A stretch of 64,000 nucleotides of DNA from an uncultured Psychrobacter sp. Lineage in GTDB: Bacteria; Pseudomonadota; Gammaproteobacteria; Pseudomonadales; Moraxellaceae. The notes beneath the pieces were generated by a model, which had not been told where the DNA came from, did no database searches, and saw nothing but the letters and a program-made list of their open reading frames with translations. Numbering within the stretch: position 1 is the stretch's first letter; each line of letters begins with the position of its first letter. Both the position numbers and the translations under genes were made by a program. The stretch covers positions 310,001 through 374,000 of the forward strand of contig CANLDW010000001.1 in the NCBI GenBank assembly GCA_947489525.1, in the 5' to 3' direction. Of this stretch, positions 1-64,000 are shown one piece after another.

Positions 1-1189
1 ATCCGCACAAGGGGCCAAACGCCGTATATCGCATTTGCTACGTCCCAAGAAGCGCGCACTGCACACCAGAAGTAACCTCGTTCCCTGCGTCCCAACCGAT
101 CGTTTTACCTCGCCCGCCCGTTTTACTCAGTCAAAACGGTTCGTACAAGCTTCTGGCATAGCGCTTTTATCGCTACCAGCCCAAAGTTTTACGACAACCA
201 ATACCAATGTGCCTGCCTATGATCAGGTCATGCTAGAGAACATACTGACTATTGCCGCCACACCCGGCGATAGCACTTACTTTGCCACCGATAGCTTCCA
301 GCACGGTTTTGGCTACGATTTAGCGCGTAATTATGCCGACACCTTAGGAGTCAGCGTTGAGCTTAAACCCTATGCAAACGAAGAGGCGGCGCTCGCTGCC
401 GTTCGCTCAGGCAAAGCGGATATGGCGTTAACCACAGCGAGCATGCAGCTCAAAAGCGAGCTTAACCTTGCCTCAGTAAATCTAAGCTGCGGCTATGACA
501 CTAGTTTAACTAAAAATGGTCTGCATCCTAGAGTCAGTTGGTCTTTTAAGCAGGCAGATGATCCACTCGCACAAAAGGCCAGTGCTTTTTTGTGCAACAA
601 TATTAAGCTTGATGAGACCCAGAAGCTTGCCGCTTTCTATAATCAGGACTTATTAAAAGACGCTTATAGCCAAAAGCATTTTAAAGACACCTTAACCAAC
701 GAGCTACCGAATTATCAGTCCTCGTTTGAAGAGCAAGCCCAAAACTACAATCATGATTGGGAACTACTCGTCGCGATGGGCTATCAAGAGTCGCATTTAG
801 ATGCCAATGCGGTGTCGCCAACTGGCGTACGCGGACTGATGATGCTGACTAATAGTACGGCAAAAGCAATGGGGGTATCTGACCGCGTAGATCCTTACCA
901 AAGTATTGGCGGCGGCGCGCGTTATCTTGAGCAGATGAAGTCGGACTTTGCTGATGTGCCTAAAAAAGATCGCATCTGGTTTGCGCTAGCAGGCTACAAC
1001 ATGGGGCCAAACGCCGTAAAAAGCATCCAGCGTAAACTACGCGAGCAAGGTATCGATGACAAAAGCTGGGCGAACGTCTATGCTTATTTGTCAGAGAATA
1101 AAGCGTCAAATAGTCGTTACGGTCAGTGCATGCACTACGTCAGTAATATCAGAAGCTATCTTGAGACCATTAGGACGCAGATGGTTTAA
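1..1189 (+). CDS. Lytic transglycosylase, MltF-like, 5' end cut by the window
   Basis: Probable membrane-bound or periplasmic murein lytic transglycosylase, which cleaves the MurNAc-GlcNAc bond of peptidoglycan. The frame is open to the left edge, so the true start may lie outside; the first start-like codon is TTG at 35. Numbered from that TTG, residues 69-137 match the first lobe of an SBP_bac_3 solute-binding domain and residues 240-380 are an SLT domain, with catalytic Glu252 in YQESHLDANAVSPTGVRG and an AGYNMGPNAV motif. Compared with E. coli MltF as I recall it, most of the second lobe of the binding domain is missing: residue 137 runs almost directly into the end of that domain. A strong hairpin follows the stop. 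SLT assignment is secure; the MltF subfamily is likely. Confidence 0.8.
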   Translation, partial: SAQGAKRRISHLLRPKKRALHTRSNLVPCVPTDRFTSPARFTQSKRFVQASGIALLSLPAQSFTTTNTNVPAYDQVMLENILTIAATPGDSTYFATDSFQHGFGYDLARNYADTLGVSVELKPYANEEAALAAVRSGKADMALTTASMQLKSELNLASVNLSCGYDTSLTKNGLHPRVSWSFKQADDPLAQKASAFLCNNIKLDETQKLAAFYNQDLLKDAYSQKHFKDTLTNELPNYQSSFEEQAQNYNHDWELLVAMGYQESHLDANAVSPTGVRGLMMLTNSTAKAMGVSDRVDPYQSIGGGARYLEQMKSDFADVPKKDRIWFALAGYNMGPNAVKSIQRKLREQGIDDKSWANVYAYLSENKASNSRYGQCMHYVSNIRSYLETIRTQMV

Positions 1190-1221
1190 TGCACTTGAGC
1201 AGTTTGATGTAAAAACACTTA

Positions 1222-1253
1222 AAAAAACCTGCTATCAAATAGCAGGTTTTTTA
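1222..1253 (+). terminator. Bidirectional rho-independent terminator
   Basis: Inverted repeat AAAACCTGCTAT / ATAGCAGGTTTT with a three-base loop, flanked by an A-run on the left and a T-run on the right. It lies between the converging mltF-like and mltD genes and could serve both. Confidence 0.85.
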
Positions 1254-1307
1254 ATTTTAGCTCGTAAATTTAGGCTGTTAAGACTACTCTTTTTGTGCCT
1301 AAGCATG

Positions 1308-4286
1308 TTAACGATTAGGCACAGTCAACCGTTGACCACGCTGTAGCAGCGTATCAGGAGCGATATCATTCATATTGGCAAGCTCTTGGGTCGAGATGTT
1401 ATATCTGCGTGCCAATCCAATGAGACTATCGCCCGATGCTACGGTATAACTCACCGTAACTTTAGGGACTTTAAGCGTTTGACCACGCTGCAATTGCGCG
1501 TTGGTCGCTAGGTTGTTAGTCGCCGCTAGATCAGCTACAGAGACACCAAACTGACGCGCGAGAGCGATAAGGCCATCGCCTGCTTGAACTTTATAGTTTT
1601 CAGTATTACTAAGCTTAGTACCGCTACTAGATTGAGCACCACTACTAGCTGCTTGGTTACTGGAGCTTGAGGCGCTACTGCTACTAGTAGGCGCACTGCC
1701 GCTGGCAGGAATCGTAATTGTGCGTCCGCGTATTAAGTTGGACGTCGTTGTCAAATTGTTTGCAGCTGCCAGATCGCTTAGACCTATGTTGTAGCGCTGG
1801 GCGACTCCTGTCAGGGTATCACCCGATTGCACTTTATAACTAACGGGCTTATCGTTAAGCTGACGCTCAACCACGTCTTTTGATACCGGAACCTTTATGG
1901 TTTGACCGCGCTGTAGACGGGCTTTAGCATCAAAGCTACTGTTCACTGCTGCAATCTGTGCAGCACTGACACCAACACTATTAGCAATACCGATAAGGGT
2001 ATCGCCTGACTTAACTTTATAGTCCGTCGTCGCTACATTCGCTGAAACTGTGCTGCTAGAGGTATTGCGACTAGGCGCACTCGTGTCAGCATCGGCAGGT
2101 ACTTTAATCGTTTGACCAACGTATAAAGAGTCGTTTGTGTTTAGGCCGTTTAAATTTGCTAGCGTCTGCGTGGGTATATTAAATTGACGTGCCAGCGCTA
2201 TAAGGCCATCACCGCGTCTTACTTTGTAAGCCTTAGTTGTTGCAGACGCGGCTGGGGTACTCTTAGGCGCCGCAACTTTATCCGGTACCAGCCATAGCTT
2301 TTGACCTGTCAGTAGATCAGCGCGGCTGCTTAAATTGTTATAACTGGCTAGCTGAGTCACAGATAGCCCAAAGCGATTAGCAGTACCGATCAAGGTATCC
2401 CCTGCTTTGACCGTATAGCTCTCAGGTTGACTAGCAGCTGCGGAACTGGCACCACTTAACGCCTCTATAGGCTTGGCGTTATATAGATACAGTGTACTAC
2501 CTGATAACAGGTTAGCATTGGGATCTATCTGATTCCACTCAGCGATCTCGCGCCAGTTTACCCCAGCTCTACTTGCAATATTAGATAAGGTATCGCCACG
2601 CTTGACCACGTAGGTACTACGCGTGCCTTGTGGCTTTGGTTTACTGGCTTGATTATTGAAGGTTAGTTTTTTCTCTTTACCACTAGCCTCTAGTATAGAC
2701 TGCTGCGTTTGTATCGCTGATAGCTTAATATTGCCATCGACGTCACTGACGACATTAGTCTCAGGCGTTTGGCTGCGAATCTGATTAGCAATAAAGTCGC
2801 GCTCTGCTTGGCTCAGTGGCGGCTCTTGTACAACGGTGTTGTTTCGGGTAATTTGCGCGGACGTGGTGGGTAGATTGTTACTACTTTTTAGCTCAGCATT
2901 AATTTTACTCACCTCAGCGCTTGTAAGCGGTGGTTCACTGCTTCTAATGCTGCTTTGATTATAAGCAGGGCTACTCATTGGCGTCGCTACGGGCGAGATG
3001 TAACTGGTGGTCTGCTGCGGCACGCTAGCATTAGCCGCGTATTGAGCCAATGCGCTGCCCGTTGAAGGTAGTGAGCCGCCACTATAAGGCTGGTTGTTAT
3101 AGCTTGGCGTATTAGCCGTTGGGTAGCCTGAAGGCACTGTAGTCGTGGAAGCGATCACATTGCTCGTGCCATTACCTCTCAGCGCTGTCAATCTGGCATC
3201 GACATTGGCATCAACATCATTTGGTATGATCACCCGCTGCGGCCCTGATGAATCAACGCGCGCTGAGATCAGTGCTGTATTGAGACGTTCAAGCTCATCA
3301 TAGCTCACCCCAGTAATTTGTGCTACCTCAGCTAAGCTCACTCCATAATTTACTGGTACGCTTCTAAAGTGTTGACGGTTGGCAATAGCAGGCAAGTAAA
3401 CCCCGTATTGCTCAGGGTTCGCCACGATTTCAGCCACTGCTAAGAAGCGCGGTACATAATTCATCGTCTCAGTCGGTAGACTAAGCGACCAGTAGTCTGT
3501 TGGCAGACCTTGCGCAGCGTTACGGTCGATGGCTTTTTGAATGCGTCCAGGACCGGCATTATAAGAAGCTAATGCCAGCTCCCAGCTACCGAACTGATTA
3601 TAAAGTGCAGTCAAAAAGTCATAGGCAGCACGTGTCGACTCGATAACATCGCGGCGACCATCATACGTGCTGCTTTGGTTTAGACCGTAGATGCGACCCG
3701 TACTAGGAATAAATTGCCATAAACCTGCAGCAGCCGCGCTACTGGTCGCTCCCGGATCGTATGAGCTCTCAATAATTGGTAGGAGCGCAAGCTCAGTTGG
3801 AATATTGCGGCGCTCCGCTTCGCGTACGGTATGATACAAATAGCGACTGGAGCGCGCTGTCAAGCGGTTTAAATAGTCTTGACGACTGGTAAACCAACCT
3901 TTTTGAGCTTCAATACGCTGATTGTAGACAGGTTGACTATTCATGCGATAGCCTGCACGCAGGCGATTCCACAAATCACCGTATTGCTGAATAGCCAGTT
4001 TATTGCCCTCAACCATTGACATATCACTGGCTTCTAGTAGATCTGCCAGCTCATCTAAGCTCTCTGCATCCAGATAAGCAGTCGAATAATCCGTGGTTGC
4101 CGTCGCAGCAGTCGTAGTAGAAGGCCGAACTGCTGAACGCTGTGTGACGACAGGCGAGGCGCTGACAGCGCTCGGGTTTTTAATGACAGAGGCGTTGTTA
4201 CTACAAGCGCTAAGCAGCAGCGCTGATACAGCAAGTGTCAAAGGTAGAGCGGCGTATGAGCGAGGGTTTGAGTACACAGTAGACAT
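1308..4286 (-). CDS. mltD: Lipoprotein lytic transglycosylase MltD with seven LysM repeats
   Basis: Outer-membrane murein lytic transglycosylase D of 992 residues. It opens with a lipoprotein signal ending in lipobox LLSAC (Cys28). An SLT catalytic domain spans about 145-290, with Glu173 in PIIESSYDPGA and the motif ASYNAGPGRIQ. A degenerate LysM-like unit follows at about 310-356. Residues 370-555 are a Ser/Thr/Asn/Pro-rich linker. From about 559 to the C-terminus there are seven well-formed LysM units, each beginning Y-x-V-x-x-GD-x-L and ending near a V-P. LysM binds peptidoglycan glycan chains. E. coli MltD is about 450 residues with two LysM units, so this copy is much expanded. It is a single-gene unit whose stop faces a shared terminator. 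Confidence 0.93.
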   Translation of the reverse strand: MSTVYSNPRSYAALPLTLAVSALLLSACSNNASVIKNPSAVSASPVVTQRSAVRPSTTTAATATTDYSTAYLDAESLDELADLLEASDMSMVEGNKLAIQQYGDLWNRLRAGYRMNSQPVYNQRIEAQKGWFTSRQDYLNRLTARSSRYLYHTVREAERRNIPTELALLPIIESSYDPGATSSAAAAGLWQFIPSTGRIYGLNQSSTYDGRRDVIESTRAAYDFLTALYNQFGSWELALASYNAGPGRIQKAIDRNAAQGLPTDYWSLSLPTETMNYVPRFLAVAEIVANPEQYGVYLPAIANRQHFRSVPVNYGVSLAEVAQITGVSYDELERLNTALISARVDSSGPQRVIIPNDVDANVDARLTALRGNGTSNVIASTTTVPSGYPTANTPSYNNQPYSGGSLPSTGSALAQYAANASVPQQTTSYISPVATPMSSPAYNQSSIRSSEPPLTSAEVSKINAELKSSNNLPTTSAQITRNNTVVQEPPLSQAERDFIANQIRSQTPETNVVSDVDGNIKLSAIQTQQSILEASGKEKKLTFNNQASKPKPQGTRSTYVVKRGDTLSNIASRAGVNWREIAEWNQIDPNANLLSGSTLYLYNAKPIEALSGASSAAASQPESYTVKAGDTLIGTANRFGLSVTQLASYNNLSSRADLLTGQKLWLVPDKVAAPKSTPAASATTKAYKVRRGDGLIALARQFNIPTQTLANLNGLNTNDSLYVGQTIKVPADADTSAPSRNTSSSTVSANVATTDYKVKSGDTLIGIANSVGVSAAQIAAVNSSFDAKARLQRGQTIKVPVSKDVVERQLNDKPVSYKVQSGDTLTGVAQRYNIGLSDLAAANNLTTTSNLIRGRTITIPASGSAPTSSSSASSSSNQAASSGAQSSSGTKLSNTENYKVQAGDGLIALARQFGVSVADLAATNNLATNAQLQRGQTLKVPKVTVSYTVASGDSLIGLARRYNISTQELANMNDIAPDTLLQRGQRLTVPNR

Positions 4287-4353
4287 GATGGCAAAGGCTT
4301 CCTAACACAAAATAATATGAATAAGCGGTATAAATGTAGAGTAAATCGTCACG

Positions 4354-4848
4354 CTAATCAATCGTTACTTGCGACACGGCGCGCAGCAATACCGCGTTGC
4401 CTGTCGTTGACGTCAAAGTCACTCGAGAGTTTGTAATAAAAGAGACGTTGTTACCGTCCTTGATCCAGCTCTCATTAGTGGTAACGTTGGCTTTGGCCTG
4501 CGCGCCTGTGGTTACGATGTTATCGATAGTGATGTCATAACGGTAGTTTGAAGTATCATTCCAGCTTCTTTGTAACAGTTGCAGATAAGCGGCTTTATCA
4601 AGGCTTGTCGTCTTGCCCTTTCTAGACAATGAAATAAGCGCATCATCCGATACTAGCTGCGCCACTTTATTAATGTTTTTACTATTGGCAGCGGACTTCA
4701 TGGCACTGGCATAACTTTGTACCAGTGCTTCTGTCATCGGTGCTGCCTGCGCGCTAATAGTCCATGCACTGCCAACGGCTACAATGCTAGCAAGACTGAC
4801 GCCCCTAAGCATAAGTGCAAACATTCCATTTTTGCTTAACTGTTTCAT
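4354..4848 (-). CDS. Small secreted protein, possible NTF2-like fold
   Basis: A 164-residue protein with an N-terminal signal peptide: a Lys-containing start, a hydrophobic core around GVSLASIVAVGSAW, and a likely AQA-AP cleavage site. The mature part has a helix-rich start (VQSYASAMKSAANSKNINKV, then a loss-of-function-like 'SDDALISL' strand) and alternating strands, which resembles SnoaL/NTF2-like proteins; this is a guess from pattern only. The frame opens at 4920, but the ATG at 4848 is chosen because AAGGA lies about eight bases upstream and the signal peptide starts there. It sits between mltD and the CNNM gene on the same strand with gaps of 67 and 232 bp. No catalytic residues can be named. 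Confidence 0.6.
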   Translation of the reverse strand: MKQLSKNGMFALMLRGVSLASIVAVGSAWTISAQAAPMTEALVQSYASAMKSAANSKNINKVAQLVSDDALISLSRKGKTTSLDKAAYLQLLQRSWNDTSNYRYDITIDNIVTTGAQAKANVTTNESWIKDGNNVSFITNSRVTLTSTTGNAVLLRAVSQVTID

Positions 4849-5080
4849 AATCATCCTTACGGTTATCATTATTATCTTGTCTGGTCTTATAGACGTGAAA
4901 CTTAGTTTGCAGCCTAGCATTCAATTCTCACGCTCGTGTGACATCCTGTGTAATTCTTGCGATTGATTAGGGGTTCCTATCCCAGCACCTACCTGTTTTG
5001 GTACAACCCCTCATAACAGATACAGCTCCAGTACAGTTTTAAGCTATTAACGATATTATTACCTCAGTTTGAGCAATAGG

Positions 5081-6418
5081 TTAGATTCGCGTCTCACCCT
5101 CACTCTCACTCTCAGCATATTGCTCGTCGTCATTGAGCTTCATGCCTAAACGCTCAACACGGCGATCCATCATTTGCCGTGCAAGCGCTTGCATATCCTC
5201 AACGCGATCAATTTCATCAACAATCTCTAAACCTAGCAGCGTCTCGAACACATCTTCTAAAGTAACCAGACCTTTTACCTCACCGTATTCGCCCACTGTA
5301 ATCGCAATGTGGATGCGGTTTTTTAGCATCAGCTCAAGCAAATCAAAAAGCTTCATTTTGGAGAACACAAAGGTAATATCGCGTTGAAACTGTGTGAGCG
5401 GTTTATGCATAGCGTGATTAACTTTTGCCAGTAGCATATCTGTTTTTAGGACAAAACCTGTGATGTTGTCCAAATCGCCATCGTACACCGGCAAGCGTGA
5501 GAATGTCAGCTTAGGTCTATCCACTAAAACCTCAGCGACTGTTTTGTTTTGTTCAAAAGTAAGCATCACTGAGCGCGGCGTCATAATATCTTCGACCTTA
5601 ATTGCGCCAAACGCTAATAGATTACGAATAATGCGCGACTCAAGCGGGTCAATCTGACCGGACTCTTCACCTATGCTGGCGAGCGCCGCAAACTCGCGGC
5701 GGCTAAAGGTTTGCGGCTCTTTACCGCGCACGAGTAGCTTAGTTAAGCGCTCTGACACCCAAATCAGTGGATACAGCAGCATAATAATACCGCGCACAAA
5801 ATAGGCAACCATACCGCTTAGTTGACGCCAGTACATCGTGCCCAGCGTCTTTGGAATAATCTCTGATAAGAATAAAATAGCCAAAGTCATAATCGCTGAG
5901 AATAGTCCAAACCAAGCGCTACCAAAAACGATTGTCGCTTGGGCACCTGCACCAATAGAGCCTAGCGTGTGCGCAACCGTGTTTAAAGTTAAAATGGCAG
6001 CAAGCGATTGATCGATGTTGTCCACTTTTAAGCGCTTTAGCATCAGCGCTTTTTTGGGATTGCTCTCTTGTACGTCAGCAATAAAAGAAGGCGTCATACT
6101 AAGTAGTGAAGACTCAGCCAGCGAACAGACAAATGAGGCACCAATAGCAATAACCACAAATAGTACGAGCAGTCCTATGTTGGTCGCAGACGGCTCAGCC
6201 TGCGTCACCCCTGTGTCAGCCATGGCTGCCGCCATAGCAGGAAGCGGCAACCAAGCGAACAGTAGCGCGATCATTGACAACAAGCTTGAACGGTTTTTCG
6301 CTATTGCGCTCACTACAGACGGTGCGGCAACTAAAACGGCGCGATAGCTCGCCAAAGCATTTGGGGTAGAGGTCTCTTTTTGATGAGCCCGTAAATAATA
6401 CAGATGAGATAAAAACAT
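5081..6418 (-). CDS. CNNM/DUF21 membrane protein with paired CBS domains
   Basis: HlyC/CorC-like family (CNNM, DUF21 plus CBS) inner-membrane protein, a family linked to Mg2+/Co2+ or other divalent cation efflux. From the ATG at 6418 it has 445 residues. A signal-like hydrophobic stretch (SMIALLFAWLPLPAMAAA) precedes the DUF21 region with several membrane helices, including LSEIIPKTLG, a typical DUF21 motif. A CBS pair follows (VEDIMTPRSVML onward, ending GLVTLEDVFETLLG). The usual C-terminal CorC_HlyC domain is absent; the chain ends in an acidic tail (ESESEGE). The frame also allows a TTG at 6451; neither start has a strong ribosome binding site, so the N-terminus is uncertain. A 13-bp inverted repeat lies about 53 bp upstream. 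Confidence 0.85.
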   Translation of the reverse strand: MFLSHLYYLRAHQKETSTPNALASYRAVLVAAPSVVSAIAKNRSSLLSMIALLFAWLPLPAMAAAMADTGVTQAEPSATNIGLLVLFVVIAIGASFVCSLAESSLLSMTPSFIADVQESNPKKALMLKRLKVDNIDQSLAAILTLNTVAHTLGSIGAGAQATIVFGSAWFGLFSAIMTLAILFLSEIIPKTLGTMYWRQLSGMVAYFVRGIIMLLYPLIWVSERLTKLLVRGKEPQTFSRREFAALASIGEESGQIDPLESRIIRNLLAFGAIKVEDIMTPRSVMLTFEQNKTVAEVLVDRPKLTFSRLPVYDGDLDNITGFVLKTDMLLAKVNHAMHKPLTQFQRDITFVFSKMKLFDLLELMLKNRIHIAITVGEYGEVKGLVTLEDVFETLLGLEIVDEIDRVEDMQALARQMMDRRVERLGMKLNDDEQYAESESEGETRI

Positions 6419-6470
6419 AGAAGTGGTGAACAAGTTAGGTAACCTAAACAAAAAGAGGAAAAAAAGCGCT

Positions 6471-6509
6471 TAATAGCTCATAAATCATGTTGTCGATTAT
6501 GAGCTATTA
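6471..6509. repeat. Perfect 13-bp inverted repeat in divergent promoter region
   Basis: Arms TAATAGCTCATAA (6471-6483) and TTATGAGCTATTA (6497-6509) enclose a 13-base loop. It sits in the 349-bp gap between the CNNM gene (minus) and yajC (plus), close to the CNNM start. There is no T-run on either side, so it is more like an operator or RNA hairpin than a terminator. The rest of the gap is AT-rich with no other clear signal. Confidence 0.6.
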
Positions 6510-6767
6510 TCGTCATCTGATAGTAGCATTGATGATAATATTTAACAATAAGCGCCTATCTATCATCAAGGGATTTATGATCCTATCGACTGTATATTGA
6601 TTGCGCCACTTATATTCTATAGGTGTACGATGCTTCTAACCTATCGCTTTTTAGCATAAATCTATTGAGAAAGTCATCTCATACCATGATTAACAGTTAC
6701 CAAGCCCGATGTTTTTTGTTACTATGCGTCTAATTTTATTATTATCTGTTACTTACTGAGAGCCATT

Positions 6768-7109
6768 ATGAGTCTGTTTATCACCTCAGCGCATGCCGCT
6801 GAAACCGCTGGAAGTGCCGCAGCTGGCGGTGCTTCACTTTTTGGTCAACTACTGTTACCAATAGCATTTTTTGCTATTTTTTACTTTTTGGTTATTCGTC
6901 CACAGTCTAAGCGTACCAAAGAGCACCGCGCTATGGTTAATGCGTTGACAGTTGGTAGTGAGATTATCTTTGCCGGTGGGCTTATGGGACGTATTAAAGC
7001 GCTTGAGGGCGACTATGCTGTGGTCAGTTTAAACAGTAATACTGATGTTAAGGTACAACGTGCCTCGGTAATCTCGGTTTTGCCAGCAGGAACTATTGAG
7101 AGCGTATAG
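6768..7109 (+). CDS. yajC: Sec translocon accessory subunit YajC
   Basis: A 113-residue single-pass inner-membrane protein of the SecDF-YajC complex. An N-terminal membrane helix (LLLPIAFFAIFYFLVIRPQ) is followed by the family motif RPQ-x-KR and a small beta domain (VGSEIIFAGGLMGRI). It is the first gene of yajC-secD-secF. A gene for Tgt or QueA, often upstream, is not present here. The gap to secD is 201 bp and holds a terminator-like hairpin. Confidence 0.95.
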   Translation: MSLFITSAHAAETAGSAAAGGASLFGQLLLPIAFFAIFYFLVIRPQSKRTKEHRAMVNALTVGSEIIFAGGLMGRIKALEGDYAVVSLNSNTDVKVQRASVISVLPAGTIESV

Positions 7110-7182
7110 TCGCTTGTCTATAGACTTTAGCGTTTATTTTTAGAGTCTTTAGCATCCCTGTTAATAGTAATAAGTGTTTATA

Positions 7183-7216
7183 AAGGTGATCGAACATCTT
7201 AGGCGATCATCTTTTA
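7183..7216 (+). terminator. Terminator-like hairpin between yajC and secD
   Basis: AGGTGATCG (7184-7192) can pair with CGATCATCT (7204-7212) with one G-U pair and an 11-base loop, followed by TTTTATT. It could attenuate transcription from yajC into secD or be an mRNA stability element. The T-run is short. Confidence 0.4.
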
Positions 7217-7310
7217 TTGGTTGTTAAGGCGTTCGTCTTTTATCGCTTTTGTCTCCTCTGCTAACTTGTGCTCGGCATCGCCCGTACTTTATCAACTTAA
7301 AGAAGTGATT

Positions 7311-9188
7311 ATGCAATATCCTGCTTGGAAATATCTAATTATCGTCGTGGTACTGATCATCGCAGGTCTATATGCCGCGCCTAACCTTTATCCTGATGAG
7401 CCTGCAGTACAGATCACCAGTGCTGCAGCTGGCACTCAGTTGTCTGAGGGTATTTTAACCGAAGCGCAAGAGGTGCTCTCAAGCGCTGGCATCGATTATC
7501 ACGGCGGCACCTTTGAAGGCAACAGCGCGCTTTTGCGTCTTGATAACCCAACTGCGCAGCTCAAAGCGCAAGAGGTACTCAAACAGAACCTGAGCGACGA
7601 CTACGTAGTTGCACTTAACCTTGCGCAAACCACGCCGCAGTGGCTACGTGATATTGGTGCAAAGCCTATGAAACTAGGGCTTGATTTGCGTGGCGGCGTT
7701 CGTTTTGTGCTCGAAGTCGATATGGACAAAGCGCTTGAGCAGCGCCTTGACAGCGCCAGCCGCGATGTCCGTCGTGATCTGCGTGCTGAGCGCATTGCCG
7801 TGACTGGGATTAAGACTGAACCCCAAGGTATTGTACTGCACTTCGCTGACACGGATGCCCGCAACCGCGCACAAAACGTCTTACAAGCGTCAATGGGCAC
7901 GACTTTTAACTTACAGTCCACTATCGACGAGCAAGGTCCTGCTCTAGTAATGGCATATAATGACGCTACGATCGATGAGATCAACAGCTATGCGGTCAAT
8001 CAAAACCTGACTACTCTTCGTAACCGGATCAGCGAGCTTGGTGTAACCGAGGCCTTGGTACAATCACAAGGTGCCAGCCGTATCGTTGTTGAGCTACCAG
8101 GGGTACAAGATACTGCAGAGGCTAAGCGCGTCCTTGGTCGTACAGCGAATCTTGAGTTTCGTATGGTCGCTGAGGGCAGTGAGAACTTTACAGGTGGTAT
8201 CCCGCCCGCTGGTACTGAAGCGTATCCCTTCCAGACTCTCGATGGTCCGCCAGTGCTGCTTGAGCGTCAAGCAATCGTGACAGGCGACAAAGTGACCAAC
8301 GCCCAAACGGGTCTGGATGAGAGCGGTATGCCTGAGGTGAGCATCACTCTCGACAGCGCAGGCGGCAAGCTGATGCAAAACGCTACGCGTACTGCCGTTG
8401 GCAAACAGATGGCCGTGCTGTTTATTGAGAATAAACAACGCATCGCTTATGAAGAAGACCCTGCTACTGGCGAGACCGTTGAAGTGCGTACGCCTTATGC
8501 TGAGATTAAAGTGATCAACCGCGCCAATATTCAGGCGGTACTCGGCTCCTCGTTCCGTATCACAGGTCTTGATAGTAGTGCAGAGGCAGCAGAGCTTGCC
8601 CTACTCTTACGTTCAGGTGCACTTGCCGCCCCTATGTATTTTGTGGAAGAACGTACAATCGGTCCATCGCTTGGACAAGACAATATTGAAAAAGGTCTAT
8701 TTTCAACGCAAGTGGGCTACCTGCTCGTCTTCGCCTTTATGATTATCTTTTATCGTTTATTTGGTGTGATTGCAAACGTCGCTTTGGCAGTCAACGTTAT
8801 TATTATCATCGCTATTATGTCGATACTTGGCTCTTCGCTGACCTTACCTGGTATCGCTGGTATTGTCTTGACGATTGGTATGGCGGTCGATGCCAACGTG
8901 CTGATCTTTGAGCGTATACGAGAGGAGCTGGCAAATGGCGTACGGCCAAAATCAGCTATCATTGCAGGTTTTGATCGCGCTTTTAGTAGTATCTTTGATG
9001 CCAATATCACCACTCTATTGGTCGCCTTTATCTTATTCGCAATTGGTACCGGTCCCATCAAAGGCTTTGCTATTACCTTAGCAATTGGTATTGTCAGCTC
9101 GCTATTTACGGCTATTTTAGTGACGCGCGCGCTGGTACAAATCGCTTATGGCAAGCGCAAATCTATCAAACGTTTGAGCATCGGTTAG
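7311..9188 (+). CDS. secD: Protein translocase subunit SecD
   Basis: A 625-residue inner-membrane subunit that uses the proton gradient to help release proteins from the Sec channel. The N-terminus has one membrane helix (YLIIVVVLIIAGLYAAPNLYP), then a large periplasmic part (P1, with GLDLRGGVRFVLEV around 110-125), then five helices near the C-terminus with the conserved GMAVDANVLIFERIREE. The ATG at 7311 is preferred to the upstream frame start at 7221 because of AAAGAAG nearby and because the family begins with this YPAWKY-like helix. secF follows after 9 bp. Confidence 0.95.
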   Translation: MQYPAWKYLIIVVVLIIAGLYAAPNLYPDEPAVQITSAAAGTQLSEGILTEAQEVLSSAGIDYHGGTFEGNSALLRLDNPTAQLKAQEVLKQNLSDDYVVALNLAQTTPQWLRDIGAKPMKLGLDLRGGVRFVLEVDMDKALEQRLDSASRDVRRDLRAERIAVTGIKTEPQGIVLHFADTDARNRAQNVLQASMGTTFNLQSTIDEQGPALVMAYNDATIDEINSYAVNQNLTTLRNRISELGVTEALVQSQGASRIVVELPGVQDTAEAKRVLGRTANLEFRMVAEGSENFTGGIPPAGTEAYPFQTLDGPPVLLERQAIVTGDKVTNAQTGLDESGMPEVSITLDSAGGKLMQNATRTAVGKQMAVLFIENKQRIAYEEDPATGETVEVRTPYAEIKVINRANIQAVLGSSFRITGLDSSAEAAELALLLRSGALAAPMYFVEERTIGPSLGQDNIEKGLFSTQVGYLLVFAFMIIFYRLFGVIANVALAVNVIIIIAIMSILGSSLTLPGIAGIVLTIGMAVDANVLIFERIREELANGVRPKSAIIAGFDRAFSSIFDANITTLLVAFILFAIGTGPIKGFAITLAIGIVSSLFTAILVTRALVQIAYGKRKSIKRLSIG

Positions 9189-9197
9189 GAGAATACT

Positions 9198-10442
9198 ATG
9201 GCGATAGAGCAAAATAACCCCAATAAAGACAACGCGCCTGATCGAAATAGCTCAGGCACGGATAGTAATACCAAGCAAAGACGTCGCCGCAATAAGCCAC
9301 GTCGTGATGGCAAGGGTAACAATGGCGGTAGCGGAAGTTTGGTAAAATCTAGTAAGCCTAAGGCTCGCCGCACCGCGGTTGAGACCGCTCAAGCCCCTAT
9401 AGCAGCTGACCGTGATCCTAATCAAGCCTTTATTGATACTGCTGCTGATGAAGCGGCGATAAAAGAGGGTGGCATCAAAGCCATCGGCGATCAGCGTATC
9501 ATTCCATTTATGAAGATAGAGAAGCCTATGGCGATCCTCTCTATCCTCTTGATTATCGGTAGTATTTTGGCAATTGCCATTAACGGGCTAAATCTCGGGC
9601 TTGATTTTACCGGTGGGGTGTCAGCTGATGTCACTTATGCGCAGCCGGTTGAACAAGTTGAAGTCGTACAAACCTTGGCAGACAACGGTTTTGACGATGC
9701 TGTCGTGCAGTATTTAGGCACGCGTGAAGAGCTATTGGTACGTCTGCCGCCGCAGTCTGATGATGTCAGTGGCTTGAGCACTCGTATGCAAGATGCGCTA
9801 ACGCTATCTGGTAACGCGGCTACGATCAGCAATGTTAATATTATTGGTAGTCAGGTCGGTAATGAGGTGTACCTTAATTCGGTTATGGCTGTCGCACTTG
9901 CGCTTGCGTGTATGCTTGGCTACGTTGCCTTACGCTTTCAGTTTAAACTGGCTATTGGCGCTGTTGCTGCTTTGTTCCACGATGCGATCGTAACAATTGG
10001 CGTCTTTGCCTTATTTGGCTTTCCGTTTGATCTAACCGTACTGGCTGCGGTACTGGCTCTTATTGGTTACTCGCTCAACGATACTATTGTCGTCTATGAC
10101 CGCATTCGTGAGAACTTCCGCCGTGTGCGTGGTATTAGTCCGCGTCAAACTGTCGACTTATCACTGACCGAAACCTTGCGTCGTACCATTATGACGATCT
10201 CCACTGTGTTGCTAGTCGTCCTTGCGATGCTGTTCCTAGGCGGCGATGGCCTGTTCTGGTTCTCAGTAGCCTTGTTTATTGGTCTACTGGCGGGTACTTA
10301 CTCTTCGGTCTATATCTCAAGCTCACTTCCACTAGCTATGGGCTTATCACGTGATGATTTTGTGGTAAAAGTCAAACCTGAGTTTGAAGAAGAGATCGTC
10401 AGCTTTAATGACCCTAAGATGTTTGAACAAGATAACGTCTAG
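9198..10442 (+). CDS. secF: Protein translocase subunit SecF with long basic N-terminal tail
   Basis: A 414-residue partner of SecD. The SecF core starts near residue 105 with helix 1 (about 111-130) and GLDFTGGVSADVTY. The C-terminal helices carry ALIGYSLNDTIVVYDRIREN. E. coli SecF is about 323 residues; the extra roughly 90 residues are a hydrophilic tail with a basic cluster (TKQRRRRNKPRRDGKG at 25-40, later SSKPKARRT) that should lie in the cytosol. The start has GGAG 7-10 bases upstream and is only 9 bp after secD, which supports the long form. An internal ATG at residue 105 (MKIEKP) could give a short form. Confidence 0.94.
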   Translation: MAIEQNNPNKDNAPDRNSSGTDSNTKQRRRRNKPRRDGKGNNGGSGSLVKSSKPKARRTAVETAQAPIAADRDPNQAFIDTAADEAAIKEGGIKAIGDQRIIPFMKIEKPMAILSILLIIGSILAIAINGLNLGLDFTGGVSADVTYAQPVEQVEVVQTLADNGFDDAVVQYLGTREELLVRLPPQSDDVSGLSTRMQDALTLSGNAATISNVNIIGSQVGNEVYLNSVMAVALALACMLGYVALRFQFKLAIGAVAALFHDAIVTIGVFALFGFPFDLTVLAAVLALIGYSLNDTIVVYDRIRENFRRVRGISPRQTVDLSLTETLRRTIMTISTVLLVVLAMLFLGGDGLFWFSVALFIGLLAGTYSSVYISSSLPLAMGLSRDDFVVKVKPEFEEEIVSFNDPKMFEQDNV

Positions 10443-10494
10443 TTAACGGTCAGCTAGTCGTTAACGACACGGTACTTTGACGCCGTACTTGTAG

Positions 10495-10540
10495 ATAAAA
10501 GCACCTAACTCGAGCTGTTGAGTCTTAGGTGCTTTTATTT
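10495..10540 (+). terminator. Rho-independent terminator after secF
   Basis: Perfect 14-bp arms ATAAAAGCACCTAA (10495-10508) and TTAGGTGCTTTTAT (10525-10538), followed by more T. It ends the yajC-secD-secF unit just upstream of the MATE gene. Confidence 0.85.
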
Positions 10541-10558
10541 TTGCTCTAGAGGTTGTCC

Positions 10559-11977
10559 ATGTCAGCTACTACGTCCCCTATCGACACGCGCTACGCTCAT
10601 ATTATCGCTATTGCTTTGCCTGTGCTGCTGGCTAATCTTGCTATGCCGCTGCAAAGCGTCATTGATACTGCCATCGTCGGGAATATGAACGATACAGCAA
10701 AGCTTGCAGGTATGGGATTGGCAATTCAGCTGTTATCACTGCTGCTAGTTAGCTTTAACTTTTTGCAGTACGCTTCATCGGGCTTAGCGGCTCAAGCTTT
10801 GGGTCAGCTTGCTAGTGTGACTACGCTTGAGAACAACGATAAGCTAGAAGCAAACACAGCAGCAGTTGCCCATCTGCAACCCACACCGCTGCTATCCATA
10901 CTTCAGCGTGCTCTTCTACTCGCTATTGTCATAGGTGCTGTGCTACTCATTGCCAAACCTTGGTTGATTGAGTTTGGACTACAAGCGCTAGCGGCTAATC
11001 CTGAGAGTGGGGCTGCAGCGACAACCTACCTCGGCGTTCGTTTTTGGGGCGTTATTGCTGAGCTGATGAACTTTGCGTTTATTGGCTGGTTTGCCGGTCA
11101 AGGTCGGACGCGCTATATGCTGTATCAGCAAAGCTTTATCGCTGTGGTTAATATTGTCCTAACACTGTTCTTCGTCTACGGTATGAATCTGGGATTGGTC
11201 GGTGTGGCACTGGGCACGACTATAGCTTTTTGGTTAGGGGTGGTATTAGCACTGTGGCTTAGCAGACGGCATCTTAAACTGTCTTGGCGCGCACTATGGC
11301 ACACTGATCCTGAATACTTTACTCGGCAAAAAATGCTTAGGCTATTTTCACTGAATAAAGATATCTTTATTCGTACGCTTATTTTAACATTGAGCTTTGC
11401 TTGGATTACGCGATTGTCCGCGCAAAGCGGTGATGTGATATTGGCGGCTAACGCCATATTGCTACAAGTGCTGAGTATCTCTGCCTTTGCACTCGATGGC
11501 GTAGCTGTATCTGCTGAGACGTTGAGCGGTCAAGCCGCAGGTCGGCGCGATTGGTTACGCTTTCGGATTATCATCAAGCGTACAGGGGTAGTGAGCTATG
11601 GACTTGCTATGGTACTGAGCACTATATGGTGGCTTGCTATGCCTACTTATTTGACCGCCATGACGAATATTGAGCCTGTTTTTGCCCTCGCGGTTGACTA
11701 TCAATACTACGCCGTACTACTGCCGTTAGTCGGCGTAGGTGCATATTGGTTAGATGGTATCTTCTTTGGTTTAACCGCAGGACATATCATTCGTAACGCT
11801 GCTTTGTTATTAGCCGGCATATTTTTTCCGCTAAGCTGGCTGTTGTATCAGCAGTGGGATATGACAGGTATCTGGCTTAGCGTTTGGTGTTTATTGCTGC
11901 TGCGACTGCTCATCCTAGGTGGGTTTTTGCTACGTGCCCAGCAAACTGGTAGCTATGAGCAGCTACAGCCAGACTAA
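10559..11977 (+). CDS. dinF: MATE family efflux transporter, DinF type
   Basis: A 472-residue protein of about twelve membrane helices in the MATE (MatE) fold, cation-coupled drug or metabolite export. DinF-like features are the start HIIAIALPVLLANLAMPLQSVIDTA and the mid-protein GLGVVGVALGT-type motif (here GLVGVALGTTIAFW). The ATG at 10559 follows AGAGG; a TTG two codons upstream is in frame but less likely. Unlike E. coli it is not next to lexA, so SOS control cannot be assumed. The assignment to MATE is secure, the DinF subgroup likely. Confidence 0.85.
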   Translation: MSATTSPIDTRYAHIIAIALPVLLANLAMPLQSVIDTAIVGNMNDTAKLAGMGLAIQLLSLLLVSFNFLQYASSGLAAQALGQLASVTTLENNDKLEANTAAVAHLQPTPLLSILQRALLLAIVIGAVLLIAKPWLIEFGLQALAANPESGAAATTYLGVRFWGVIAELMNFAFIGWFAGQGRTRYMLYQQSFIAVVNIVLTLFFVYGMNLGLVGVALGTTIAFWLGVVLALWLSRRHLKLSWRALWHTDPEYFTRQKMLRLFSLNKDIFIRTLILTLSFAWITRLSAQSGDVILAANAILLQVLSISAFALDGVAVSAETLSGQAAGRRDWLRFRIIIKRTGVVSYGLAMVLSTIWWLAMPTYLTAMTNIEPVFALAVDYQYYAVLLPLVGVGAYWLDGIFFGLTAGHIIRNAALLLAGIFFPLSWLLYQQWDMTGIWLSVWCLLLLRLLILGGFLLRAQQTGSYEQLQPD

Positions 11978-12041
11978 ATTAAAGTTTTGAAAATAAAATA
12001 ATATAAACAAATAGTAAGGCATTTTATTAAGGGTATGCACT

Positions 12042-12761
12042 ATGCGTTTAGAACAAGCCGCACCCTCCTATCTTTGGACCGAAGGCTTTAAAAAAAGTAT
12101 TCCTGTTGCTATGGGTTACTTGCCAGCGGGTATCGCCTTTGGCGTCCTTGCACAAGTTGCAGGCGTACCACTGTGGGCAACGCTGATGCTCAGTATTTTC
12201 TTGTACGCTGGTGCCGCGCAGTATGCTTGCTTGCCGATGTTGAGCGCTGGTATGCCCGTCGGCAATATCGCCACCAATATTGCTGCTATTAACTTACGCC
12301 ATATCTTTTATGGCATGCCATTGCTACAGTACCTTCCGTCCCACCCATTAGCGAAGACGTATTGCTTGTTCGCGCTAACTGATGAGACTTTTTCGGTGCT
12401 GACCAGCTTACCGCTAGCATCAAGGCGAGCACTTATGCTACCTATTAGCCTGTTTAATCAAAGCTGGTGGATTATCGCGAGTGCCATTGGCTTTATGATA
12501 GGCGGCGCGCTTGGCAATGTAGTACCGCATTTAGACTTTGCCTTAGTCTGTTTGTTCGCTATTTTGGCTTATGAGCAGTATCAAAGTATTAAGCGCTACT
12601 TTCCAATTATCATTGCAGTTATCAGCTTAATTATTGCTACGTTCTTTACCACGGACTGGTTACTGCTAGTTGCCATTAGTTTATGTATGCTTATGATTTT
12701 AGCGCGCGGCGTTGTCACAATAGCTTTTAAGCGTACAGACGGAGAGCATGATGAACAGTAG
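12042..12761 (+). CDS. azlC: Branched-chain amino acid exporter subunit AzlC
   Basis: A 239-residue AzlC-family membrane protein (large subunit of AzlCD/YgaZH amino acid exporters). The N-terminal region has the conserved PVAMGYLPAGIAFGVLA and FLYAGAAQYACLPML motifs and the NLRHIFYGMPLL stretch. The 3' end overlaps azlD by 14 bp, consistent with translational coupling. The specific substrate cannot be read from sequence. Confidence 0.9.
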   Translation: MRLEQAAPSYLWTEGFKKSIPVAMGYLPAGIAFGVLAQVAGVPLWATLMLSIFLYAGAAQYACLPMLSAGMPVGNIATNIAAINLRHIFYGMPLLQYLPSHPLAKTYCLFALTDETFSVLTSLPLASRRALMLPISLFNQSWWIIASAIGFMIGGALGNVVPHLDFALVCLFAILAYEQYQSIKRYFPIIIAVISLIIATFFTTDWLLLVAISLCMLMILARGVVTIAFKRTDGEHDEQ

Positions 12762-13104
12762 ATATCTCATTATGGCCACATTAGCTATGGCAGCGGTTAC
12801 TTTTATCACCCGCGCTATTCCGGCACTGATACCCAAAAGACTACTTGATACCCCTTGGCTACATCGACTTAACGAGAGCTTGCCACTCTCCGTGATGGTG
12901 CTATTAATTCTAACCAGTCTTTCGTACTCAGGTTTATCTGGTCGTCTTGTTATAAACAGTCCCGCTGCGCATCTGCTGTTGGCTCAGATCGGCGCGCTTT
13001 TGTTCGTACTACTAGTCTATCATCTTAGCCGTCAACTGCTGGTGAGTATGGTCGTCGGTATTGCCGCATTGAATGGGCTGCTATGGTTATTGACTTATTT
13101 ATAA
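12748..13104 (+). CDS. azlD: Branched-chain amino acid exporter small subunit AzlD
   Basis: A 118-residue AzlD-family protein with about four membrane helices and the conserved ATFITRAIPALI-like segment near the N-terminus. Two adjacent ATGs (12748, 12751) both lie within the end of azlC; GGAG is just upstream. It works with AzlC in amino acid export. Confidence 0.9.
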   Translation: MMNSRYLIMATLAMAAVTFITRAIPALIPKRLLDTPWLHRLNESLPLSVMVLLILTSLSYSGLSGRLVINSPAAHLLLAQIGALLFVLLVYHLSRQLLVSMVVGIAALNGLLWLLTYL

Positions 13105-13152
13105 GGAGTGGTCGCGCGTCAGTTCAACTCCCCCCTCCTCCTAAGCTACACA

Positions 13153-13188
13153 CAAAAAAGGCTGAGTCATAAAACTCAGCCCTTTTTA
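13153..13188. terminator. Bidirectional terminator between azlD and purF
   Basis: GGCTGAGT / ACTCAGCC stem with a five-base loop, flanked by an A-run and a T-run, between two converging genes. Confidence 0.85.
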
Positions 13189-13229
13189 TGTAATCAATTG
13201 TAGCTCATAGCAGATCTTTGGCGCAGGCG

Positions 13230-14765
13230 TTATAGCTCTTCAACACCCATCATATCGACTGGCGTATCTGCCACAATCTGCACGCCTTTTTTACCTATCT
13301 TTGCTATGTCACTGCGTAGCTCTTGCAGATGATCGAGGTATGCTTCATTGATCTGACCTGTAATATAGCAGCCGTTAAATACCGCGCAATCAAAGCCTTC
13401 AACTTTGCTGTATTTCGTATCTTTTACGGCATCAATGAGATCATCTAAGTCTTGGAAGATTAGGCGATCGGCTCCAATGATCTTACGTACTTCCTCAACG
13501 CTATGACCTGAGGCGATAAGCTCGCTACGCACTGGCATATCGATGCCATAGACGTTTGGATACTTAACAGGGGGCGCGGCACTAGCAAAGAATACTTTGC
13601 GCGCGCCAGCATCGCGTGCCATCTGGATAATCTCATGACAGGTAGTACCGCGCACGATAGAATCATCGACCAATAAAACGTTTTTGTCTTTGAATTCAAG
13701 CGGTACGGCGCTAAGTTTCTGTCGGACGGACTTTTTGCGCTGCTGCTGACCCGGCATGATAAAGGTGCGACCAATATAGCGATTTTTCATAAAGCCTTCG
13801 CGGTATTTGACGTTCATCTTCATCGCCAGTTCCATCGCTGAGGTACGCGAGGTATCTGGAATCGGAATAACCACATCAATGTCATGATCCTCGCCCCACT
13901 CTGCTAATATCTTATCAGCGAGCTTCTCACCCATGCGCAGACGTGATTTGTAGACAGAAATGTTATCCATGATCGAATCAGGACGCGCAAAGTAGACGTA
14001 TTCAAAGATACAAGGCGTGTACTCTTGTTGCGGTACGCACTGATGCGTATGCAGCTTATGATCCAAATCAACAAAGATGGCCTCGCCAGGCTTGACATCA
14101 CGAATAATAGTAAAGCCTGAGCCTGTCAGCGCTACTGATTCTGAGGCTACCATATACTCTGTACCGCCATTCGCCGCTAAGCGCTCGCCAAAGACCAGCG
14201 GACGTATTCCATTAGGATCGCGAAAGGCAAGCAAACCGTGACCAGTAATCAGAGCAACTACGCCATAAGCCCCTTCACAGCGAGTATAAACCGCTTTAAC
14301 CGCTTCAAAAATATCATCGGCAGTGGGATGTGTTTTACCTAGGTTTTGCATCTCATGCGCAAGTACATTAAGCAGTACCTCAGAATCAGAATCCGTATTT
14401 AGATGACGACGGTCATCAATATACAAGGATTTGGCTAAACTCTCAGCGTTGGTCAAATTGCCATTGTGAGCAAGAGTAATACCATAGGGCGAGTTGACAT
14501 AGAATGGCTGCGCCTCAGCGCTACTTGATGTACCCGCAGTCGGATAACGCACGTGACCGATACCAAATTCGCCGACCAGCTTTATCATATGGCGATTCAT
14601 AAATACATCGCGCACCATGCCGTTTTCTTTACGCAAGTACAAACGACCATCTTGTAAAGTGACAATACCAGCGGCATCTTGCCCGCGATGTTGTAGCATA
14701 GTCAATCCATCATAAAGAATTTGATTGACTGGCTCATGAGCTGCAACCCCAACGACTCCACACAT
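13230..14765 (-). CDS. purF: Amidophosphoribosyltransferase PurF
   Basis: A 511-residue enzyme of the first committed step of purine synthesis: PRPP plus glutamine to phosphoribosylamine. The start MCGVVG places the nucleophile Cys2 at the N-terminus of the Ntn glutaminase domain (about 1-230). The phosphoribosyltransferase domain carries the PRPP motif [18 protein letters not shown] lies about six bases upstream of the ATG. It is the last gene of a pyrD-cvpA-purF row; the 174-bp gap to cvpA leaves room for its own promoter. Confidence 0.97.
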
Positions 14766-14939
14766 AACAGTATCCTATTTTAAACACACAGTAGCCATAC
14801 AGCGGCAGTGATGTAATAACGAATTGTACCTTATCAGTACGAGACAGCGTCAAATGATTCTTTATACGCTATGTTAGTTAATATGCATAATGGTGACTTA
14901 ATTATAAACTTAAAGTAACCAATAACATTTAAAAACTAT

Positions 14940-15440
14940 TTATGACGGCTGATTGATTTGACTCCAAGCCACACCTAGCATATCAGAGGCCAGCTCCTTA
15001 CCAATAGGTGCATATGGCATAAGGCTTGGCGCCAGAACTGAGGTTTGCCACAGTGGTAATTGCACCAATAAAGGTGCGCTGATGCTCAGTATGACAAGCA
15101 CCATCAAGATGTTCTTAGCTGCGCCCAACGCGCCGCCTGCAACTTTATCGACTAGACCCAAGCGTAGACCCTTAAGTGTGCTAGCAAACACAAAAGCAAG
15201 CGTATGCATCACTGCTAAGATGACGATGACTACGACTATAAAAGCCAAAGCAGTTTGCAAAACGGGATTTTGAACAATCGACGACATCTGCGGCGCCACA
15301 GCACCAGCTAGACGTGTAGCGGCAATCAGCGCAATCAACCAGCCTACCAGACCGACAGCAGTCTTAATAAGACCGACCTGAAAGCCGCGCCACAGTCCAA
15401 TCAATACTACAACAGCAATCACTAGATCTAGACTACTCAT
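14940..15440 (-). CDS. cvpA: CvpA family membrane protein
   Basis: A 166-residue CvpA-family inner-membrane protein with four predicted helices and the N-terminal LDLVIAVVVLIGLWRGFQVG motif. In many gammaproteobacteria cvpA lies directly upstream of purF, as here. Its role in purine-linked growth or envelope stress is not understood. It starts 20 bp after the pyrD stop, with AAGG upstream of the ATG. Confidence 0.92.
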   Translation of the reverse strand: MSSLDLVIAVVVLIGLWRGFQVGLIKTAVGLVGWLIALIAATRLAGAVAPQMSSIVQNPVLQTALAFIVVVIVILAVMHTLAFVFASTLKGLRLGLVDKVAGGALGAAKNILMVLVILSISAPLLVQLPLWQTSVLAPSLMPYAPIGKELASDMLGVAWSQINQPS

Positions 15441-15460
15441 ATCGATCGCCTTATGGGTTA

Positions 15461-16495
15461 TTAGCTGTCCATAGCGTCATAGTAGCCGCCTATGGCTTGA
15501 ATACAAGACTGAACGAGCCCTGGCCCTCGGTAAATCAAACCGGTATACAGCTGCACCATATCAGCGCCCGCTTGAATTTTTTTGACTGCTTTTTCGCCAC
15601 TATCAATACCGCCTACGCCAATCAGGGCTACTTTATCTTCGAGTTGGTCTGCGAACTGCTGGAGTATTTGGGTACTGATATAGCTGACAGGTCGGCCTGA
15701 TAGACCACCCATTTGGTCGCCATCTTTTAAGTCCTCGACCCCTATTCGGCTAAGCGTCGTATTGGTTGCGATAAGCCCGTCAATCTCAAAGTCTAATAGC
15801 TGTTTTGCAATATAATCCACTTGAGCCGGTTCCAGATCGGGCGCCACTTTTAGCACTAACGGTACATAAAATCCGTACTCAGTGGCTAACTGGTTATGGC
15901 GGTTTTTTATAGTATCTAAGAGCTGGGTTAACGCATCACCGCTTTGTAGATCGCGTAAATTTTTGGTATTAGGAGAGGAGATGTTCACCGTGATATAAGA
16001 GGCATGAGGATACACGCGCTCTAAGCAGTAGACGTAATCGTCAGCCGCCTGCTCCACAGGTGTGAGCGCGTTTTTGCCGATGTTAATACCGATGTTGCCT
16101 TTGTATTTACAGCGCTTAACATTATCCAGCAGATAATCAACACCTTGGTTATTAAAACCCATCCGGTTGATAATAGCGTCGGCTTGCTTGATACGAAACA
16201 GCCTTGGTTTCTCGTTACCGAGCTGTGGTTTTGGCGTCACTGTCCCTACTTCAATAAACCCAAACCCTAGTTCAGCAAGCGCGTCGATGTAATCACCGTT
16301 TTTATCCAGTCCAGCAGCGAGACCAACAGGGTTAGAGAATTGTAAACCCATACAGGTTGTCGGCTGCACGGATTGCCCATACACCAAACCTAAAGCACGT
16401 GCCCGATGCGCTTTATGTAATAAGGACAACGTCATATCGTGGGCTTGCTCAGGATCCATCTTAAATAAAAGAGGACGAAGTAAGGTATAGGACAT
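15461..16495 (-). CDS. pyrD: Dihydroorotate dehydrogenase (quinone), class 2
   Basis: A 344-residue membrane-associated flavoenzyme that oxidises dihydroorotate to orotate with quinone in pyrimidine synthesis. It has the class 2 N-terminal helices ([18 protein letters not shown]), FMN-binding motifs ([25 protein letters not shown]) and the C-terminal [15 protein letters not shown]. The class 2 catalytic Ser is in the [14 protein letters not shown] region. Length is normal. It pairs pyrimidine and purine synthesis genes (pyrD, purF) in one row. Confidence 0.96.
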
Positions 16496-16642
16496 AGTGG
16501 CGATAAACCTTGCTTAAAATAAGATAACAAACATATAAGGCGCTGCGATTATATCAGCTTAACAGAAATAACACTAAAGTTTTGCTCGCTACCCTTATAT
16601 CAACCCTACAGCAAACCTTGTTGTATTGAAGCAAAATTTAAG

Positions 16643-17173
16643 CTAAGGAACAGGACGTCCATCTGTCAGCGCAATCCAGCCTCGCGCAATACGGTAAAAG
16701 TGCCAAATCACTGTAAAAATTATAATCAAACCGCCAAACGCTGCAAATAGTACGGAGCCGACAGCGATATGGTTACCCTCTGCCATAAAGCTACTAACAC
16801 CTAGCCCGCCTAAAGCAAATACGATGATCACTAGACCTACGACAAACCATATAATACTGTACCAAAACGTCTTAATCTGCCAATCAAAGTGAGTAGCAAG
16901 CCATGTGCCATCAGCATCATGACGCTTGGCGTAGTTCATGACAATAGGCACAATCCACAACAGGCCGGCAGTCAAATAACTCACAATATATAGCAAATAA
17001 GTCAGATGATTATAACCAACTAATGAGCGGGGCGCAGTTGTACTCATAGAGGCGTGTGATGTTTGACGTGCAACACTATATTGGGACTGCTCGCCTACAA
17101 TAGCACTATTGTCTGTGACGCGCTCATTATGCGCTGTACGCTTGTTGTCTTGAGGATTAAAAGAAGAGCTCAT
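16643..17173 (-). CDS. Membrane protein, DUF4870-like
   Basis: A 176-residue protein with a hydrophilic N-terminal half (about 50 residues, Asn/Ser/Thr-rich) and three to four membrane helices (YLLYIVSYLTAGLLWIVPIV, FWYSIIWFVVGLVIIVFALG, VLFAAFGGLIIIFTVIWHFY) ending in RIARGWIALTDGRPVP. The C-terminal half resembles DUF4870 proteins (NHLTYLLY..., HFDWQIKTFW), whose function is unknown. In-frame ATGs exist at 17203, 17185 and 17173; the last is chosen for a weak GGAT upstream, but the start is uncertain. Confidence 0.65.
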   Translation of the reverse strand: MSSSFNPQDNKRTAHNERVTDNSAIVGEQSQYSVARQTSHASMSTTAPRSLVGYNHLTYLLYIVSYLTAGLLWIVPIVMNYAKRHDADGTWLATHFDWQIKTFWYSIIWFVVGLVIIVFALGGLGVSSFMAEGNHIAVGSVLFAAFGGLIIIFTVIWHFYRIARGWIALTDGRPVP

Positions 17174-17322
17174 TAAGATATCCATGCTGAGGCTTATGAG
17201 CATTTTATTGTGGCAAATTAGGTAGGTTTCAACATTAAAATGTTATCGTATAGTCATATCGAAGTAAAACTGTTATAAATTTAAACGCGCTGCTGGGAGG
17301 ATTTTTGAACAGCCTAAATGAG

Positions 17323-17853
17323 CTAAGGATTTAGTGTTGCTTGAACTTGGAGCGCTTTTGTCGCTGGATCTTGCTGCATTGACAGCTGGGTAAACTGCCA
17401 ACCCTGCTGCACAAGCTGGGCAAGCGCGCTGCTGACAACCGCTTGGCTTGGATGCGTAAAGCTAAGCTGTACCGCCTCCCCTGCGGCAGCGACTTGCGCG
17501 TCTGCTACGCCTGTATTATTGAGTAGTGTACTGACTCTATTAGCAGGCGGCTGAGCGGCGTCGCCTGAGGTCTGTACATCACTGGCAATGTTATCCGCTT
17601 GCGCCCGTAGCCAAAAATAATCAGCAACGTGTTCTTGGTACTCGTTTTTGCTGTCTTTTGCGGCTATATGCATGGTATAACCGCCATAACCGCCGATAAA
17701 CAAAAACAAAAATACTGACAATACGATCAGTGCCAACTTATCGCGTGCAGGTAACGCCTGCCAACGTGCTGAGGCATCACTAGTCAAACGATCTAAGCGC
17801 TGTGATAATGCACTCGTAGAGGTTTGAGAGTTACGGCGCTGTAAAATGTTCAT
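17323..17853 (-). CDS. gspM: Type II secretion system protein GspM
   Basis: A 176-residue bitopic inner-membrane protein of the type II secretion platform. A cytosolic N-terminus with WQALPARDKLALIVLSVFLF (the R-x-x-L and membrane helix pattern of GspM), then a periplasmic ferredoxin-like domain near the C-terminus. It lies 111 bp after gspL on the same strand, the usual order. No other gsp genes are in the window. Confidence 0.85.
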   Translation of the reverse strand: MNILQRRNSQTSTSALSQRLDRLTSDASARWQALPARDKLALIVLSVFLFLFIGGYGGYTMHIAAKDSKNEYQEHVADYFWLRAQADNIASDVQTSGDAAQPPANRVSTLLNNTGVADAQVAAAGEAVQLSFTHPSQAVVSSALAQLVQQGWQFTQLSMQQDPATKALQVQATLNP

Positions 17854-17964
17854 ACTCCAGCCTTTAGATCTTTAGATAAGCGATAAACCATGCGTTGTTA
17901 GTCAATTCTCGTACAGATGGGTGTGATTGCACACTAGGATCTACTGTCACTTTGATCGATACTA

Positions 17965-19296
17965 TCACAAATCACTGGCAGAGGTTGCCGTATCCTCATT
18001 GACACTCACAATGACCTGCCCGCTAAACTGCCCCTGTTCATTGCCGTTTACGCGCTCCAAGTTGGCGCTGAGACCTTGAGCACTTAGCGTACTGGTAAAA
18101 TCATCTAAACTACTTCGATCAGGGGCGATTAAAGTAAAGCTCAGTGCCGAGGGCTGCATCACTAAAGCTTGCGCATTTAAGGATGACTGCTTAATAAGCG
18201 GCGCGATGCGGGCAAGTACCGCTAGATGCGCTGAGGAGGCTTGGGTATCACGTAGCTTAGGCGCGACTTGAACTTGCATCTTGGTGCGAGGGCTAAGTGT
18301 TTCGTTTGGGAACCACGACTGATACTGCGCGGCGATCGCTGACTCAGTAGCCTCGCTTGCTGTTTGGTACTGATACCACTGCACGCTATCAGTGGCTATT
18401 TGTAGTACTAAAGCACATAGCGCCACGAGTATAGCAACGCGCAAATAAGGTGAGAGCTGGGAGTTCGATGATTTAGTAAAGAAGTTTAGGTTATGACGCT
18501 CAGGCATATCGACAGGATGCGGTAGCGCATTGAGCGGTGTTAGTAGTAACTGATGCGCAGCCAGAGTTGCTGCTGTTTGCGCTGCTAGATTATTAGGCGA
18601 CGGCGCTTGTTTATCCAAGTTCATACTAGACTCAGACAACACAGCGCTATGGCTATCTAATGTATCAACTCTATCAACCTTATCGAGATCAGCACTGTCT
18701 AGCGTGTCACTGCTAATAGGCTGTAAGAGGCAAACTTCGCTTAAATGCGTTAAGCGCTCAAAAATAAGCGGCAAATAGCTGACAGCCATGCCTTGACGAA
18801 GCGATTGACGCAACAAGGTAGTGTGCACATCTTGATACAAAGTAATCTGCTGTCCTGCACCCTCCTCAGGCGTCGGTAGCAATAAAAAATCAGGCAACAA
18901 AGCGGTGATCGTCAAGTCTGCAAGCGCCGCACTTTGTTGCCACATCTCAATATCGCTTTGTGCAATAGCATATAGATAGTGACTGCTCGCTTGACTGTTT
19001 GCTTGATTGACTTGTCTGATGACAAGCTGCTCAACAGGCGTCAAAGAGGTCTCTTCAAACAGATACTGCTTACCACTAGTGCCTAATTGTTTGAGCTGAG
19101 CGCTACTAAGCTCAGTATCGACTTGTAGCATATTGCTCGACGGAAAGTACAAGCATATCGTTTGCGCACTACTGCCTTTTAAACTCGCATAAGCCTCTTG
19201 TAGCTGCTGCCAGTTGGCATACGTTTGCCACTGTTTATGCTCATCTTGCCAGATAGCAAGGGGACTATGCTGTGCTCTTAACCAGACGTGTAACAC
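17965..19296 (-). CDS. gspL: Type II secretion system protein GspL
   Basis: A 443-residue inner-membrane platform protein that links the GspE ATPase to GspM. The cytosolic actin-like domain covers about 1-190; one membrane helix is near 286-303 (LRVAILVALCALVLQIATDS); the periplasmic part has LRDTQASSAHLAVLARIAPLI. The region 200-235 is an Asp/Ser-rich insert. The start codon is GTG at 19296, supported by AAGGA seven bases upstream. Recognition rests on architecture and its gspM neighbour, as GspL sequences diverge fast. Confidence 0.83.
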   Translation of the reverse strand: MLHVWLRAQHSPLAIWQDEHKQWQTYANWQQLQEAYASLKGSSAQTICLYFPSSNMLQVDTELSSAQLKQLGTSGKQYLFEETSLTPVEQLVIRQVNQANSQASSHYLYAIAQSDIEMWQQSAALADLTITALLPDFLLLPTPEEGAGQQITLYQDVHTTLLRQSLRQGMAVSYLPLIFERLTHLSEVCLLQPISSDTLDSADLDKVDRVDTLDSHSAVLSESSMNLDKQAPSPNNLAAQTAATLAAHQLLLTPLNALPHPVDMPERHNLNFFTKSSNSQLSPYLRVAILVALCALVLQIATDSVQWYQYQTASEATESAIAAQYQSWFPNETLSPRTKMQVQVAPKLRDTQASSAHLAVLARIAPLIKQSSLNAQALVMQPSALSFTLIAPDRSSLDDFTSTLSAQGLSANLERVNGNEQGQFSGQVIVSVNEDTATSASDL

Positions 19297-19436
19297 AAGC
19301 GTGTCCTTAATTGTTCATCTTGAGCTGCGCGGTAGCATGCAGCAGTAGGGTAAATACAAACATAAAGTGTAAACGACTTTTGACCGAGTTGCCAGCTACT
19401 AATCTGAGTAAAGCTCAATGTCATTGCTAGCGACTG

Positions 19437-19892
19437 CTACGGCTGGTTCGGTACGAAGCGCTCGAGCTCTTTTGCCATACCCATCATCATAAACTCTGTC
19501 TCAAACACCCGTGCTTCTGCCAAGGCAAATGCTTCGGGACTATCATCGGTTAACAGGCTAGCAAGCTTAGCGACAATAGGCATGTGGCAGACGATAAGGA
19601 TACACTCGGCATCGATTTTAGCAATATCAGCAAACGCAGTACGCGCATCGCTAGAGGGGGTAATGTTGTCCTGTACAGTAGTTGGCAGGTGAGGCGCGCG
19701 CGATTGTAGCTGTGCAAGCGTCTGCTGCGCCCGATCAAAAGGACTGACTATGAAGTGATCTGGCTGATAGTGCGCCACGATATAGTCAGCCGTTTGAATA
19801 GCCTGCTGCTGTCCATAATCCGTCAATTGCCGGGCGCTATCAGAGCTTGCATGATTTTCGGCTTGCCCGTGACGCATCAATATAATTTTCAT
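19437..19892 (-). CDS. sixA: Phosphohistidine phosphatase SixA
   Basis: A 151-residue histidine phosphatase superfamily protein. MKIILMRHGQAE carries the RHG catalytic motif, and VCHMPIVAKLASLL holds the second catalytic His. SixA dephosphorylates His-phosphorylated proteins of HPt or PTS type. GGGAAG precedes the ATG. It lies 56 bp after gpsA and upstream of gspL on the same strand. Confidence 0.9.
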   Translation of the reverse strand: MKIILMRHGQAENHASSDSARQLTDYGQQQAIQTADYIVAHYQPDHFIVSPFDRAQQTLAQLQSRAPHLPTTVQDNITPSSDARTAFADIAKIDAECILIVCHMPIVAKLASLLTDDSPEAFALAEARVFETEFMMMGMAKELERFVPNQP

Positions 19893-19948
19893 AAGCTTCC
19901 CTTTATAAATCGCTGCCGTTACCGGTTATAAGTCGTTGCCGCTACCTT

Positions 19949-21367
19949 TTACGAATCGTTGCCGTTATCGTCTTTATTTTTGGCGTTGTTAGCTGCTCGC
20001 ATTTGTGCGGTGAGTGTTGCATTACTATGATCATGCGCCATAACGAACTCGACATCACTACGAAAGCCAGCTTCCATCAGATGCAGTGCCACCCCAAGCG
20101 CGGCTTTATCTTCGTAGATTACCGCGTAGAGCGCATGAGTAATTGGCATGTAGATACCGTCCTTGGTCGCTTTTTCATGTACCTGCTGAATGGTATTCAC
20201 GCCCTCAGCGGTCTGACCTAACTTTTTGACCGCTGCATCAATACCCATACCGCGTCCAAGCATATTACCGATGCGATAATTACGACTCAGCTCCGAGTTA
20301 CACGTAGCGTACAAGTCCCCGACGCCCGAGAGCCCCAAAAAGGTCAGCGGATTAGCACCCGCCTCTACGCCAAAACGGCTCATCTCAGCGAGTGCACGCG
20401 TGAGTATCATGGCTTTGGTATTTTCGCCGACTTCATAGGCAGCTGCCATCCCCATAGCAATGGCGTAAATATTTTTTAGCGCGCCGCCAAGCTCAACGCC
20501 GCGTATATCATCACTAGCAAAGACTCTAAAAAAAGCACTGTGCAGCGCCGCTTGTACGGCGTGACGTAGCGGTTCAGACTCGCTAGCGATAACGGTCGCT
20601 GATGGCATGTTTTTCATGATCTCAACGGCAAGGTTCGGCCCTGACATGACACCAAAATTTACCTCAGGTAACTCGTCTTTGATGATATCGCTCATCATGG
20701 CAAAGGTGTCTTTTTCCATACCTTTGGTTAAAGAAACCAGTGATTGACCGCTAATAAAAGGCTTAATGCTTTTAAGCGTTTCACGAAAAGCGATACCGGG
20801 CACGGCGAGGAAGATAATGTCCTTGTCTTTCACTGACGCTTCAAGATCATAGCTGTACTTTAAGCGATCATCGAGCTTGTAGCCTGGCAAGTACTTTTTA
20901 TTCATCTGCGTCTTTGCCATCGACTTGACCGTACGCTTATTACGTACCCATAACGTGGTATCGCAGCCATTGCGCGCAGCAAGGTTTGCCATAGCCGTAC
21001 CAAAACTACCACCACCTAAAAACGCCAAACGCAGCTTCGTCGGATTACTATGGATCTGTGCCATGTTTTTGGCAACCTCAGATTCGACGTCGCTCGGATT
21101 TACTTTTTTGCGACCAAAACCTGACTTAATAGCGCGCTCAATAATACTGGTTAAAAAGCCGTTTTGTTTGCTCTCATTGTCAGTATTGTCAGTATCACTG
21201 TCACTATTCCTGTCACTGTCACTATCACTATCACTGTCAGTACTGTTATTGGGGCTGTTGTTAATACTAGCATTATTCTCATTACGAACGTTATCGTCAC
21301 TATCTTTATTGTCAATATTCGTTTTATTATTAGTATCTTGGTTATCTTTAGCGCTTGTCATAATCAT
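19949..21367 (-). CDS. gpsA: Glycerol-3-phosphate dehydrogenase [NAD(P)+] with acidic N-terminal extension
   Basis: A 472-residue enzyme that reduces dihydroxyacetone phosphate to sn-glycerol 3-phosphate for phospholipid synthesis. The NAD-binding core begins near residue 112 (LAFLGGGSFGTAMANLAA), and the catalytic Lys is in GGALKNIYAIAMG. Most GpsA proteins are about 335 residues; the extra 110 are Asn/Asp/Ser-rich with an Asp-Ser dipeptide run at about 43-60. The run is encoded by 6-bp tandem units on the opposite strand at 21185-21245. The ATG at 21367 follows GGATAT; two codons later another ATG occurs. The enzyme call is secure, the extent of the N-terminus fairly so. Confidence 0.93.
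   Translation of the reverse strand: MIMTSAKDNQDTNNKTNIDNKDSDDNVRNENNASINNSPNNSTDSDSDSDSDRNSDSDTDNTDNESKQNGFLTSIIERAIKSGFGRKKVNPSDVESEVAKNMAQIHSNPTKLRLAFLGGGSFGTAMANLAARNGCDTTLWVRNKRTVKSMAKTQMNKKYLPGYKLDDRLKYSYDLEASVKDKDIIFLAVPGIAFRETLKSIKPFISGQSLVSLTKGMEKDTFAMMSDIIKDELPEVNFGVMSGPNLAVEIMKNMPSATVIASESEPLRHAVQAALHSAFFRVFASDDIRGVELGGALKNIYAIAMGMAAAYEVGENTKAMILTRALAEMSRFGVEAGANPLTFLGLSGVGDLYATCNSELSRNYRIGNMLGRGMGIDAAVKKLGQTAEGVNTIQQVHEKATKDGIYMPITHALYAVIYEDKAALGVALHLMEAGFRSDVEFVMAHDHSNATLTAQMRAANNAKNKDDNGNDS
21180..21249. repeat. 6-bp microsatellite inside gpsA (Asp-Ser repeat)
   Basis: Plus-strand units of TCACTG/TCACTA/TCAGTA type repeat with period 6 and a few interruptions. In the gpsA frame they encode alternating Asp and Ser. 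A period of six means that gain or loss of a unit keeps the frame. Confidence 0.75.
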
Positions 21368-21426
21368 ATATCCATATTGCCGCGAGTAGTGTGGTGCTTT
21401 TTTAGGCTAGGCGACTATCTAGTTTT

Positions 21427-21445
21427 ATTAGGGCGTGTTGAACAT
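21427..21445. repeat. Solo copy of the MITE-like terminal sequence
   Basis: TTAGGGCGTGTTGAACATT at 21427-21445 is identical over 19 bp to the right end (reverse complement) of the element at 39026-39345. It lies 14 bp from the stop codon of the nitroreductase gene. No second end is visible nearby. Confidence 0.65.
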
Positions 21446-21458
21446 TTTCACCATTAGT

Positions 21459-22148
21459 CTAAGACTCAAAGCGCGTGAGCGGATCAATATCGATAGGCTT
21501 ACGCAGAGGTTTTTGTTTAGGACTCGTGCCAGTATAAACAAAAGCCGTGACATAATCATCCGCCGATACACCGAAGTATTGTTTCACCGCAGGCTCATTA
21601 CACAGCAGACCAGTGCGCCAAACGGTACTAAACCCTTGTGCCTTTAGCGCTAAAATTAGATTTTGTACCGCTGCGCCAGCGCTCAGCATCTGCTCAAAAG
21701 GTGGTACTTTTTTGTGTACTTTCATGTTAGTGACTACGGTAATAATGACCGGTGCTCGTAGTGGTAGGTTTTGGGTTTTGGTCAAGGTTTTGTCTGATAG
21801 TGTTTCACCTTCACGAGCCGCTTTTTGCTTAGCTGCCGTCAGTAGCGCTTGACCAAACTCATGCCTTGCTTCACCTTCGGTGACAATAAAGCGCCAGGGT
21901 TGCAGTTTTTTATGATCAGGGGCGGTGGCTGCGCATTCGATAGCGGTCTCAATCTGAGCACGCGTGGGGGCTGGTGTGTCCAAGTTACCCATACTGCGTC
22001 TAGAATTGATCCATCCAATAAGCTGCGCGCCAGTCATTGGCGTCTTATCTTTTGTAGAGCTAGGCTTTGTCGATGATATTTCACTATTATCCGTTGTTTT
22101 ATTATCAGGTGTATTCACAAAGTATCCTTGTTTTGGCGTAGTCGCCAT
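21459..22148 (-). CDS. Nitroreductase family protein, YdjA-like
   Basis: A 229-residue FMN-dependent nitroreductase-fold protein. The core starts near residue 42 with INSRRSMGNLDTPAPTRAQIE and has APDHKKLQPWRFIV and a C-terminal GFSTVWRTGLLCNEPAV, as in E. coli YdjA (about 183 residues). The first 37 residues are Thr/Ser/Asp/Lys-rich and may be an extension; alternatively translation begins at Met38 (22037). Neither start has a strong ribosome binding site. Substrate unknown. Confidence 0.83.
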   Translation of the reverse strand: MATTPKQGYFVNTPDNKTTDNSEISSTKPSSTKDKTPMTGAQLIGWINSRRSMGNLDTPAPTRAQIETAIECAATAPDHKKLQPWRFIVTEGEARHEFGQALLTAAKQKAAREGETLSDKTLTKTQNLPLRAPVIITVVTNMKVHKKVPPFEQMLSAGAAVQNLILALKAQGFSTVWRTGLLCNEPAVKQYFGVSADDYVTAFVYTGTSPKQKPLRKPIDIDPLTRFES

Positions 22149-22235
22149 ATTTAACTTATTTACTATCTTGTATTTATTACGCTAAATAAAGCTTTTTTAT
22201 CTCAATCGAAGACTTTGTAAGCCAACTCAAAGAGG

Positions 22236-22281
22236 CATAAGCTTAAAGGGATATATATTTAAAGATACATAAGCTTAAAGG
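22236..22281. repeat. 14-bp direct repeat downstream of zapE
   Basis: CATAAGCTTAAAGG occurs at 22236-22249 and 22268-22281 (32-bp spacing) in the 148-bp gap between zapE and the nitroreductase gene. A weaker third unit follows. No hairpin terminator is seen. Confidence 0.55.
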
Positions 22282-22296
22282 TGAATGAGTTTAAAA

Positions 22297-23415
22297 TTAA
22301 GCCGCATCCGCATCATCAAGGCTGTGTTTCATTTTTAGATAGTCCTCTGATTGCATCTCAAGCAGACGTGAGCGCGTGCGTTCGATCTCAAACGCCAGCT
22401 TCTCGCCTTGGTACAACTCAAGAATGGACTGCTCAGCGCGAATGAGTAATTTAACGCGGCGATCATAGAACTCATCAACCATATAGATGAAGCGGCGCGT
22501 TGGATCCCGCAGATTATCATTAAGCGCGGGTACAGCATTGACCAGCACCGTGCTGTAGCGATTGGCAATCTCAATAAAATCAGCAGCAGAGCGCGGCTGC
22601 ATACATAAATGACGAAAATCGCAAAACAGTATCGTCGCAGTACGGGCGTTGACTTGGATCTCGCGGCCATTGACTTCAATGGGTGCTTCACTAATCTTCA
22701 TATTGTTTGCTAAGCTTGCAAAACGGTTAGCCAACCAGTGATGGTTTTCGCGGGTTAGCGGATACTTATACAGCTCAGCTTGCTGCAGTACGCGCAAGCG
22801 ATAATCAATACCTGAGTCGATATTCATAACTTGGGTATGACGCTCAACCTCTTTGATCGCCGGCAAAAAGCGATCACGATGCAGACCGTCTTTATACAGT
22901 CCTGAGGGTTCAATATTGGAGGTGGCGACTAGCGTGACTCCGCGATTAAATAGCATGGTAAATAGATCGCCTAGGATCATAGCGTCCGAGACATTGGAGA
23001 CAAAAAACTCATCAAAGCAGATAATGACCGCCTCGGCGTAGATGATATCGGCGACTTTTTCGAGTGGATTACTCTCGCCTTGTATCGCGTTAAGCTCACG
23101 GTGGACGCGCTGCATAAAGTGGTGAAAGTGCTGACGCATTTTGCGCTCAATGGTCAGCGACTCGTAGAACATATCCATCATCCACGTCTTACCGCGCCCC
23201 ACTCCGCCCCACATGTACAAACCCTTTGGCGCTTCAGGCTTAGACTTTAAAAAGCTAAAAAAGCCTTTTTTTTGTTCAGCCGATGCGTTTAGCTCATGAT
23301 ATAAGTTATCCAAATAACTCATGGCCTGATATTGTTGCTCGTCGCGGGTAAAGTCGCCAGAACTGATGGCTTGCTCGTAGCGCTGTAGTGGCGATAATCT
23401 CATAACATAACTCAT
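22297..23415 (-). CDS. zapE: Cell division protein ZapE (AFG1-like ATPase)
   Basis: A 372-residue P-loop ATPase of the AFG1/ZapE family, associated with Z-ring function during division. Walker A is GGVGRGKTWMMD (about residue 70) and Walker B is VIICFDEFFV; the family motif YMWGGVGRGKT and the C-terminal FIYMVDEFYDRRVKLL are present. Length is normal. In-frame ATGs are at 23415 and 23403; the first is kept. Confidence 0.93.
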   Translation of the reverse strand: MSYVMRLSPLQRYEQAISSGDFTRDEQQYQAMSYLDNLYHELNASAEQKKGFFSFLKSKPEAPKGLYMWGGVGRGKTWMMDMFYESLTIERKMRQHFHHFMQRVHRELNAIQGESNPLEKVADIIYAEAVIICFDEFFVSNVSDAMILGDLFTMLFNRGVTLVATSNIEPSGLYKDGLHRDRFLPAIKEVERHTQVMNIDSGIDYRLRVLQQAELYKYPLTRENHHWLANRFASLANNMKISEAPIEVNGREIQVNARTATILFCDFRHLCMQPRSAADFIEIANRYSTVLVNAVPALNDNLRDPTRRFIYMVDEFYDRRVKLLIRAEQSILELYQGEKLAFEIERTRSRLLEMQSEDYLKMKHSLDDADAA

Positions 23416-23448
23416 TTAATAAAAATTAGAAACCAATACGCAGCACAT

Positions 23449-24102
23449 TTACTGCTCAAAGGTGTGCTGCTCTAGTAGTTGTTTTAGCTCAGTGAGACGT
23501 CCATGAAAGAAGTGACCGGCGCCATCGACTACACTCACTGATAGCCCGAAGCGCTCAGCAAATGCTTGCATGTTTGTAGGCTCAATCACAGTATCCTCAT
23601 TGCCATAGATCTCAAAGGTTCTATCAACAGGCAAACTGAGATCACTGGTGTCATTATTTTCTACGGATGGTGCAATAAGGGCAAGACGGGTAATCTCAAA
23701 GTCGCTAAGCCCCCATACGTGAGGGAATACTTGTACCTGTTCGGCAACGCGAGCGATCACGTAGCCACCAAAAGAAAAACCGCCAAGCCACAGCTTACGC
23801 GCGCTTGTTTGCTCTGCTATCCATTGTAACACGGTCATCGCATCTATCACTTCACCGTCTGCGTAGTCGTGCTCGCCTGTTGACTGCCCAACACCGCGAA
23901 AATTAAAACGCACCACATGCATACCCTGATCGCGGGCAAAGCGGTACATTGTGGTCACCACTTTGTTATTCATCGTCCCATCGTATAACGGATTAGGGTG
24001 GCATAGCAGCGCAACCGTATCCGTGCTGCTATCGTTAGGATCATCTTGTTGCCACAGCGCATCGACTTCTAACACGCCGGCAGGAGCTGGAATTAATGGC
24101 AT
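23449..24102 (-). CDS. Alpha/beta hydrolase of the COG2945 type
   Basis: A 217-residue alpha/beta hydrolase-fold protein. LLCHPNPLYDGTMNNKVV is the typical COG2945 opening, the nucleophile elbow is GGFSFGGY, and the catalytic His is in DGAGHFFHGR near the C-terminus. Substrate unknown. The start is placed at the ATG at 24102; the frame extends upstream only through an ATT. It lies 33 bp before zapE, possibly one transcript. Confidence 0.83.
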   Translation of the reverse strand: MPLIPAPAGVLEVDALWQQDDPNDSSTDTVALLCHPNPLYDGTMNNKVVTTMYRFARDQGMHVVRFNFRGVGQSTGEHDYADGEVIDAMTVLQWIAEQTSARKLWLGGFSFGGYVIARVAEQVQVFPHVWGLSDFEITRLALIAPSVENNDTSDLSLPVDRTFEIYGNEDTVIEPTNMQAFAERFGLSVSVVDGAGHFFHGRLTELKQLLEQHTFEQ

Positions 24103-24255
24103 AAAAATCAGCTTTTGATTAAAAAGGTGCTCCAATTATCCTAGAAATAGTTTATATTTCAAGTCCTTTGCTGTGTCCTTTATCCAAACGGCGAATTGAA
24201 ATCTCAACTATAGTCAATTTGTAATCAAATCGATACGTCAATATTACCAGTGTTG

Positions 24256-24319
24256 CTGGGATAAACTTTGCGCAGCCTCTGTAAGCGTAGACACAGCACG
24301 CAAGTAAAATTTATCCCAG
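24256..24319. repeat. Inverted repeat, possible REP-like element
   Basis: CTGGGATAAA (24256-24265) and TTTATCCCAG (24310-24319) enclose about 44 bp containing GCGCAGCCTCTGTAAGCGT. It lies in the 419-bp divergent gap between the hydrolase and lipoprotein genes. There is no T-run. Its being a multi-copy element is inference. Confidence 0.45.
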
Positions 24320-24380
24320 TAGCAGTGTATCGGTTTTATAGTGATTCAACTATATACGGAATAAACCCAAGCATTAAATC

Positions 24381-24414
24381 AAGGTTTCAAGGTTTCAAGG
24401 TTTCAAGGTTTCAA
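24381..24414. repeat. Four perfect 8-bp tandem repeats
   Basis: AAGGTTTC is repeated four times without error, then AA. It lies 108 bp upstream of the lipoprotein start, in the promoter region. A period of eight would shift spacing with each gain or loss. Confidence 0.9.
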
Positions 24415-24521
24415 TATGCGCTTAGAATAACCATGGACAATCAGGACACAAATAAGGTAACTTTGTGGCATAGTCTGATCGCACCAGCAACTAACAACGT
24501 GTGCGACGCTTAGGAGTATAT

Positions 24522-24902
24522 ATGAGCTGTTTTAATACGAGTATTAAAGAGGCAATGTGGCCTGTCGCTACGCTTGCAGCACTGCTGACTTTAAGCGCCT
24601 GTCAAACTACACCGCTAACCCCTGTGTTTCAGCGCGAAAACGCCCTTTATGAGACCACAGGAATAGCGGAAACCAAAAGCCAAGCGCAGCAAAATGCTTT
24701 GAGGGCTGCTGATAAAACCTGCCGGCGCAAGCAAGCCATTATTGTCGAAGATAAGTTTATCTATAATGGGGTGCTCAGCCCTTTTACAGGACGTATGATT
24801 ACGAAAGTAGGTACGGTGGTCAGCTCCTTTATGGGTACTGAGGCGCCAAAGCTGGCACGTGATGATGATTACGAATACAATATTCAGTTTCGCTGTCAGT
24901 AG
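24522..24902 (+). CDS. Small putative lipoprotein
   Basis: A 126-residue protein with a signal peptide ending in lipobox LSAC, giving a lipid-modified Cys at about residue 27. The mature part has no motif I recognise; Lys/Arg/Cys-rich AADKTCRRKQAII and FRCQ at the end give two further cysteines that might pair. The ATG at 24522 is chosen because AGGAG lies just upstream; an earlier start at 24501 lacks one. xseA begins 73 bp downstream on the same strand. Confidence 0.7.
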   Translation: MSCFNTSIKEAMWPVATLAALLTLSACQTTPLTPVFQRENALYETTGIAETKSQAQQNALRAADKTCRRKQAIIVEDKFIYNGVLSPFTGRMITKVGTVVSSFMGTEAPKLARDDDYEYNIQFRCQ

Positions 24903-24975
24903 CTGCATTTACCCTTATCCATTTTTATCACAGTGCTCTTTCTCACAGTGATTAGCCATTAATCGGTCCGATACT

Positions 24976-26499
24976 ATGTATAATTCTAAAAAAGGGCGCA
25001 AACCTAACCTATCCGCTGCTCAATCGGATAAAGTCATCGTTCCTGCCAAAGACTTAGCGACCCTTGAGGCTGAGCTGGCAGAAGCGGACGACGCGCTTGA
25101 GAATACAGTACTGCGTCTTAGCGACTACCTATCAGCGGTGGAGATGGTCGTCAAACAAACCTTTGATCACCGCGTCTGGGTCAAAGCTGAGATTCGCAAT
25201 CTATCTAGCAAAGGTGGTCACTACTACTTTGAGCTGGCCGAAAAGGACGATGCAGGTAAAGTGGTTGCAAGCTGCCGTGGCAATCTGTGGCGCTTTAAAG
25301 CGGCGCGCGTGTTAGATAAGTTTGAGCGCGCAACGGGCATGGTACTTGAGCGCGATATTACCGTACTGCTCAAGGTTTCAGCCAGCTTTCATACGCTGTA
25401 CGGCTTTGCCTTAACCATTGAAGACATTGATCCAAGCTACACCCTAGGCGATCTGGCACGCCAATACGCTGCTATGGTTGATCGCTTGACTGGCGAGGGC
25501 TTGATGACGCTTAATAAAGCGCTGCCTATGCCGTTTGATATTGAGCACGTCCTCGTCATTGCTCCTGAAAAAGCAGCTGGTCTTGGCGATTTTCAAGCGG
25601 ATGCTGATCGCTTAGCGGCCACAGGCGCGTGTCAGTTTCACTATCATAACGCTACCTTTCAGGGCAATCATGCCCCCGCTGAGATTCGTGCAGCGATCAC
25701 GCGCGCGCAGCAAGCGTTTATGGCAACTTATGAGCGCTTGCCTGATCTGCTAGTGATCATTCGCGGCGGCGGCGCAGTTGGCGACTTAGCTTACTTAAAT
25801 GACTACGAGCTGGCAGCGTTAGTCGCAGAACAGCCTATCCCCGTTTGGGTCGGTATTGGTCACGAGCGCGACAAAGTTATCTTAGATGAAGTGGCGCACA
25901 CAAGCTTTGATACCCCGTCCAAAGTTATCGCAGCCATTGGAGCGCATCTGGCCCAGCTGATCGCACAAACGCTGCGCTATCAAGCGCAAATCAAACAAGC
26001 CGCGCAGCGTCAGCTCAAGATCGCTGAACAGCAAGCGACTCGGCAATTGGGTCAGGTGCAGTCGCAAACCATAGGTCAGCTGACGGCGCTAAAAAAGGAC
26101 AGTAATTATGCGTGGCAAAGCATCCAGCAAAGTGCGCGGCGGCACGTCAAACAGGCACAAAGAGTGAGCGATGATCTGAGCATGCGTATCAAAGATGGCG
26201 CTTACAAGCACTTAGATAGCGCGCGCAAGCATACCGATACTTATCAGTACGTCATTAACCAAAGCGCGCACCAACAATTGCTACAAGTCAAACAAAGCAG
26301 CGCCCACCTACGCGATATTATCTTATTGCACAGACCTGAGCGCGTCCTAAATCAGGGCTATAGCATGCTTATGGACGACAAGGGCAAGCAGATCTTGACC
26401 AGTAGCGCACAACTCTACCCTGAACAAACGATCAGTATTCAGCTCAAGGACGGGCAAGCACATGCCCGCATTCTAACGGTCGAAAGCACTAAAACCTAA
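24976..26499 (+). CDS. xseA: Exodeoxyribonuclease VII large subunit
   Basis: A 507-residue nuclease subunit that degrades single-stranded DNA with XseB. It has an OB-fold N-terminal domain (VWVKAEIRNLSSKGGHYYFEL), the catalytic domain with IRGGGAVGDLAYLNDYELA and WVGIGHERDKVILDEVA, then a long coiled-coil (about 330-450), and a C-terminal RPERVLNQGYSML motif. About 50 residues precede the OB fold, slightly longer than usual. xseB follows after 85 bp. Confidence 0.96.
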   Translation: MYNSKKGRKPNLSAAQSDKVIVPAKDLATLEAELAEADDALENTVLRLSDYLSAVEMVVKQTFDHRVWVKAEIRNLSSKGGHYYFELAEKDDAGKVVASCRGNLWRFKAARVLDKFERATGMVLERDITVLLKVSASFHTLYGFALTIEDIDPSYTLGDLARQYAAMVDRLTGEGLMTLNKALPMPFDIEHVLVIAPEKAAGLGDFQADADRLAATGACQFHYHNATFQGNHAPAEIRAAITRAQQAFMATYERLPDLLVIIRGGGAVGDLAYLNDYELAALVAEQPIPVWVGIGHERDKVILDEVAHTSFDTPSKVIAAIGAHLAQLIAQTLRYQAQIKQAAQRQLKIAEQQATRQLGQVQSQTIGQLTALKKDSNYAWQSIQQSARRHVKQAQRVSDDLSMRIKDGAYKHLDSARKHTDTYQYVINQSAHQQLLQVKQSSAHLRDIILLHRPERVLNQGYSMLMDDKGKQILTSSAQLYPEQTISIQLKDGQAHARILTVESTKT

Positions 26500-26584
26500 A
26501 TGAGTTTGCTTTTTTTTATTGTACGCAACATTTTTAGATTAAAGCATCATAAACTTTTTATTGATAAAAAAAATAGGACAGCAC

Positions 26585-26824
26585 ATGAGTACACGCAAAC
26601 GCAAAAAAGCCGCCCCAAAAACCTTTAAGGCGGCCTACGATATCCTAAAAACCAATGCCGCTGAATTGCAGCAGCAAGAGGAGCCAGATATCGACAATCT
26701 TATGACGACCGTTGAGGAGTCGATTGCTGCTTACCGCGTATGTGAGACGCGTATCAATGCCGTACAACAAGCGCTTGATGCTGCCTTTGCTGCAGAAGAT
26801 ACTATTGATGAAAATAGCGAATGA
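26585..26824 (+). CDS. xseB: Exodeoxyribonuclease VII small subunit
   Basis: A 79-residue helical protein that binds the XseA coiled-coil. KTFKAAYDILKTNAAELQ and SIAAYRVCETRINAVQQAL match the XseB helix pair. The ATG at 26585 has AGGA about seven bases upstream and is preferred to the TTG at 26561. It ends 22 bp from the stop of the converging pncB. Confidence 0.88.
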   Translation: MSTRKRKKAAPKTFKAAYDILKTNAAELQQQEEPDIDNLMTTVEESIAAYRVCETRINAVQQALDAAFAAEDTIDENSE

Positions 26825-26846
26825 ACAACCACTTACTTATTACTAC

Positions 26847-28058
26847 TTAGGGCTTATCAACGTCGAATACTTGGCGCAGATAGGCCAGATAAGTGTCGTT
26901 ATTAATCATCGTTTTGCCCGGACTGTCCGATATCTTGGCAACGGGCTGACCATTGCATTCGACCAATTTGAGTACGATGTTAAGCGGCGTGATACCCATA
27001 TCATTGGTTAAGCTGGTGCCAATACCAAAGCTGGTGCGAATGCGATCTTTAAAATACTGATGCAGACGCCATGCTTTATCGATATCGAGACCATCACTAA
27101 AGGTGAGAATCTTGGTTTTTGGATCTATCTTGAGCTTTTGATAATGGCTAATTGCTTTGTCACCCCACACGTATGGATCACCGCTATCATGGCGCAGACC
27201 ATCAAAGAGCTTGGCAAAGTACAGATCAAAATCACGTAAAAACGCATCCATACCGACAACGTCCGTCAAAGCGATGCCTAAATCGCCGCGGTACTCGTGT
27301 ACCCAAGCTTCAAGCGCGGCCTTTTGGGAGTCGCGCAGGCGCACATCCAGCGCTTGAAACGCCTGCATAAATTCGTGCGCCATCGTCCCTATCGGCGTGA
27401 TGCCTAGCTCCTTTGCAAGATAGACATTCGAGGTGCCGCTTACAATCTTGGGCTCAGCACTATGTAGTGTCTCAACCACATGCGCTTGCCACGCTTTACT
27501 AAAACGCCGACGCGTGCCAAAGTCAGCGATAATAAAAGGTGGCTTATCCGTCTCCTGCTGGTTAGCTAAATGACGTAAGCGCGCAACCTTATCATCCAAA
27601 CGCCGCTGTCCTTCTGCAACCACATCCTCTGTCGTGAGCGCACTAAAGTACAGCTCATTCACAATAGCCAGTACGAACACCTCAAAGAACATGGCTTGAA
27701 TCATCGGACCTTCGATATCGATATGCAGGCGTCCTTTGTCATCACTACTGACGGTAATAAAGCGCCTTTTAAGCTGAAACAGCTCTAAATAATCGACGAA
27801 GTCTGAGCGCATAAAGCGTAGACCACGTAGATAATCGAGCTCATCACTACAAAAGCGAAGCTCACATAACAGATCTAACTGCCGCTCTAAATCTTTTTTG
27901 ATATCTGCTAGCGGGTACAGGGCATCGTTATTATTGCGGCAACGAAAGCGGTACACCCCATGCGTCTGCGGAAACTGGTGTAGCATGGCTTGGAGCATCG
28001 TAAACTTATAAAGATCATTGTCCAGCAATGAGGTAATGATGGAAGGAGTCGCTGTCAT
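26847..28058 (-). CDS. pncB: Nicotinate phosphoribosyltransferase
   Basis: A 403-residue NAD salvage enzyme that joins nicotinate to PRPP with ATP use. [18 protein letters not shown] at the start, [15 protein letters not shown], and [16 protein letters not shown] are family motifs. AGGG precedes the ATG. It stands alone between xseB (convergent) and the betaine ABC genes. Confidence 0.96.
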
Positions 28059-28206
28059 GTGCTGCCCTAAAAGGTAGTGAAAAGTAGTGAAAAAGAGAAT
28101 ATAAAATTCAAACTTACGACTGAATCAATGCATATCAGCTATTATTTATCAGTCTATCAGTCAATAAAATAGCGGCTCAGCATTGATGACATCAACGTAG
28201 AATACT

Positions 28207-29136
28207 TTAAGCTTTAGCGCTCATAAACTGCGCAACGTAACTGTCAGCAGGATGATCGCGCAGCTCTTTTGGCGTACCTGTTTGCACTAGACGACCACCG
28301 TTTAAGATACTGATGCGCTGACCGACTTTGACCGCTTCATCGATATCGTGGGTAATAAACACAATGGTCTTATTAAGACGTGCTTGTAGCTCTAGCAGCT
28401 GATCTTGTAACTGCGCGCGTATCAAGGGATCAAGCGCGGAGAAGGCTTCATCCATCAACAAGATAGGATTATCGGTTGCCAATGCTCGTGCCAAGCCAAC
28501 TCGCTGCTGCATGCCGCCTGATAGCTCATCGGGGTAGCTGTGCTCAAGATTTGGCAGACCAACCTCATTGAGCCAGTGACGCGCGATCTCGTGGCGCTCG
28601 CTTTTATTCATATCACGTACGCGTAGACCGTAAGCGACATTTTGCATAACCGTCATGTGCGGTACGAGCCCGAAGTGCTGAAATACCATGCTCACCGTCT
28701 GCTGACGATACTGACGTAGACCTTTGTCATCGAGATCTAAGATATTAATTGCTGTGTCAACGTTTATGTGTGCATCTAGGCAATGTGCTGCTTGGGTCGC
28801 GCTTTTATGCCGTTCTGGTGGTACATTACCTGTCTTTGCTTTATCTGATTTGGCGTTAATAGCCGTATCCACCCATATCTTGCCGCTGGTAGGGTCTATG
28901 AGCCGATTCAGATGGCGGATAAGTGTGGATTTACCAGAACCTGACAGTCCCATAATGCAGTGCAGCTCGCCTGCTTCTATCGCAAGATTAATGTCATACA
29001 GACCAACTGAATAGCCGGTTTGTGCCTTGACCTCAACACTATCCATGCCCTGCTCTAACAGATCCAATGCGCGCTGAGCTTGCGTACTATTAGCCTTGTA
29101 TATCTTACTGATATGTTCTAGATAAATATGATTCAT
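28207..29136 (-). CDS. Glycine betaine/choline ABC transporter ATPase
   Basis: A 309-residue ABC ATPase of the ProV/OpuAA type that powers osmoprotectant uptake. Walker A GLSGSGKST at 63-71, Q-loop VFQHFGLVPH, signature LSGGMQQR, Walker B PILLMDEAFSALDP. Between Walker A and the Q-loop is an insert of about 37 residues flanked by two VDTAIN copies (89-94, 126-131) that I do not expect in this family. The C-terminal CBS pair seen in many ProV/OpuAA proteins is absent. The ATG at 29136 has GAGAG upstream; the TTG at 29148 is an alternative. It starts 26 bp after the fused permease gene. Confidence 0.9.
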   Translation of the reverse strand: MNHIYLEHISKIYKANSTQAQRALDLLEQGMDSVEVKAQTGYSVGLYDINLAIEAGELHCIMGLSGSGKSTLIRHLNRLIDPTSGKIWVDTAINAKSDKAKTGNVPPERHKSATQAAHCLDAHINVDTAINILDLDDKGLRQYRQQTVSMVFQHFGLVPHMTVMQNVAYGLRVRDMNKSERHEIARHWLNEVGLPNLEHSYPDELSGGMQQRVGLARALATDNPILLMDEAFSALDPLIRAQLQDQLLELQARLNKTIVFITHDIDEAVKVGQRISILNGGRLVQTGTPKELRDHPADSYVAQFMSAKA

Positions 29137-29162
29137 AACGACTCTCAATCTTTTATGTGCAC

Positions 29163-31139
29163 TTAACCCATGTGGCGTTTGTTTGCAGCAATGGTCTTTT
29201 GACGCGCGCGGCGACCTTGACCGAACGCTTGACTAATACGGTCAATGATAATGGCGACAATAACGATCGCTGCACCTGCTTGTAAGCCTTGACCAATATT
29301 TAAGGTTTGGATAGATTGCAGTACATCTTCGCCAAGACCCGGCGCGCCGATCATCGAAGCGAGTACCACCATCGCAAGCGACATCATAACCGCTTGGTTA
29401 ATGCCTGCCATAATACTAGGCAATGCTTGCGGCAGCTTTATCCAAATCAGTAACTGCCAGTGCGTACTACCAAATGAGCGCCCCGCTTCGATCATCTCAT
29501 GATTAACTTGGGTGACGCCCAGCATGGTTAAGCGAATCAAAGGCGGCAGTGCGTAGATGATAGTTGCGAACAGCGCTGGCACTTTACCAATACCAAAGAG
29601 CATCAGGACGGGTATCAAGTAAACAAAGCTTGGCATCGTCTGCATGACATCAAGTATAGGAGTAATCATCTTGCGCAGCAGCGTACTACTGGACATCGCA
29701 ATACCGATAGGTATGCCAATAACGACAGTCACTAGTACTGAGACGATGAGTAGCGCTAAAGTATCAATCAGCGCACCCCACAGACCAAACGCGCCTATCA
29801 AAAACAGTCCGACGCCGCAAGCGAGGGCAAACCAGATCTTGCGTACGCCAAACCAAGCGAGCACTGATACTAGGGCAATAATAAGCCAAGGCGGAATAAA
29901 GCTGAGTACCCGCTCAATAGGCAGTAGCAAGTATGTCAGCGTCACGTGGCTAATACCGCGAAACACCTCACCGTAGTTGCGTACTAGACCTGCCAGCGCG
30001 TTATTGAGCGGCGTCTCAAGTGACCACGACGGAAAGCTTGATGACCACGCTAGCCACGTATTGGACGCTGAATTATTTAGCGGGTCATCTAGGTTAGCAT
30101 TGGTATAAGTGTCACCACTACTACCTGATACTTGTTCAATACCTAGTGCCGATGAGAGATTATCCGCGGCTTCAGCCGAGACCCACGGCTGCCATACCTC
30201 AGGATGGGCGCGCAAAAATACCAGCGCTTGCTCATCACCGCTGCGCTTAGTTTCGCTCATCTCCAAAATCGCACCATTGAGCTGATCAGGGGTGAATTTG
30301 ACCTGCTCAAACGCTTTGGTCAGCTCAGGGTTGTTAGCAATAAAAGGCGTTGAGGCAGCAATCTTGAGCGGCGAGACTGGAAAGCCTGAAACACAGTCCG
30401 AGGTGCCATCTGCGAGCAGCAAGTCCTGCCAGCACGCATCGACGTGCGCAGGAAATTCAAGCGGCGCAAAGTCGTATTTTGCCATAAGACCCGTAGGCTG
30501 CCAGTAATAAAACAGTAGCGGTTTACGCTGCTCAAAAGCGGAGGCAATCTCAGCGTCCAGCGCCGCACCTGTACCCGGATGCGCATTATTAAACGTACGA
30601 TCTAGACCAGTGTTCTCAAGCAGACGGGTATTAAATATCTCACATGCCCAGCCTGAGGGACAGTTCATAAAACGAGCTTTAGTTGGATCCTCAGGGTCTT
30701 GAAACAGCTCAGCGTACTGAGGTAGATCCTGATAACGACGTAGACCGGGATTATCCTCAAGGACGTAGCTTGGCACGTACCAGCCTTGGGTCGCACCGCC
30801 CTCAAGCGTATCACCGATGACCGCGACTTTGTTGTTACTGATCGCTTGCTCCATAATGGGCGAGCGTCCCACCCACTGCTCTGCAATAATCTGAATGTCG
30901 TTTTGTGCTAGTGCCGTCTCAAGCGCAGGTCCGGCGCCTGGCACTTCTTCAACTTGACAGCCATAACCCTGTTCAGTGATGTACTTAAGCACACCTGTGG
31001 TGAACTGACCGCTCTCCCACGTCAGCGCGCCAAATTTAATGGGCGCATCACAAGTTGACGGTGCGGCCGCTTGTACAGCTGTTAGAGGATAGAATAATGA
31101 GGTAAGTAACAGCAAACTTAACGCAGTCCAATGGCGCAC
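29163..31139 (-). CDS. Fused substrate-binding and permease subunit, glycine betaine ABC transporter
   Basis: A 658-residue fusion. A signal peptide (about 1-25, ending VQAAA) leads an OpuAC-type binding domain (about 28-340) with several Trp residues suited to a quaternary-amine cage (LTWESGQF, AEQWVGRSP, YYWQPTG). After a linker, membrane helices from about 395 carry a BPD_transp_1 permease domain with EAGRSFGSTHWQLLIWIKLPQALPS, the ATPase-contact loop. The order is binding domain first, permease second. The start is GTG at 31139 with AAGGAT upstream. It precedes its ATPase by 26 bp and together they form a complete importer. Confidence 0.92.
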   Translation of the reverse strand: MRHWTALSLLLLTSLFYPLTAVQAAAPSTCDAPIKFGALTWESGQFTTGVLKYITEQGYGCQVEEVPGAGPALETALAQNDIQIIAEQWVGRSPIMEQAISNNKVAVIGDTLEGGATQGWYVPSYVLEDNPGLRRYQDLPQYAELFQDPEDPTKARFMNCPSGWACEIFNTRLLENTGLDRTFNNAHPGTGAALDAEIASAFEQRKPLLFYYWQPTGLMAKYDFAPLEFPAHVDACWQDLLLADGTSDCVSGFPVSPLKIAASTPFIANNPELTKAFEQVKFTPDQLNGAILEMSETKRSGDEQALVFLRAHPEVWQPWVSAEAADNLSSALGIEQVSGSSGDTYTNANLDDPLNNSASNTWLAWSSSFPSWSLETPLNNALAGLVRNYGEVFRGISHVTLTYLLLPIERVLSFIPPWLIIALVSVLAWFGVRKIWFALACGVGLFLIGAFGLWGALIDTLALLIVSVLVTVVIGIPIGIAMSSSTLLRKMITPILDVMQTMPSFVYLIPVLMLFGIGKVPALFATIIYALPPLIRLTMLGVTQVNHEMIEAGRSFGSTHWQLLIWIKLPQALPSIMAGINQAVMMSLAMVVLASMIGAPGLGEDVLQSIQTLNIGQGLQAGAAIVIVAIIIDRISQAFGQGRRARQKTIAANKRHMG

Positions 31140-31225
31140 GGCACATCCTTTTTGTAGTTATATTCCAATTACAAAGTGTAGCGACTTATATAAAGGATAA
31201 CAAATGCTTATTTATGATTTACGAC

Positions 31226-31256
31226 ATAAAAAAGCACCTACTATAAGTAGGTGCTC
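31226..31256 (-). terminator. Rho-independent terminator after aldehyde dehydrogenase
   Basis: AGCACCTACT / AGTAGGTGCT with a three-base loop; on the minus strand it is followed by a T-run. Confidence 0.88.
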
Positions 31257-31291
31257 TAGCGGTCATATATCAAACGTTTATTTCAAAACAC

Positions 31292-32755
31292 CTATTTTAA
31301 AAACATGCCAATGCCTTTTTTGAACAGCGCACCATAAGGCGGGAGCAATAAATTCATACCATTGATCTTAGACTGCACAAAAACAGGCTTCATGTGGCTT
31401 AAACGCTCAAAACCTGCCTTGCCATGATATGCGCCTGTGCCTGAGTGCCCGACTCCGCCAAAGGGAAGCTCGTGCTGGGTGACATGCATGAGCACCTCAT
31501 TAATACAGACGCCGCCCGATACCGTTTGCGTACGTACTTTATCGATATCTTTATTGTTGTCACCGAACACGTATAGCGCAAGCGGGCGCGGACGTTCATT
31601 AACGAAGCTGATAGCATCATCGAGGGTATCGTAGTGCATAAGCGGTAGCACAGGTGCAAACAGCTCGTTTTGCATCACTTCACTCTCAGGTGCAGGTTCG
31701 CTAACAATAACAGGGGGCATCAATCGCGTATCACTATCAGCCTTAACATCAGTGAGATTTCGAACTTCATCGCTTGGCAGATCGTCTAGATAGCCTTGGA
31801 CACGCTTGAACTGCGAACCATTAATAATACGCGAATAGTCTTTATTATCCGTAATATTGGGATAGTGATTTTGCATCCATTCCTTCGCTAGGGCAATAAA
31901 GCGCTCATGATCTTTACGCTGGATAAGCACGTAATCAGGCGCGATACAAGTTTGGCCAGCGTTTAGTGTCTTACCCATCATGACACGGTTGACCGCAGCT
32001 TCTAAATTGGCACCATCGAGGACAATAACAGGCGATTTACCACCCAGCTCAAGCGTCACTGGAGTTAAGTTGGGCGCGGCGGCGGCCATAACTTTTTTAC
32101 CGACCTCAGTAGAGCCTGTATAGAGTAGATGATCAAAGGGTAGCTTACTAAATGCTTCGGCGATGTCGACTTCACCTAAGACCACACACATTATATCTGG
32201 AGAGAAGTAATGGGCAACGGCATCAGCAAAAGCTTGAGCAAACTGCGGCGCCGCCTCACTCATTTTTACCATGATGCGATTACCCGCGGTCAGCGCATCG
32301 ATAATAGGACCTACTGCCAAATAAAGCGGATAGTTCCATGGCACCATGATACCAACGACGCCTAAAGGCTGCGGCTGGATCTCATTATGGGCGGGTCTAT
32401 ACAGAGCTGAGATCGGCGCACGGCGGGTTTTCATCCATTTTTTACCGTGCTTTTTGGCATGACTGATACCCGTAAAACTAGGAAATAGCTCAGCGAACTG
32501 GGTCTCAGACTTACTACGATGACCAAAATCGGCGTTGATCGCTTCTTCAAAGTTACTTTGATGATCGCTCAGCATGGCCTCGAGATTATCCAGCTGCGTC
32601 TCGCGCGTGTTCCAATCATTGATCGGCTGACTACGGCTTAGCGCGCGTAACCTTGCGAACTGAGCTTTTAGATCGTCTATGGTATCGACCGTACTCAGCG
32701 CTTCTGTAGCCATGCCGGCTGTCGTATCCATGGCATATTCATGATGGTTTGGCAT
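31292..32755 (-). CDS. Aldehyde dehydrogenase, coniferyl aldehyde dehydrogenase type
   Basis: A 487-residue NAD(P)-dependent aldehyde dehydrogenase. VTLELGGKSPVIV contains the general-base Glu, and NAGQTCIAPDYV the nucleophile Cys. The motif VVGIMVPWNYPLYLAVGPI and the short C-terminus with SHMKPVFVQ fit the CalB/class 3-like group, which acts on aromatic or fatty aldehydes. The ATG at 32755 has GGAAG five bases upstream and is preferred to the TTG at 32773. Substrate not determinable. Confidence 0.9.
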   Translation of the reverse strand: MPNHHEYAMDTTAGMATEALSTVDTIDDLKAQFARLRALSRSQPINDWNTRETQLDNLEAMLSDHQSNFEEAINADFGHRSKSETQFAELFPSFTGISHAKKHGKKWMKTRRAPISALYRPAHNEIQPQPLGVVGIMVPWNYPLYLAVGPIIDALTAGNRIMVKMSEAAPQFAQAFADAVAHYFSPDIMCVVLGEVDIAEAFSKLPFDHLLYTGSTEVGKKVMAAAAPNLTPVTLELGGKSPVIVLDGANLEAAVNRVMMGKTLNAGQTCIAPDYVLIQRKDHERFIALAKEWMQNHYPNITDNKDYSRIINGSQFKRVQGYLDDLPSDEVRNLTDVKADSDTRLMPPVIVSEPAPESEVMQNELFAPVLPLMHYDTLDDAISFVNERPRPLALYVFGDNNKDIDKVRTQTVSGGVCINEVLMHVTQHELPFGGVGHSGTGAYHGKAGFERLSHMKPVFVQSKINGMNLLLPPYGALFKKGIGMFLK

Positions 32756-32847
32756 ATGTCTTCCTTGTGACAAAACTTAAAATAGTTATAAATCAATGTA
32801 GTATTCGCTAATGACCCTGATTTTAGCCGAGCGAGTAGTGAGAACGA

Positions 32848-32859
32848 TGTTATATAACA
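32848..32859. repeat. Perfect 12-bp palindrome in divergent promoter region
   Basis: TGTTATATAACA lies about 93 bp upstream of the aldehyde dehydrogenase start in the 341-bp gap before lipB. Possible regulator site. The remaining gap is AT-rich with a TTGACT at about 32949 but no convincing -10. Confidence 0.4.
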
Positions 32860-33096
32860 CCGACTAACTATAAACACTCAAACCGCGTTATACTGCTATT
32901 TAATGTAGCGTATTGATGACACAATGAACAGTAGCAACACGCGCTTTATTTGACTCTTGGGTTTGTTGCCGTTGCAATCTCTACCTTATTGATTCATATC
33001 TTATTACTAGTTTAACTCCACCATTGAGCTTACTCGTTTTTTAAAGCTACCACCTTATAACCATACGACTATATCAAACAACTATATTGACCGATT

Positions 33097-33903
33097 ATGC
33101 CAAATCCAACGTTTAATAACTCACAGAAGCTAAGCGCTGCCTTGCTCACACGCGCCCTTAGCAGTGCTGACTACCGCGAGACTTATGAGCAGATGCTCGC
33201 ACGCACCCTTGAGCGTATCGCGTTAAAAAAGGACGGCGTGCGCACACCGGATGAGCTATGGCTCGTTGATCACAACGACGTCTATACCCTAGGGCAAGCA
33301 GGCAAAGAAGAGCACATCTTGCAGCGCAATAATACCCCAATTATCAAGACTGATCGCGGCGGTCAAGTGACATGGCACGGTACAGGTCAACTGGTCGTTT
33401 ACTGGTTGTTTGATCTAGGCAGTTTGGGCTGGAGTGTCCGTAATCTGGTGTCACATGCCGAGCAAGCCTTAGAAGACGTCATCAATGATTGCTTAATTCA
33501 TCACCCTACATTTGACTCTACAACTAAGATTGATGCCCGCGCGCGACGCGATGCGCCTGGGGTTTATTTATATAGCGACATAGCGCCAAGCTCTGTAACA
33601 ACAGACTCTATCATGCTCGGCAAAGTAGCCTCGCTAGGCTTTAAGATTAAGCACAATTTTAGCTACCACGGCTTAGCGCTGAACATCGACTGCGATCTAT
33701 CGGCGTTTAATGCGATCAATCCTTGCGGCTATGCGGGCATGCAGATGCTACGCTTAGCCGATGTCATTGCTATGAATGACACCGCTATAAATACTGCTAA
33801 GAACAGCGCAATAAACTACGCACAGATTACCCAAAAGCTAGTGAACAATATCGCGCGCCGTCATGCTGGGCTGATCGATCTGCGTCCTATCTCTTCTAAA
33901 TAA
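33097..33903 (+). CDS. lipB: Octanoyltransferase LipB
   Basis: A 268-residue enzyme that moves octanoyl from acyl carrier protein to lipoyl domains. Family motifs: DRGGQVTWHGTGQLVVYWLFD, the catalytic Lys in GKVASLGFKI, and the catalytic Cys in INPCGYAGM. A loop between DAPGVYLY and GKVAS is about ten residues longer than usual, and the C-terminus is Asn/Ala-rich (NDTAINTAKNSAINYAQI). LipA is not in the window. Confidence 0.95.
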   Translation: MPNPTFNNSQKLSAALLTRALSSADYRETYEQMLARTLERIALKKDGVRTPDELWLVDHNDVYTLGQAGKEEHILQRNNTPIIKTDRGGQVTWHGTGQLVVYWLFDLGSLGWSVRNLVSHAEQALEDVINDCLIHHPTFDSTTKIDARARRDAPGVYLYSDIAPSSVTTDSIMLGKVASLGFKIKHNFSYHGLALNIDCDLSAFNAINPCGYAGMQMLRLADVIAMNDTAINTAKNSAINYAQITQKLVNNIARRHAGLIDLRPISSK

Positions 33904-34117
33904 TCCCAAATCTAATACCTATGCTTTAGCCGATAGCTTCTTGTGTCTTTTCTCTTGAGTCAAATTCAGCATAATATCGTGCCTGCTTAGACTTAAGCGA
34001 GACGAGAAAATCTAAGCCAAACTTGTTATACTCGCACACGGTTTATCTTAGACATCTTTGAGTAGTATTGGTCATAGTGACAACTACCCCTTTTAGTTCA
34101 TAAAAACATAGGAGTAT

Positions 34118-34651
34118 ATGATGGCAGATTTTAATAAGATTTTGGACGCAGGCGACGTTGATGGCGGCGAGATCAACGTAGTGGTTGAGATTCCAGCAGG
34201 CAGCAGCCATAAAATTGAATGGAATCGTGAGCTTGCTGTTTTTGAGCTAGATCGTATCGATCCGCAAATCTTTGCTAAGCCTTGTAATTATGGCTTTATC
34301 CCGCAAACCCTTGATGAAGATGGCGATGAGCTTGACGCCCTAATCATCACTGAACAGCCACTACCTACAGGTATCTTTTTAAAAGCCAAAGTTATCGGCG
34401 TCATGAAGTTCGTTGATGATGGTGAAGTCGATGACAAAATTGTCGTAGTACCAGCCGATGATCGCGACACGGGTAACGCTTATAGCAGCTTGGATGACTT
34501 GCCAAAGCAGTTAATTAACCAGTTAAACTTCCATTTTAGTCACTATAAAGATCTCAAAAAAGCCGGCACGACTGTGGTTGAGTCTTGGGGTGATGTTAGT
34601 GAAGCTAAAGAGGTCATTAAAGAGTCTATCCAGCGCTGGAAAGATAAATAG
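34118..34651 (+). CDS. ppa: Inorganic pyrophosphatase
   Basis: A 177-residue soluble family I pyrophosphatase that splits pyrophosphate. PAGSSHKIEWNRE, NYGFIPQTLDEDGDELDALI and the metal-binding VVPADDRDTGNAYSSLDDLP are present. Two adjacent ATGs; AGGAG precedes the first. TATACT at 34027-34032 could be its -10 but no good -35 is visible. A strong terminator follows. Confidence 0.96.
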   Translation: MMADFNKILDAGDVDGGEINVVVEIPAGSSHKIEWNRELAVFELDRIDPQIFAKPCNYGFIPQTLDEDGDELDALIITEQPLPTGIFLKAKVIGVMKFVDDGEVDDKIVVVPADDRDTGNAYSSLDDLPKQLINQLNFHFSHYKDLKKAGTTVVESWGDVSEAKEVIKESIQRWKDK

Positions 34652-34718
34652 TTTATATCGTTTTTGATTAGGCTTTAGTTTCAGAGCACTTAACAGTCTT
34701 TAAGTACTACCGATATAA

Positions 34719-34756
34719 ATAAAATACCGCAATCGTCTGATCGCGGTATTTTTTAT
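34719..34756 (+). terminator. Rho-independent terminator after ppa
   Basis: AAAATACCGC / GCGGTATTTT stem with a 12-base loop followed by a T-run. Confidence 0.85.
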
Positions 34757-34813
34757 ACGGGTTCAGTTTAACCAATTCATATAGAGATATGAGTTAAAGT
34801 TGTTATACTAATT

Positions 34814-34835
34814 TTGGTATCTAATTGGTATCTAA
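34814..34835. repeat. Two perfect 11-bp tandem repeats
   Basis: TTGGTATCTAA occurs twice in direct succession, 34 bp upstream of the next start and just after a TATACT -10-like box. The spacing is one helical turn. Confidence 0.8.
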
Positions 34836-34868
34836 CAAAGAATAAATACAACTGATATAGGATAATTT

Positions 34869-35339
34869 ATGTTTAATTCAGACCAACGTGTGGCAGCGGA
34901 TAGTGCTGATAAACAAAAAAAATTACCCAAAGCGATACAGATGATGGTCGATAAAGGCAACATCGTGATGGCGATCAAAACGCTAGCCGCTGATGAGCAC
35001 ATCAGTATGGACGCCGCCAAAGCGCGTATTGACGCGTATGAAGCTAATCTTAAAACCGAACAGCAGCAAACCCTGAACAAGATTGCTAGCAAACAAGGCA
35101 TTCCGACTCAAGCGTTAAGCTCTGATAGGACATCTGAATTGGCTGAACCACTGGTAAAAGATAAAGTAAAAACTACGCAGTCCGCACGCGGCTTTCAAAC
35201 TCTGCAACGCGGCGTTGAGAGTCAATTGGGTGAAATTAGCTATAAAAAACCGCTTATCCCCTACTGGCTCAAACGCTTGATGGTCATTACTATTATTGTC
35301 GTCGGTCTATCTTGGATACTGTGGCGCGTTTTTACTTGA
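34869..35339 (+). CDS. Membrane-anchored small protein with L7/L12-like segment
   Basis: A 156-residue protein. Residues about 18-55 (KLPKAIQMMVDKGNIVMAIK and following DAAKARIDAYE) resemble the C-terminal helix pattern of ribosomal protein L7/L12 as reused in small bacterial proteins. A flexible middle is followed by one C-terminal membrane helix (LMVITIIVVGLSWILWRVF), so it should be tail-anchored with the domain in the cytosol. Function unknown. A DUF1622 gene follows after 48 bp on the same strand. Confidence 0.7.
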   Translation: MFNSDQRVAADSADKQKKLPKAIQMMVDKGNIVMAIKTLAADEHISMDAAKARIDAYEANLKTEQQQTLNKIASKQGIPTQALSSDRTSELAEPLVKDKVKTTQSARGFQTLQRGVESQLGEISYKKPLIPYWLKRLMVITIIVVGLSWILWRVFT

Positions 35340-35387
35340 CTTACTACACTTATTGATACCTTACAAATACTAAGAGGAGAGTCCGTT

Positions 35388-35780
35388 TTGATAGAGGTCT
35401 TAGCTGAATATATTGATCTGATTGCCAAGATCGTCGAAGTGCTTGGCGTACTCATCATGTTCTTTGGGCTGTTCTATGCGTTTTTTCGTGCTTTTCGCAT
35501 GGCGGGTGGACTCAGTCACGACAGCTATGTTGAAATCAGACAAACGGTTGGTAAATCTATCCTATTAGGACTTGAAGTGCTCATCGCCGCTGACATTATG
35601 GCGACTGTTGTGACCGAACCGACGCTACAAGGCGTCATGGTACTCGGTATTATTGTCCTGATCCGTACCTTCTTAAGTCTATCCTTACAAGTGGAGCTTG
35701 AAGGTCGCTTCCCTTGGCAAAAAGAGAACAGCGCTGTTCCCAAACAAAAAACGCACTCTAATAACGTCGAGCAACCCTAA
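35388..35780 (+). CDS. DUF1622 family membrane protein
   Basis: A 130-residue protein with three membrane helices. The pattern VEVLGVLIMFFGLFYAFFRA, then LLGLEVLIAADIMATVVTEPTLQ and VLGIIVLIRTFLSLSLQVELEGRFPW, is typical of DUF1622. Function unknown. The start is TTG at 35388, the only candidate, with AGGAG about nine bases upstream. Confidence 0.85.
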   Translation: MIEVLAEYIDLIAKIVEVLGVLIMFFGLFYAFFRAFRMAGGLSHDSYVEIRQTVGKSILLGLEVLIAADIMATVVTEPTLQGVMVLGIIVLIRTFLSLSLQVELEGRFPWQKENSAVPKQKTHSNNVEQP

Positions 35781-35803
35781 AAACATAACTCTCAAAGTCT
35801 TGT

Positions 35804-36838
35804 TTAATGAGCGCTCAAAAAAGTCTCAACGGCTCTAAATTGACCCGCCGTACTCTCTTCGCTATACATAGCTTGACGAAAGGCATTCGAGTTTGGAATG
35901 CCTGTGGTGTACCAAGCGATGTGTTTGCGAGCGATACGGCACCCTGAATACTCACCATAAAAGGCATACAATTCTTCGAGATGCGCTAAGACAATAGCTT
36001 TAATCTCGCTAATATCAGGGGCAGCAAGCACTTCACCTGTACGCAGATAATGCTCAATATCCCGAAACAGCCACGGCTGCCCTTGCGCTGCGCGCCCTAT
36101 CATGACCGCATCGCAATTTGTGAGCTCATAGACCTCTTGCGCCTTTTGCGCGCTATCGATATCGCCATTAGCGATGACTGGAATATTGATGCTGTCCTTG
36201 ACCTCGCGGATAAGCTCATAACGTGCACGACCGCTATACATATCCTCGCGGGTACGCCCATGGATAGCAATCGCCGCTATGCCTGCTTGCTCTGCTCGCT
36301 TGGCAACGCGCAGTATATTCTCGCGTCCATTCTCAAAGCCAAGTCTAGTCTTTAAAGTCACCGGAGCATCCACAGCGCTAACAGCGGCATCCAGCAGACG
36401 CGCGACTAAATCTTCATCTTGTAGCAGCGCTGAGCCTGCCAGCTTACGGCAGACCTTTTTAGCGGGGCAGCCCATATTAATATCGATAATTTGCGCGCCA
36501 TTATCGATCTGATAGCGCGCCGCCTCCGCTAACTTATCAGGCTCCGCGCCCGCGATTTGCGCAGATATTGGCGCAATCTCATTATCGAAGTTGGCTCGGT
36601 ACAAAGACTTTTTGCGGGCATACAGTGCGGTGTCAGCGATGATCATCTCGCTGACTGCGTGACCTGCCCCAAAGGATTTACATAGTCTGCGAAACGGGTT
36701 GTCCGTTACCCCTGCCATAGGCGCAACCATCAAACGATTATCAACGCTCAAGCCGCCAATAGATAGTGGCTGCAACAAGGGATGGTCATTGACAGTAGGG
36801 GTTTGCTTATGAGTATAAGACGGAGTATTTATAGACAT
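35804..36838 (-). CDS. dusB: tRNA-dihydrouridine synthase B
   Basis: A 344-residue FMN enzyme that reduces uridines of tRNA to dihydrouridine. MVAPMAGVTDNPFRRLC, IIDINMGCPAKKVCRKLAGSALL (catalytic Cys in GCPAKK) and VMIGRAAQGQPWLF are DusB motifs. In many relatives dusB is followed by fis; here no fis is seen downstream. The ATG at 36838 is preferred to the TTG at 36868, which lies inside a terminator-like hairpin. The hairpin's T-run ends at the ATG, so no normal ribosome binding site is visible. Confidence 0.94.
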   Translation of the reverse strand: MSINTPSYTHKQTPTVNDHPLLQPLSIGGLSVDNRLMVAPMAGVTDNPFRRLCKSFGAGHAVSEMIIADTALYARKKSLYRANFDNEIAPISAQIAGAEPDKLAEAARYQIDNGAQIIDINMGCPAKKVCRKLAGSALLQDEDLVARLLDAAVSAVDAPVTLKTRLGFENGRENILRVAKRAEQAGIAAIAIHGRTREDMYSGRARYELIREVKDSINIPVIANGDIDSAQKAQEVYELTNCDAVMIGRAAQGQPWLFRDIEHYLRTGEVLAAPDISEIKAIVLAHLEELYAFYGEYSGCRIARKHIAWYTTGIPNSNAFRQAMYSEESTAGQFRAVETFLSAH

Positions 36839-36874
36839 AAAAAACGACTTGAGTCTTTTGCGAAACAAGTCGTT
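36839..36874 (-). terminator. Terminator hairpin abutting the dusB start codon
   Basis: On the minus strand AACGACTTG / CAAGTCGTT with a 14-base loop is followed by TTTTTT that runs into the dusB ATG. It is placed to end BCCT transcripts. Confidence 0.75.
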
Positions 36875-36922
36875 ATTCTAAGGGTTAGTCGCTATATTGC
36901 AAGTCGTTTACCTGCATATATG

Positions 36923-38980
36923 CTATTTATCAAACACACTCCCTTGCTCAAGCGTAATAGCTTCATCATGCTCCTGCATACGCCAAGGTAAGCTATCAGG
37001 CGATACATTGATGAAGTATAGATATTTTTCGAAGTGGTCAATAATATCGTTAATAACGGACTCTGACTGATATCCATACAAATCGTACGTTTGACCGCCG
37101 CGGCGCAGATAAACCTCAGCACGATAATAGTGGTCTTGCGGCGTAGTATTGACCCTACCCTCGCTATAGTAATCAGGCGCATCGTGTTCTGCTAAACGTA
37201 CCTCATACCAAAACTCGATACTATCACCGCGTTGTAGCTCTAACACCGCACGATTATTGATCGTATCGAAATTAACCGCAGGTGTCCAGCCTGTCTCTTT
37301 AAACTTTTCAGCGACCTCAGTCATCGATGCCATGACGGTAGTTTCGATGTAGCTCAAAACCTCCTCACGCGTAGGCTGAGCAGTAATATAGTCAATGCGG
37401 TCGCGCCAAGCATCAAGCTTTAGTAAGTGCGGCGGTAGATGATTATCGGTTGCTAGACTCTCATTGCGATGCCCTTCAATACGCAGCGCGCGCCACATCC
37501 CATACATCGCTATCAAAATAATAATAGTAAAAGGTAACGCGCTAACAATAGCGGCCGTTTGTAATGCTTGTAGACCCCCTGCAAATAAAAGTACCGCAGC
37601 GACAATGCCTAGTGTCACCACCCAAAAGGTACGCTGCCATGCAGGCGTATCACTACGTCCCCCTGCGGCTAGTGAATCAATCACCAGTGAGCCTGAGTCC
37701 GACGAGGTGATAAAAAAGGTCACAATAAGCACCACAGCTAGCGCTGATACCACTTGGGTTAAGGGTAGATTTTCCAGCAATTTGAACAAAGCAATAGCTT
37801 GATTGTCTTGCACCTCAGTGATCAGCGACTCATAGCCTTGTACCATGATCATGTGGAGCGCCGTATCACCAAACACCGAAAACCAGAAAAACGTAAAGAT
37901 AGTGGGTACGAGCATGACACCTAAGATAAACTCGCGAATGGTACGTCCTCGGCTGATCTTAGCGATAAAAATACCGACAAAGGGTGACCATGAAATCGTC
38001 CATGCAAAGATAAACAGTGTCCAACTGGTGATCCAGTCGCCCTGCTGATAAGCTTGCAAGCTAAAGGTACGCTCAACAATATTGCCTAAATAACTACCTG
38101 TATTTTCCATAAAGGCATTGAGAATAAATACCGAAGGACCGACGACAAATACGAACATCATTAGCGCCGTGGCTATAATCATATTGAGAATAGAGAGGCG
38201 TTTTACCCCTTTGTCCATTCCTGCTAGTACGGATATCAGCGCAAGACCTGTGATGATAGCAATAGCAATGACTTGCACCGTCGTATTAACGGGAATACTA
38301 GGAACTAGATAATTTAAACCGGTATTAATCTGTGAGACTGAAATCCCAAGGCTCGTTGCCAGCCCAAACAACGTACTCAAGATAGCAAACACATCAACGC
38401 CGTGTCCGATAGGACCATGTATCTTTTCGCCGATGAACGGATAAAGCGTTGAGCGCATTGATAATGGCAGACCTTGACGATAAGCAAAATAGGCCAAGGT
38501 CAATGCGACAACGCCATTGATCGCCCAAATGTGAAAACCCCAGTGAAAGTAAGCAATTTGCATCGCTTCTTTTGCCGCTGCAATGGTTTGCGGTTCTGAT
38601 AGCGGCGGCGTAGCAAAATGTAACACGGGTTCAGCGACCCCATAAAATAGCAGGGCAATGCCGTATCCTGCTGAGAACAGCATCGCAAACCATTCAATAA
38701 AGGTATACTGAGCCACGCCGTGATCTGGGCCTAGCTTGATACTGCCATAAGGCGAAAACGCAAGTATTACAATAAATATAAGAAACAACGCCGTCGCCAG
38801 CATATAAAACCAACCAAAAGTCTCTGTCGTGAAGCTTAACACCTCGGCAAACACCTCACTTGCCAGTTGCGGATTGACCGAGGTGCCGATCACCAGCAGT
38901 ATCATGACAATCGCTGTCGGTACAAATACGGGCATCAAAATAGTAGAGCGCGGCAGGGCTTTTTTCATAGAACGATCCAT
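36923..38980 (-). CDS. betT: BCCT family choline/betaine transporter, BetT type
   Basis: A 685-residue betaine/choline/carnitine transporter with about twelve membrane helices. The choline-binding Trp-rich segment of the family is present as FFWFSVFGDTALHM and IFAWTISWSPFVGIFIAKISRGRTIREF. After residue 500 there is a long soluble C-terminal domain (about 180 residues), as in osmotically regulated BetT proteins. The bet choline oxidation genes are not adjacent. With the ABC system 6 kb away it suggests strong osmoprotectant uptake. Substrate is inferred. Confidence 0.88.
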   Translation of the reverse strand: MDRSMKKALPRSTILMPVFVPTAIVMILLVIGTSVNPQLASEVFAEVLSFTTETFGWFYMLATALFLIFIVILAFSPYGSIKLGPDHGVAQYTFIEWFAMLFSAGYGIALLFYGVAEPVLHFATPPLSEPQTIAAAKEAMQIAYFHWGFHIWAINGVVALTLAYFAYRQGLPLSMRSTLYPFIGEKIHGPIGHGVDVFAILSTLFGLATSLGISVSQINTGLNYLVPSIPVNTTVQVIAIAIITGLALISVLAGMDKGVKRLSILNMIIATALMMFVFVVGPSVFILNAFMENTGSYLGNIVERTFSLQAYQQGDWITSWTLFIFAWTISWSPFVGIFIAKISRGRTIREFILGVMLVPTIFTFFWFSVFGDTALHMIMVQGYESLITEVQDNQAIALFKLLENLPLTQVVSALAVVLIVTFFITSSDSGSLVIDSLAAGGRSDTPAWQRTFWVVTLGIVAAVLLFAGGLQALQTAAIVSALPFTIIILIAMYGMWRALRIEGHRNESLATDNHLPPHLLKLDAWRDRIDYITAQPTREEVLSYIETTVMASMTEVAEKFKETGWTPAVNFDTINNRAVLELQRGDSIEFWYEVRLAEHDAPDYYSEGRVNTTPQDHYYRAEVYLRRGGQTYDLYGYQSESVINDIIDHFEKYLYFINVSPDSLPWRMQEHDEAITLEQGSVFDK

Positions 38981-39025
38981 AGATCTTTACTCATCAAGGG
39001 TTTGTAAAGATGCGGTAAAGTAAGT

Positions 39026-39345
39026 TTAGGGCGTGTTTGATTATTCGATCATGGCACTGACAGAGACTATTTTTTAGGCGATGCACAGATAAAAAGAGTA
39101 AGTTTAGTCATTCTAAGCGTCTATTTTTATCACAGCAGCGGCAAAAAATAGTCCTGTCCCCAGCAACTTAATACTTAATAAGAGGGGCTGATGCTAAAAT
39201 TGCTCCCCAGCTCTATATAAGCAGTGTGTTGCAAGTCTCGCTAAGGTATTAACATTATCATCGACTTGCGCCTTGTCTGGAACACAGCTTTGATAAACGA
39301 GCAGCGATCAGCAGTGCTCATTTATGAATGTTCAACACGCCCTAA
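39026..39345. mobile_element. MITE-like element or IS remnant, 320 bp
   Basis: Ends are inverted: TTAGGGCGTGTTTGATTATT on the left and, read from the right, TTAGGGCGTGTTGAACATT. Inside is a long imperfect palindrome: 39059-39098 pairs with 39121-39158 (GACAGAGACTATTTTTT against AAAAAATAGTCCTGTC). No open frame of useful size, so no transposase. A perfect target duplication is not seen. It fills much of the 666-bp gap between the BCCT and HIT genes. A 19-bp solo end is at 21427. Confidence 0.65.
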
Positions 39346-39519
39346 TAAAGAACATACCAGCAGTTGGCAGGATTTATATCACAACTGTCTGGCTAATATC
39401 AAAATTAAATTGCAAAACTTTTGTAAATATTAATGGTCGTTTTGTTGGTATAAACGGTATTTAGGTGAGGTTTAAGATAAGCTTTAAAGGATGTTAAAGC
39501 GCTTCTGCTTAGCTACTTT

Positions 39520-39574
39520 AACCATAAAAAAAGAACAGCCATTAAAAACCATAAAAAAAAGAACAGCCATTAAA
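39520..39574. repeat. Tandem duplication within a terminator
   Basis: Two near-identical 27-28 bp units, differing by one A in a homopolymer: AACCAT, an A-run, then GAACAGCCATTAAA (39520-39546 and 39547-39574). The second provides the left arm of the terminator below. Confidence 0.8.
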
Positions 39575-39586
39575 CTGTTCTTTTTA
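39552..39586 (-). terminator. Rho-independent terminator after the HIT gene
   Basis: AAAAAGAACAG / CTGTTCTTTTT with an eight-base loop, A-run on one side and T-run on the other. It can end the HIT transcript (minus strand). Confidence 0.78.
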
Positions 39587-39646
39587 AAAATTGTTTTTTT
39601 TAAAACTAGAATTCTCTTGTAGAGCATGTTATAGGTTTTTACAAGG

Positions 39647-40084
39647 TTAAGCGTATATGGCAGCAGCTAACTGCTCGGCCTGCACCGCTAGCTCAGCATT
39701 GTCTGCTTGCGTAACTGCATGACGACCGAGTTCATGAATACTACTGGGAACTAGGTGGACATGGTAATGAAACACCGTTTGACCGGCCTGCGCACCGTTT
39801 AATTGCATCTGAATCACGCCCTCACGTTCGAACACTTGCCGCTGGGCTGCCATCACTTTTTTAGATGTCATGAGAACCGCTGCCGCGTATTCAGGTTCCA
39901 AGTCGGCAAGATCTACCGCTTTTTGTTTAGGGATGACGAGGACATGACCTTTAGCCTGCGGCATAATATCCATAAAGGCGAGGGTTTTATCGTCTTCATA
40001 AACCTTATGATAAGGGATATCGCCCTTTAGCATTTTGGCAAAAATATTATTGTCGTCGTATTGGGTTTGATTGTTTTGACTCAT
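39647..40084 (-). CDS. HIT family (Hint-type) nucleotide-binding protein
   Basis: A 145-residue histidine triad protein that hydrolyses nucleoside phosphoramidates or related nucleotides. IFAKMLKGDIPYHKVYEDD and DIMPQAKGHVLVIPK open the fold, and the triad is FHYHVHLVPS. AAGGAAG precedes the ATG. A terminator follows. Confidence 0.93.
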   Translation of the reverse strand: MSQNNQTQYDDNNIFAKMLKGDIPYHKVYEDDKTLAFMDIMPQAKGHVLVIPKQKAVDLADLEPEYAAAVLMTSKKVMAAQRQVFEREGVIQMQLNGAQAGQTVFHYHVHLVPSSIHELGRHAVTQADNAELAVQAEQLAAAIYA

Positions 40085-40291
40085 TATTTTACTTCCTTTT
40101 CATGGTTTTAAAATTAACGTGTTATATATAGTGGACGAAATGGACATTTAGTACAAGCTGCTAATATGACACTAGAACGGCTCACTCACTCGTATACTCA
40201 TAGTTATATTAGACTTACTGCGAAAGCACTATTTTATTAACCTCTATTGACAGAGTATCAAGGGTTAGCAACGACTTATGCAAGATATCTG

Positions 40292-41290
40292 TTATTTAGG
40301 GGCTGTAAAAACGTTTTTCCAAAAAACGAACCAGCCATAAAAAAATCGGATACCAAAAACGATAAATAGGTATAAACCGTTGATGTACAAATTCTCGAAC
40401 CACGCTTCTTGGTCTATCAAACCTAACGTAAACCAAGTAGTTTTAGTTACAAAACCCCACGTACCAATCGCTATAAAAAAGGCAAAAATAAGCGACCATG
40501 CACAACTGCGTAAGAAAGACATGACACTGTGAATATTCCTGGGATCAATTTGCTGCATACCTAGCCACTTTAATGGCTTCCACAATACGATCGACAATGC
40601 CGCTAAGATAGGAACAAACATTACCACTCGAATAAAGTGGTAAAACATTGCCGCATCACCAAATGTAGAAGCCAAAAATGCCCACTCATCACCAAAGAGC
40701 TCCTGTAATACCGTGTCACTATGACCGCCATTGAACCATAAATTAAAAACCTGTCTATCTTCGCTAATTGGAGGCATCGATAGATTATTATGTACCCAAC
40801 CAATGCACGCATTGACCCAGTCAGGCTGCCACACCAAGCTCAAATCACTTATCCAGCTACGGATATACAATATATCGAAAAGTATGAATGCAAATAAAAA
40901 TGCCAGTGATAGCGTTTCTAATCGGTTAGGTGGTAGTTTGCCATTGCTAGCAATCTGCTTATACACCTGCTCCCTTTGCTGAATATCTTCTATACTGCTC
41001 AGCGTTTTATCTACCTTTGCAGTGGCTTGAAACAGGTACGCATTTTTGCCTTTTATCAGCCGATACCAAAACTTAGGAATACTTAAGGCCACACATAAGA
41101 GCAAGAACCATACAGAGTTGAGGATTAGGTTTTGAATATCGTTAAATACTGGTATGTATATACCAATAGAAAATAAGCCAACGAAAAACCAAAATAGGCA
41201 AATAAGTAGATAGAAGAAGAGATATTCTTCATAAAGACGGTCTGACGTCATCCATTGTTGAATGGATTGATTATCAACAGAATCTTTCAT
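40292..41290 (-). CDS. Unknown multi-pass membrane protein
   Basis: A 332-residue protein with about six hydrophobic helices: a pair near 23-68 (FFYLLICLFWFFVGLFSIGI, LNSVWFLLLCVALSIP), one at about 128-145, one near 220-240, and two at the C-terminus. Aromatic content is high and the gene is more AT-rich than its neighbours. I do not recognise a family. AAGG precedes the ATG. It is divergent from the next unknown gene with a 205-bp gap holding TTGACA at 41397-41402 (no good -10). Confidence 0.7.
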   Translation of the reverse strand: MKDSVDNQSIQQWMTSDRLYEEYLFFYLLICLFWFFVGLFSIGIYIPVFNDIQNLILNSVWFLLLCVALSIPKFWYRLIKGKNAYLFQATAKVDKTLSSIEDIQQREQVYKQIASNGKLPPNRLETLSLAFLFAFILFDILYIRSWISDLSLVWQPDWVNACIGWVHNNLSMPPISEDRQVFNLWFNGGHSDTVLQELFGDEWAFLASTFGDAAMFYHFIRVVMFVPILAALSIVLWKPLKWLGMQQIDPRNIHSVMSFLRSCAWSLIFAFFIAIGTWGFVTKTTWFTLGLIDQEAWFENLYINGLYLFIVFGIRFFYGWFVFWKNVFTAPK

Positions 41291-41495
41291 TATCTGCCTT
41301 GTTTTGGTTTATTCATCGATATTATATAGAAATCAAATGGACAAAATACGGCTAATTTATCTTTATACTTAGAGGCTGTATAGAATTTAAGTAAGATTGA
41401 CACTTTATAAGAATACTAAACTAACCAACTAATTTATTAGCGAGACCTAGGCTATAAATGTTATATTAGCCCTCTATTTTATTCGTACCAACATT

Positions 41496-42263
41496 ATGGA
41501 TTTGACTGCCTTGCCTACTCAAATAACTAATCATAGTGATACTTATATAGAGCTCTACCCTGAGGCTACCCTTAGTAGCAAGGTGGTAGACGCCTCTGCT
41601 GCCACTGACGCCACTGACATTGATACGCCTATCGATCCAAACGCTATTATATTAGCAGAAGCGCTAACGGATACTACTATTAGCTGGCGTATTCATAATT
41701 GTAAAGTTAGCGAAAAGATGGTCACTCAAGATAAGCCGCTTCCTTTCTTATATCATTATGATAGCTTAGAGGATAGTGTCAAGCAGACACATCCTTTGAC
41801 GCCAAACTTGCTTGCGCAGTTTAATACGCCAATGACAGCAAGCGCTGCAGCCAAGCTTATTGGCGTTAGCGAAGACTTAATTGTTAGTCCTTGGCATGTC
41901 AAAGTGGTTGGCTCTTTGGTGGTTTTTAGCGAAGCGCTGCAATTAGCTGTGCGTTTGCATTGGACCAATACGGGTAAAGCGACCCAGCAAATTTATACCC
42001 AAAAGTCAGAAGATGCTATTATTGCTGCCTTTAAAGACTGGCAGTTTTTTGGCCGCATTGATGTGCTGTACAAAAATGGCAAGCAGACTTTGGTTAGTAT
42101 CGATGAGCAAAACACAGATAGTGAGACAATATTGAAGATTGATGATAGCGCAGACTATCAGTTATTGCCGGCTACCCATGCTCTCACCCTTATTGCTAAA
42201 TTAGAAGCAGATAAAGATAAGCTACCCTGGTTTGAAGCCGCTATTTTAGAACGTATTGAATAA
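41496..42263 (+). CDS. Unknown protein of 255 residues
   Basis: No signal peptide, membrane helix or motif I recognise. The N-terminus has an Asp/Thr/Ala-rich stretch (VVDASAATDATDIDTPIDP). The middle has PMTASAAAKLIGVSEDLIVS, which could be a small helical unit, and the rest alternates strands and acidic helices. The start ATG has only a weak ribosome binding site. It lies 96 bp upstream of ilvD on the same strand. Coding is supported by length and codon pattern only. Confidence 0.65.
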   Translation: MDLTALPTQITNHSDTYIELYPEATLSSKVVDASAATDATDIDTPIDPNAIILAEALTDTTISWRIHNCKVSEKMVTQDKPLPFLYHYDSLEDSVKQTHPLTPNLLAQFNTPMTASAAAKLIGVSEDLIVSPWHVKVVGSLVVFSEALQLAVRLHWTNTGKATQQIYTQKSEDAIIAAFKDWQFFGRIDVLYKNGKQTLVSIDEQNTDSETILKIDDSADYQLLPATHALTLIAKLEADKDKLPWFEAAILERIE

Positions 42264-42359
42264 TGATTCTGTTCCTGTCTTATCTAAAGACATACTCTAT
42301 TGAATTAATACCAAATAACTATTAAACCATCAATCACACCAATTTGTAAGGATTCTCAC

Positions 42360-44270
42360 ATGGATTATCGCTCAAAAACTTCTACCGGTGGTCGTAATAT
42401 GGCAGGTGCACGCGCCCTATGGCGCGCCACTGGCATGACCGATGGCGACTTTGGCAAGCCGATTATTGCCATCGCCAACTCCTTTACCCAGTTTGTTCCC
42501 GGTCACGTGCATCTAAAAGACCTAGGGCAACTGGTAGCGCGTGAGATCGAACAAGCGGGCGGCGTGGCTAAGGAGTTCAACACTATTGCGGTCGATGACG
42601 GTATTGCTATGGGTCATAGTGGCATGCTGTACTCCCTGCCCAGTCGCGATCTGATTGCGGATTCAGTCGAATACATGGTCAATGCGCACTGCGCTGATGC
42701 CCTCGTGTGTATCTCCAATTGCGATAAAATCACCCCAGGTATGCTGATGGCTGCCATGCGCCTGAATATCCCTGTTGTTTTTGTATCAGGCGGGCCGATG
42801 GAAGCGGGTAAAGTGATTGCCAGTACCGTTGCGCACAGTCATAACAATGATGGTCAAAGCGACGCGCAAGCGGTTGATAGTAAAGGCAACGCCATTCGTA
42901 AACTCGATCTAGTCGACGCCATGATGGACGCCGCTGACGATACCATTAGTGATGAAGACGTCCTTGCTATTGAAGTCTCGGCTTGTCCAACGTGCGGTTC
43001 GTGCTCAGGGATGTTTACTGCCAACTCCATGAACTGTTTGACCGAAGCCTTGGGGTTATCACTGCCGGGTAACGGCTCACTACTTGCCACCCATGCGCTG
43101 CGCCGCGAGCTTTTCTTAGAAGCGGGTCGCACGATCGTTGATCTAGCGAAGCGTCGTTATGAGCAAGATGATGATTCGGTACTGCCGCGCTCTATTGCCA
43201 GCAAGGCGGCGTTTGAAAATGCTATGAGTCTAGATATCGCCATGGGCGGCTCAACTAATACTATTTTGCATTTACTGGCTGCTGCTAATGAAGCTGAGGT
43301 CGATTTTAAGATGGCTGATATCGATCGCCTCAGTCGCCGTGTGCCTTGCCTCTCAAAAGTTGCACCAGCTACCCAAAAGTACCACATGGAAGACGTGCAT
43401 CGCGCAGGCGGCGTCATGGCACTACTCGCCGAGCTTGACCGTGCTGGTCTATTACAAACCGATGTACCAACGATCCATAGTCCATCTATGCGCGCGGCTA
43501 TCGATAAGTGGGACATTATGAACTCTGATAATACTGAGGCGCGCGCACGCTATATCGCAGCGCCAGGCGGCGTCCGTACCACCGAAGCCTTTTCACAAGC
43601 AAAAGAGTGGCCAAATCTCGATGTTAACCGCGAGTCGGGCTGTATCCGTAGCGCTAAGCACGCCTACTCAAAAGATGGCGGCCTTGCCGTACTCTATGGC
43701 AATATCGCAGAACGCGGCTGCGTGGTCAAAACCGCAGGGGTTGATGAAAGCAATCTCACCTTTACCGGACGCGCGCGCATTTTTGAATCCCAAGATGCTG
43801 CAGTTGAGGCGGTACTTGGTGATAAAATCATCGCAGGCGATGTGGTTATCATTCGCTATGAAGGTCCAAAAGGCGGCCCTGGTATGCAAGAGATGCTGTA
43901 TCCGACCACTTATCTTAAGTCAAAAGGCTTAGGTAAACAGTGCGCCCTACTCACTGATGGTCGCTTCTCAGGTGGCACCTCAGGACTATCGATTGGACAC
44001 GCCAGCCCAGAGGCGGCAGAAGGCGGCGCTATTGGTCTGGTTGAAGAAGGCGATACTATCCTCATTGATATCCCTAATCGCAGTATCAATATGGATGTTA
44101 GTGACGCCGATCTAGCTGCACGCCGCGATGCTATGGAAGCGCGCGGACGCCATGCGTGGAAGCCTGTGAGCCGTGAGCGTCACGTCTCGCCTGCTCTACG
44201 TGCTTATGCGGCGATGACGACTAGCGCGGATACAGGCGCAGTCCGTGATGTCAGTCAAGTTGAGCGCTAA
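42360..44270 (+). CDS. ilvD: Dihydroxy-acid dehydratase IlvD
   Basis: A 636-residue iron-sulphur enzyme that dehydrates dihydroxy acids in valine, leucine and isoleucine synthesis. Cluster ligands are in [13 protein letters not shown] and [41 protein letters not shown] is the C-terminal signature. AAGGA precedes the ATG. Length is near the E. coli value (about 616). It stands alone with its own terminator. Confidence 0.97.
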
Positions 44271-44317
44271 TCGATCGCTTGACTTGGTCTAACACCATAA
44301 AATTTTAAATAACACCA

Positions 44318-44343
44318 AAGCCAGCAATAATGCTGGTTTTTTT
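44318..44343 (+). terminator. Rho-independent terminator after ilvD
   Basis: CCAGCA / TGCTGG with a four-base loop followed by seven T. Confidence 0.82.
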
Positions 44344-44603
44344 ATGGAGAATACTAAGCAACAGCCGATACACTATCTAGCCAATAGACAATCTAGTTAC
44401 TCCACTCTTAAGAATAATTATTTACTATTGTTAGCTTAATACTAAAAGACAACGCAAAATAAATTCTGATAACGTTTTTTTTCGTACTCTTTTACACCCT
44501 TACGTCATGATAGTGAACGCCGTTGACAGATTAGATTTGCCCGCAATGACCTGCTTACTAACATTATCTAAATGGCAATAACTGAGCTATAGATGAATCT
44601 ATT

Positions 44604-44632
44604 TTGACAACGAACCACCCTATGCCTTAACT
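44604..44632 (+). promoter_or_regulatory. Possible promoter of the antiporter gene
   Basis: A consensus TTGACA at 44604-44609 with a weak TTAACT at 44627-44632, about 50 bp before the start codon. The rest of the 413-bp gap after the ilvD terminator is AT-rich with no other feature seen. Confidence 0.35.
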
Positions 44633-44683
44633 TTCAGTCTTTAGCGTCTATTAAATAAAAATATAAGTAACTGCAGATACCTT

Positions 44684-45928
44684 ATGATTGAGAACTATAA
44701 CTTATTACTCTTGGTTGGCGCCGTAGCTTTTTTGCTAGGGGCATTTTTCCCGCGCCTATTTAAAAACGCACCGATCTCACTGCCCATGCTACAAGTGAGC
44801 TTCGGTATACTGCTTGGCTACTGGTGGACAGATTTAGTTTTTTTGCATCCGATAGATGATGGTCTAATCATTGAAAAGATTACTGAGATTGTGGTCTTAG
44901 TCTCTTTAGTTGGGGCCGGTATAAAAATCGATACGCCGCTATCGTGGCGACTTTGGCGACCGACGGCTCGGCTATTACTGATTACGATGCCGATTGGTAT
45001 CTTTGCTATGGGCGTTCTAGGCTACTATGCTTTTGGGCTGGGCTTAGGTGCGGCTATCTTACTTGGCGCTGTACTCGCGCCTACTGATCCGGTGCTAGCC
45101 GCTAGTATCCAAGTAGGACCACCTAATACGGGCAGCGAGGATACGCCTAGATTTACTTTGACCTCAGAGGCAGGTCTCAATGACGGCTTAGCTTTTCCGT
45201 TTGTCTATCTGGCGATCAAAGTTGCCGAGGCTTTTAACGAAGGTAAAGCTATAGATGGCGCGCTATTGTGGTCATGGTTTACTCACGACGTCTTATGGCA
45301 GATTGGTGTCGGTGTGCTCGTCGGTGTTATCGTCGGTAAAATACTCGGAAAAGTCGTATTTGCTTATAATGATGAAAATACGACGATGTCACAAGGCTAC
45401 TTGGTTATCGCTTTGACGCTGAGCGCTTATGGTCTCGCTGAGCTTGTCGAGAGCTACGGTTTTATTGCCGTGTTCGTCGCCGCCTTTGCCTTTCGCCGCT
45501 CAGAGCATGAGCACAGCTATCATCAAGATCTGCATGATTTTGCGGATCAATCAGAGGGGCTACTCATGTCTGTAGTATTGGTCGCCTTTGGTATTTTTAT
45601 TGGTCAGGGATTAGCCTCAGGCGTGGAGCTGACTTGGCGCGTCTATTTGGTAAGTTTGGCTTTTTTACTGCTTATACGCCCTATTGGCGGAGTGGTAGCG
45701 CTGACAGGGCTTAATATGCATCACACCGAGAAATACGTCATCTCAGCACTTGGTATCCGCGGTATTGGTACGCTATATTATTTATCCTACGCGCTTAATC
45801 AAGGTTATTTTTCTGAGGAAGACGCCATTAAACTCTGGGTAGTTTGTTCCATTGTCATTTTGGTTTCTATCTTTATTCACGGTATGAGTGCCCCGTGGTT
45901 ACTTAAGATGACTCCAGATAAAAAGTAG
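44684..45928 (+). CDS. Na+/H+ antiporter, CPA1 type
   Basis: A 414-residue membrane protein with about twelve helices of the Na_H_Exchanger family (NhaP-like), exchanging Na+ or K+ for protons. GAVLAPTDPVLAASIQVG and SEAGLNDGLAFPFVYLAI carry the conserved Asp residues of the ion site, and RRSEHEHSYHQDLHDF is a His/Asp-rich loop typical of the group. No C-terminal regulatory domain. The stop lies within a 30-bp tandem duplication. Confidence 0.88.
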   Translation: MIENYNLLLLVGAVAFLLGAFFPRLFKNAPISLPMLQVSFGILLGYWWTDLVFLHPIDDGLIIEKITEIVVLVSLVGAGIKIDTPLSWRLWRPTARLLLITMPIGIFAMGVLGYYAFGLGLGAAILLGAVLAPTDPVLAASIQVGPPNTGSEDTPRFTLTSEAGLNDGLAFPFVYLAIKVAEAFNEGKAIDGALLWSWFTHDVLWQIGVGVLVGVIVGKILGKVVFAYNDENTTMSQGYLVIALTLSAYGLAELVESYGFIAVFVAAFAFRRSEHEHSYHQDLHDFADQSEGLLMSVVLVAFGIFIGQGLASGVELTWRVYLVSLAFLLLIRPIGGVVALTGLNMHHTEKYVISALGIRGIGTLYYLSYALNQGYFSEEDAIKLWVVCSIVILVSIFIHGMSAPWLLKMTPDKK

Positions 45929-45982
45929 TGTTTTAGTAGATAGGACTTTGATAAGTAGTGCTTTGATAGATAACCCTGTAAG
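45923..45982. repeat. Imperfect 30-bp tandem duplication at the antiporter stop codon
   Basis: AAGTAGTGTTTTAGTAGATA (45923-45942) recurs as AAGTAGTGCTTTGATAGATA (45953-45972), period 30. The TAG stop is in the first unit. Confidence 0.65.
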
Positions 45983-45998
45983 TCCACGCTATAGCTCA

Positions 45999-47390
45999 TT
46001 AAGCTAGCTGGTCTATCAGTGCCAATAGCGACTCAGTCAATGCAAACTGACGCACATCATTTAGCATCGTAATATCGAAGTTATGAATAAAAGCAAAAGA
46101 GAGCTGACGCGCGGGGTCGCACCAAGCTACTGAGCCGTTATAGCCCATATGTCCAAAACCCGTACCCGCATCGGTACAAACGCTTAATAGTTTATGATAG
46201 CCCAAACGCCATTGCATATCCGCTGGCATCACCGCATCTTGCCCTGTCACTTGAACAGTTGATAGCTGCTCAAAGGTTGCCGCATCAATCAATGTTTTAC
46301 CCTGCCAAACGCCGCCGTTAGCTAGCATCGCATAAATAGTCGCCAGCGCTTGTGCTGAGGCCACACCGTTAGCTGCTGGGATAACCGCTTGGAGGGTTTG
46401 TTCATTATAGTAGTCAATGGGCTGCTCATTATTAGGTATCAGAGCGGCTTTATAGTTTCTAAGGTTAAGCTGGCTACTATCGAAGTACAGGCGATTAATT
46501 TGAGCTGTATCTAACAAAGTCTGTGAATCGTTATGAACGGACGCCTCTGTTTGCTCACTGTTAGCGCAGTTATGATCAGTATGCTGCATCCAGCACTGAT
46601 ATGTGGGCAGATGAGCATAAGTCTCAAGCGTTTGCTGTGAGTCTACCTTTAGCACAGGCTTACGGCGTCTACGACTAGGCTGAGCTACACTTGATGTCGG
46701 TGCAAAGTTTTTAGCTAAGCGAGCCACATCAGCGACTTTAGCGCTCGGCACACCAAAATAGCAACTATCTGCAATACTTAATGGCTCAGTCAGATATTGA
46801 CGTAGCGCCTGAGCCAAAGACATCTTAGTGACCGCTTCTATCACACCGCCCAGCACCCAGCCATATACCAGGGCGCTATACGCACTATCGTAAGAGTGCG
46901 CATCTTCAGGCGGCGTTATCGGCATAACGGCAACCTTTTGTAGCATCAGCTGCCAGTCGCGTAGCGCGTCGCTGCCAGCTGTGTTGTGAGTGTCGATACT
47001 ATTTATCGAGAACAAATCCGCTCGATGCGACATGACCATACGCAACGTAATATCTGCTTTACCCTTTGCACCAAAATCTGGCCAGTAAGTAGCGATTGCT
47101 GCATCATAATCCAGTAGTTGCTGCGACACCAAAACATGTACTAGCGTCGCCAGCACCCCTTTACCAGTCGAAAAATTTAGTGCCAAGGTATCAGGTTGCC
47201 ACGCCAGATCAGCTTGCGCCATACCGGCAGCCGCTTGTGCAATGCATACACCTGCTTGGTACACCACAAGTGCGCCGCCTGCTGGCGTGTCATCCAATTG
47301 TAGTTCTGTTAGCAGCTGCTGCATCCGCTCTTGGATATCGCTATTGATACTCGTATGCGAGGTTGCAGATTCACGGGTATTTGCAGTCAT
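45999..47390 (-). CDS. Serine hydrolase, beta-lactamase/EstB family
   Basis: A 463-residue protein of the class C beta-lactamase-like (PF00144) family. The S-x-x-K motif is NFSTGKGV (about residue 74); the Y-x-N equivalent is in YDSAYSALVYGW (Y-S-A); a late H-x-G appears as GHMGYNGS. No signal peptide is seen, so it is probably cytosolic, an esterase or peptidase rather than a resistance enzyme. A 75-residue Asn/Gln/Ser-rich stretch lies in the middle. The DUF442 gene lies upstream on the same strand, 33 bp away. Confidence 0.83.
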   Translation of the reverse strand: MTANTRESATSHTSINSDIQERMQQLLTELQLDDTPAGGALVVYQAGVCIAQAAAGMAQADLAWQPDTLALNFSTGKGVLATLVHVLVSQQLLDYDAAIATYWPDFGAKGKADITLRMVMSHRADLFSINSIDTHNTAGSDALRDWQLMLQKVAVMPITPPEDAHSYDSAYSALVYGWVLGGVIEAVTKMSLAQALRQYLTEPLSIADSCYFGVPSAKVADVARLAKNFAPTSSVAQPSRRRRKPVLKVDSQQTLETYAHLPTYQCWMQHTDHNCANSEQTEASVHNDSQTLLDTAQINRLYFDSSQLNLRNYKAALIPNNEQPIDYYNEQTLQAVIPAANGVASAQALATIYAMLANGGVWQGKTLIDAATFEQLSTVQVTGQDAVMPADMQWRLGYHKLLSVCTDAGTGFGHMGYNGSVAWCDPARQLSFAFIHNFDITMLNDVRQFALTESLLALIDQLA

Positions 47391-47423
47391 AATTATTCCA
47401 TCGACATTAGGGCGTGCCGCTCA

Positions 47424-48041
47424 TCAGCGTGGTACTAACAAGCGATTATAAACCTCTTGTTCAAACATCTCGTTAAGACCGTGACTGCGACCACGCGCCA
47501 TAGCGGTATCCATCTTACGGCCACGTAGCCAACCTGTGCGTAGTGCCATCGCAGCGCCGACCCGACCTGCTGACTTACAGTGCATAGCTGTTTTTTTGCC
47601 GTGATACTGACGTAAAATTTTATCAAACGCTAAGATGTTGAGCTGCTTTAGATCCTGAGCGCCGCTAATAGGTAAGTGCTCATAAGCCATACCTGCCTGC
47701 GTCACAGCCTCCTTTTCATCGAAGCTAAGCTCATCATCAGGTTGCAAACTGATCACCAGCTCAACACCAGCGTCAGCTAATGCCTGTACTTTATCCTTAT
47801 CCAGTGCGCCGCAAACGATGGTTTGCTCATCTGGGCGAAAATAAGGACTAAGCTGCGCTGCTAGATCTATACCGTTATCCTTGGCCAGATTAGCAAGGTC
47901 ACCTGCGCCATCCTCAATAGTTTGAACATCGTCACGGTCTTGGGCGTTTGCAGCGTCACTATGATCCGTTTCAGCGTCGCTATTGCTATTGGCTCTATTA
48001 TCAGGCAAATCAGTGCCTGTTACACTTTGTTGTAAAGTCAT
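47424..48041 (-). CDS. DUF442 / TIGR01244 family phosphatase-like protein
   Basis: A 205-residue protein. The domain begins near residue 60 (SPYFRPDEQTIVCGALDKDK) and has the active-site loop AMHCKSAGRVGAAMALRTGW, a C-x(4)-R variant of the phosphatase loop seen in DUF442. The first 55 residues are Asp/Asn-rich. Substrate unknown; relatives are linked to sulphur metabolism or beta-lactamase-like hydrolases. Its neighbour is a serine hydrolase. Confidence 0.8.
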   Translation of the reverse strand: MTLQQSVTGTDLPDNRANSNSDAETDHSDAANAQDRDDVQTIEDGAGDLANLAKDNGIDLAAQLSPYFRPDEQTIVCGALDKDKVQALADAGVELVISLQPDDELSFDEKEAVTQAGMAYEHLPISGAQDLKQLNILAFDKILRQYHGKKTAMHCKSAGRVGAAMALRTGWLRGRKMDTAMARGRSHGLNEMFEQEVYNRLLVPR

Positions 48042-48139
48042 AAGCGTATAAGTATTCGTAGATATTATTCATTGGATAGTACTGACTAAATGTAAGCAGT
48101 CCTGCTATTAGCGTAGAACTGCTTATCTTTAGAACGCGT

Positions 48140-49054
48140 CTATTTATCGTCGTCAGCTAATTTGATAATACCAGCTAGATGCGGCTTATCATTTTTTGCG
48201 TTGTATAGTCCAAACGTGCAGTGATCTTCAGTATCTCTGAGCGCATCAGCAGGCTCTGCAATCAGCTCCACCTCAGCAGGCAGAAATATCGGTAATTTAA
48301 AGGATACCTCAACCGTACAGGCATCAGGTAAGTCCCCTATTAGCGCAAGACATTTAGCTTTTGACCACATACCGTGGGCGATCGCTTTTGGAAAACCAAA
48401 AGCACGCGCGGATAGCGGATGCAGGTGAATAAGATTGAAGTCGCCTGACACAAAAGCATAGCGGCGACCGATATCTTCTGGTACTTCAAAGATACTGTGC
48501 GTACCTGCTTCATCCACCAAAGGCTTAACGGTAGCAGGACGCGGAGCGCTTTTGTCCTTTTTATTGCCTTTTGGCTTTTTGCTACGCGCAAGATAAGTGG
48601 ACGTCCCTTCCCATATCACCTCATCGTTTGATTCAACCTTAGTTACAAAGTCGAACTGTTGACCTTGAGCGTGATCGCGCAGGTTGTCAAAGCTGACGGA
48701 CATAGCTACTGTTTCGCGTTCGCCAATAGGACGATACTGCGTTACGCTGTTGTCAATATGTACCAGTCCTAGCATAGCAAAAGGAAAGGGTTCTTTGACC
48801 ATCATGTTCATCTGCAAGGTCTGCGAGAGCACTGAGAAGTATGTGATAGGTACTTTGCCATTATCACCAAAACCGCAAATCTTACGATAGTCATCAAGGT
48901 TACTTTGATCAATGTGTAACTCGTCCACGTAATAGGTCGCTTGCGGTAGCGCATCGCGATCCACTTTATGGTTGTCACCAATAGGTAATAGGCTTTTGAT
49001 AATGTTGGCGTAGGTGGTATGCGCTTTTGGCAGCACATCAAAATGTTTATCTGA
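48140..49054 (-). CDS. MaoC-like hot-dog dehydratase
   Basis: A 304-residue double hot-dog protein. The hydratase motif is in FNLIHLHPLSARAFGFPKAIAHGMWSKAK (Asp-like/His dyad region). Such proteins hydrate or dehydrate acyl-CoA or acyl-ACP. The ATG at 49054 has AAGGA upstream and is preferred to 49090. It lies on the same strand as the FabG-like reductase but a terminator-like hairpin separates them. Together with the thiolase it suggests a reductive or beta-oxidation acyl cycle. Confidence 0.85.
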   Translation of the reverse strand, partial: SDKHFDVLPKAHTTYANIIKSLLPIGDNHKVDRDALPQATYYVDELHIDQSNLDDYRKICGFGDNGKVPITYFSVLSQTLQMNMMVKEPFPFAMLGLVHIDNSVTQYRPIGERETVAMSVSFDNLRDHAQGQQFDFVTKVESNDEVIWEGTSTYLARSKKPKGNKKDKSAPRPATVKPLVDEAGTHSIFEVPEDIGRRYAFVSGDFNLIHLHPLSARAFGFPKAIAHGMWSKAKCLALIGDLPDACTVEVSFKLPIFLPAEVELIAEPADALRDTEDHCTFGLYNAKNDKPHLAGIIKLADDDK

Positions 49055-49234
49055 CATAAATAAATCCTTAAACCGAGTCTGTGAATGCATCCATGCTATT
49101 ACGGATACAGCATTGTCAATGTTATAAAATATAACTAAGCGCTTGTACTACTCATTGTTACGAGGTTACTTAGGCTTGTCATCAATGTGCATCTGGCATG
49201 GTAAGTTACCATAATAAGTCTGTGTTTTTATCAT

Positions 49235-49258
49235 AAAAAAGCCGCCCTAAGGCAGCTT
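49235..49258 (-). terminator. Terminator between the reductase and MaoC genes
   Basis: Minus-strand GCTGCC pairs with GGCGGC (one G-U) around a short loop, followed by TTTTTT. The 336-bp gap between the two genes is otherwise AT-rich. Confidence 0.7.
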
Positions 49259-49390
49259 TGTTACCCTTCACCAGCAATTATTTCGTAAGCAGATGTGAGC
49301 TTGTCAAAATAATATACCAGCTTTGTAGCTCACTCTTTATATAAATAAGTCTATTAAAATAGATTATAAAAAAAATGTAACTATAATCGT

Positions 49391-50791
49391 TTAAGCGCCA
49401 AGCAAGCTTTGACCACAGACGCGTACCGTGTTGCCATTTAGACCACCTGATGCTGGTGAAGCAAGCCAAGCGATAGTCTCAGCAACATCAACAGGCAGAC
49501 CACCTTGACTCATAGAGTTCATACGGCGACCCGCTTCACGAATGGCAAAAGGAATGGCTTCTGTCATTTGCGTCTCAATAAAGCCGGGTGCAACCGCGTT
49601 AATCGTCATGCCATTATCATTACGTGCCAACTGTTTGGCAGTGGCGTTAACCAGACCTATGACGCCTGCTTTTGAGGTTGCATAGTTGGTTTGTCCTAAG
49701 TTACCAGCGATACCTGAGATTGAAGAGACGCAGACGATACGCGCGTTTTCTTTAAACACATCGTTATCTAATAAGTAGCGATTGAGGCGAGCGATACTGG
49801 CAAGGTTGATATCGATCACCATATCCCATTTTTTTTCATCCATCTTGGCAAGTGTTTTATCGCGTGTGACCCCAGCGTTATGAACAATAGCATCCAGACC
49901 GCCGCGTTTTTGCGCCGCCTCAGCGATCTCTTTACCCGCCTCATCACTGGTGATATCTACCGCAAGCGTTGAACCACTGATCTCGCTGGCAACTTTTTGT
50001 AGATCTGCTTGCTGCTGCGGCACATCTAGACAAATCACATGCGCGCCTTCACGAGCTAATACACGGGCGATGGCTTCGCCAATACCGCGACTAGCGCCAG
50101 TGACCAGCATGGTTTTGCCGCCCAAAGGCTGTGTCCAGTCCACATCGATAGCGTCGCCTTTGCCGACACGCACAACCTGTCCTGAAACGTAAGCTGAGCG
50201 CGCAGAGGTAAAGAAGCGTAGTGTTGAGTCAAGGTTTTGCTCAGCGCCTTCTTCAACATAAATGAGCTGGGCGGTAATACCGCGTTTAAACTCTTTACCT
50301 ACCGATTTAACAAAACCCTCAAGCGAGCGCTGAGCCAAGGCACCTTCTATATCAGTGATGTTCTCAGGCGGGCGACCAACGATAATCACACGACCAGATT
50401 TTTCAACGCGGCGCGCTGCTGCATGAAAGAACTCATAAACGGCTTTGAGCTCATCAGCGTTACTGATATTGCTGGCATCAAACAATAAGATTTTAAACTT
50501 ATCTTCGCTCCCTGTATTGGCTTTTGCTTCTACATCCGCCTCAGCTAACGCGTCTTTCACGCTATCACTGCTGTTCACAAATACCTCAGCATGCAGCTCA
50601 GACAAAATACGGGCAATCGATGCACTGACGCGGTTGTCATCGCCTGTGGCAGCACCGACCAGCACACTGCCGCGCACCAAGCGCTGACCACTCTCGAAAC
50701 GGTCAAGAGCAACCGGCATAGGCAAGCCTAAATTTTTAGCAACTTTTTTACCAACTGAGGATTGAACAAATTCACCGTAACGGTCTGACAT
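49391..50791 (-). CDS. 3-oxoacyl-ACP/CoA reductase, high-molecular-weight FabG (FabG4-like)
   Basis: A 466-residue SDR reductase. The N-terminal 215 residues form a separate, degenerate Rossmann-like domain, and residues 224-460 are the active SDR domain: TGASRGIGEAIAR at 231-243, NAGVTRDKTLAKM, and the catalytic NYATSKAGV. This two-domain layout matches the FabG4-type enzymes, which reduce 3-oxoacyl-CoA or ACP with NAD(P)H. AAGGAA precedes the ATG. It faces the thiolase across a 795-bp gap. Confidence 0.9.
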   Translation of the reverse strand: MSDRYGEFVQSSVGKKVAKNLGLPMPVALDRFESGQRLVRGSVLVGAATGDDNRVSASIARILSELHAEVFVNSSDSVKDALAEADVEAKANTGSEDKFKILLFDASNISNADELKAVYEFFHAAARRVEKSGRVIIVGRPPENITDIEGALAQRSLEGFVKSVGKEFKRGITAQLIYVEEGAEQNLDSTLRFFTSARSAYVSGQVVRVGKGDAIDVDWTQPLGGKTMLVTGASRGIGEAIARVLAREGAHVICLDVPQQQADLQKVASEISGSTLAVDITSDEAGKEIAEAAQKRGGLDAIVHNAGVTRDKTLAKMDEKKWDMVIDINLASIARLNRYLLDNDVFKENARIVCVSSISGIAGNLGQTNYATSKAGVIGLVNATAKQLARNDNGMTINAVAPGFIETQMTEAIPFAIREAGRRMNSMSQGGLPVDVAETIAWLASPASGGLNGNTVRVCGQSLLGA

Positions 50792-50855
50792 AATGTATTC
50801 CTTTTATAGTCAATTAATATAAATGATAAGTTGAGATAAGCATGTGGACTTACTA

Positions 50856-50900
50856 TATAGACGCTGATTTTATAGACACCGGTTTTATAGATGCTGAGCA
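50856..50900. repeat. Three degenerate 15-bp tandem repeats upstream of the reductase gene
   Basis: TATAGACGCTGATTT, TATAGACACCGGTTT and TATAGATGCTGAGCA in direct succession. Read on the minus strand the units present CTATAAAA-like boxes facing the reductase, 65-110 bp from its start. Confidence 0.75.
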
Positions 50901-51433
50901 CAATCACAGTGCCGCGTACTATAAAAACTGGCCTAACTATACACGTCCAGAGTATACAAGTCCAAGTGTTGCTGTCATATGTCACTATCACAATATGACT
51001 GGTAAGATGACGTTAATTAACACCGAACCTAGTGTAGTGCTGCTAGCATAAACTGCGGCAAAGATAAACGACTAGACAACAACGCGTTACCGATCAACCA
51101 TTTAAAGTACTACCGCTTATGCTAAAATCAGCAGCACTTAAGAGGTTTTGATTAAATGCTACTTGCCATGCCGTAGTGAGTACTTACCTGCGTATGGCTT
51201 GTTTATCTCTTTGACTGGTAAGTTATTTTACTTAGCTTTTTTAATCAAATCTTACTTTAAATAATTTGCAACAAGATATTAATACACGATTAAACAAGGA
51301 TCTACATACCACAAGCCTAGCGTATCTAACCAACCTAGGACTGCATAGCGTTATGGATATAGACTACTCTTAGCTTATGCAAAAGCCTATAATACTTAGT
51401 CAAATCTAACTATAATGCGACACTGTCGTGACG

Positions 51434-51512
51434 TTATGATACGTATTTACGTTTTATGATAAGTAATAATACCTTATGATAGGTATTAACCTCTATGCTA
51501 AATATTGATAGC
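51434..51512. promoter_or_regulatory. Four degenerate 20-bp direct repeats upstream of the thiolase gene
   Basis: Units start TTATGATACGTATT (51434), TTATGATAAGTAAT (51454), TTATGATAGGTATT (51474) and CTATGCTAAATATT (51493). A period of about two helical turns fits an array of binding sites on one DNA face. TATAAT boxes lie just upstream at 51388 and 51411. The rest of the 795-bp gap also holds TTTGATTAAA (51147) and its inverse at 51240; no gene is supported. Confidence 0.6.
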
Positions 51513-51586
51513 TTATCTTGTTTATTGTAAATTTTTAGCATGCTTTTTATACCTTACCTACAATCATATGCTTTAAGGATAATTTT

Positions 51587-53380
51587 ATGAGTAACAATAA
51601 GAATAGCCCCGTCGTCGAGAGTACCGTCGTAAAATCTGGTGGTAAAGAAGTGAGTAACACTGCTCGCCCAACCGATAATAAAGATAACAAGGATCAAAGT
51701 AGCAGTGCCAGTCAAGATAACGAAGCGCACTACGACTCTATCGCTGAGCTAAAAAAAGCCACAGATATCGTTGATGCAGATGGTAATTCTGTCGACGATA
51801 CCCAAAGCAATAACCAAAGTCAGAAAAAAGCAAAGATTAAAGAGGATTTGCGTCAAGAAGCTGAGAATGCTGATAACCTCAATACTTTTGATACCACAGC
51901 CAACTCTGCAACCTCTGAAACTAAAGCTAACCAACAACAAGAGCCAAGTATGAATAACACGAGTAATCAAAAAGATAGCGCCAACAACGCGCAAAAAACA
52001 ACTCAAGATAGCAGCGATAAGTCTAACACTGCCTCTAAAACCTCAGGTGCTACTCAAACCTCAAAAGCGGCCAAGCGCAGTAACACTAAGCTGAGCCCGA
52101 ATCAGCAGCGCGTTGCAGTCATTGGCGGTAATCGTATTCCGTTCGCCCGTTCAAACGGCGCGTACGCGGATGCTAGCAACACAGATATGCTAACAGCTGC
52201 CCTAAATGGTTTGATTGAGCGTTACAACTTGCAGGACGAAGTATTAGGTGAAGTGGTCGCAGGCGCAGTCATGAAGCTAAGCCGTGACATCAACTTAACG
52301 CGTGAGTCCGTACTCAACACCGCCCTTAATCCGCATACCCCATCGTACGACATCTCTCAAGCTTGTGGTACTGGTCTACAAGCCACGTTTGCCTCAGCGA
52401 ACAAAATCGCCTTAGGTCTTATTGACTCAGCGATTATAGGCGGTGTGGATACCACTTCAGACGCTCCTATTGCCCTAGGTGATGGTCTGCGCAAGGTAAT
52501 GATTAAACTTGGCGCTGCTAAAGACAACAAACAACGTCTAAAAGCATTAATGGGTATTAATCCAAAAGACCTGCTCGATACGCCGCAAAATGGTGAGCCG
52601 CGTACGGGTTTATCGATGGGCGAGCATCAAGCGATTACAACGCTTGAGTGGAACATTGGTCGCAAAGAGCAAGACGAATTGACTTTCAATAGTCATCAAA
52701 ACTTAGCGCGCGCTTATGAAGAAGGCTTCTTTGATGATCTTATCACTCCATACAAGGGTCTGACTCGTGACAACAACCTGCGTCCTGATACAACGGTTGA
52801 AAAACTGGGCAAACTAAAGCCTGTATTTGGTAAAAAGAGTCCTCATCCCACCATGACCGCTGGTAACTCAACGCCGCTCACCGATGGCGCCTCATGTGTG
52901 CTGTTAGCTACAGATGAGTGGGCAAAAGAGCACGATCTAAAAGCGCTCGCTTATATCGTGCATCAAGAAACAGCCGCTGTTGACTTCATAGGCAAGACGG
53001 GTAGAACCGAAGGTCTGCTCATGGCGCCAACGTACGCTGTCCCGCGTATGCTTGAACGTGCTGGTCTAAGCTTGCAGGACTTCGACTTTTATGAGATCCA
53101 CGAAGCCTTTGCCGCGCAAGTGCTCTCAACGCTTGCCGCTTGGGAAGATGAGACCTTCTGCAAAGAGCGCTTAGGTTTGGATGCGCCGCTTGGCTCTATC
53201 GACCGCAGCAAGCTTAACGTCAACGGCTCATCACTTGCAGCCGGACACCCTTTTGCAGCAACGGGTGGCCGCATATTAGCCACTGCTGCTAAGCTGCTAG
53301 ACCAAAAAGGTTCAGGTCGCGCGCTAATCTCTATCTGCGCCGCTGGCGGTCAAGGCGTAACTTGTATCTTAGAAAAATAA
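51587..53380 (+). CDS. Acetyl-CoA acetyltransferase (thiolase) with long disordered N-terminus
   Basis: A 597-residue thiolase. The core begins near residue 172 (NQQRVAVIGGNRIPFARSN). The nucleophile Cys260 is in DISQACGTGLQA, His in FYEIHEAFAAQV, and the C-terminal Cys in SICAAGGQGVTCILEK. It cleaves or forms 3-oxoacyl-CoA. Residues 1-170 are Asn/Ser/Asp/Gln/Thr/Lys-rich, predicted disordered and unlike any thiolase domain. AAGGAT precedes the first ATG, supporting the long form; an in-frame ATG at codon 122 (51950) could start a shorter one. FadI-like; a FadJ partner is not adjacent. Confidence 0.9.
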   Translation: MSNNKNSPVVESTVVKSGGKEVSNTARPTDNKDNKDQSSSASQDNEAHYDSIAELKKATDIVDADGNSVDDTQSNNQSQKKAKIKEDLRQEAENADNLNTFDTTANSATSETKANQQQEPSMNNTSNQKDSANNAQKTTQDSSDKSNTASKTSGATQTSKAAKRSNTKLSPNQQRVAVIGGNRIPFARSNGAYADASNTDMLTAALNGLIERYNLQDEVLGEVVAGAVMKLSRDINLTRESVLNTALNPHTPSYDISQACGTGLQATFASANKIALGLIDSAIIGGVDTTSDAPIALGDGLRKVMIKLGAAKDNKQRLKALMGINPKDLLDTPQNGEPRTGLSMGEHQAITTLEWNIGRKEQDELTFNSHQNLARAYEEGFFDDLITPYKGLTRDNNLRPDTTVEKLGKLKPVFGKKSPHPTMTAGNSTPLTDGASCVLLATDEWAKEHDLKALAYIVHQETAAVDFIGKTGRTEGLLMAPTYAVPRMLERAGLSLQDFDFYEIHEAFAAQVLSTLAAWEDETFCKERLGLDAPLGSIDRSKLNVNGSSLAAGHPFAATGGRILATAAKLLDQKGSGRALISICAAGGQGVTCILEK

Positions 53381-53422
53381 GTCGCTTTTACAGTCCTATA
53401 TTTATAGTCTAACTATTTATCA

Positions 53423-53452
53423 GTACCCTCCATAATTGGAGGGTATTTTTTT
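53423..53452 (+). terminator. Rho-independent terminator after the thiolase gene
   Basis: TACCCTCC / GGAGGGTA with a six-base loop, then seven T. Confidence 0.88.
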
Positions 53453-53563
53453 AATATGATTTGCTACAAAAACGTAGCGTATTGCTACGTACTATAATAA
53501 GCACTATAAAAGGTGTGTTACTCTTATAACATAACCTCTAAAGCGTTTAATTAAGAGTGCACT

Positions 53564-54577
53564 ATGGCGAAGATACCTAAAGCAATCGATCCAAAATCCC
53601 TGACTTTGCAAGAGCGTAATGAGTTAAGCCCTGCTGAGCAAGACAACTTTGTCGCGCGTATGGATAAAGAGATCTATAATGATGAGCTGCGTTACAAGAT
53701 GCATCAGGATCTTATTGATACTTATGATGAAGAGCTTGAGAACGAGATCGACGATTACGTCCGTGATTATCGCTTTGATGGACGCAAGATGAGCGAACAA
53801 GAGCGCCTAGATCGTCGTACCTATTTTCGCGAGCTGGTGCGTTTGCAGCGCGAGCTTATTAAACTACAAGACTGGGTTGTGGAGCACGGCGAGCGTATTG
53901 TCGTTATATTTGAAGGCCGCGACTCAGCCGGCAAAGGCGGCGCAATTAAGCGCATTACTCAACGCCTAAATCCACGGGTTTGTAGGGTGGCAGCGCTCCC
54001 TGCACCCACTGAGCGCGAGCAGTCGCAGTGGTACTTTCAGCGCTACGTTGCGCATCTACCAGCAGCAGGCGAGATCGTTTTATTCGATCGCAGTTGGTAC
54101 AACCGCGTGGGTGTCGAGCGGGTCATGGGCTTTTGTACTGACGCTCAGTACGAAGAGTTTTTTCAGTCCGTACCCGCGTTTGAGCGCATGCTCGTACGCT
54201 CTGGTATCCGTCTAGTCAAGTACTGGTTCTCAATCACCGATGACGAGCAACACTCGCGTTTTATGAGCCGTATTCATGACCCGCTTAAACAGTGGAAGCT
54301 CTCCCCTATGGATCTTGAATCAAGACGGCGCTGGGAGGACTATACTAAGGCTAAAGAGACGATGTTTGAGCGCACTCATATCCCAGAGGCACCGTGGTGG
54401 GTGGTTGAGGGCAATAATAAAAAGCGCGCCCGCCTCAACTGCATAGCGCACTTGCTTGAACAGATTCCATATAAAGAAGTACCGCGAGACGATGTAGCAC
54501 TGCCTGAGCGTAAACGCGACGATGAGTACTACCGCGAGCCTATACCGAACGATATGTTTGTGCCGCCGCGCTATTAA
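53564..54577 (+). CDS. ppk2: Polyphosphate kinase 2
   Basis: A 337-residue PPK2 class enzyme that moves phosphate between polyphosphate and nucleoside diphosphates. Walker A FEGRDSAGKGGAIKRI, Walker B FDRSWYNRVGVERVMGFC, and the lid-region RHDPLKQWKLSPMD-type motif (here RIHDPLKQWKLSPMDLESR) are all present. One-domain length fits class I. Single gene between the thiolase and the converging pilZ. Confidence 0.93.
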   Translation: MAKIPKAIDPKSLTLQERNELSPAEQDNFVARMDKEIYNDELRYKMHQDLIDTYDEELENEIDDYVRDYRFDGRKMSEQERLDRRTYFRELVRLQRELIKLQDWVVEHGERIVVIFEGRDSAGKGGAIKRITQRLNPRVCRVAALPAPTEREQSQWYFQRYVAHLPAAGEIVLFDRSWYNRVGVERVMGFCTDAQYEEFFQSVPAFERMLVRSGIRLVKYWFSITDDEQHSRFMSRIHDPLKQWKLSPMDLESRRRWEDYTKAKETMFERTHIPEAPWWVVEGNNKKRARLNCIAHLLEQIPYKEVPRDDVALPERKRDDEYYREPIPNDMFVPPRY

Positions 54578-54664
54578 GCAATCAAAGCTACTTTAATATA
54601 GCTAGCAAAGCTGCTTTAATAAAAAACAGACATACCGCTTTACTCAACCTATATGAGGTATTAT

Positions 54665-55015
54665 TTACATAGTATAAGTGGCTTGTAGACTGTCGATCTT
54701 ACCTGCCAACAAACGCTCAATCTCATTTTTAATCTTTTGTCCTGCGATATCAGTTCCGATCTGTACGGCGAATCCAGCTGGTCGGCTGCTTTGCTCCTTT
54801 GAATTAATCCAGACGATTTTGCCATTCATAGGCAAACGCTCGCTAGAGTTTGGCAAAGTTACCGCAATAAAAACCTCATCGCCTAACTGCTGTACTCGGT
54901 TAGAGGGTACAAACAGTGCTCCGTTACTGATAAAAGATAAGTAGCTGGCATATAGCGTAGCGACATCTTCAATATGACAGGATAAAATCCCGCCGCGTCC
55001 TGGCATTGCCATCAT
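54665..55015 (-). CDS. pilZ: PilZ-domain type IV pilus protein
   Basis: A 116-residue PilZ protein. It starts GGILSCHIEDVATLYASYLSF and has FVPSNRVQQLGDEVFIAVTL and GKIVWIN. The c-di-GMP binding motifs (RxxxR, D/NxSxxG) are not evident, as in the original Pseudomonas PilZ needed for type IV pili. It follows holB, a known arrangement. AGGAG precedes two ATGs. Confidence 0.9.
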   Translation of the reverse strand: MMAMPGRGGILSCHIEDVATLYASYLSFISNGALFVPSNRVQQLGDEVFIAVTLPNSSERLPMNGKIVWINSKEQSSRPAGFAVQIGTDIAGQKIKNEIERLLAGKIDSLQATYTM

Positions 55016-55076
55016 GAGCTCCTAAAATAGTCTAAGTTGATCGTATTAATAAACGTTCACTGTGTTGCAGACACAG

Positions 55077-56159
55077 CTATAGTAACGCAAGTTTGTGCAT
55101 CAGCTTATCATAAGCATATTTATCTTGCACATTTTGTCCGAGGGCAACTTTGATCTCGTTTAAACTATCTACCAATGCTTCTATTGCGTTATCGGACGGT
55201 GGGTTACTAGCTATTGCGGCAGACATTTTGACATCGGGTTGACGCGTATCCAATCCTAGGCAGATTCGGCGCATATCAACTAGCATAAGCTCAGTTAAGG
55301 TGATAAACGCGCTGATATCGAGCTGATCTTGCCAGTAGTCACTAGCGGCAACACTGCTACGCGCACCGCTACGTAGCGCTTGCCATGTGGTTAGCCACAA
55401 GGACCGTTTGCTGTACCATGGAGTCGTAGCAAGTGCTGTCGCAGCAAGCGGCGCACCGTTTGCTAAGCGCAGCAGCTGCTCAATGTCGTCCTTGCTTATG
55501 ACGTCGTTTAACGTCGCATTCAATGTATCGGTCACATAGGTTTGAGCTAACATATGCTCAATGGTCTGTAGCGGTAATTGCTGCACGCGGCTCTTTATAG
55601 TTGGTAGCAGCAGCGCTGGTACGTCGCTTAGCAAAAATAGATGTACCTGAGCTTGAGGCTCTTCTAGGGTTTTTAGCAGCGCGTTTGCCGCTGCAATAGT
55701 CATCTGTTCGGCATAATCCAAGACGCAAATACGCATGCCCTGCCCGCCTTGATAAATAAAAGGCTGTAATGCGCGTATATCATCAATTTTTATCTTACGC
55801 GTGGTATTGGTTTTGCTTTTCTTACTACTCTCAGGTATTCGATTGGCTTCACTAATTGGCATACTATCGATGGGTAGCACTTGTAAACTTGGATGCGTGC
55901 CAGAGCGCAGCCACTGACAGCTCTCGCAGCTACCGCACGCACCTGTCGGCTGCTGATCGCGCAGACGACACAACAGCCAAGCCACTAGACGCCAAATAAA
56001 AGCGCGCTTACCTATCCCTGTCATACCTGCTGCAAGTAGAGCATGCGGCAATGTCTGAGTTTGTTGTACCCGCTGCGTCAACCGAGTCCATAACGGCTCT
56101 TGCCACGGTAGCAAAGGTGCAAAGTAAACATCATCAGTCAAATACGTCGCGTCTATCAT
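55077..56159 (-). CDS. holB: DNA polymerase III delta' subunit
   Basis: A 360-residue clamp-loader subunit. TGIGKRAFIWRL is a degenerate P-loop, CGSCESCQWLRSGTHP the zinc-binding Cys cluster, and ANALLKTLEEPQAQVHLFLL the sensor-region motif. Delta' does not hydrolyse ATP. It starts 61 bp before pilZ in the same direction. Confidence 0.92.
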   Translation of the reverse strand: MIDATYLTDDVYFAPLLPWQEPLWTRLTQRVQQTQTLPHALLAAGMTGIGKRAFIWRLVAWLLCRLRDQQPTGACGSCESCQWLRSGTHPSLQVLPIDSMPISEANRIPESSKKSKTNTTRKIKIDDIRALQPFIYQGGQGMRICVLDYAEQMTIAAANALLKTLEEPQAQVHLFLLSDVPALLLPTIKSRVQQLPLQTIEHMLAQTYVTDTLNATLNDVISKDDIEQLLRLANGAPLAATALATTPWYSKRSLWLTTWQALRSGARSSVAASDYWQDQLDISAFITLTELMLVDMRRICLGLDTRQPDVKMSAAIASNPPSDNAIEALVDSLNEIKVALGQNVQDKYAYDKLMHKLALL

Positions 56160-56294
56160 TTTTTACTCATAGGGTTATACCTACTGGTTAAATACTTAAT
56201 CTACTCTAGTGGATCGACTACTTTTAAGGCGTATGCTCGGATATTTACTCAAAATAGACTTTAAATTGCTTAGGCTATTTCGCTTGCAGCGCTA

Positions 56295-57161
56295 CTATTT
56301 TGGCGCACTACCCTGAAACGCCTCAAGGCTCAGAGCATTTAAGCGATCTAAATCCTCCTGCGTATCCACGCCCGCAGGCAGGTGACACGCTGCTGTAGCA
56401 ATAGCGATAGCGCCGCCGTTTTCTAGGACGCGTAGCTGCTCTAAACTCTCTAACTGCTCAAGAGGGGTCTGCGGCCAGTGTACGAACTGCTGCAATAAGC
56501 TAACGCGATAAGCGTACAAGCCTAAATGTCGATACGCATTCTTGGGTGCAGACTCTGTGTTGTCTTGACTGTTTTGGCTATCTTGATTGTCTGATGAATG
56601 AGTAGCGCTCGGTATGAGGTTGTGCTCGCTGAGTGCTTTATCACGGTCACAAGGAATAGGCGCCCGGCTAAAGTATAGAGCGCGCTGCTGGGTGCCATGT
56701 GTTCGGCTGACTACTTTGACAACTGAAGGACGCTCAAAGGTATGATAATCGTCGATAGGCTCACATAAAGTTGCCATGACACTCACACTATCTTGCACGA
56801 GCAGATTCTTTACTTGTTCAAGTAGTAGCGGCGGTACTAAAGGCTCATCGCCTTGCATGTTAATGACGATATCATGAGTAGCCCAGCCTTTAATAGCGGC
56901 CACCTCAGCCAAACGATCCGTACCAGAAACGTGGCTGCTTTGGGTCATAACCACTTCAAAACCGGCATCCATACAGATGCGCGCAATCTGCTCGTTATCG
57001 GTCGCGATACACATATCATCAGCAAAATGAGCGGATCTCGCCTTTTCGGCCACCCACAAGATCATTGGTCTACCATGAATGTGTAGTAATGGCTTGCCGG
57101 GTAAACGCGTACTGTTAAAGCGCGCTGGAATCACAATATGGGTTTTAGCAGGTATTGGCAT
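56295..57161 (-). CDS. kdsB: 3-deoxy-manno-octulosonate cytidylyltransferase with loop insert
   Basis: A 288-residue enzyme that activates Kdo with CTP for lipopolysaccharide synthesis. [35 protein letters not shown] and [12 protein letters not shown] are conserved. An Asn/Gln/Asp/Ser-rich insert of about 25 residues (181-207) sits before [10 protein letters not shown], making it longer than the usual 250. AGGAA precedes the ATG. lpxK ends 14 bp upstream. Confidence 0.95.
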
Positions 57162-57175
57162 TATTTATTCCTATA

Positions 57176-58294
57176 CTAAACATCTTCGGCGTTGGGCATG
57201 CAGCCTTGTATATCATAGCGCTGTAGTTGCTGTTGTAATCGCTCATAACAGGTATCAGACAGTACTGCTGTGACCGGTAATACCCAGACTCTACTGACAA
57301 GCTCTTGATACGGTTCACTCAGCGTACTTGCAGCAAGAGCCTGATTTACCAATGCTCGAATCTTTACGGCATCTTTGGTCGTCATGATAATAGGATATTC
57401 AGTGTAATCCAATAATTCACTAAGGCTAAAGTTGTAATGATCAGGATAAGGGTGAACAATGAGAGTATAGCCAAGCATCTCAAGTGTCGTAAAAAAGCGC
57501 TTTGGATACCCAATGCCGCTTAGTGCGTGTACGGTAGTGCCTATAGAGGGCGCTGAGCGACACGCAAACTCTTGCCATAACGGTACCAGCTTATCAGGCT
57601 GTAACTGCATTACTAACTGTGTATCACTGTGCTGATTACTTTTGTCATTTGTAGCGCGCGGCTCAAGAGATAGAGGCGTCTGTGGCGCTTCGTGATAGAT
57701 GACATCGACATCCTGCAGACGCGATAAGGGTTCACGCAAGAACCCTGTTGGCAGGAGTTGCTGATTGCCAAATCCGCGCGCGCTATCAACTACAACCCAT
57801 TCGATATCACGTTGCAATGCATAATGCTGTAAGCCATCATCTGCGACAATGATCTGTATGCTTGGATACGCTTCAAGCAACGTTATAATCGCCTGTTTGC
57901 GATCAGGGCAAACTGCCATGGGCACCCTTGTCGTTGCCACAATAAGACAAGGCTCATCACCAACTACACTTGGCAAACTATCCTTACGCACTAGCGCTGG
58001 CATCATACGTTCATCACCGCCATATCCACGGCTGATCACCCCAACGCTTATACCTTGGCGCATAAGATACTGAACTAAAGTGATAATTAGAGGGGTTTTA
58101 CCACTACCGCCTATTGTGATATTACCTATGATCATGACAGGAACGGGGGCACGATAGCTGGTTTTTATGCCCGTTTTATAAGCATAACGGCGTAGGGCGC
58201 TAATCAGTCCGTACAGCCAGCTTATCGGTAGTAATAACCACAACCAAACCGCTTTACGTTGCCATGCTTGAGTAATAGCCGTCTCAAGGCTCAT
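57176..58294 (-). CDS. lpxK: Tetraacyldisaccharide 4'-kinase
   Basis: A 372-residue membrane-bound kinase that phosphorylates the lipid A precursor. The P-loop is NITIGGSGKTPLII, preceded by an N-terminal membrane helix (AVWLWLLLPISWLYGLISAL); DDGLQHYALQRD and FLREPLSRL are family motifs. It lies between msbA (46 bp) and kdsB (14 bp) on one strand. Confidence 0.95.
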   Translation of the reverse strand: MSLETAITQAWQRKAVWLWLLLPISWLYGLISALRRYAYKTGIKTSYRAPVPVMIIGNITIGGSGKTPLIITLVQYLMRQGISVGVISRGYGGDERMMPALVRKDSLPSVVGDEPCLIVATTRVPMAVCPDRKQAIITLLEAYPSIQIIVADDGLQHYALQRDIEWVVVDSARGFGNQQLLPTGFLREPLSRLQDVDVIYHEAPQTPLSLEPRATNDKSNQHSDTQLVMQLQPDKLVPLWQEFACRSAPSIGTTVHALSGIGYPKRFFTTLEMLGYTLIVHPYPDHYNFSLSELLDYTEYPIIMTTKDAVKIRALVNQALAASTLSEPYQELVSRVWVLPVTAVLSDTCYERLQQQLQRYDIQGCMPNAEDV

Positions 58295-58340
58295 GGCGCT
58301 ACCTCGTTGCGTTCACTAGATGTCATACTGGGCCCTTACA

Positions 58341-60173
58341 TCACTCAAAGTCGCGCTCATACATTTGCGCGTAGTGGCCTTGATTTTGCATCAATTCGTC
58401 ATGCGTACCTATCTCTACGATCTGACCCCGATCCATCACGGCGATCCGATCTGCAGACTCGATAGTCGTCAATCTATGAGCGATAACTAGCGTGGTACGA
58501 TCTTTCATAACATTATCAAGTGCTTGTTGTATGTAGTATTCAGATTCGTTGTCCAGTGCACTTGTGGCCTCATCGAGTATCAAAATAGGCGCATTCTTTA
58601 ACAAAGCGCGAGCAATAGATAGACGCTGACGCTGACCACCAGATAACTGCAAGCCCTCAGCACCTATCTCACTCTCGTACCCGTTTGGCAAATTCATAAT
58701 AAAATCGTGGGCAAAGGCATCTTTTGCCGCTTGCTCAACATCAGCTTGTGACTTATCTGCAAGGCTACCGTAGGCTATATTGTTAAACACAGTCGTATTA
58801 AACAGCACGACTTGCTGATCGACCATAGCAATTTGCCCGCGTAAGCTCTCAAGCTTGATATCTGCAATCGGTAAGCCATCAATCGTGATTTGACCTGAGG
58901 ATGGAATGAGCGTACGCGTCAATAGATTCACTAAGGATGATTTGCCAGCACCACTACGCCCCACTAGTGCAATAGTTTCACCGGCGCGTATATCTAGACT
59001 AAAACCTTGTAGCGCTACTGTCGAATCCGGATACACGAGCCCGACATTATCAAGTTTAATATTGCCTGACAACTCTGGAGCCACACTACCTGTGTCTTCT
59101 TCCTCTTGCTCATCGAGTAACGCAAATATAGACTCACCTGCCGCAATACCTTTTTGTAGTTTTTGATTAACATCGGTCAGTGAGCGCACCGGTTTACTCA
59201 GTAGACCTGCTGCAGCAATATAAGAGATAAACTCACCTGCTGAGATATCATCAATAACAGCAGGTCGTAGTGCCAGCCAAACCACGGTTGCCATCGCTAT
59301 TGCCATCAATAACTGCACAGCAGGGGTATTAATGCTATTAGTAACCACAATCTTCATACCCTGACGCAAGTTCTTCTTAGACGTTTTATCAAAACGTTTG
59401 GACTCGTAGGCTTGGCCGCCATAGTTTTTGACCACTTGGTAGCCAGTGATGACTTCATTAGTGATGTGACTAACATCTCCCATCGTCTGCTGGATACCTT
59501 TTGAGAGCTTAAGGTAGCGTCTTGAGGCAATGCGAATTAACCAGAGTATCGGTGGTAGTACCAAAAACAGTATGAAAGTCAGACGCCAATTACTGTAAAA
59601 CAAGAATCCAAGTAAGGCGACAACAGTCAACCCATCACGTAGCACCGTCTTTAATGAATCGGTACTGGCGGCTGTGACCTGCTCGACATCGAAGATAAGC
59701 TTTGATGAGATGGTGCCTGCAGGGTGAACTAAATAAAAGGAGCTTGGCAAACGTAGCAGTTTATTAAATACAGCAACTCGTAGTTCATATACTAAGTTAC
59801 GTGAAACCAAAGCAGTATAATAATTACCCAAAAAGCTACCGACACCGCGCACAAAAAACAATAAAACGATAATAAAGGGGAATAAATTTTGTTTGGCTTG
59901 ATCATTATTATTTATGGCATTGGTGATGTATTGCAGCAGTTTTGCGATCCAAATCTCCGTACCTGCATTGATTGCAAAACCTAAAACCGTCAGCAGTAGC
60001 GCCCACCAATAGGGTTTTAGGTAGCCCAATAAGCGCAGCAGCGTCTTGTACTTGGGCACAGGATAAGGCTGGTTTTGCGGGGTCTTTTTTAAAGTGCGCT
60101 GTTTGGGAGCGCCTAATTTTTTATTAACAGGTGCCTTTAAAGAAGACTTTGTAGAGTCATACCCTTGGCTCAT
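58341..60173 (-). CDS. msbA: Lipid A export ATP-binding/permease protein MsbA
   Basis: A 610-residue half-transporter that flips lipid A-core across the inner membrane. Six membrane helices in the first 340 residues, then the ABC domain: Walker A LVGRSGAGKSSL, signature LSGGQRQRLSIARAL, Walker B PILILDEATSALD. An extra 45-residue Lys-rich N-terminal stretch precedes helix 1. GAGG precedes the ATG. Its place beside lpxK supports MsbA over other half-transporters. Confidence 0.93.
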   Translation of the reverse strand: MSQGYDSTKSSLKAPVNKKLGAPKQRTLKKTPQNQPYPVPKYKTLLRLLGYLKPYWWALLLTVLGFAINAGTEIWIAKLLQYITNAINNNDQAKQNLFPFIIVLLFFVRGVGSFLGNYYTALVSRNLVYELRVAVFNKLLRLPSSFYLVHPAGTISSKLIFDVEQVTAASTDSLKTVLRDGLTVVALLGFLFYSNWRLTFILFLVLPPILWLIRIASRRYLKLSKGIQQTMGDVSHITNEVITGYQVVKNYGGQAYESKRFDKTSKKNLRQGMKIVVTNSINTPAVQLLMAIAMATVVWLALRPAVIDDISAGEFISYIAAAGLLSKPVRSLTDVNQKLQKGIAAGESIFALLDEQEEEDTGSVAPELSGNIKLDNVGLVYPDSTVALQGFSLDIRAGETIALVGRSGAGKSSLVNLLTRTLIPSSGQITIDGLPIADIKLESLRGQIAMVDQQVVLFNTTVFNNIAYGSLADKSQADVEQAAKDAFAHDFIMNLPNGYESEIGAEGLQLSGGQRQRLSIARALLKNAPILILDEATSALDNESEYYIQQALDNVMKDRTTLVIAHRLTTIESADRIAVMDRGQIVEIGTHDELMQNQGHYAQMYERDFE

Positions 60174-60273
60174 AAAAGCCTCAATTTAAATAATTGCGTG
60201 AATTTGTAGTACGGCTACTGAGGTTATAATACGGTAGTGAAGAGAGCACTTATCCTCAGTATAGACTTATCTG

Positions 60274-60708
60274 TTATTGACTGGGTAAAGACTGACCTAA
60301 AGGCACAACGGTGCTAATGTTAAGGTTTAAAAAACCCAGTTTACCCGCCACATCCATTACCCGTACCACTGCTTGATGCGTCGCGTTCGCATCAGCGGCA
60401 ATAACAAATAACATCTCGCGATTGCCGCCTGCTTCTTGCTGTAACATATTAATTAGCTCAGCCTCGCTATTGCTCGCTAAACTAATACCATTGACTAAGT
60501 AGCTACCGTCCTCTTGCACAGCGACTTCAATTGTCGAGCTTTGCTCAGCAAGCGCAACGCCCTCGGCCTCAGGCAAAATAATATTGATACGGCTAAAGTG
60601 ATTAAATGAAGTGGCGAGTAGCAAAAAAACGATCAAAAACAATAAGCAATCAATCATAGGTGTTAGATTGATCTCAAGCGGTTCCACGGTTGGTTTTCTA
60701 AAGCGCAT
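60274..60708 (-). CDS. exbD: ExbD/TolR family biopolymer transport protein
   Basis: A 144-residue protein with a short cytosolic start (FRKPTVEPLEINLTPMIDCL), one membrane helix bearing the proton-conducting Asp in PMIDCLLFLIVFLLLATSF, and a periplasmic domain. It works with ExbB to energise TonB-type or similar systems. No tonB is next to it; exbB-exbD upstream of msbA/lpxK is seen in related genomes. Confidence 0.92.
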   Translation of the reverse strand: MRFRKPTVEPLEINLTPMIDCLLFLIVFLLLATSFNHFSRINIILPEAEGVALAEQSSTIEVAVQEDGSYLVNGISLASNSEAELINMLQQEAGGNREMLFVIAADANATHQAVVRVMDVAGKLGFLNLNISTVVPLGQSLPSQ

Positions 60709-60746
60709 AACGGTCTCTTTTACTATTAAGGTTATGACTGACCCAA

Positions 60747-61475
60747 CTAGGTTGTCGCCGCATTGGTATTTAATCCTAGCGTCTTACCTATTGCATTTGA
60801 TGCAAGATCCTGATCCAGCATACTATCATGAGTATTGGTTACCGTCATGGCGGGTAGATCGTCCAGTAAATTATAGTCGTATAGCTCTTGAACCATAAGA
60901 CCCGCTTGCGTCTCAAACTGAGCGTTGATATCGATTATTCGGCGCTGAAAATAACGATAAGCGACCAGCGCTGGTATAGCAACAATCATCCCAGCAGCAG
61001 TAGTAATCAGTGCTTGTGATACGCCAGCTGCTAGAAGCGTAGGGTCTTGCATTGCACCATCAGTAATCGCCAAAAATGATGAGATGATACCAAGGACTGT
61101 GCCAAGCAGACCAAGGAGCGGAGCAATAGCGCCTATCGTCCCTAACATATTAATGTTTTTTTCTAACTGATGTATCTGTACGCTAGCGCGATTTTGCATG
61201 TGCATCGTCATCGATTCTAGACCGTACTGACGATAGAGCAAACCTGTTGCGAGTATATCGCCAAGCGCGGTTTTTTCTTTGACATTCATGAGCTGCGTAC
61301 GACCAATATCACCGTTTTCGCGCAATCTACTGATCAGCTGTTCACGTAACCGATTAGGTACGATTTTGCTAAATTGCAAGGTGTGACTGCGCTCAATAAT
61401 AATAACCAGCGCAAGGATTGAACACAATACAATAGGCGTCATTAACCAACCGCCCGCTTTTACCAACTCCCACAT
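60747..61475 (-). CDS. exbB: ExbB/TolQ/MotA family proton channel
   Basis: A 242-residue membrane protein with three helices: one near 10-30 (PIVLCSILALVIIIERS) and two in the second half (LGTIGAIAPLLGLLGTVLGIISSF, ALITTAAGMIVAIPALVAYRYF), the typical family motifs. AGAGAG precedes the ATG. First gene of exbB-exbD, 212 bp downstream of parB. Confidence 0.93.
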   Translation of the reverse strand: MWELVKAGGWLMTPIVLCSILALVIIIERSHTLQFSKIVPNRLREQLISRLRENGDIGRTQLMNVKEKTALGDILATGLLYRQYGLESMTMHMQNRASVQIHQLEKNINMLGTIGAIAPLLGLLGTVLGIISSFLAITDGAMQDPTLLAAGVSQALITTAAGMIVAIPALVAYRYFQRRIIDINAQFETQAGLMVQELYDYNLLDDLPAMTVTNTHDSMLDQDLASNAIGKTLGLNTNAATT

Positions 61476-61687
61476 GTTTACTCTCTTATAGTTGTCATGA
61501 AAATAAGACCATTAACGCTGATTATTAGGATCTTTTGCATCGTTCACTCAAGAACTGATAGCAATAAGCCTTATAATTTGCGTCTACTCCTCAATCACTG
61601 ACAGCATTAGCTATCATAAGCAGCGCTTAATGCTAAACGCCACTTGCTACATGACTTCAATAAAATATAACATCAACAACGTAAATC

Positions 61688-62881
61688 TTAGCTTTGGGCA
61701 TCCAAGAACTTGACTAGCGCAGCAAACTCGTCTTGGTTATGGAAGAATATCTCTACACTACCTTTGCCATCTTTTTTTTGTTTAAGTTTAACCTCGGCAC
61801 CTAGGGCATCGGTTAAACGCTGCTTTAAACGCTCAGCCTCATGATACTGGCTCTGCTGCGCTTTATCTGCTTTCGTTACAGGCTGCAAGATAGATTTTAC
61901 TAACTTTTCGGTATCACGAACCGTTAAATTACCATCGATAATTTTTTGGGCGATGATCGGCTGCTGCTCAGAGGATAACGCTAACAAGGTACGCGCATGT
62001 CCCATATCTAGAGCACTGCTTGAGAGGTGATCTTTTACGGTGTCATGCAGCTGATTGAGTCTGAGTAAGTTTGAGACTGTAGTACGTGCTTTGCCAACGA
62101 TGTCAGCAATCATAGCATGGCTCATCCCAAACTCAGTATGAAAGCGCTGTAGAGCGGCGGCTTGCTCAATCACGGATAGATCTTCGCGCTGAATATTCTC
62201 AATTAGTGCCAGTGCAATCGCCAGCTCATCAGATAAGGCGCGCTCGATAGCGGGTATCAGCGTCTTACCTGCCATTTTTGCCGCACGCCAGCGCCGTTCA
62301 CCTGCAATAATCTCATGAGTGACACCATCAGCACTTTTATCTTCGTTTGCCAGTAGAGGACGGATGACGATAGGCTGCATAACGCCGTGCTGCTCAATAG
62401 ATGACGCCAACTCAGTCAAAGCCGTCTCGCTCATATCGCGCCTTGGCTGATACTTCCCTGCTTGTAGTCGTATCACTTCTATCTGTACTAAGCTGATTTG
62501 ATCCTCTGCGCTACTACTATCAGTACTGCTACGCGCTTTAGGCGTTGTACGTCCAGCTCGCGGCGCACGTTTACCACTAGCGTCTTGATCCTTAAAATTG
62601 GAATTGGAATTGGAATTGGTATCGGCATTCTGCTGCTTATTGTTTACCTCTTTACTAAACGCGGTTGTCACGTCTGTATCTTGAGCGGCAGATTTGGCCT
62701 TAGAGTTAACGTGAGTATCTGAGGTAGATGGCTTGGCTGTCGCTATGTCGCTAAAGGATGCACTACGGCTCACCGCGCTATCGTCTTGGAGGGCTGAGGC
62801 GGTAATTTCCTTCTCTTTTTTGATTGATCCCAACAGAGCGTCTAACCCTCGGTTGGCAGCCAATCCTCGCTTTTTCGCCAT
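61688..62881 (-). CDS. parB: Chromosome partitioning protein ParB with repeat-rich linker
   Basis: A 397-residue ParB. The N-terminus MAKKRGLAANRGLDALLG is the ParA-contact start. Residues 30-127 are a low-complexity linker with an Asn-Ser run. The ParB/CTP-binding domain starts near 128 (LVQIEVIRLQAGKYQPRRD) with IIAGERRWRAAK, then the helix-turn-helix (LSVIEQAAALQRFHTEFGMS). AGGATAGG precedes the ATG. A normal ParB is about 290 residues. No parS (TGTTTCACGTGAAACA) was found in the window by eye. Confidence 0.95.
   Translation of the reverse strand: MAKKRGLAANRGLDALLGSIKKEKEITASALQDDSAVSRSASFSDIATAKPSTSDTHVNSKAKSAAQDTDVTTAFSKEVNNKQQNADTNSNSNSNFKDQDASGKRAPRAGRTTPKARSSTDSSSAEDQISLVQIEVIRLQAGKYQPRRDMSETALTELASSIEQHGVMQPIVIRPLLANEDKSADGVTHEIIAGERRWRAAKMAGKTLIPAIERALSDELAIALALIENIQREDLSVIEQAAALQRFHTEFGMSHAMIADIVGKARTTVSNLLRLNQLHDTVKDHLSSSALDMGHARTLLALSSEQQPIIAQKIIDGNLTVRDTEKLVKSILQPVTKADKAQQSQYHEAERLKQRLTDALGAEVKLKQKKDGKGSVEIFFHNQDEFAALVKFLDAQS
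62597..62620. repeat. 6-bp tandem repeat inside parB (Asn-Ser run)
   Basis: ATTGGA is repeated about 3.8 times on the plus strand (62597-62620). In parB it encodes Asn-Ser pairs. Unit changes keep the frame. Confidence 0.8.
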
Positions 62882-63037
62882 GATTACCTATCCTCTAACT
62901 CTAAAATAACTGTCATATGGTTATCAATAAATACGCGCTTATATCAGCTGCATTTAGTGAGTGCCAAGATTAACACATGCGCCATCTAATAATGGATTAA
63001 TTGATAACTTGTTTGACCTACCTTTATACAGACATAC

Positions 63038-63805
63038 TTATTGACTTTGTTTTATAACCTCAGCCGCCAGCTTCTTATAAGCACGCGCGCCCTTAGACCA
63101 CCGCTCATACGCTAGTACAGGCATACCGTGCGCTGGTGCCTCAGCCAACCGGATATTTCTAGGAATGTGGGTGCGATACATAAGCGTTCCAAAGTGAGCG
63201 TCCAACTCTGCTGACACGTCGTTAGCTAGCGTATTGCGCGCATCAAAAAGCGTTCTAACCACACCGCGAATGTGCAGCTTAGGGTTCAATTCTGTCAAGC
63301 GCTCAATAGTTTGTGACAGATCAGCAAGTCCCTCGAGCGCGTAGTATTCGCATTGCATCGGAATGATAACCCCGTCGGTAGCTACTAAAGCATTAATGGT
63401 CAACAAGTTTAAACTCGGCGCACAGTCCATGATGATATAATCATACGGGTTTTGTTGTCCAGCGACCAGATCACTTACAGCCGTCTTTAACAGCTCGTGA
63501 CTGTTAGTTTGACTCATCAGAGTAATATCCATGCCAGCAAGTTCACGGTTCGCTGCTACTACATCAAAGCCTGCTGGACTCTGTACGATCGCTTCTTGCA
63601 AGGATACGCCATCCAAAAAAACATCTGCAATCGTAATATCCAAACTGTTTTTATCAAGACCTGTGCCCGTGGTCGCGTTGCCTTGTGGATCTAGGTCAAT
63701 CAGCAATACGCGTTTGCGCTTAGCGGCCAAACTCGCGGTCAAGTTTACCGCTGTCGTCGTTTTACCGACCCCGCCTTTTTGATTCGCAATTGCTATGATT
63801 TCCAT
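63038..63805 (-). CDS. parA: Chromosome partitioning ATPase ParA (Soj)
   Basis: A 255-residue Walker-type ATPase that moves ParB-bound origins. IAIANQKGGVGKTTTAVNLTASL is the deviant Walker A, LIDLDPQGNATTGTG follows, and YIIMDCAPSLNLLTINAL is Walker B-like. The ATG at 63805 matches the family start; a TTG at 63817 is in frame. The gap to parB is 156 bp. From 63818 to the window end I see AT-rich DNA, no gene, no DnaA box and no parS. Confidence 0.96.
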   Translation of the reverse strand: MEIIAIANQKGGVGKTTTAVNLTASLAAKRKRVLLIDLDPQGNATTGTGLDKNSLDITIADVFLDGVSLQEAIVQSPAGFDVVAANRELAGMDITLMSQTNSHELLKTAVSDLVAGQQNPYDYIIMDCAPSLNLLTINALVATDGVIIPMQCEYYALEGLADLSQTIERLTELNPKLHIRGVVRTLFDARNTLANDVSAELDAHFGTLMYRTHIPRNIRLAEAPAHGMPVLAYERWSKGARAYKKLAAEVIKQSQ

Positions 63806-64000
63806 ACACTCACTCAATTTGTTTGATGTAACGCAGCCTTCGTTTATAGGTATAGGCTCATCTTTTATACAACCGTATCTTTAAAACGCAATGCTTTTAT
63901 ACAATATACAATAATATTTTCGTTTGCTGCACCGAGTAATCAGTACCAAGTAAGCTGTTTTACCATTTATTGTAGTAACTCATCTTAGGTTGCTATAGCT

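Follow-up and report, generated by a model that had tools for sequence, protein, structure and literature searches.

Results

The window analysed here, a 64,000-nucleotide stretch of DNA from an uncultured Psychrobacter species (G000), contains a FabG-type reductase gene on the minus strand and a thiolase gene on the plus strand, which flank a gap of 795 bp with a G+C content of 34% (Table 1). As proposed in the original prediction, an array of short repeats lies in the gap shared by these two genes. A MaoC-like gene adjoins the reductase gene. The thiolase is encoded in all 105 Psychrobacter genomes (60 of 60 and 45 of 45), and a search of 104 loci, own included, found fabG in 100 and not in the remaining four. 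The first ~165 residues of the thiolase (51587-52081) form an N-terminal extension outside the family profile, which starts MSN..SPVVESTVVK-like in most among the relatives listed. The gap also contains a second short tandem repeat close to where fabG starts (50856-50897, 15 bp x 2.8), and elsewhere in the window TCAAGGTT is repeated 4.5 times without error (24379-24414).

Table 1. Features of the fabG/thiolase locus, in window coordinates
Feature	Position	Strand	Remarks
3-oxoacyl-ACP reductase, FabG type	49391..50791	-	PRK08261
fabG-side conserved stretch	50924..50965	-	found in the gaps of 67 of 101 relatives; probable fabG promoter
Extended -10-like element TTATGCTAAAATC	51117..51129	+	common to relatives
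Unit 1	51434..51453	+	TTATGATACGTATT; TATGATACGTATTTAC matches 14/16 of the Tn7-like end site TATGATARGTAATTAC
Unit 2	51454..51473	+	TTATGATAAGTAAT; TATGATAAGTAATAAT matches 14/16 of TATGATARGTAATTAC
Unit 3	51474..51492	+	TTATGATAGGTATT; TATGATAGGTATTAAC matches 14/16 of TATGATARGTAATTAC
Predicted degenerate terminus	51492..51500	+	TCTATGCTA, in place of the TCAATGACA of known ends; 6/9; overlaps unit 4 (51493)
Stretch alignable with the gap of G041	51502..51586	+	74%, E=7.1e-8; second comparison with the same genome 70.6%, E=0.011
Acetyl-CoA C-acetyltransferase (thiolase)	51587..53380	+	PRK09268; ATG at 51587

The units share the motif TTATGATA-x-GTAWT. Four phased 20-bp repeats had been predicted; three of them are real and exactly 20 bp apart, whereas the fourth (CTATGCTAAATATT) is not convincing: it starts 19 bp on and is a poor copy, with 3 of 13 positions deviating from TTATGATANGTATT and a score of -9.1 bits by the transposon-end matrix described below. 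In a de novo search for four 14-mers at a period of 20 ± 1 the array scored 50 out of 56, more than each of 1000 dinucleotide shuffles of the gap (mean 39.8, maximum 45), and with any period from 10 to 40 allowed the maximum in 60 shuffles was 45. The array was not among the repeats reported by TRF at score 30, and the core-versus-linker contrast of the units, a test for selection, was non-significant (p=0.09).

We then compared the gap across the genus with one genome per species. Of the 105 genomes G059 was left out (contig end); among the remaining 104 loci L027 and L139 yielded no thiolase start, the gaps of L006 and L149 comprise only 21 and 104 nt, and fabG is absent from L054. When the 100 gaps of at least 200 nt, own included, were searched with up to two mismatches, the own gap yielded three plus-strand copies of the motif, and of the 99 other gaps 3 had one plus-strand copy, 8 had one copy on the opposite strand and 88 had none, so that none contained two or more copies on the thiolase strand. 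The array is also absent from the gap of G054, the sister of the window species in a tree of thiolase and FabG (support 0.979). The original prediction had expected conserved and spaced units across Psychrobacter gaps; with none in these relatives, a conserved regulator array is largely refuted.

The gaps of the relatives share other elements instead. A conserved block, near TTGCTAAAGAyATACArTAA, is present at 15/20 or better in 81 of 102 gaps (two were too short to tell) and is followed by the odd palindrome TTATSATAA, which is matched at 8/9 or better in 70 of the 81 block-bearing relatives and exactly in 39 (1.6 and 0.13 in shuffles), has its best position 14-16 nt past the block in 79 of the 81, and is found in 27 of 36 gaps after removal of near-duplicates. 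A further palindrome, TTGATAACAATATATTATCAA, reaches at least 17/21 in 80 of 100 gaps (e.g. L026) and sits 30 nt past the end of the extended -10-like TGCTAAAAT in 33 of 36, with CTATAAGTTATGG standing between the two. The sister species keeps both the block (15/20) and the palindrome (17/21), and the own gap scores 12 and 14, respectively. By these scores, the window species has lost block and palindrome; it has kept the -10-like element and the fabG-side stretch.

Across 16 genomes the block had 74 matches at up to three mismatches versus 20 for reversed controls; at up to two mismatches there were 14, 11 of them in the thiolase gap and 3 elsewhere. The palindrome had 68 matches versus 33 in 12 genomes, and all 7 with at most one mismatch were in the thiolase gap. 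This palindrome is genus-restricted. In 40 Acinetobacter and Moraxella loci, covering the plus strand at about 1501-3400 only and without a control, the best matches were 15/21 for the palindrome and 15/20 for the block. Folding of the conserved leader gave 5 pairs at -0.97 kcal/mol, 0 of them with a compensatory change; Rfam had nothing at the gathering threshold in the window, and in four relatives' loci it gave three sub-threshold matches, none inside the gap. None of the papers listed by a broad literature search contained either motif string, and no known binder for TTGATAACAATATATTATCAA was found. Unexplained conserved elements of the Psychrobacter fabG/thiolase gap come to light in this comparison.

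The array had been taken for a set of operators of a fatty-acid-responsive TetR/GntR regulator, for which the gene context and the phasing speak. However, apart from its absence from the gaps of 99 relatives, the motif is not enriched across the genome (210 matches versus 234 for the reversed control), and the array recurs mostly at transposon ends instead (see below). For CTTATSATAARC we counted 57 matches versus 9 in 7 genomes, corresponding to ~44 distinct places as palindromic sites count twice; of 20 stretches around such sites in three genomes 10 were in ORFs and 10 intergenic, and ten neighbouring proteins analysed with Pfam gave no fatty-acid set (3 of 10 had no family match). A fatty-acid regulator array is therefore unlikely, and we assign this origin a very low probability. 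As a separate observation, both G000 (L337) and G011 (L340) have, near 1600-1625 and upstream of an oxidoreductase gene (PF00175), TTATGATAA within an inverted repeat whose arms are GCGC.

Besides matches on the start-codon side, a similarity search hit the array itself at a different locus in G032 (51 bp at 79%, E=2.3e-4) and G078 (33 bp at 85%, E=0.003). There TATGATARGTAATTACTCA is repeated in tandem at period 20, four times in G032 and three times in G078, with the end of glmS on one side and a TnsA gene (PF08722, PF08721) on the other. Matches in G102 and G045 from the same search were discarded as reading of the DNA revealed no array. A phased pair of motifs with up to two mismatches occurred in 11 of the 105 genus genomes (reversed control, 1 match); in G042, G022, G093 and G103 no two sites match the 16-mer with up to three mismatches, and the pairs there are probably chance occurrences. 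With at most one mismatch, the phased pair was restricted among 348 family genomes to the window genome and G032, G078, G024, G025 and G002 (reversed control, 1), all five other carriers being Psychrobacter.

Four of these five carry the array at glmS: in G032 and G078 it is part of Tn7-like right ends with TnsA just inside, and in G025 and G002 it belongs to solo or mini ends. The element of G078 has tnsB (PF09299), tnsC (PF11426), tnsD (PF15978) and tnsE (PF18623) after TnsA, and its left end, ~20.5 kb away, contains three sites spaced by 54 and 67 bp on the opposite strand. The packed plus three spaced sites of G078 correspond to the known Tn7 layout: in Tn6171 of Acinetobacter, the tns end carries four copies that overlap and the other end three separated ones (PMC8190619). 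The G078 element (contig C1, about 3119762-3140425; L374-L375) looks like a complete tnsABCDE transposon at glmS, and further ORFs inside it resemble, by eye, a type I restriction-modification set. End sites at glmS are found in G025, G040 and G002, none of which gave a TnsA match. In G002 both kinds of end site lie within about 200 bp; this stretch (L376, about 896-1095) resembles a miniature Tn7-like element at glmS with the edges TGTAGGCGAG... and ...CTCTCGTACA. For G024 glmS does not adjoin the array in the stretch read, and a TnsA match (47%) is on another contig. Searching plasmids with the G032 end gave 21 records (E 1e-5 to 0.07 for the best 15 of 21), and in three 5-kb neighbourhoods of these matches there was no annotated Tns gene, nor did Pfam find one when run on one neighbour each. 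The window DNA had no match among plasmids, and the exact phased pair none among viral contigs.

Next, we quantified how well the array fits these ends. Three units, each at 14/16, stand at a fixed period of 20, as TnsB-type sites do. In a matrix built from 18 end sites with the window left out, the window triple scored 25.8 bits, as compared to -11.2 bits for the highest-scoring place elsewhere in 1.144 Mb (G000 plus three relatives, on both strands) and -19.6 bits for the top score among the 99 other gaps. Of the order of chance, 55 of 200,000 simulated random AT-rich period-20 arrays reached 25.8 bits, a frequency that needs a look-elsewhere correction, as the array was compared with 105 genomes, to a guessed value of perhaps 0.01-0.05. 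As many genomes were searched to find it, the match is suggestive, not proof. Individually, the units scored 10.3, 8.5 and 7.0 bits versus 18.0-33.7 bits for true sites (matrix of other genomes, leave-one-genome-out). All 18 end sites have G as the base preceding the core, all three window units have T there, and the linkers also differ; simple decay of a member of that end-site family therefore does not account for the window array.

A Tn7-like right end is marked by a TGT/ACA terminus next to its outermost site, by tns genes inside, by an accompanying left end and by duplication of 5 bp of the target. If the array is a right end facing thiolase, unit 3 is the outermost site, beside which a terminal ACA is absent in the window; a degenerate terminus is predicted there, with the outer side towards thiolase, but 36 of the 787 9-mers of the gap match known termini equally well, which makes this match weak. 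Homology to the gap of G041 resumes shortly after the predicted terminus. No left-end site on the opposite strand of the gap scored above 3.0 bits. TnsA had no match in the window genome in a search that was positive in G032, G078 and G024 (a separate family-wide search was run without a positive control); missing tns genes would be expected of a solo end, as in G025, G002 and G040.

Finally, we surveyed short arrays. G000 has 14 in 400 kb, whereas three relatives have 3 in 680 kb (p=0.00017; G040, 0 in 200 kb; G004, 2 in 200 kb; G054, 1 in 280 kb), and no array was present in Markov controls, which covered the first three samples. The 14 arrays (L245, L250, L252-L256, L258-L260) correspond to ~8x the pooled rate of the three relatives and 3.5x that of G004; 10 of them are outside ORFs of at least 100 aa, and one is at a contig end.

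Discussion

Phased sites for a DNA-binding protein, as originally proposed, are the best reading of the array, yet the likeliest binder would be a transposase, TnsB, rather than a regulator that responds to fatty acids. In Tn7-like elements this transposase has several binding sites at the end on the tns side. We tentatively favour, and rank first, the view that the thiolase promoter gap contains the right end of a Tn7-like transposon, either as a decayed relic or in a divergent form. An element end with candidate TnsB sites would have landed before thiolase with its outer side towards this gene. Psychrobacter ends consist of direct, exactly phased 20-bp units followed by a terminal ACA, and the window units have the same phase, which suggests a common origin; the rest of the element would since have been lost, and the block and palindrome of the gap are gone as well.

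The main rival, a serious alternative that we rank second and consider possible, is a lineage-specific tandem duplication of the gap's own TTATSATAA in an array-rich genome, with copies that are regulatory or not. TTATSATAA is genus-conserved in this gap, units 1-3 match it at 8, 9 and 8 of 9 positions, MAFFT sets unit 3 on it, G000 is rich in short arrays, and in the gap of G071 a different array, of four units at period 20, is found at another place (L242, score 48). However, the MAFFT alignment rests on AT-rich, poorly alignable DNA, scattered TTATSATAA-like sites are common (at least three in 28 of 99 gaps, own included, with no array in the others), and duplication leaves unexplained the further matching positions and the exact 20-bp phase in common with Tn7-like ends. 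That the array is a neutral short tandem repeat related to neither element would fit the array-rich genome and the non-significant contrast between core and linker, but its units match two independent kinds of element, and we consider this improbable. Chance in AT-rich DNA, which the low G+C content of the gap would favour, is negligible, as 0 of 1000 shuffles reach the array score, and is already refuted for units 1-3.

Coming back to the right-end relic, a far-reaching version of it holds that an end from a divergent Tn7-like family, vanished otherwise, displaced two genus-conserved control elements and that the phased sites, now the promoter's upstream region, would act as a cis-regulatory array; we regard this as rather unlikely. 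A regulator-like phased repeat can be a transposon scar, and the locus, with a sister species keeping the ancestral elements, provides a concrete case in which to study a possible rewiring of promoters by scars of this kind.

Compared with known systems, the window array is similar to PsrA/FadR-type operators in being near a thiolase gene. The halves of PsrA operators are GTTTG/CAAAC, and unlike these the units as read contain neither. With short intergenic tandem repeats it has in common that it is species-restricted and located in an array-rich genome, but it shares its exact phase and core with transposon ends. The solo or mini ends of G025, G040 and G002 have sites that deviate far less from the family consensus, and they are at attTn7, but like the window they have end sites and no TnsA match. 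The Tn7 family is present in Psychrobacter (G032, G078). From a Tn7-family end the window differs in having three sites only at 14/16, no terminal ACA, left end or TnsA match, and a position away from glmS; like the right end of Tn6171, it has direct, close-packed ~20-bp sites at one end with the outer side next to host DNA.
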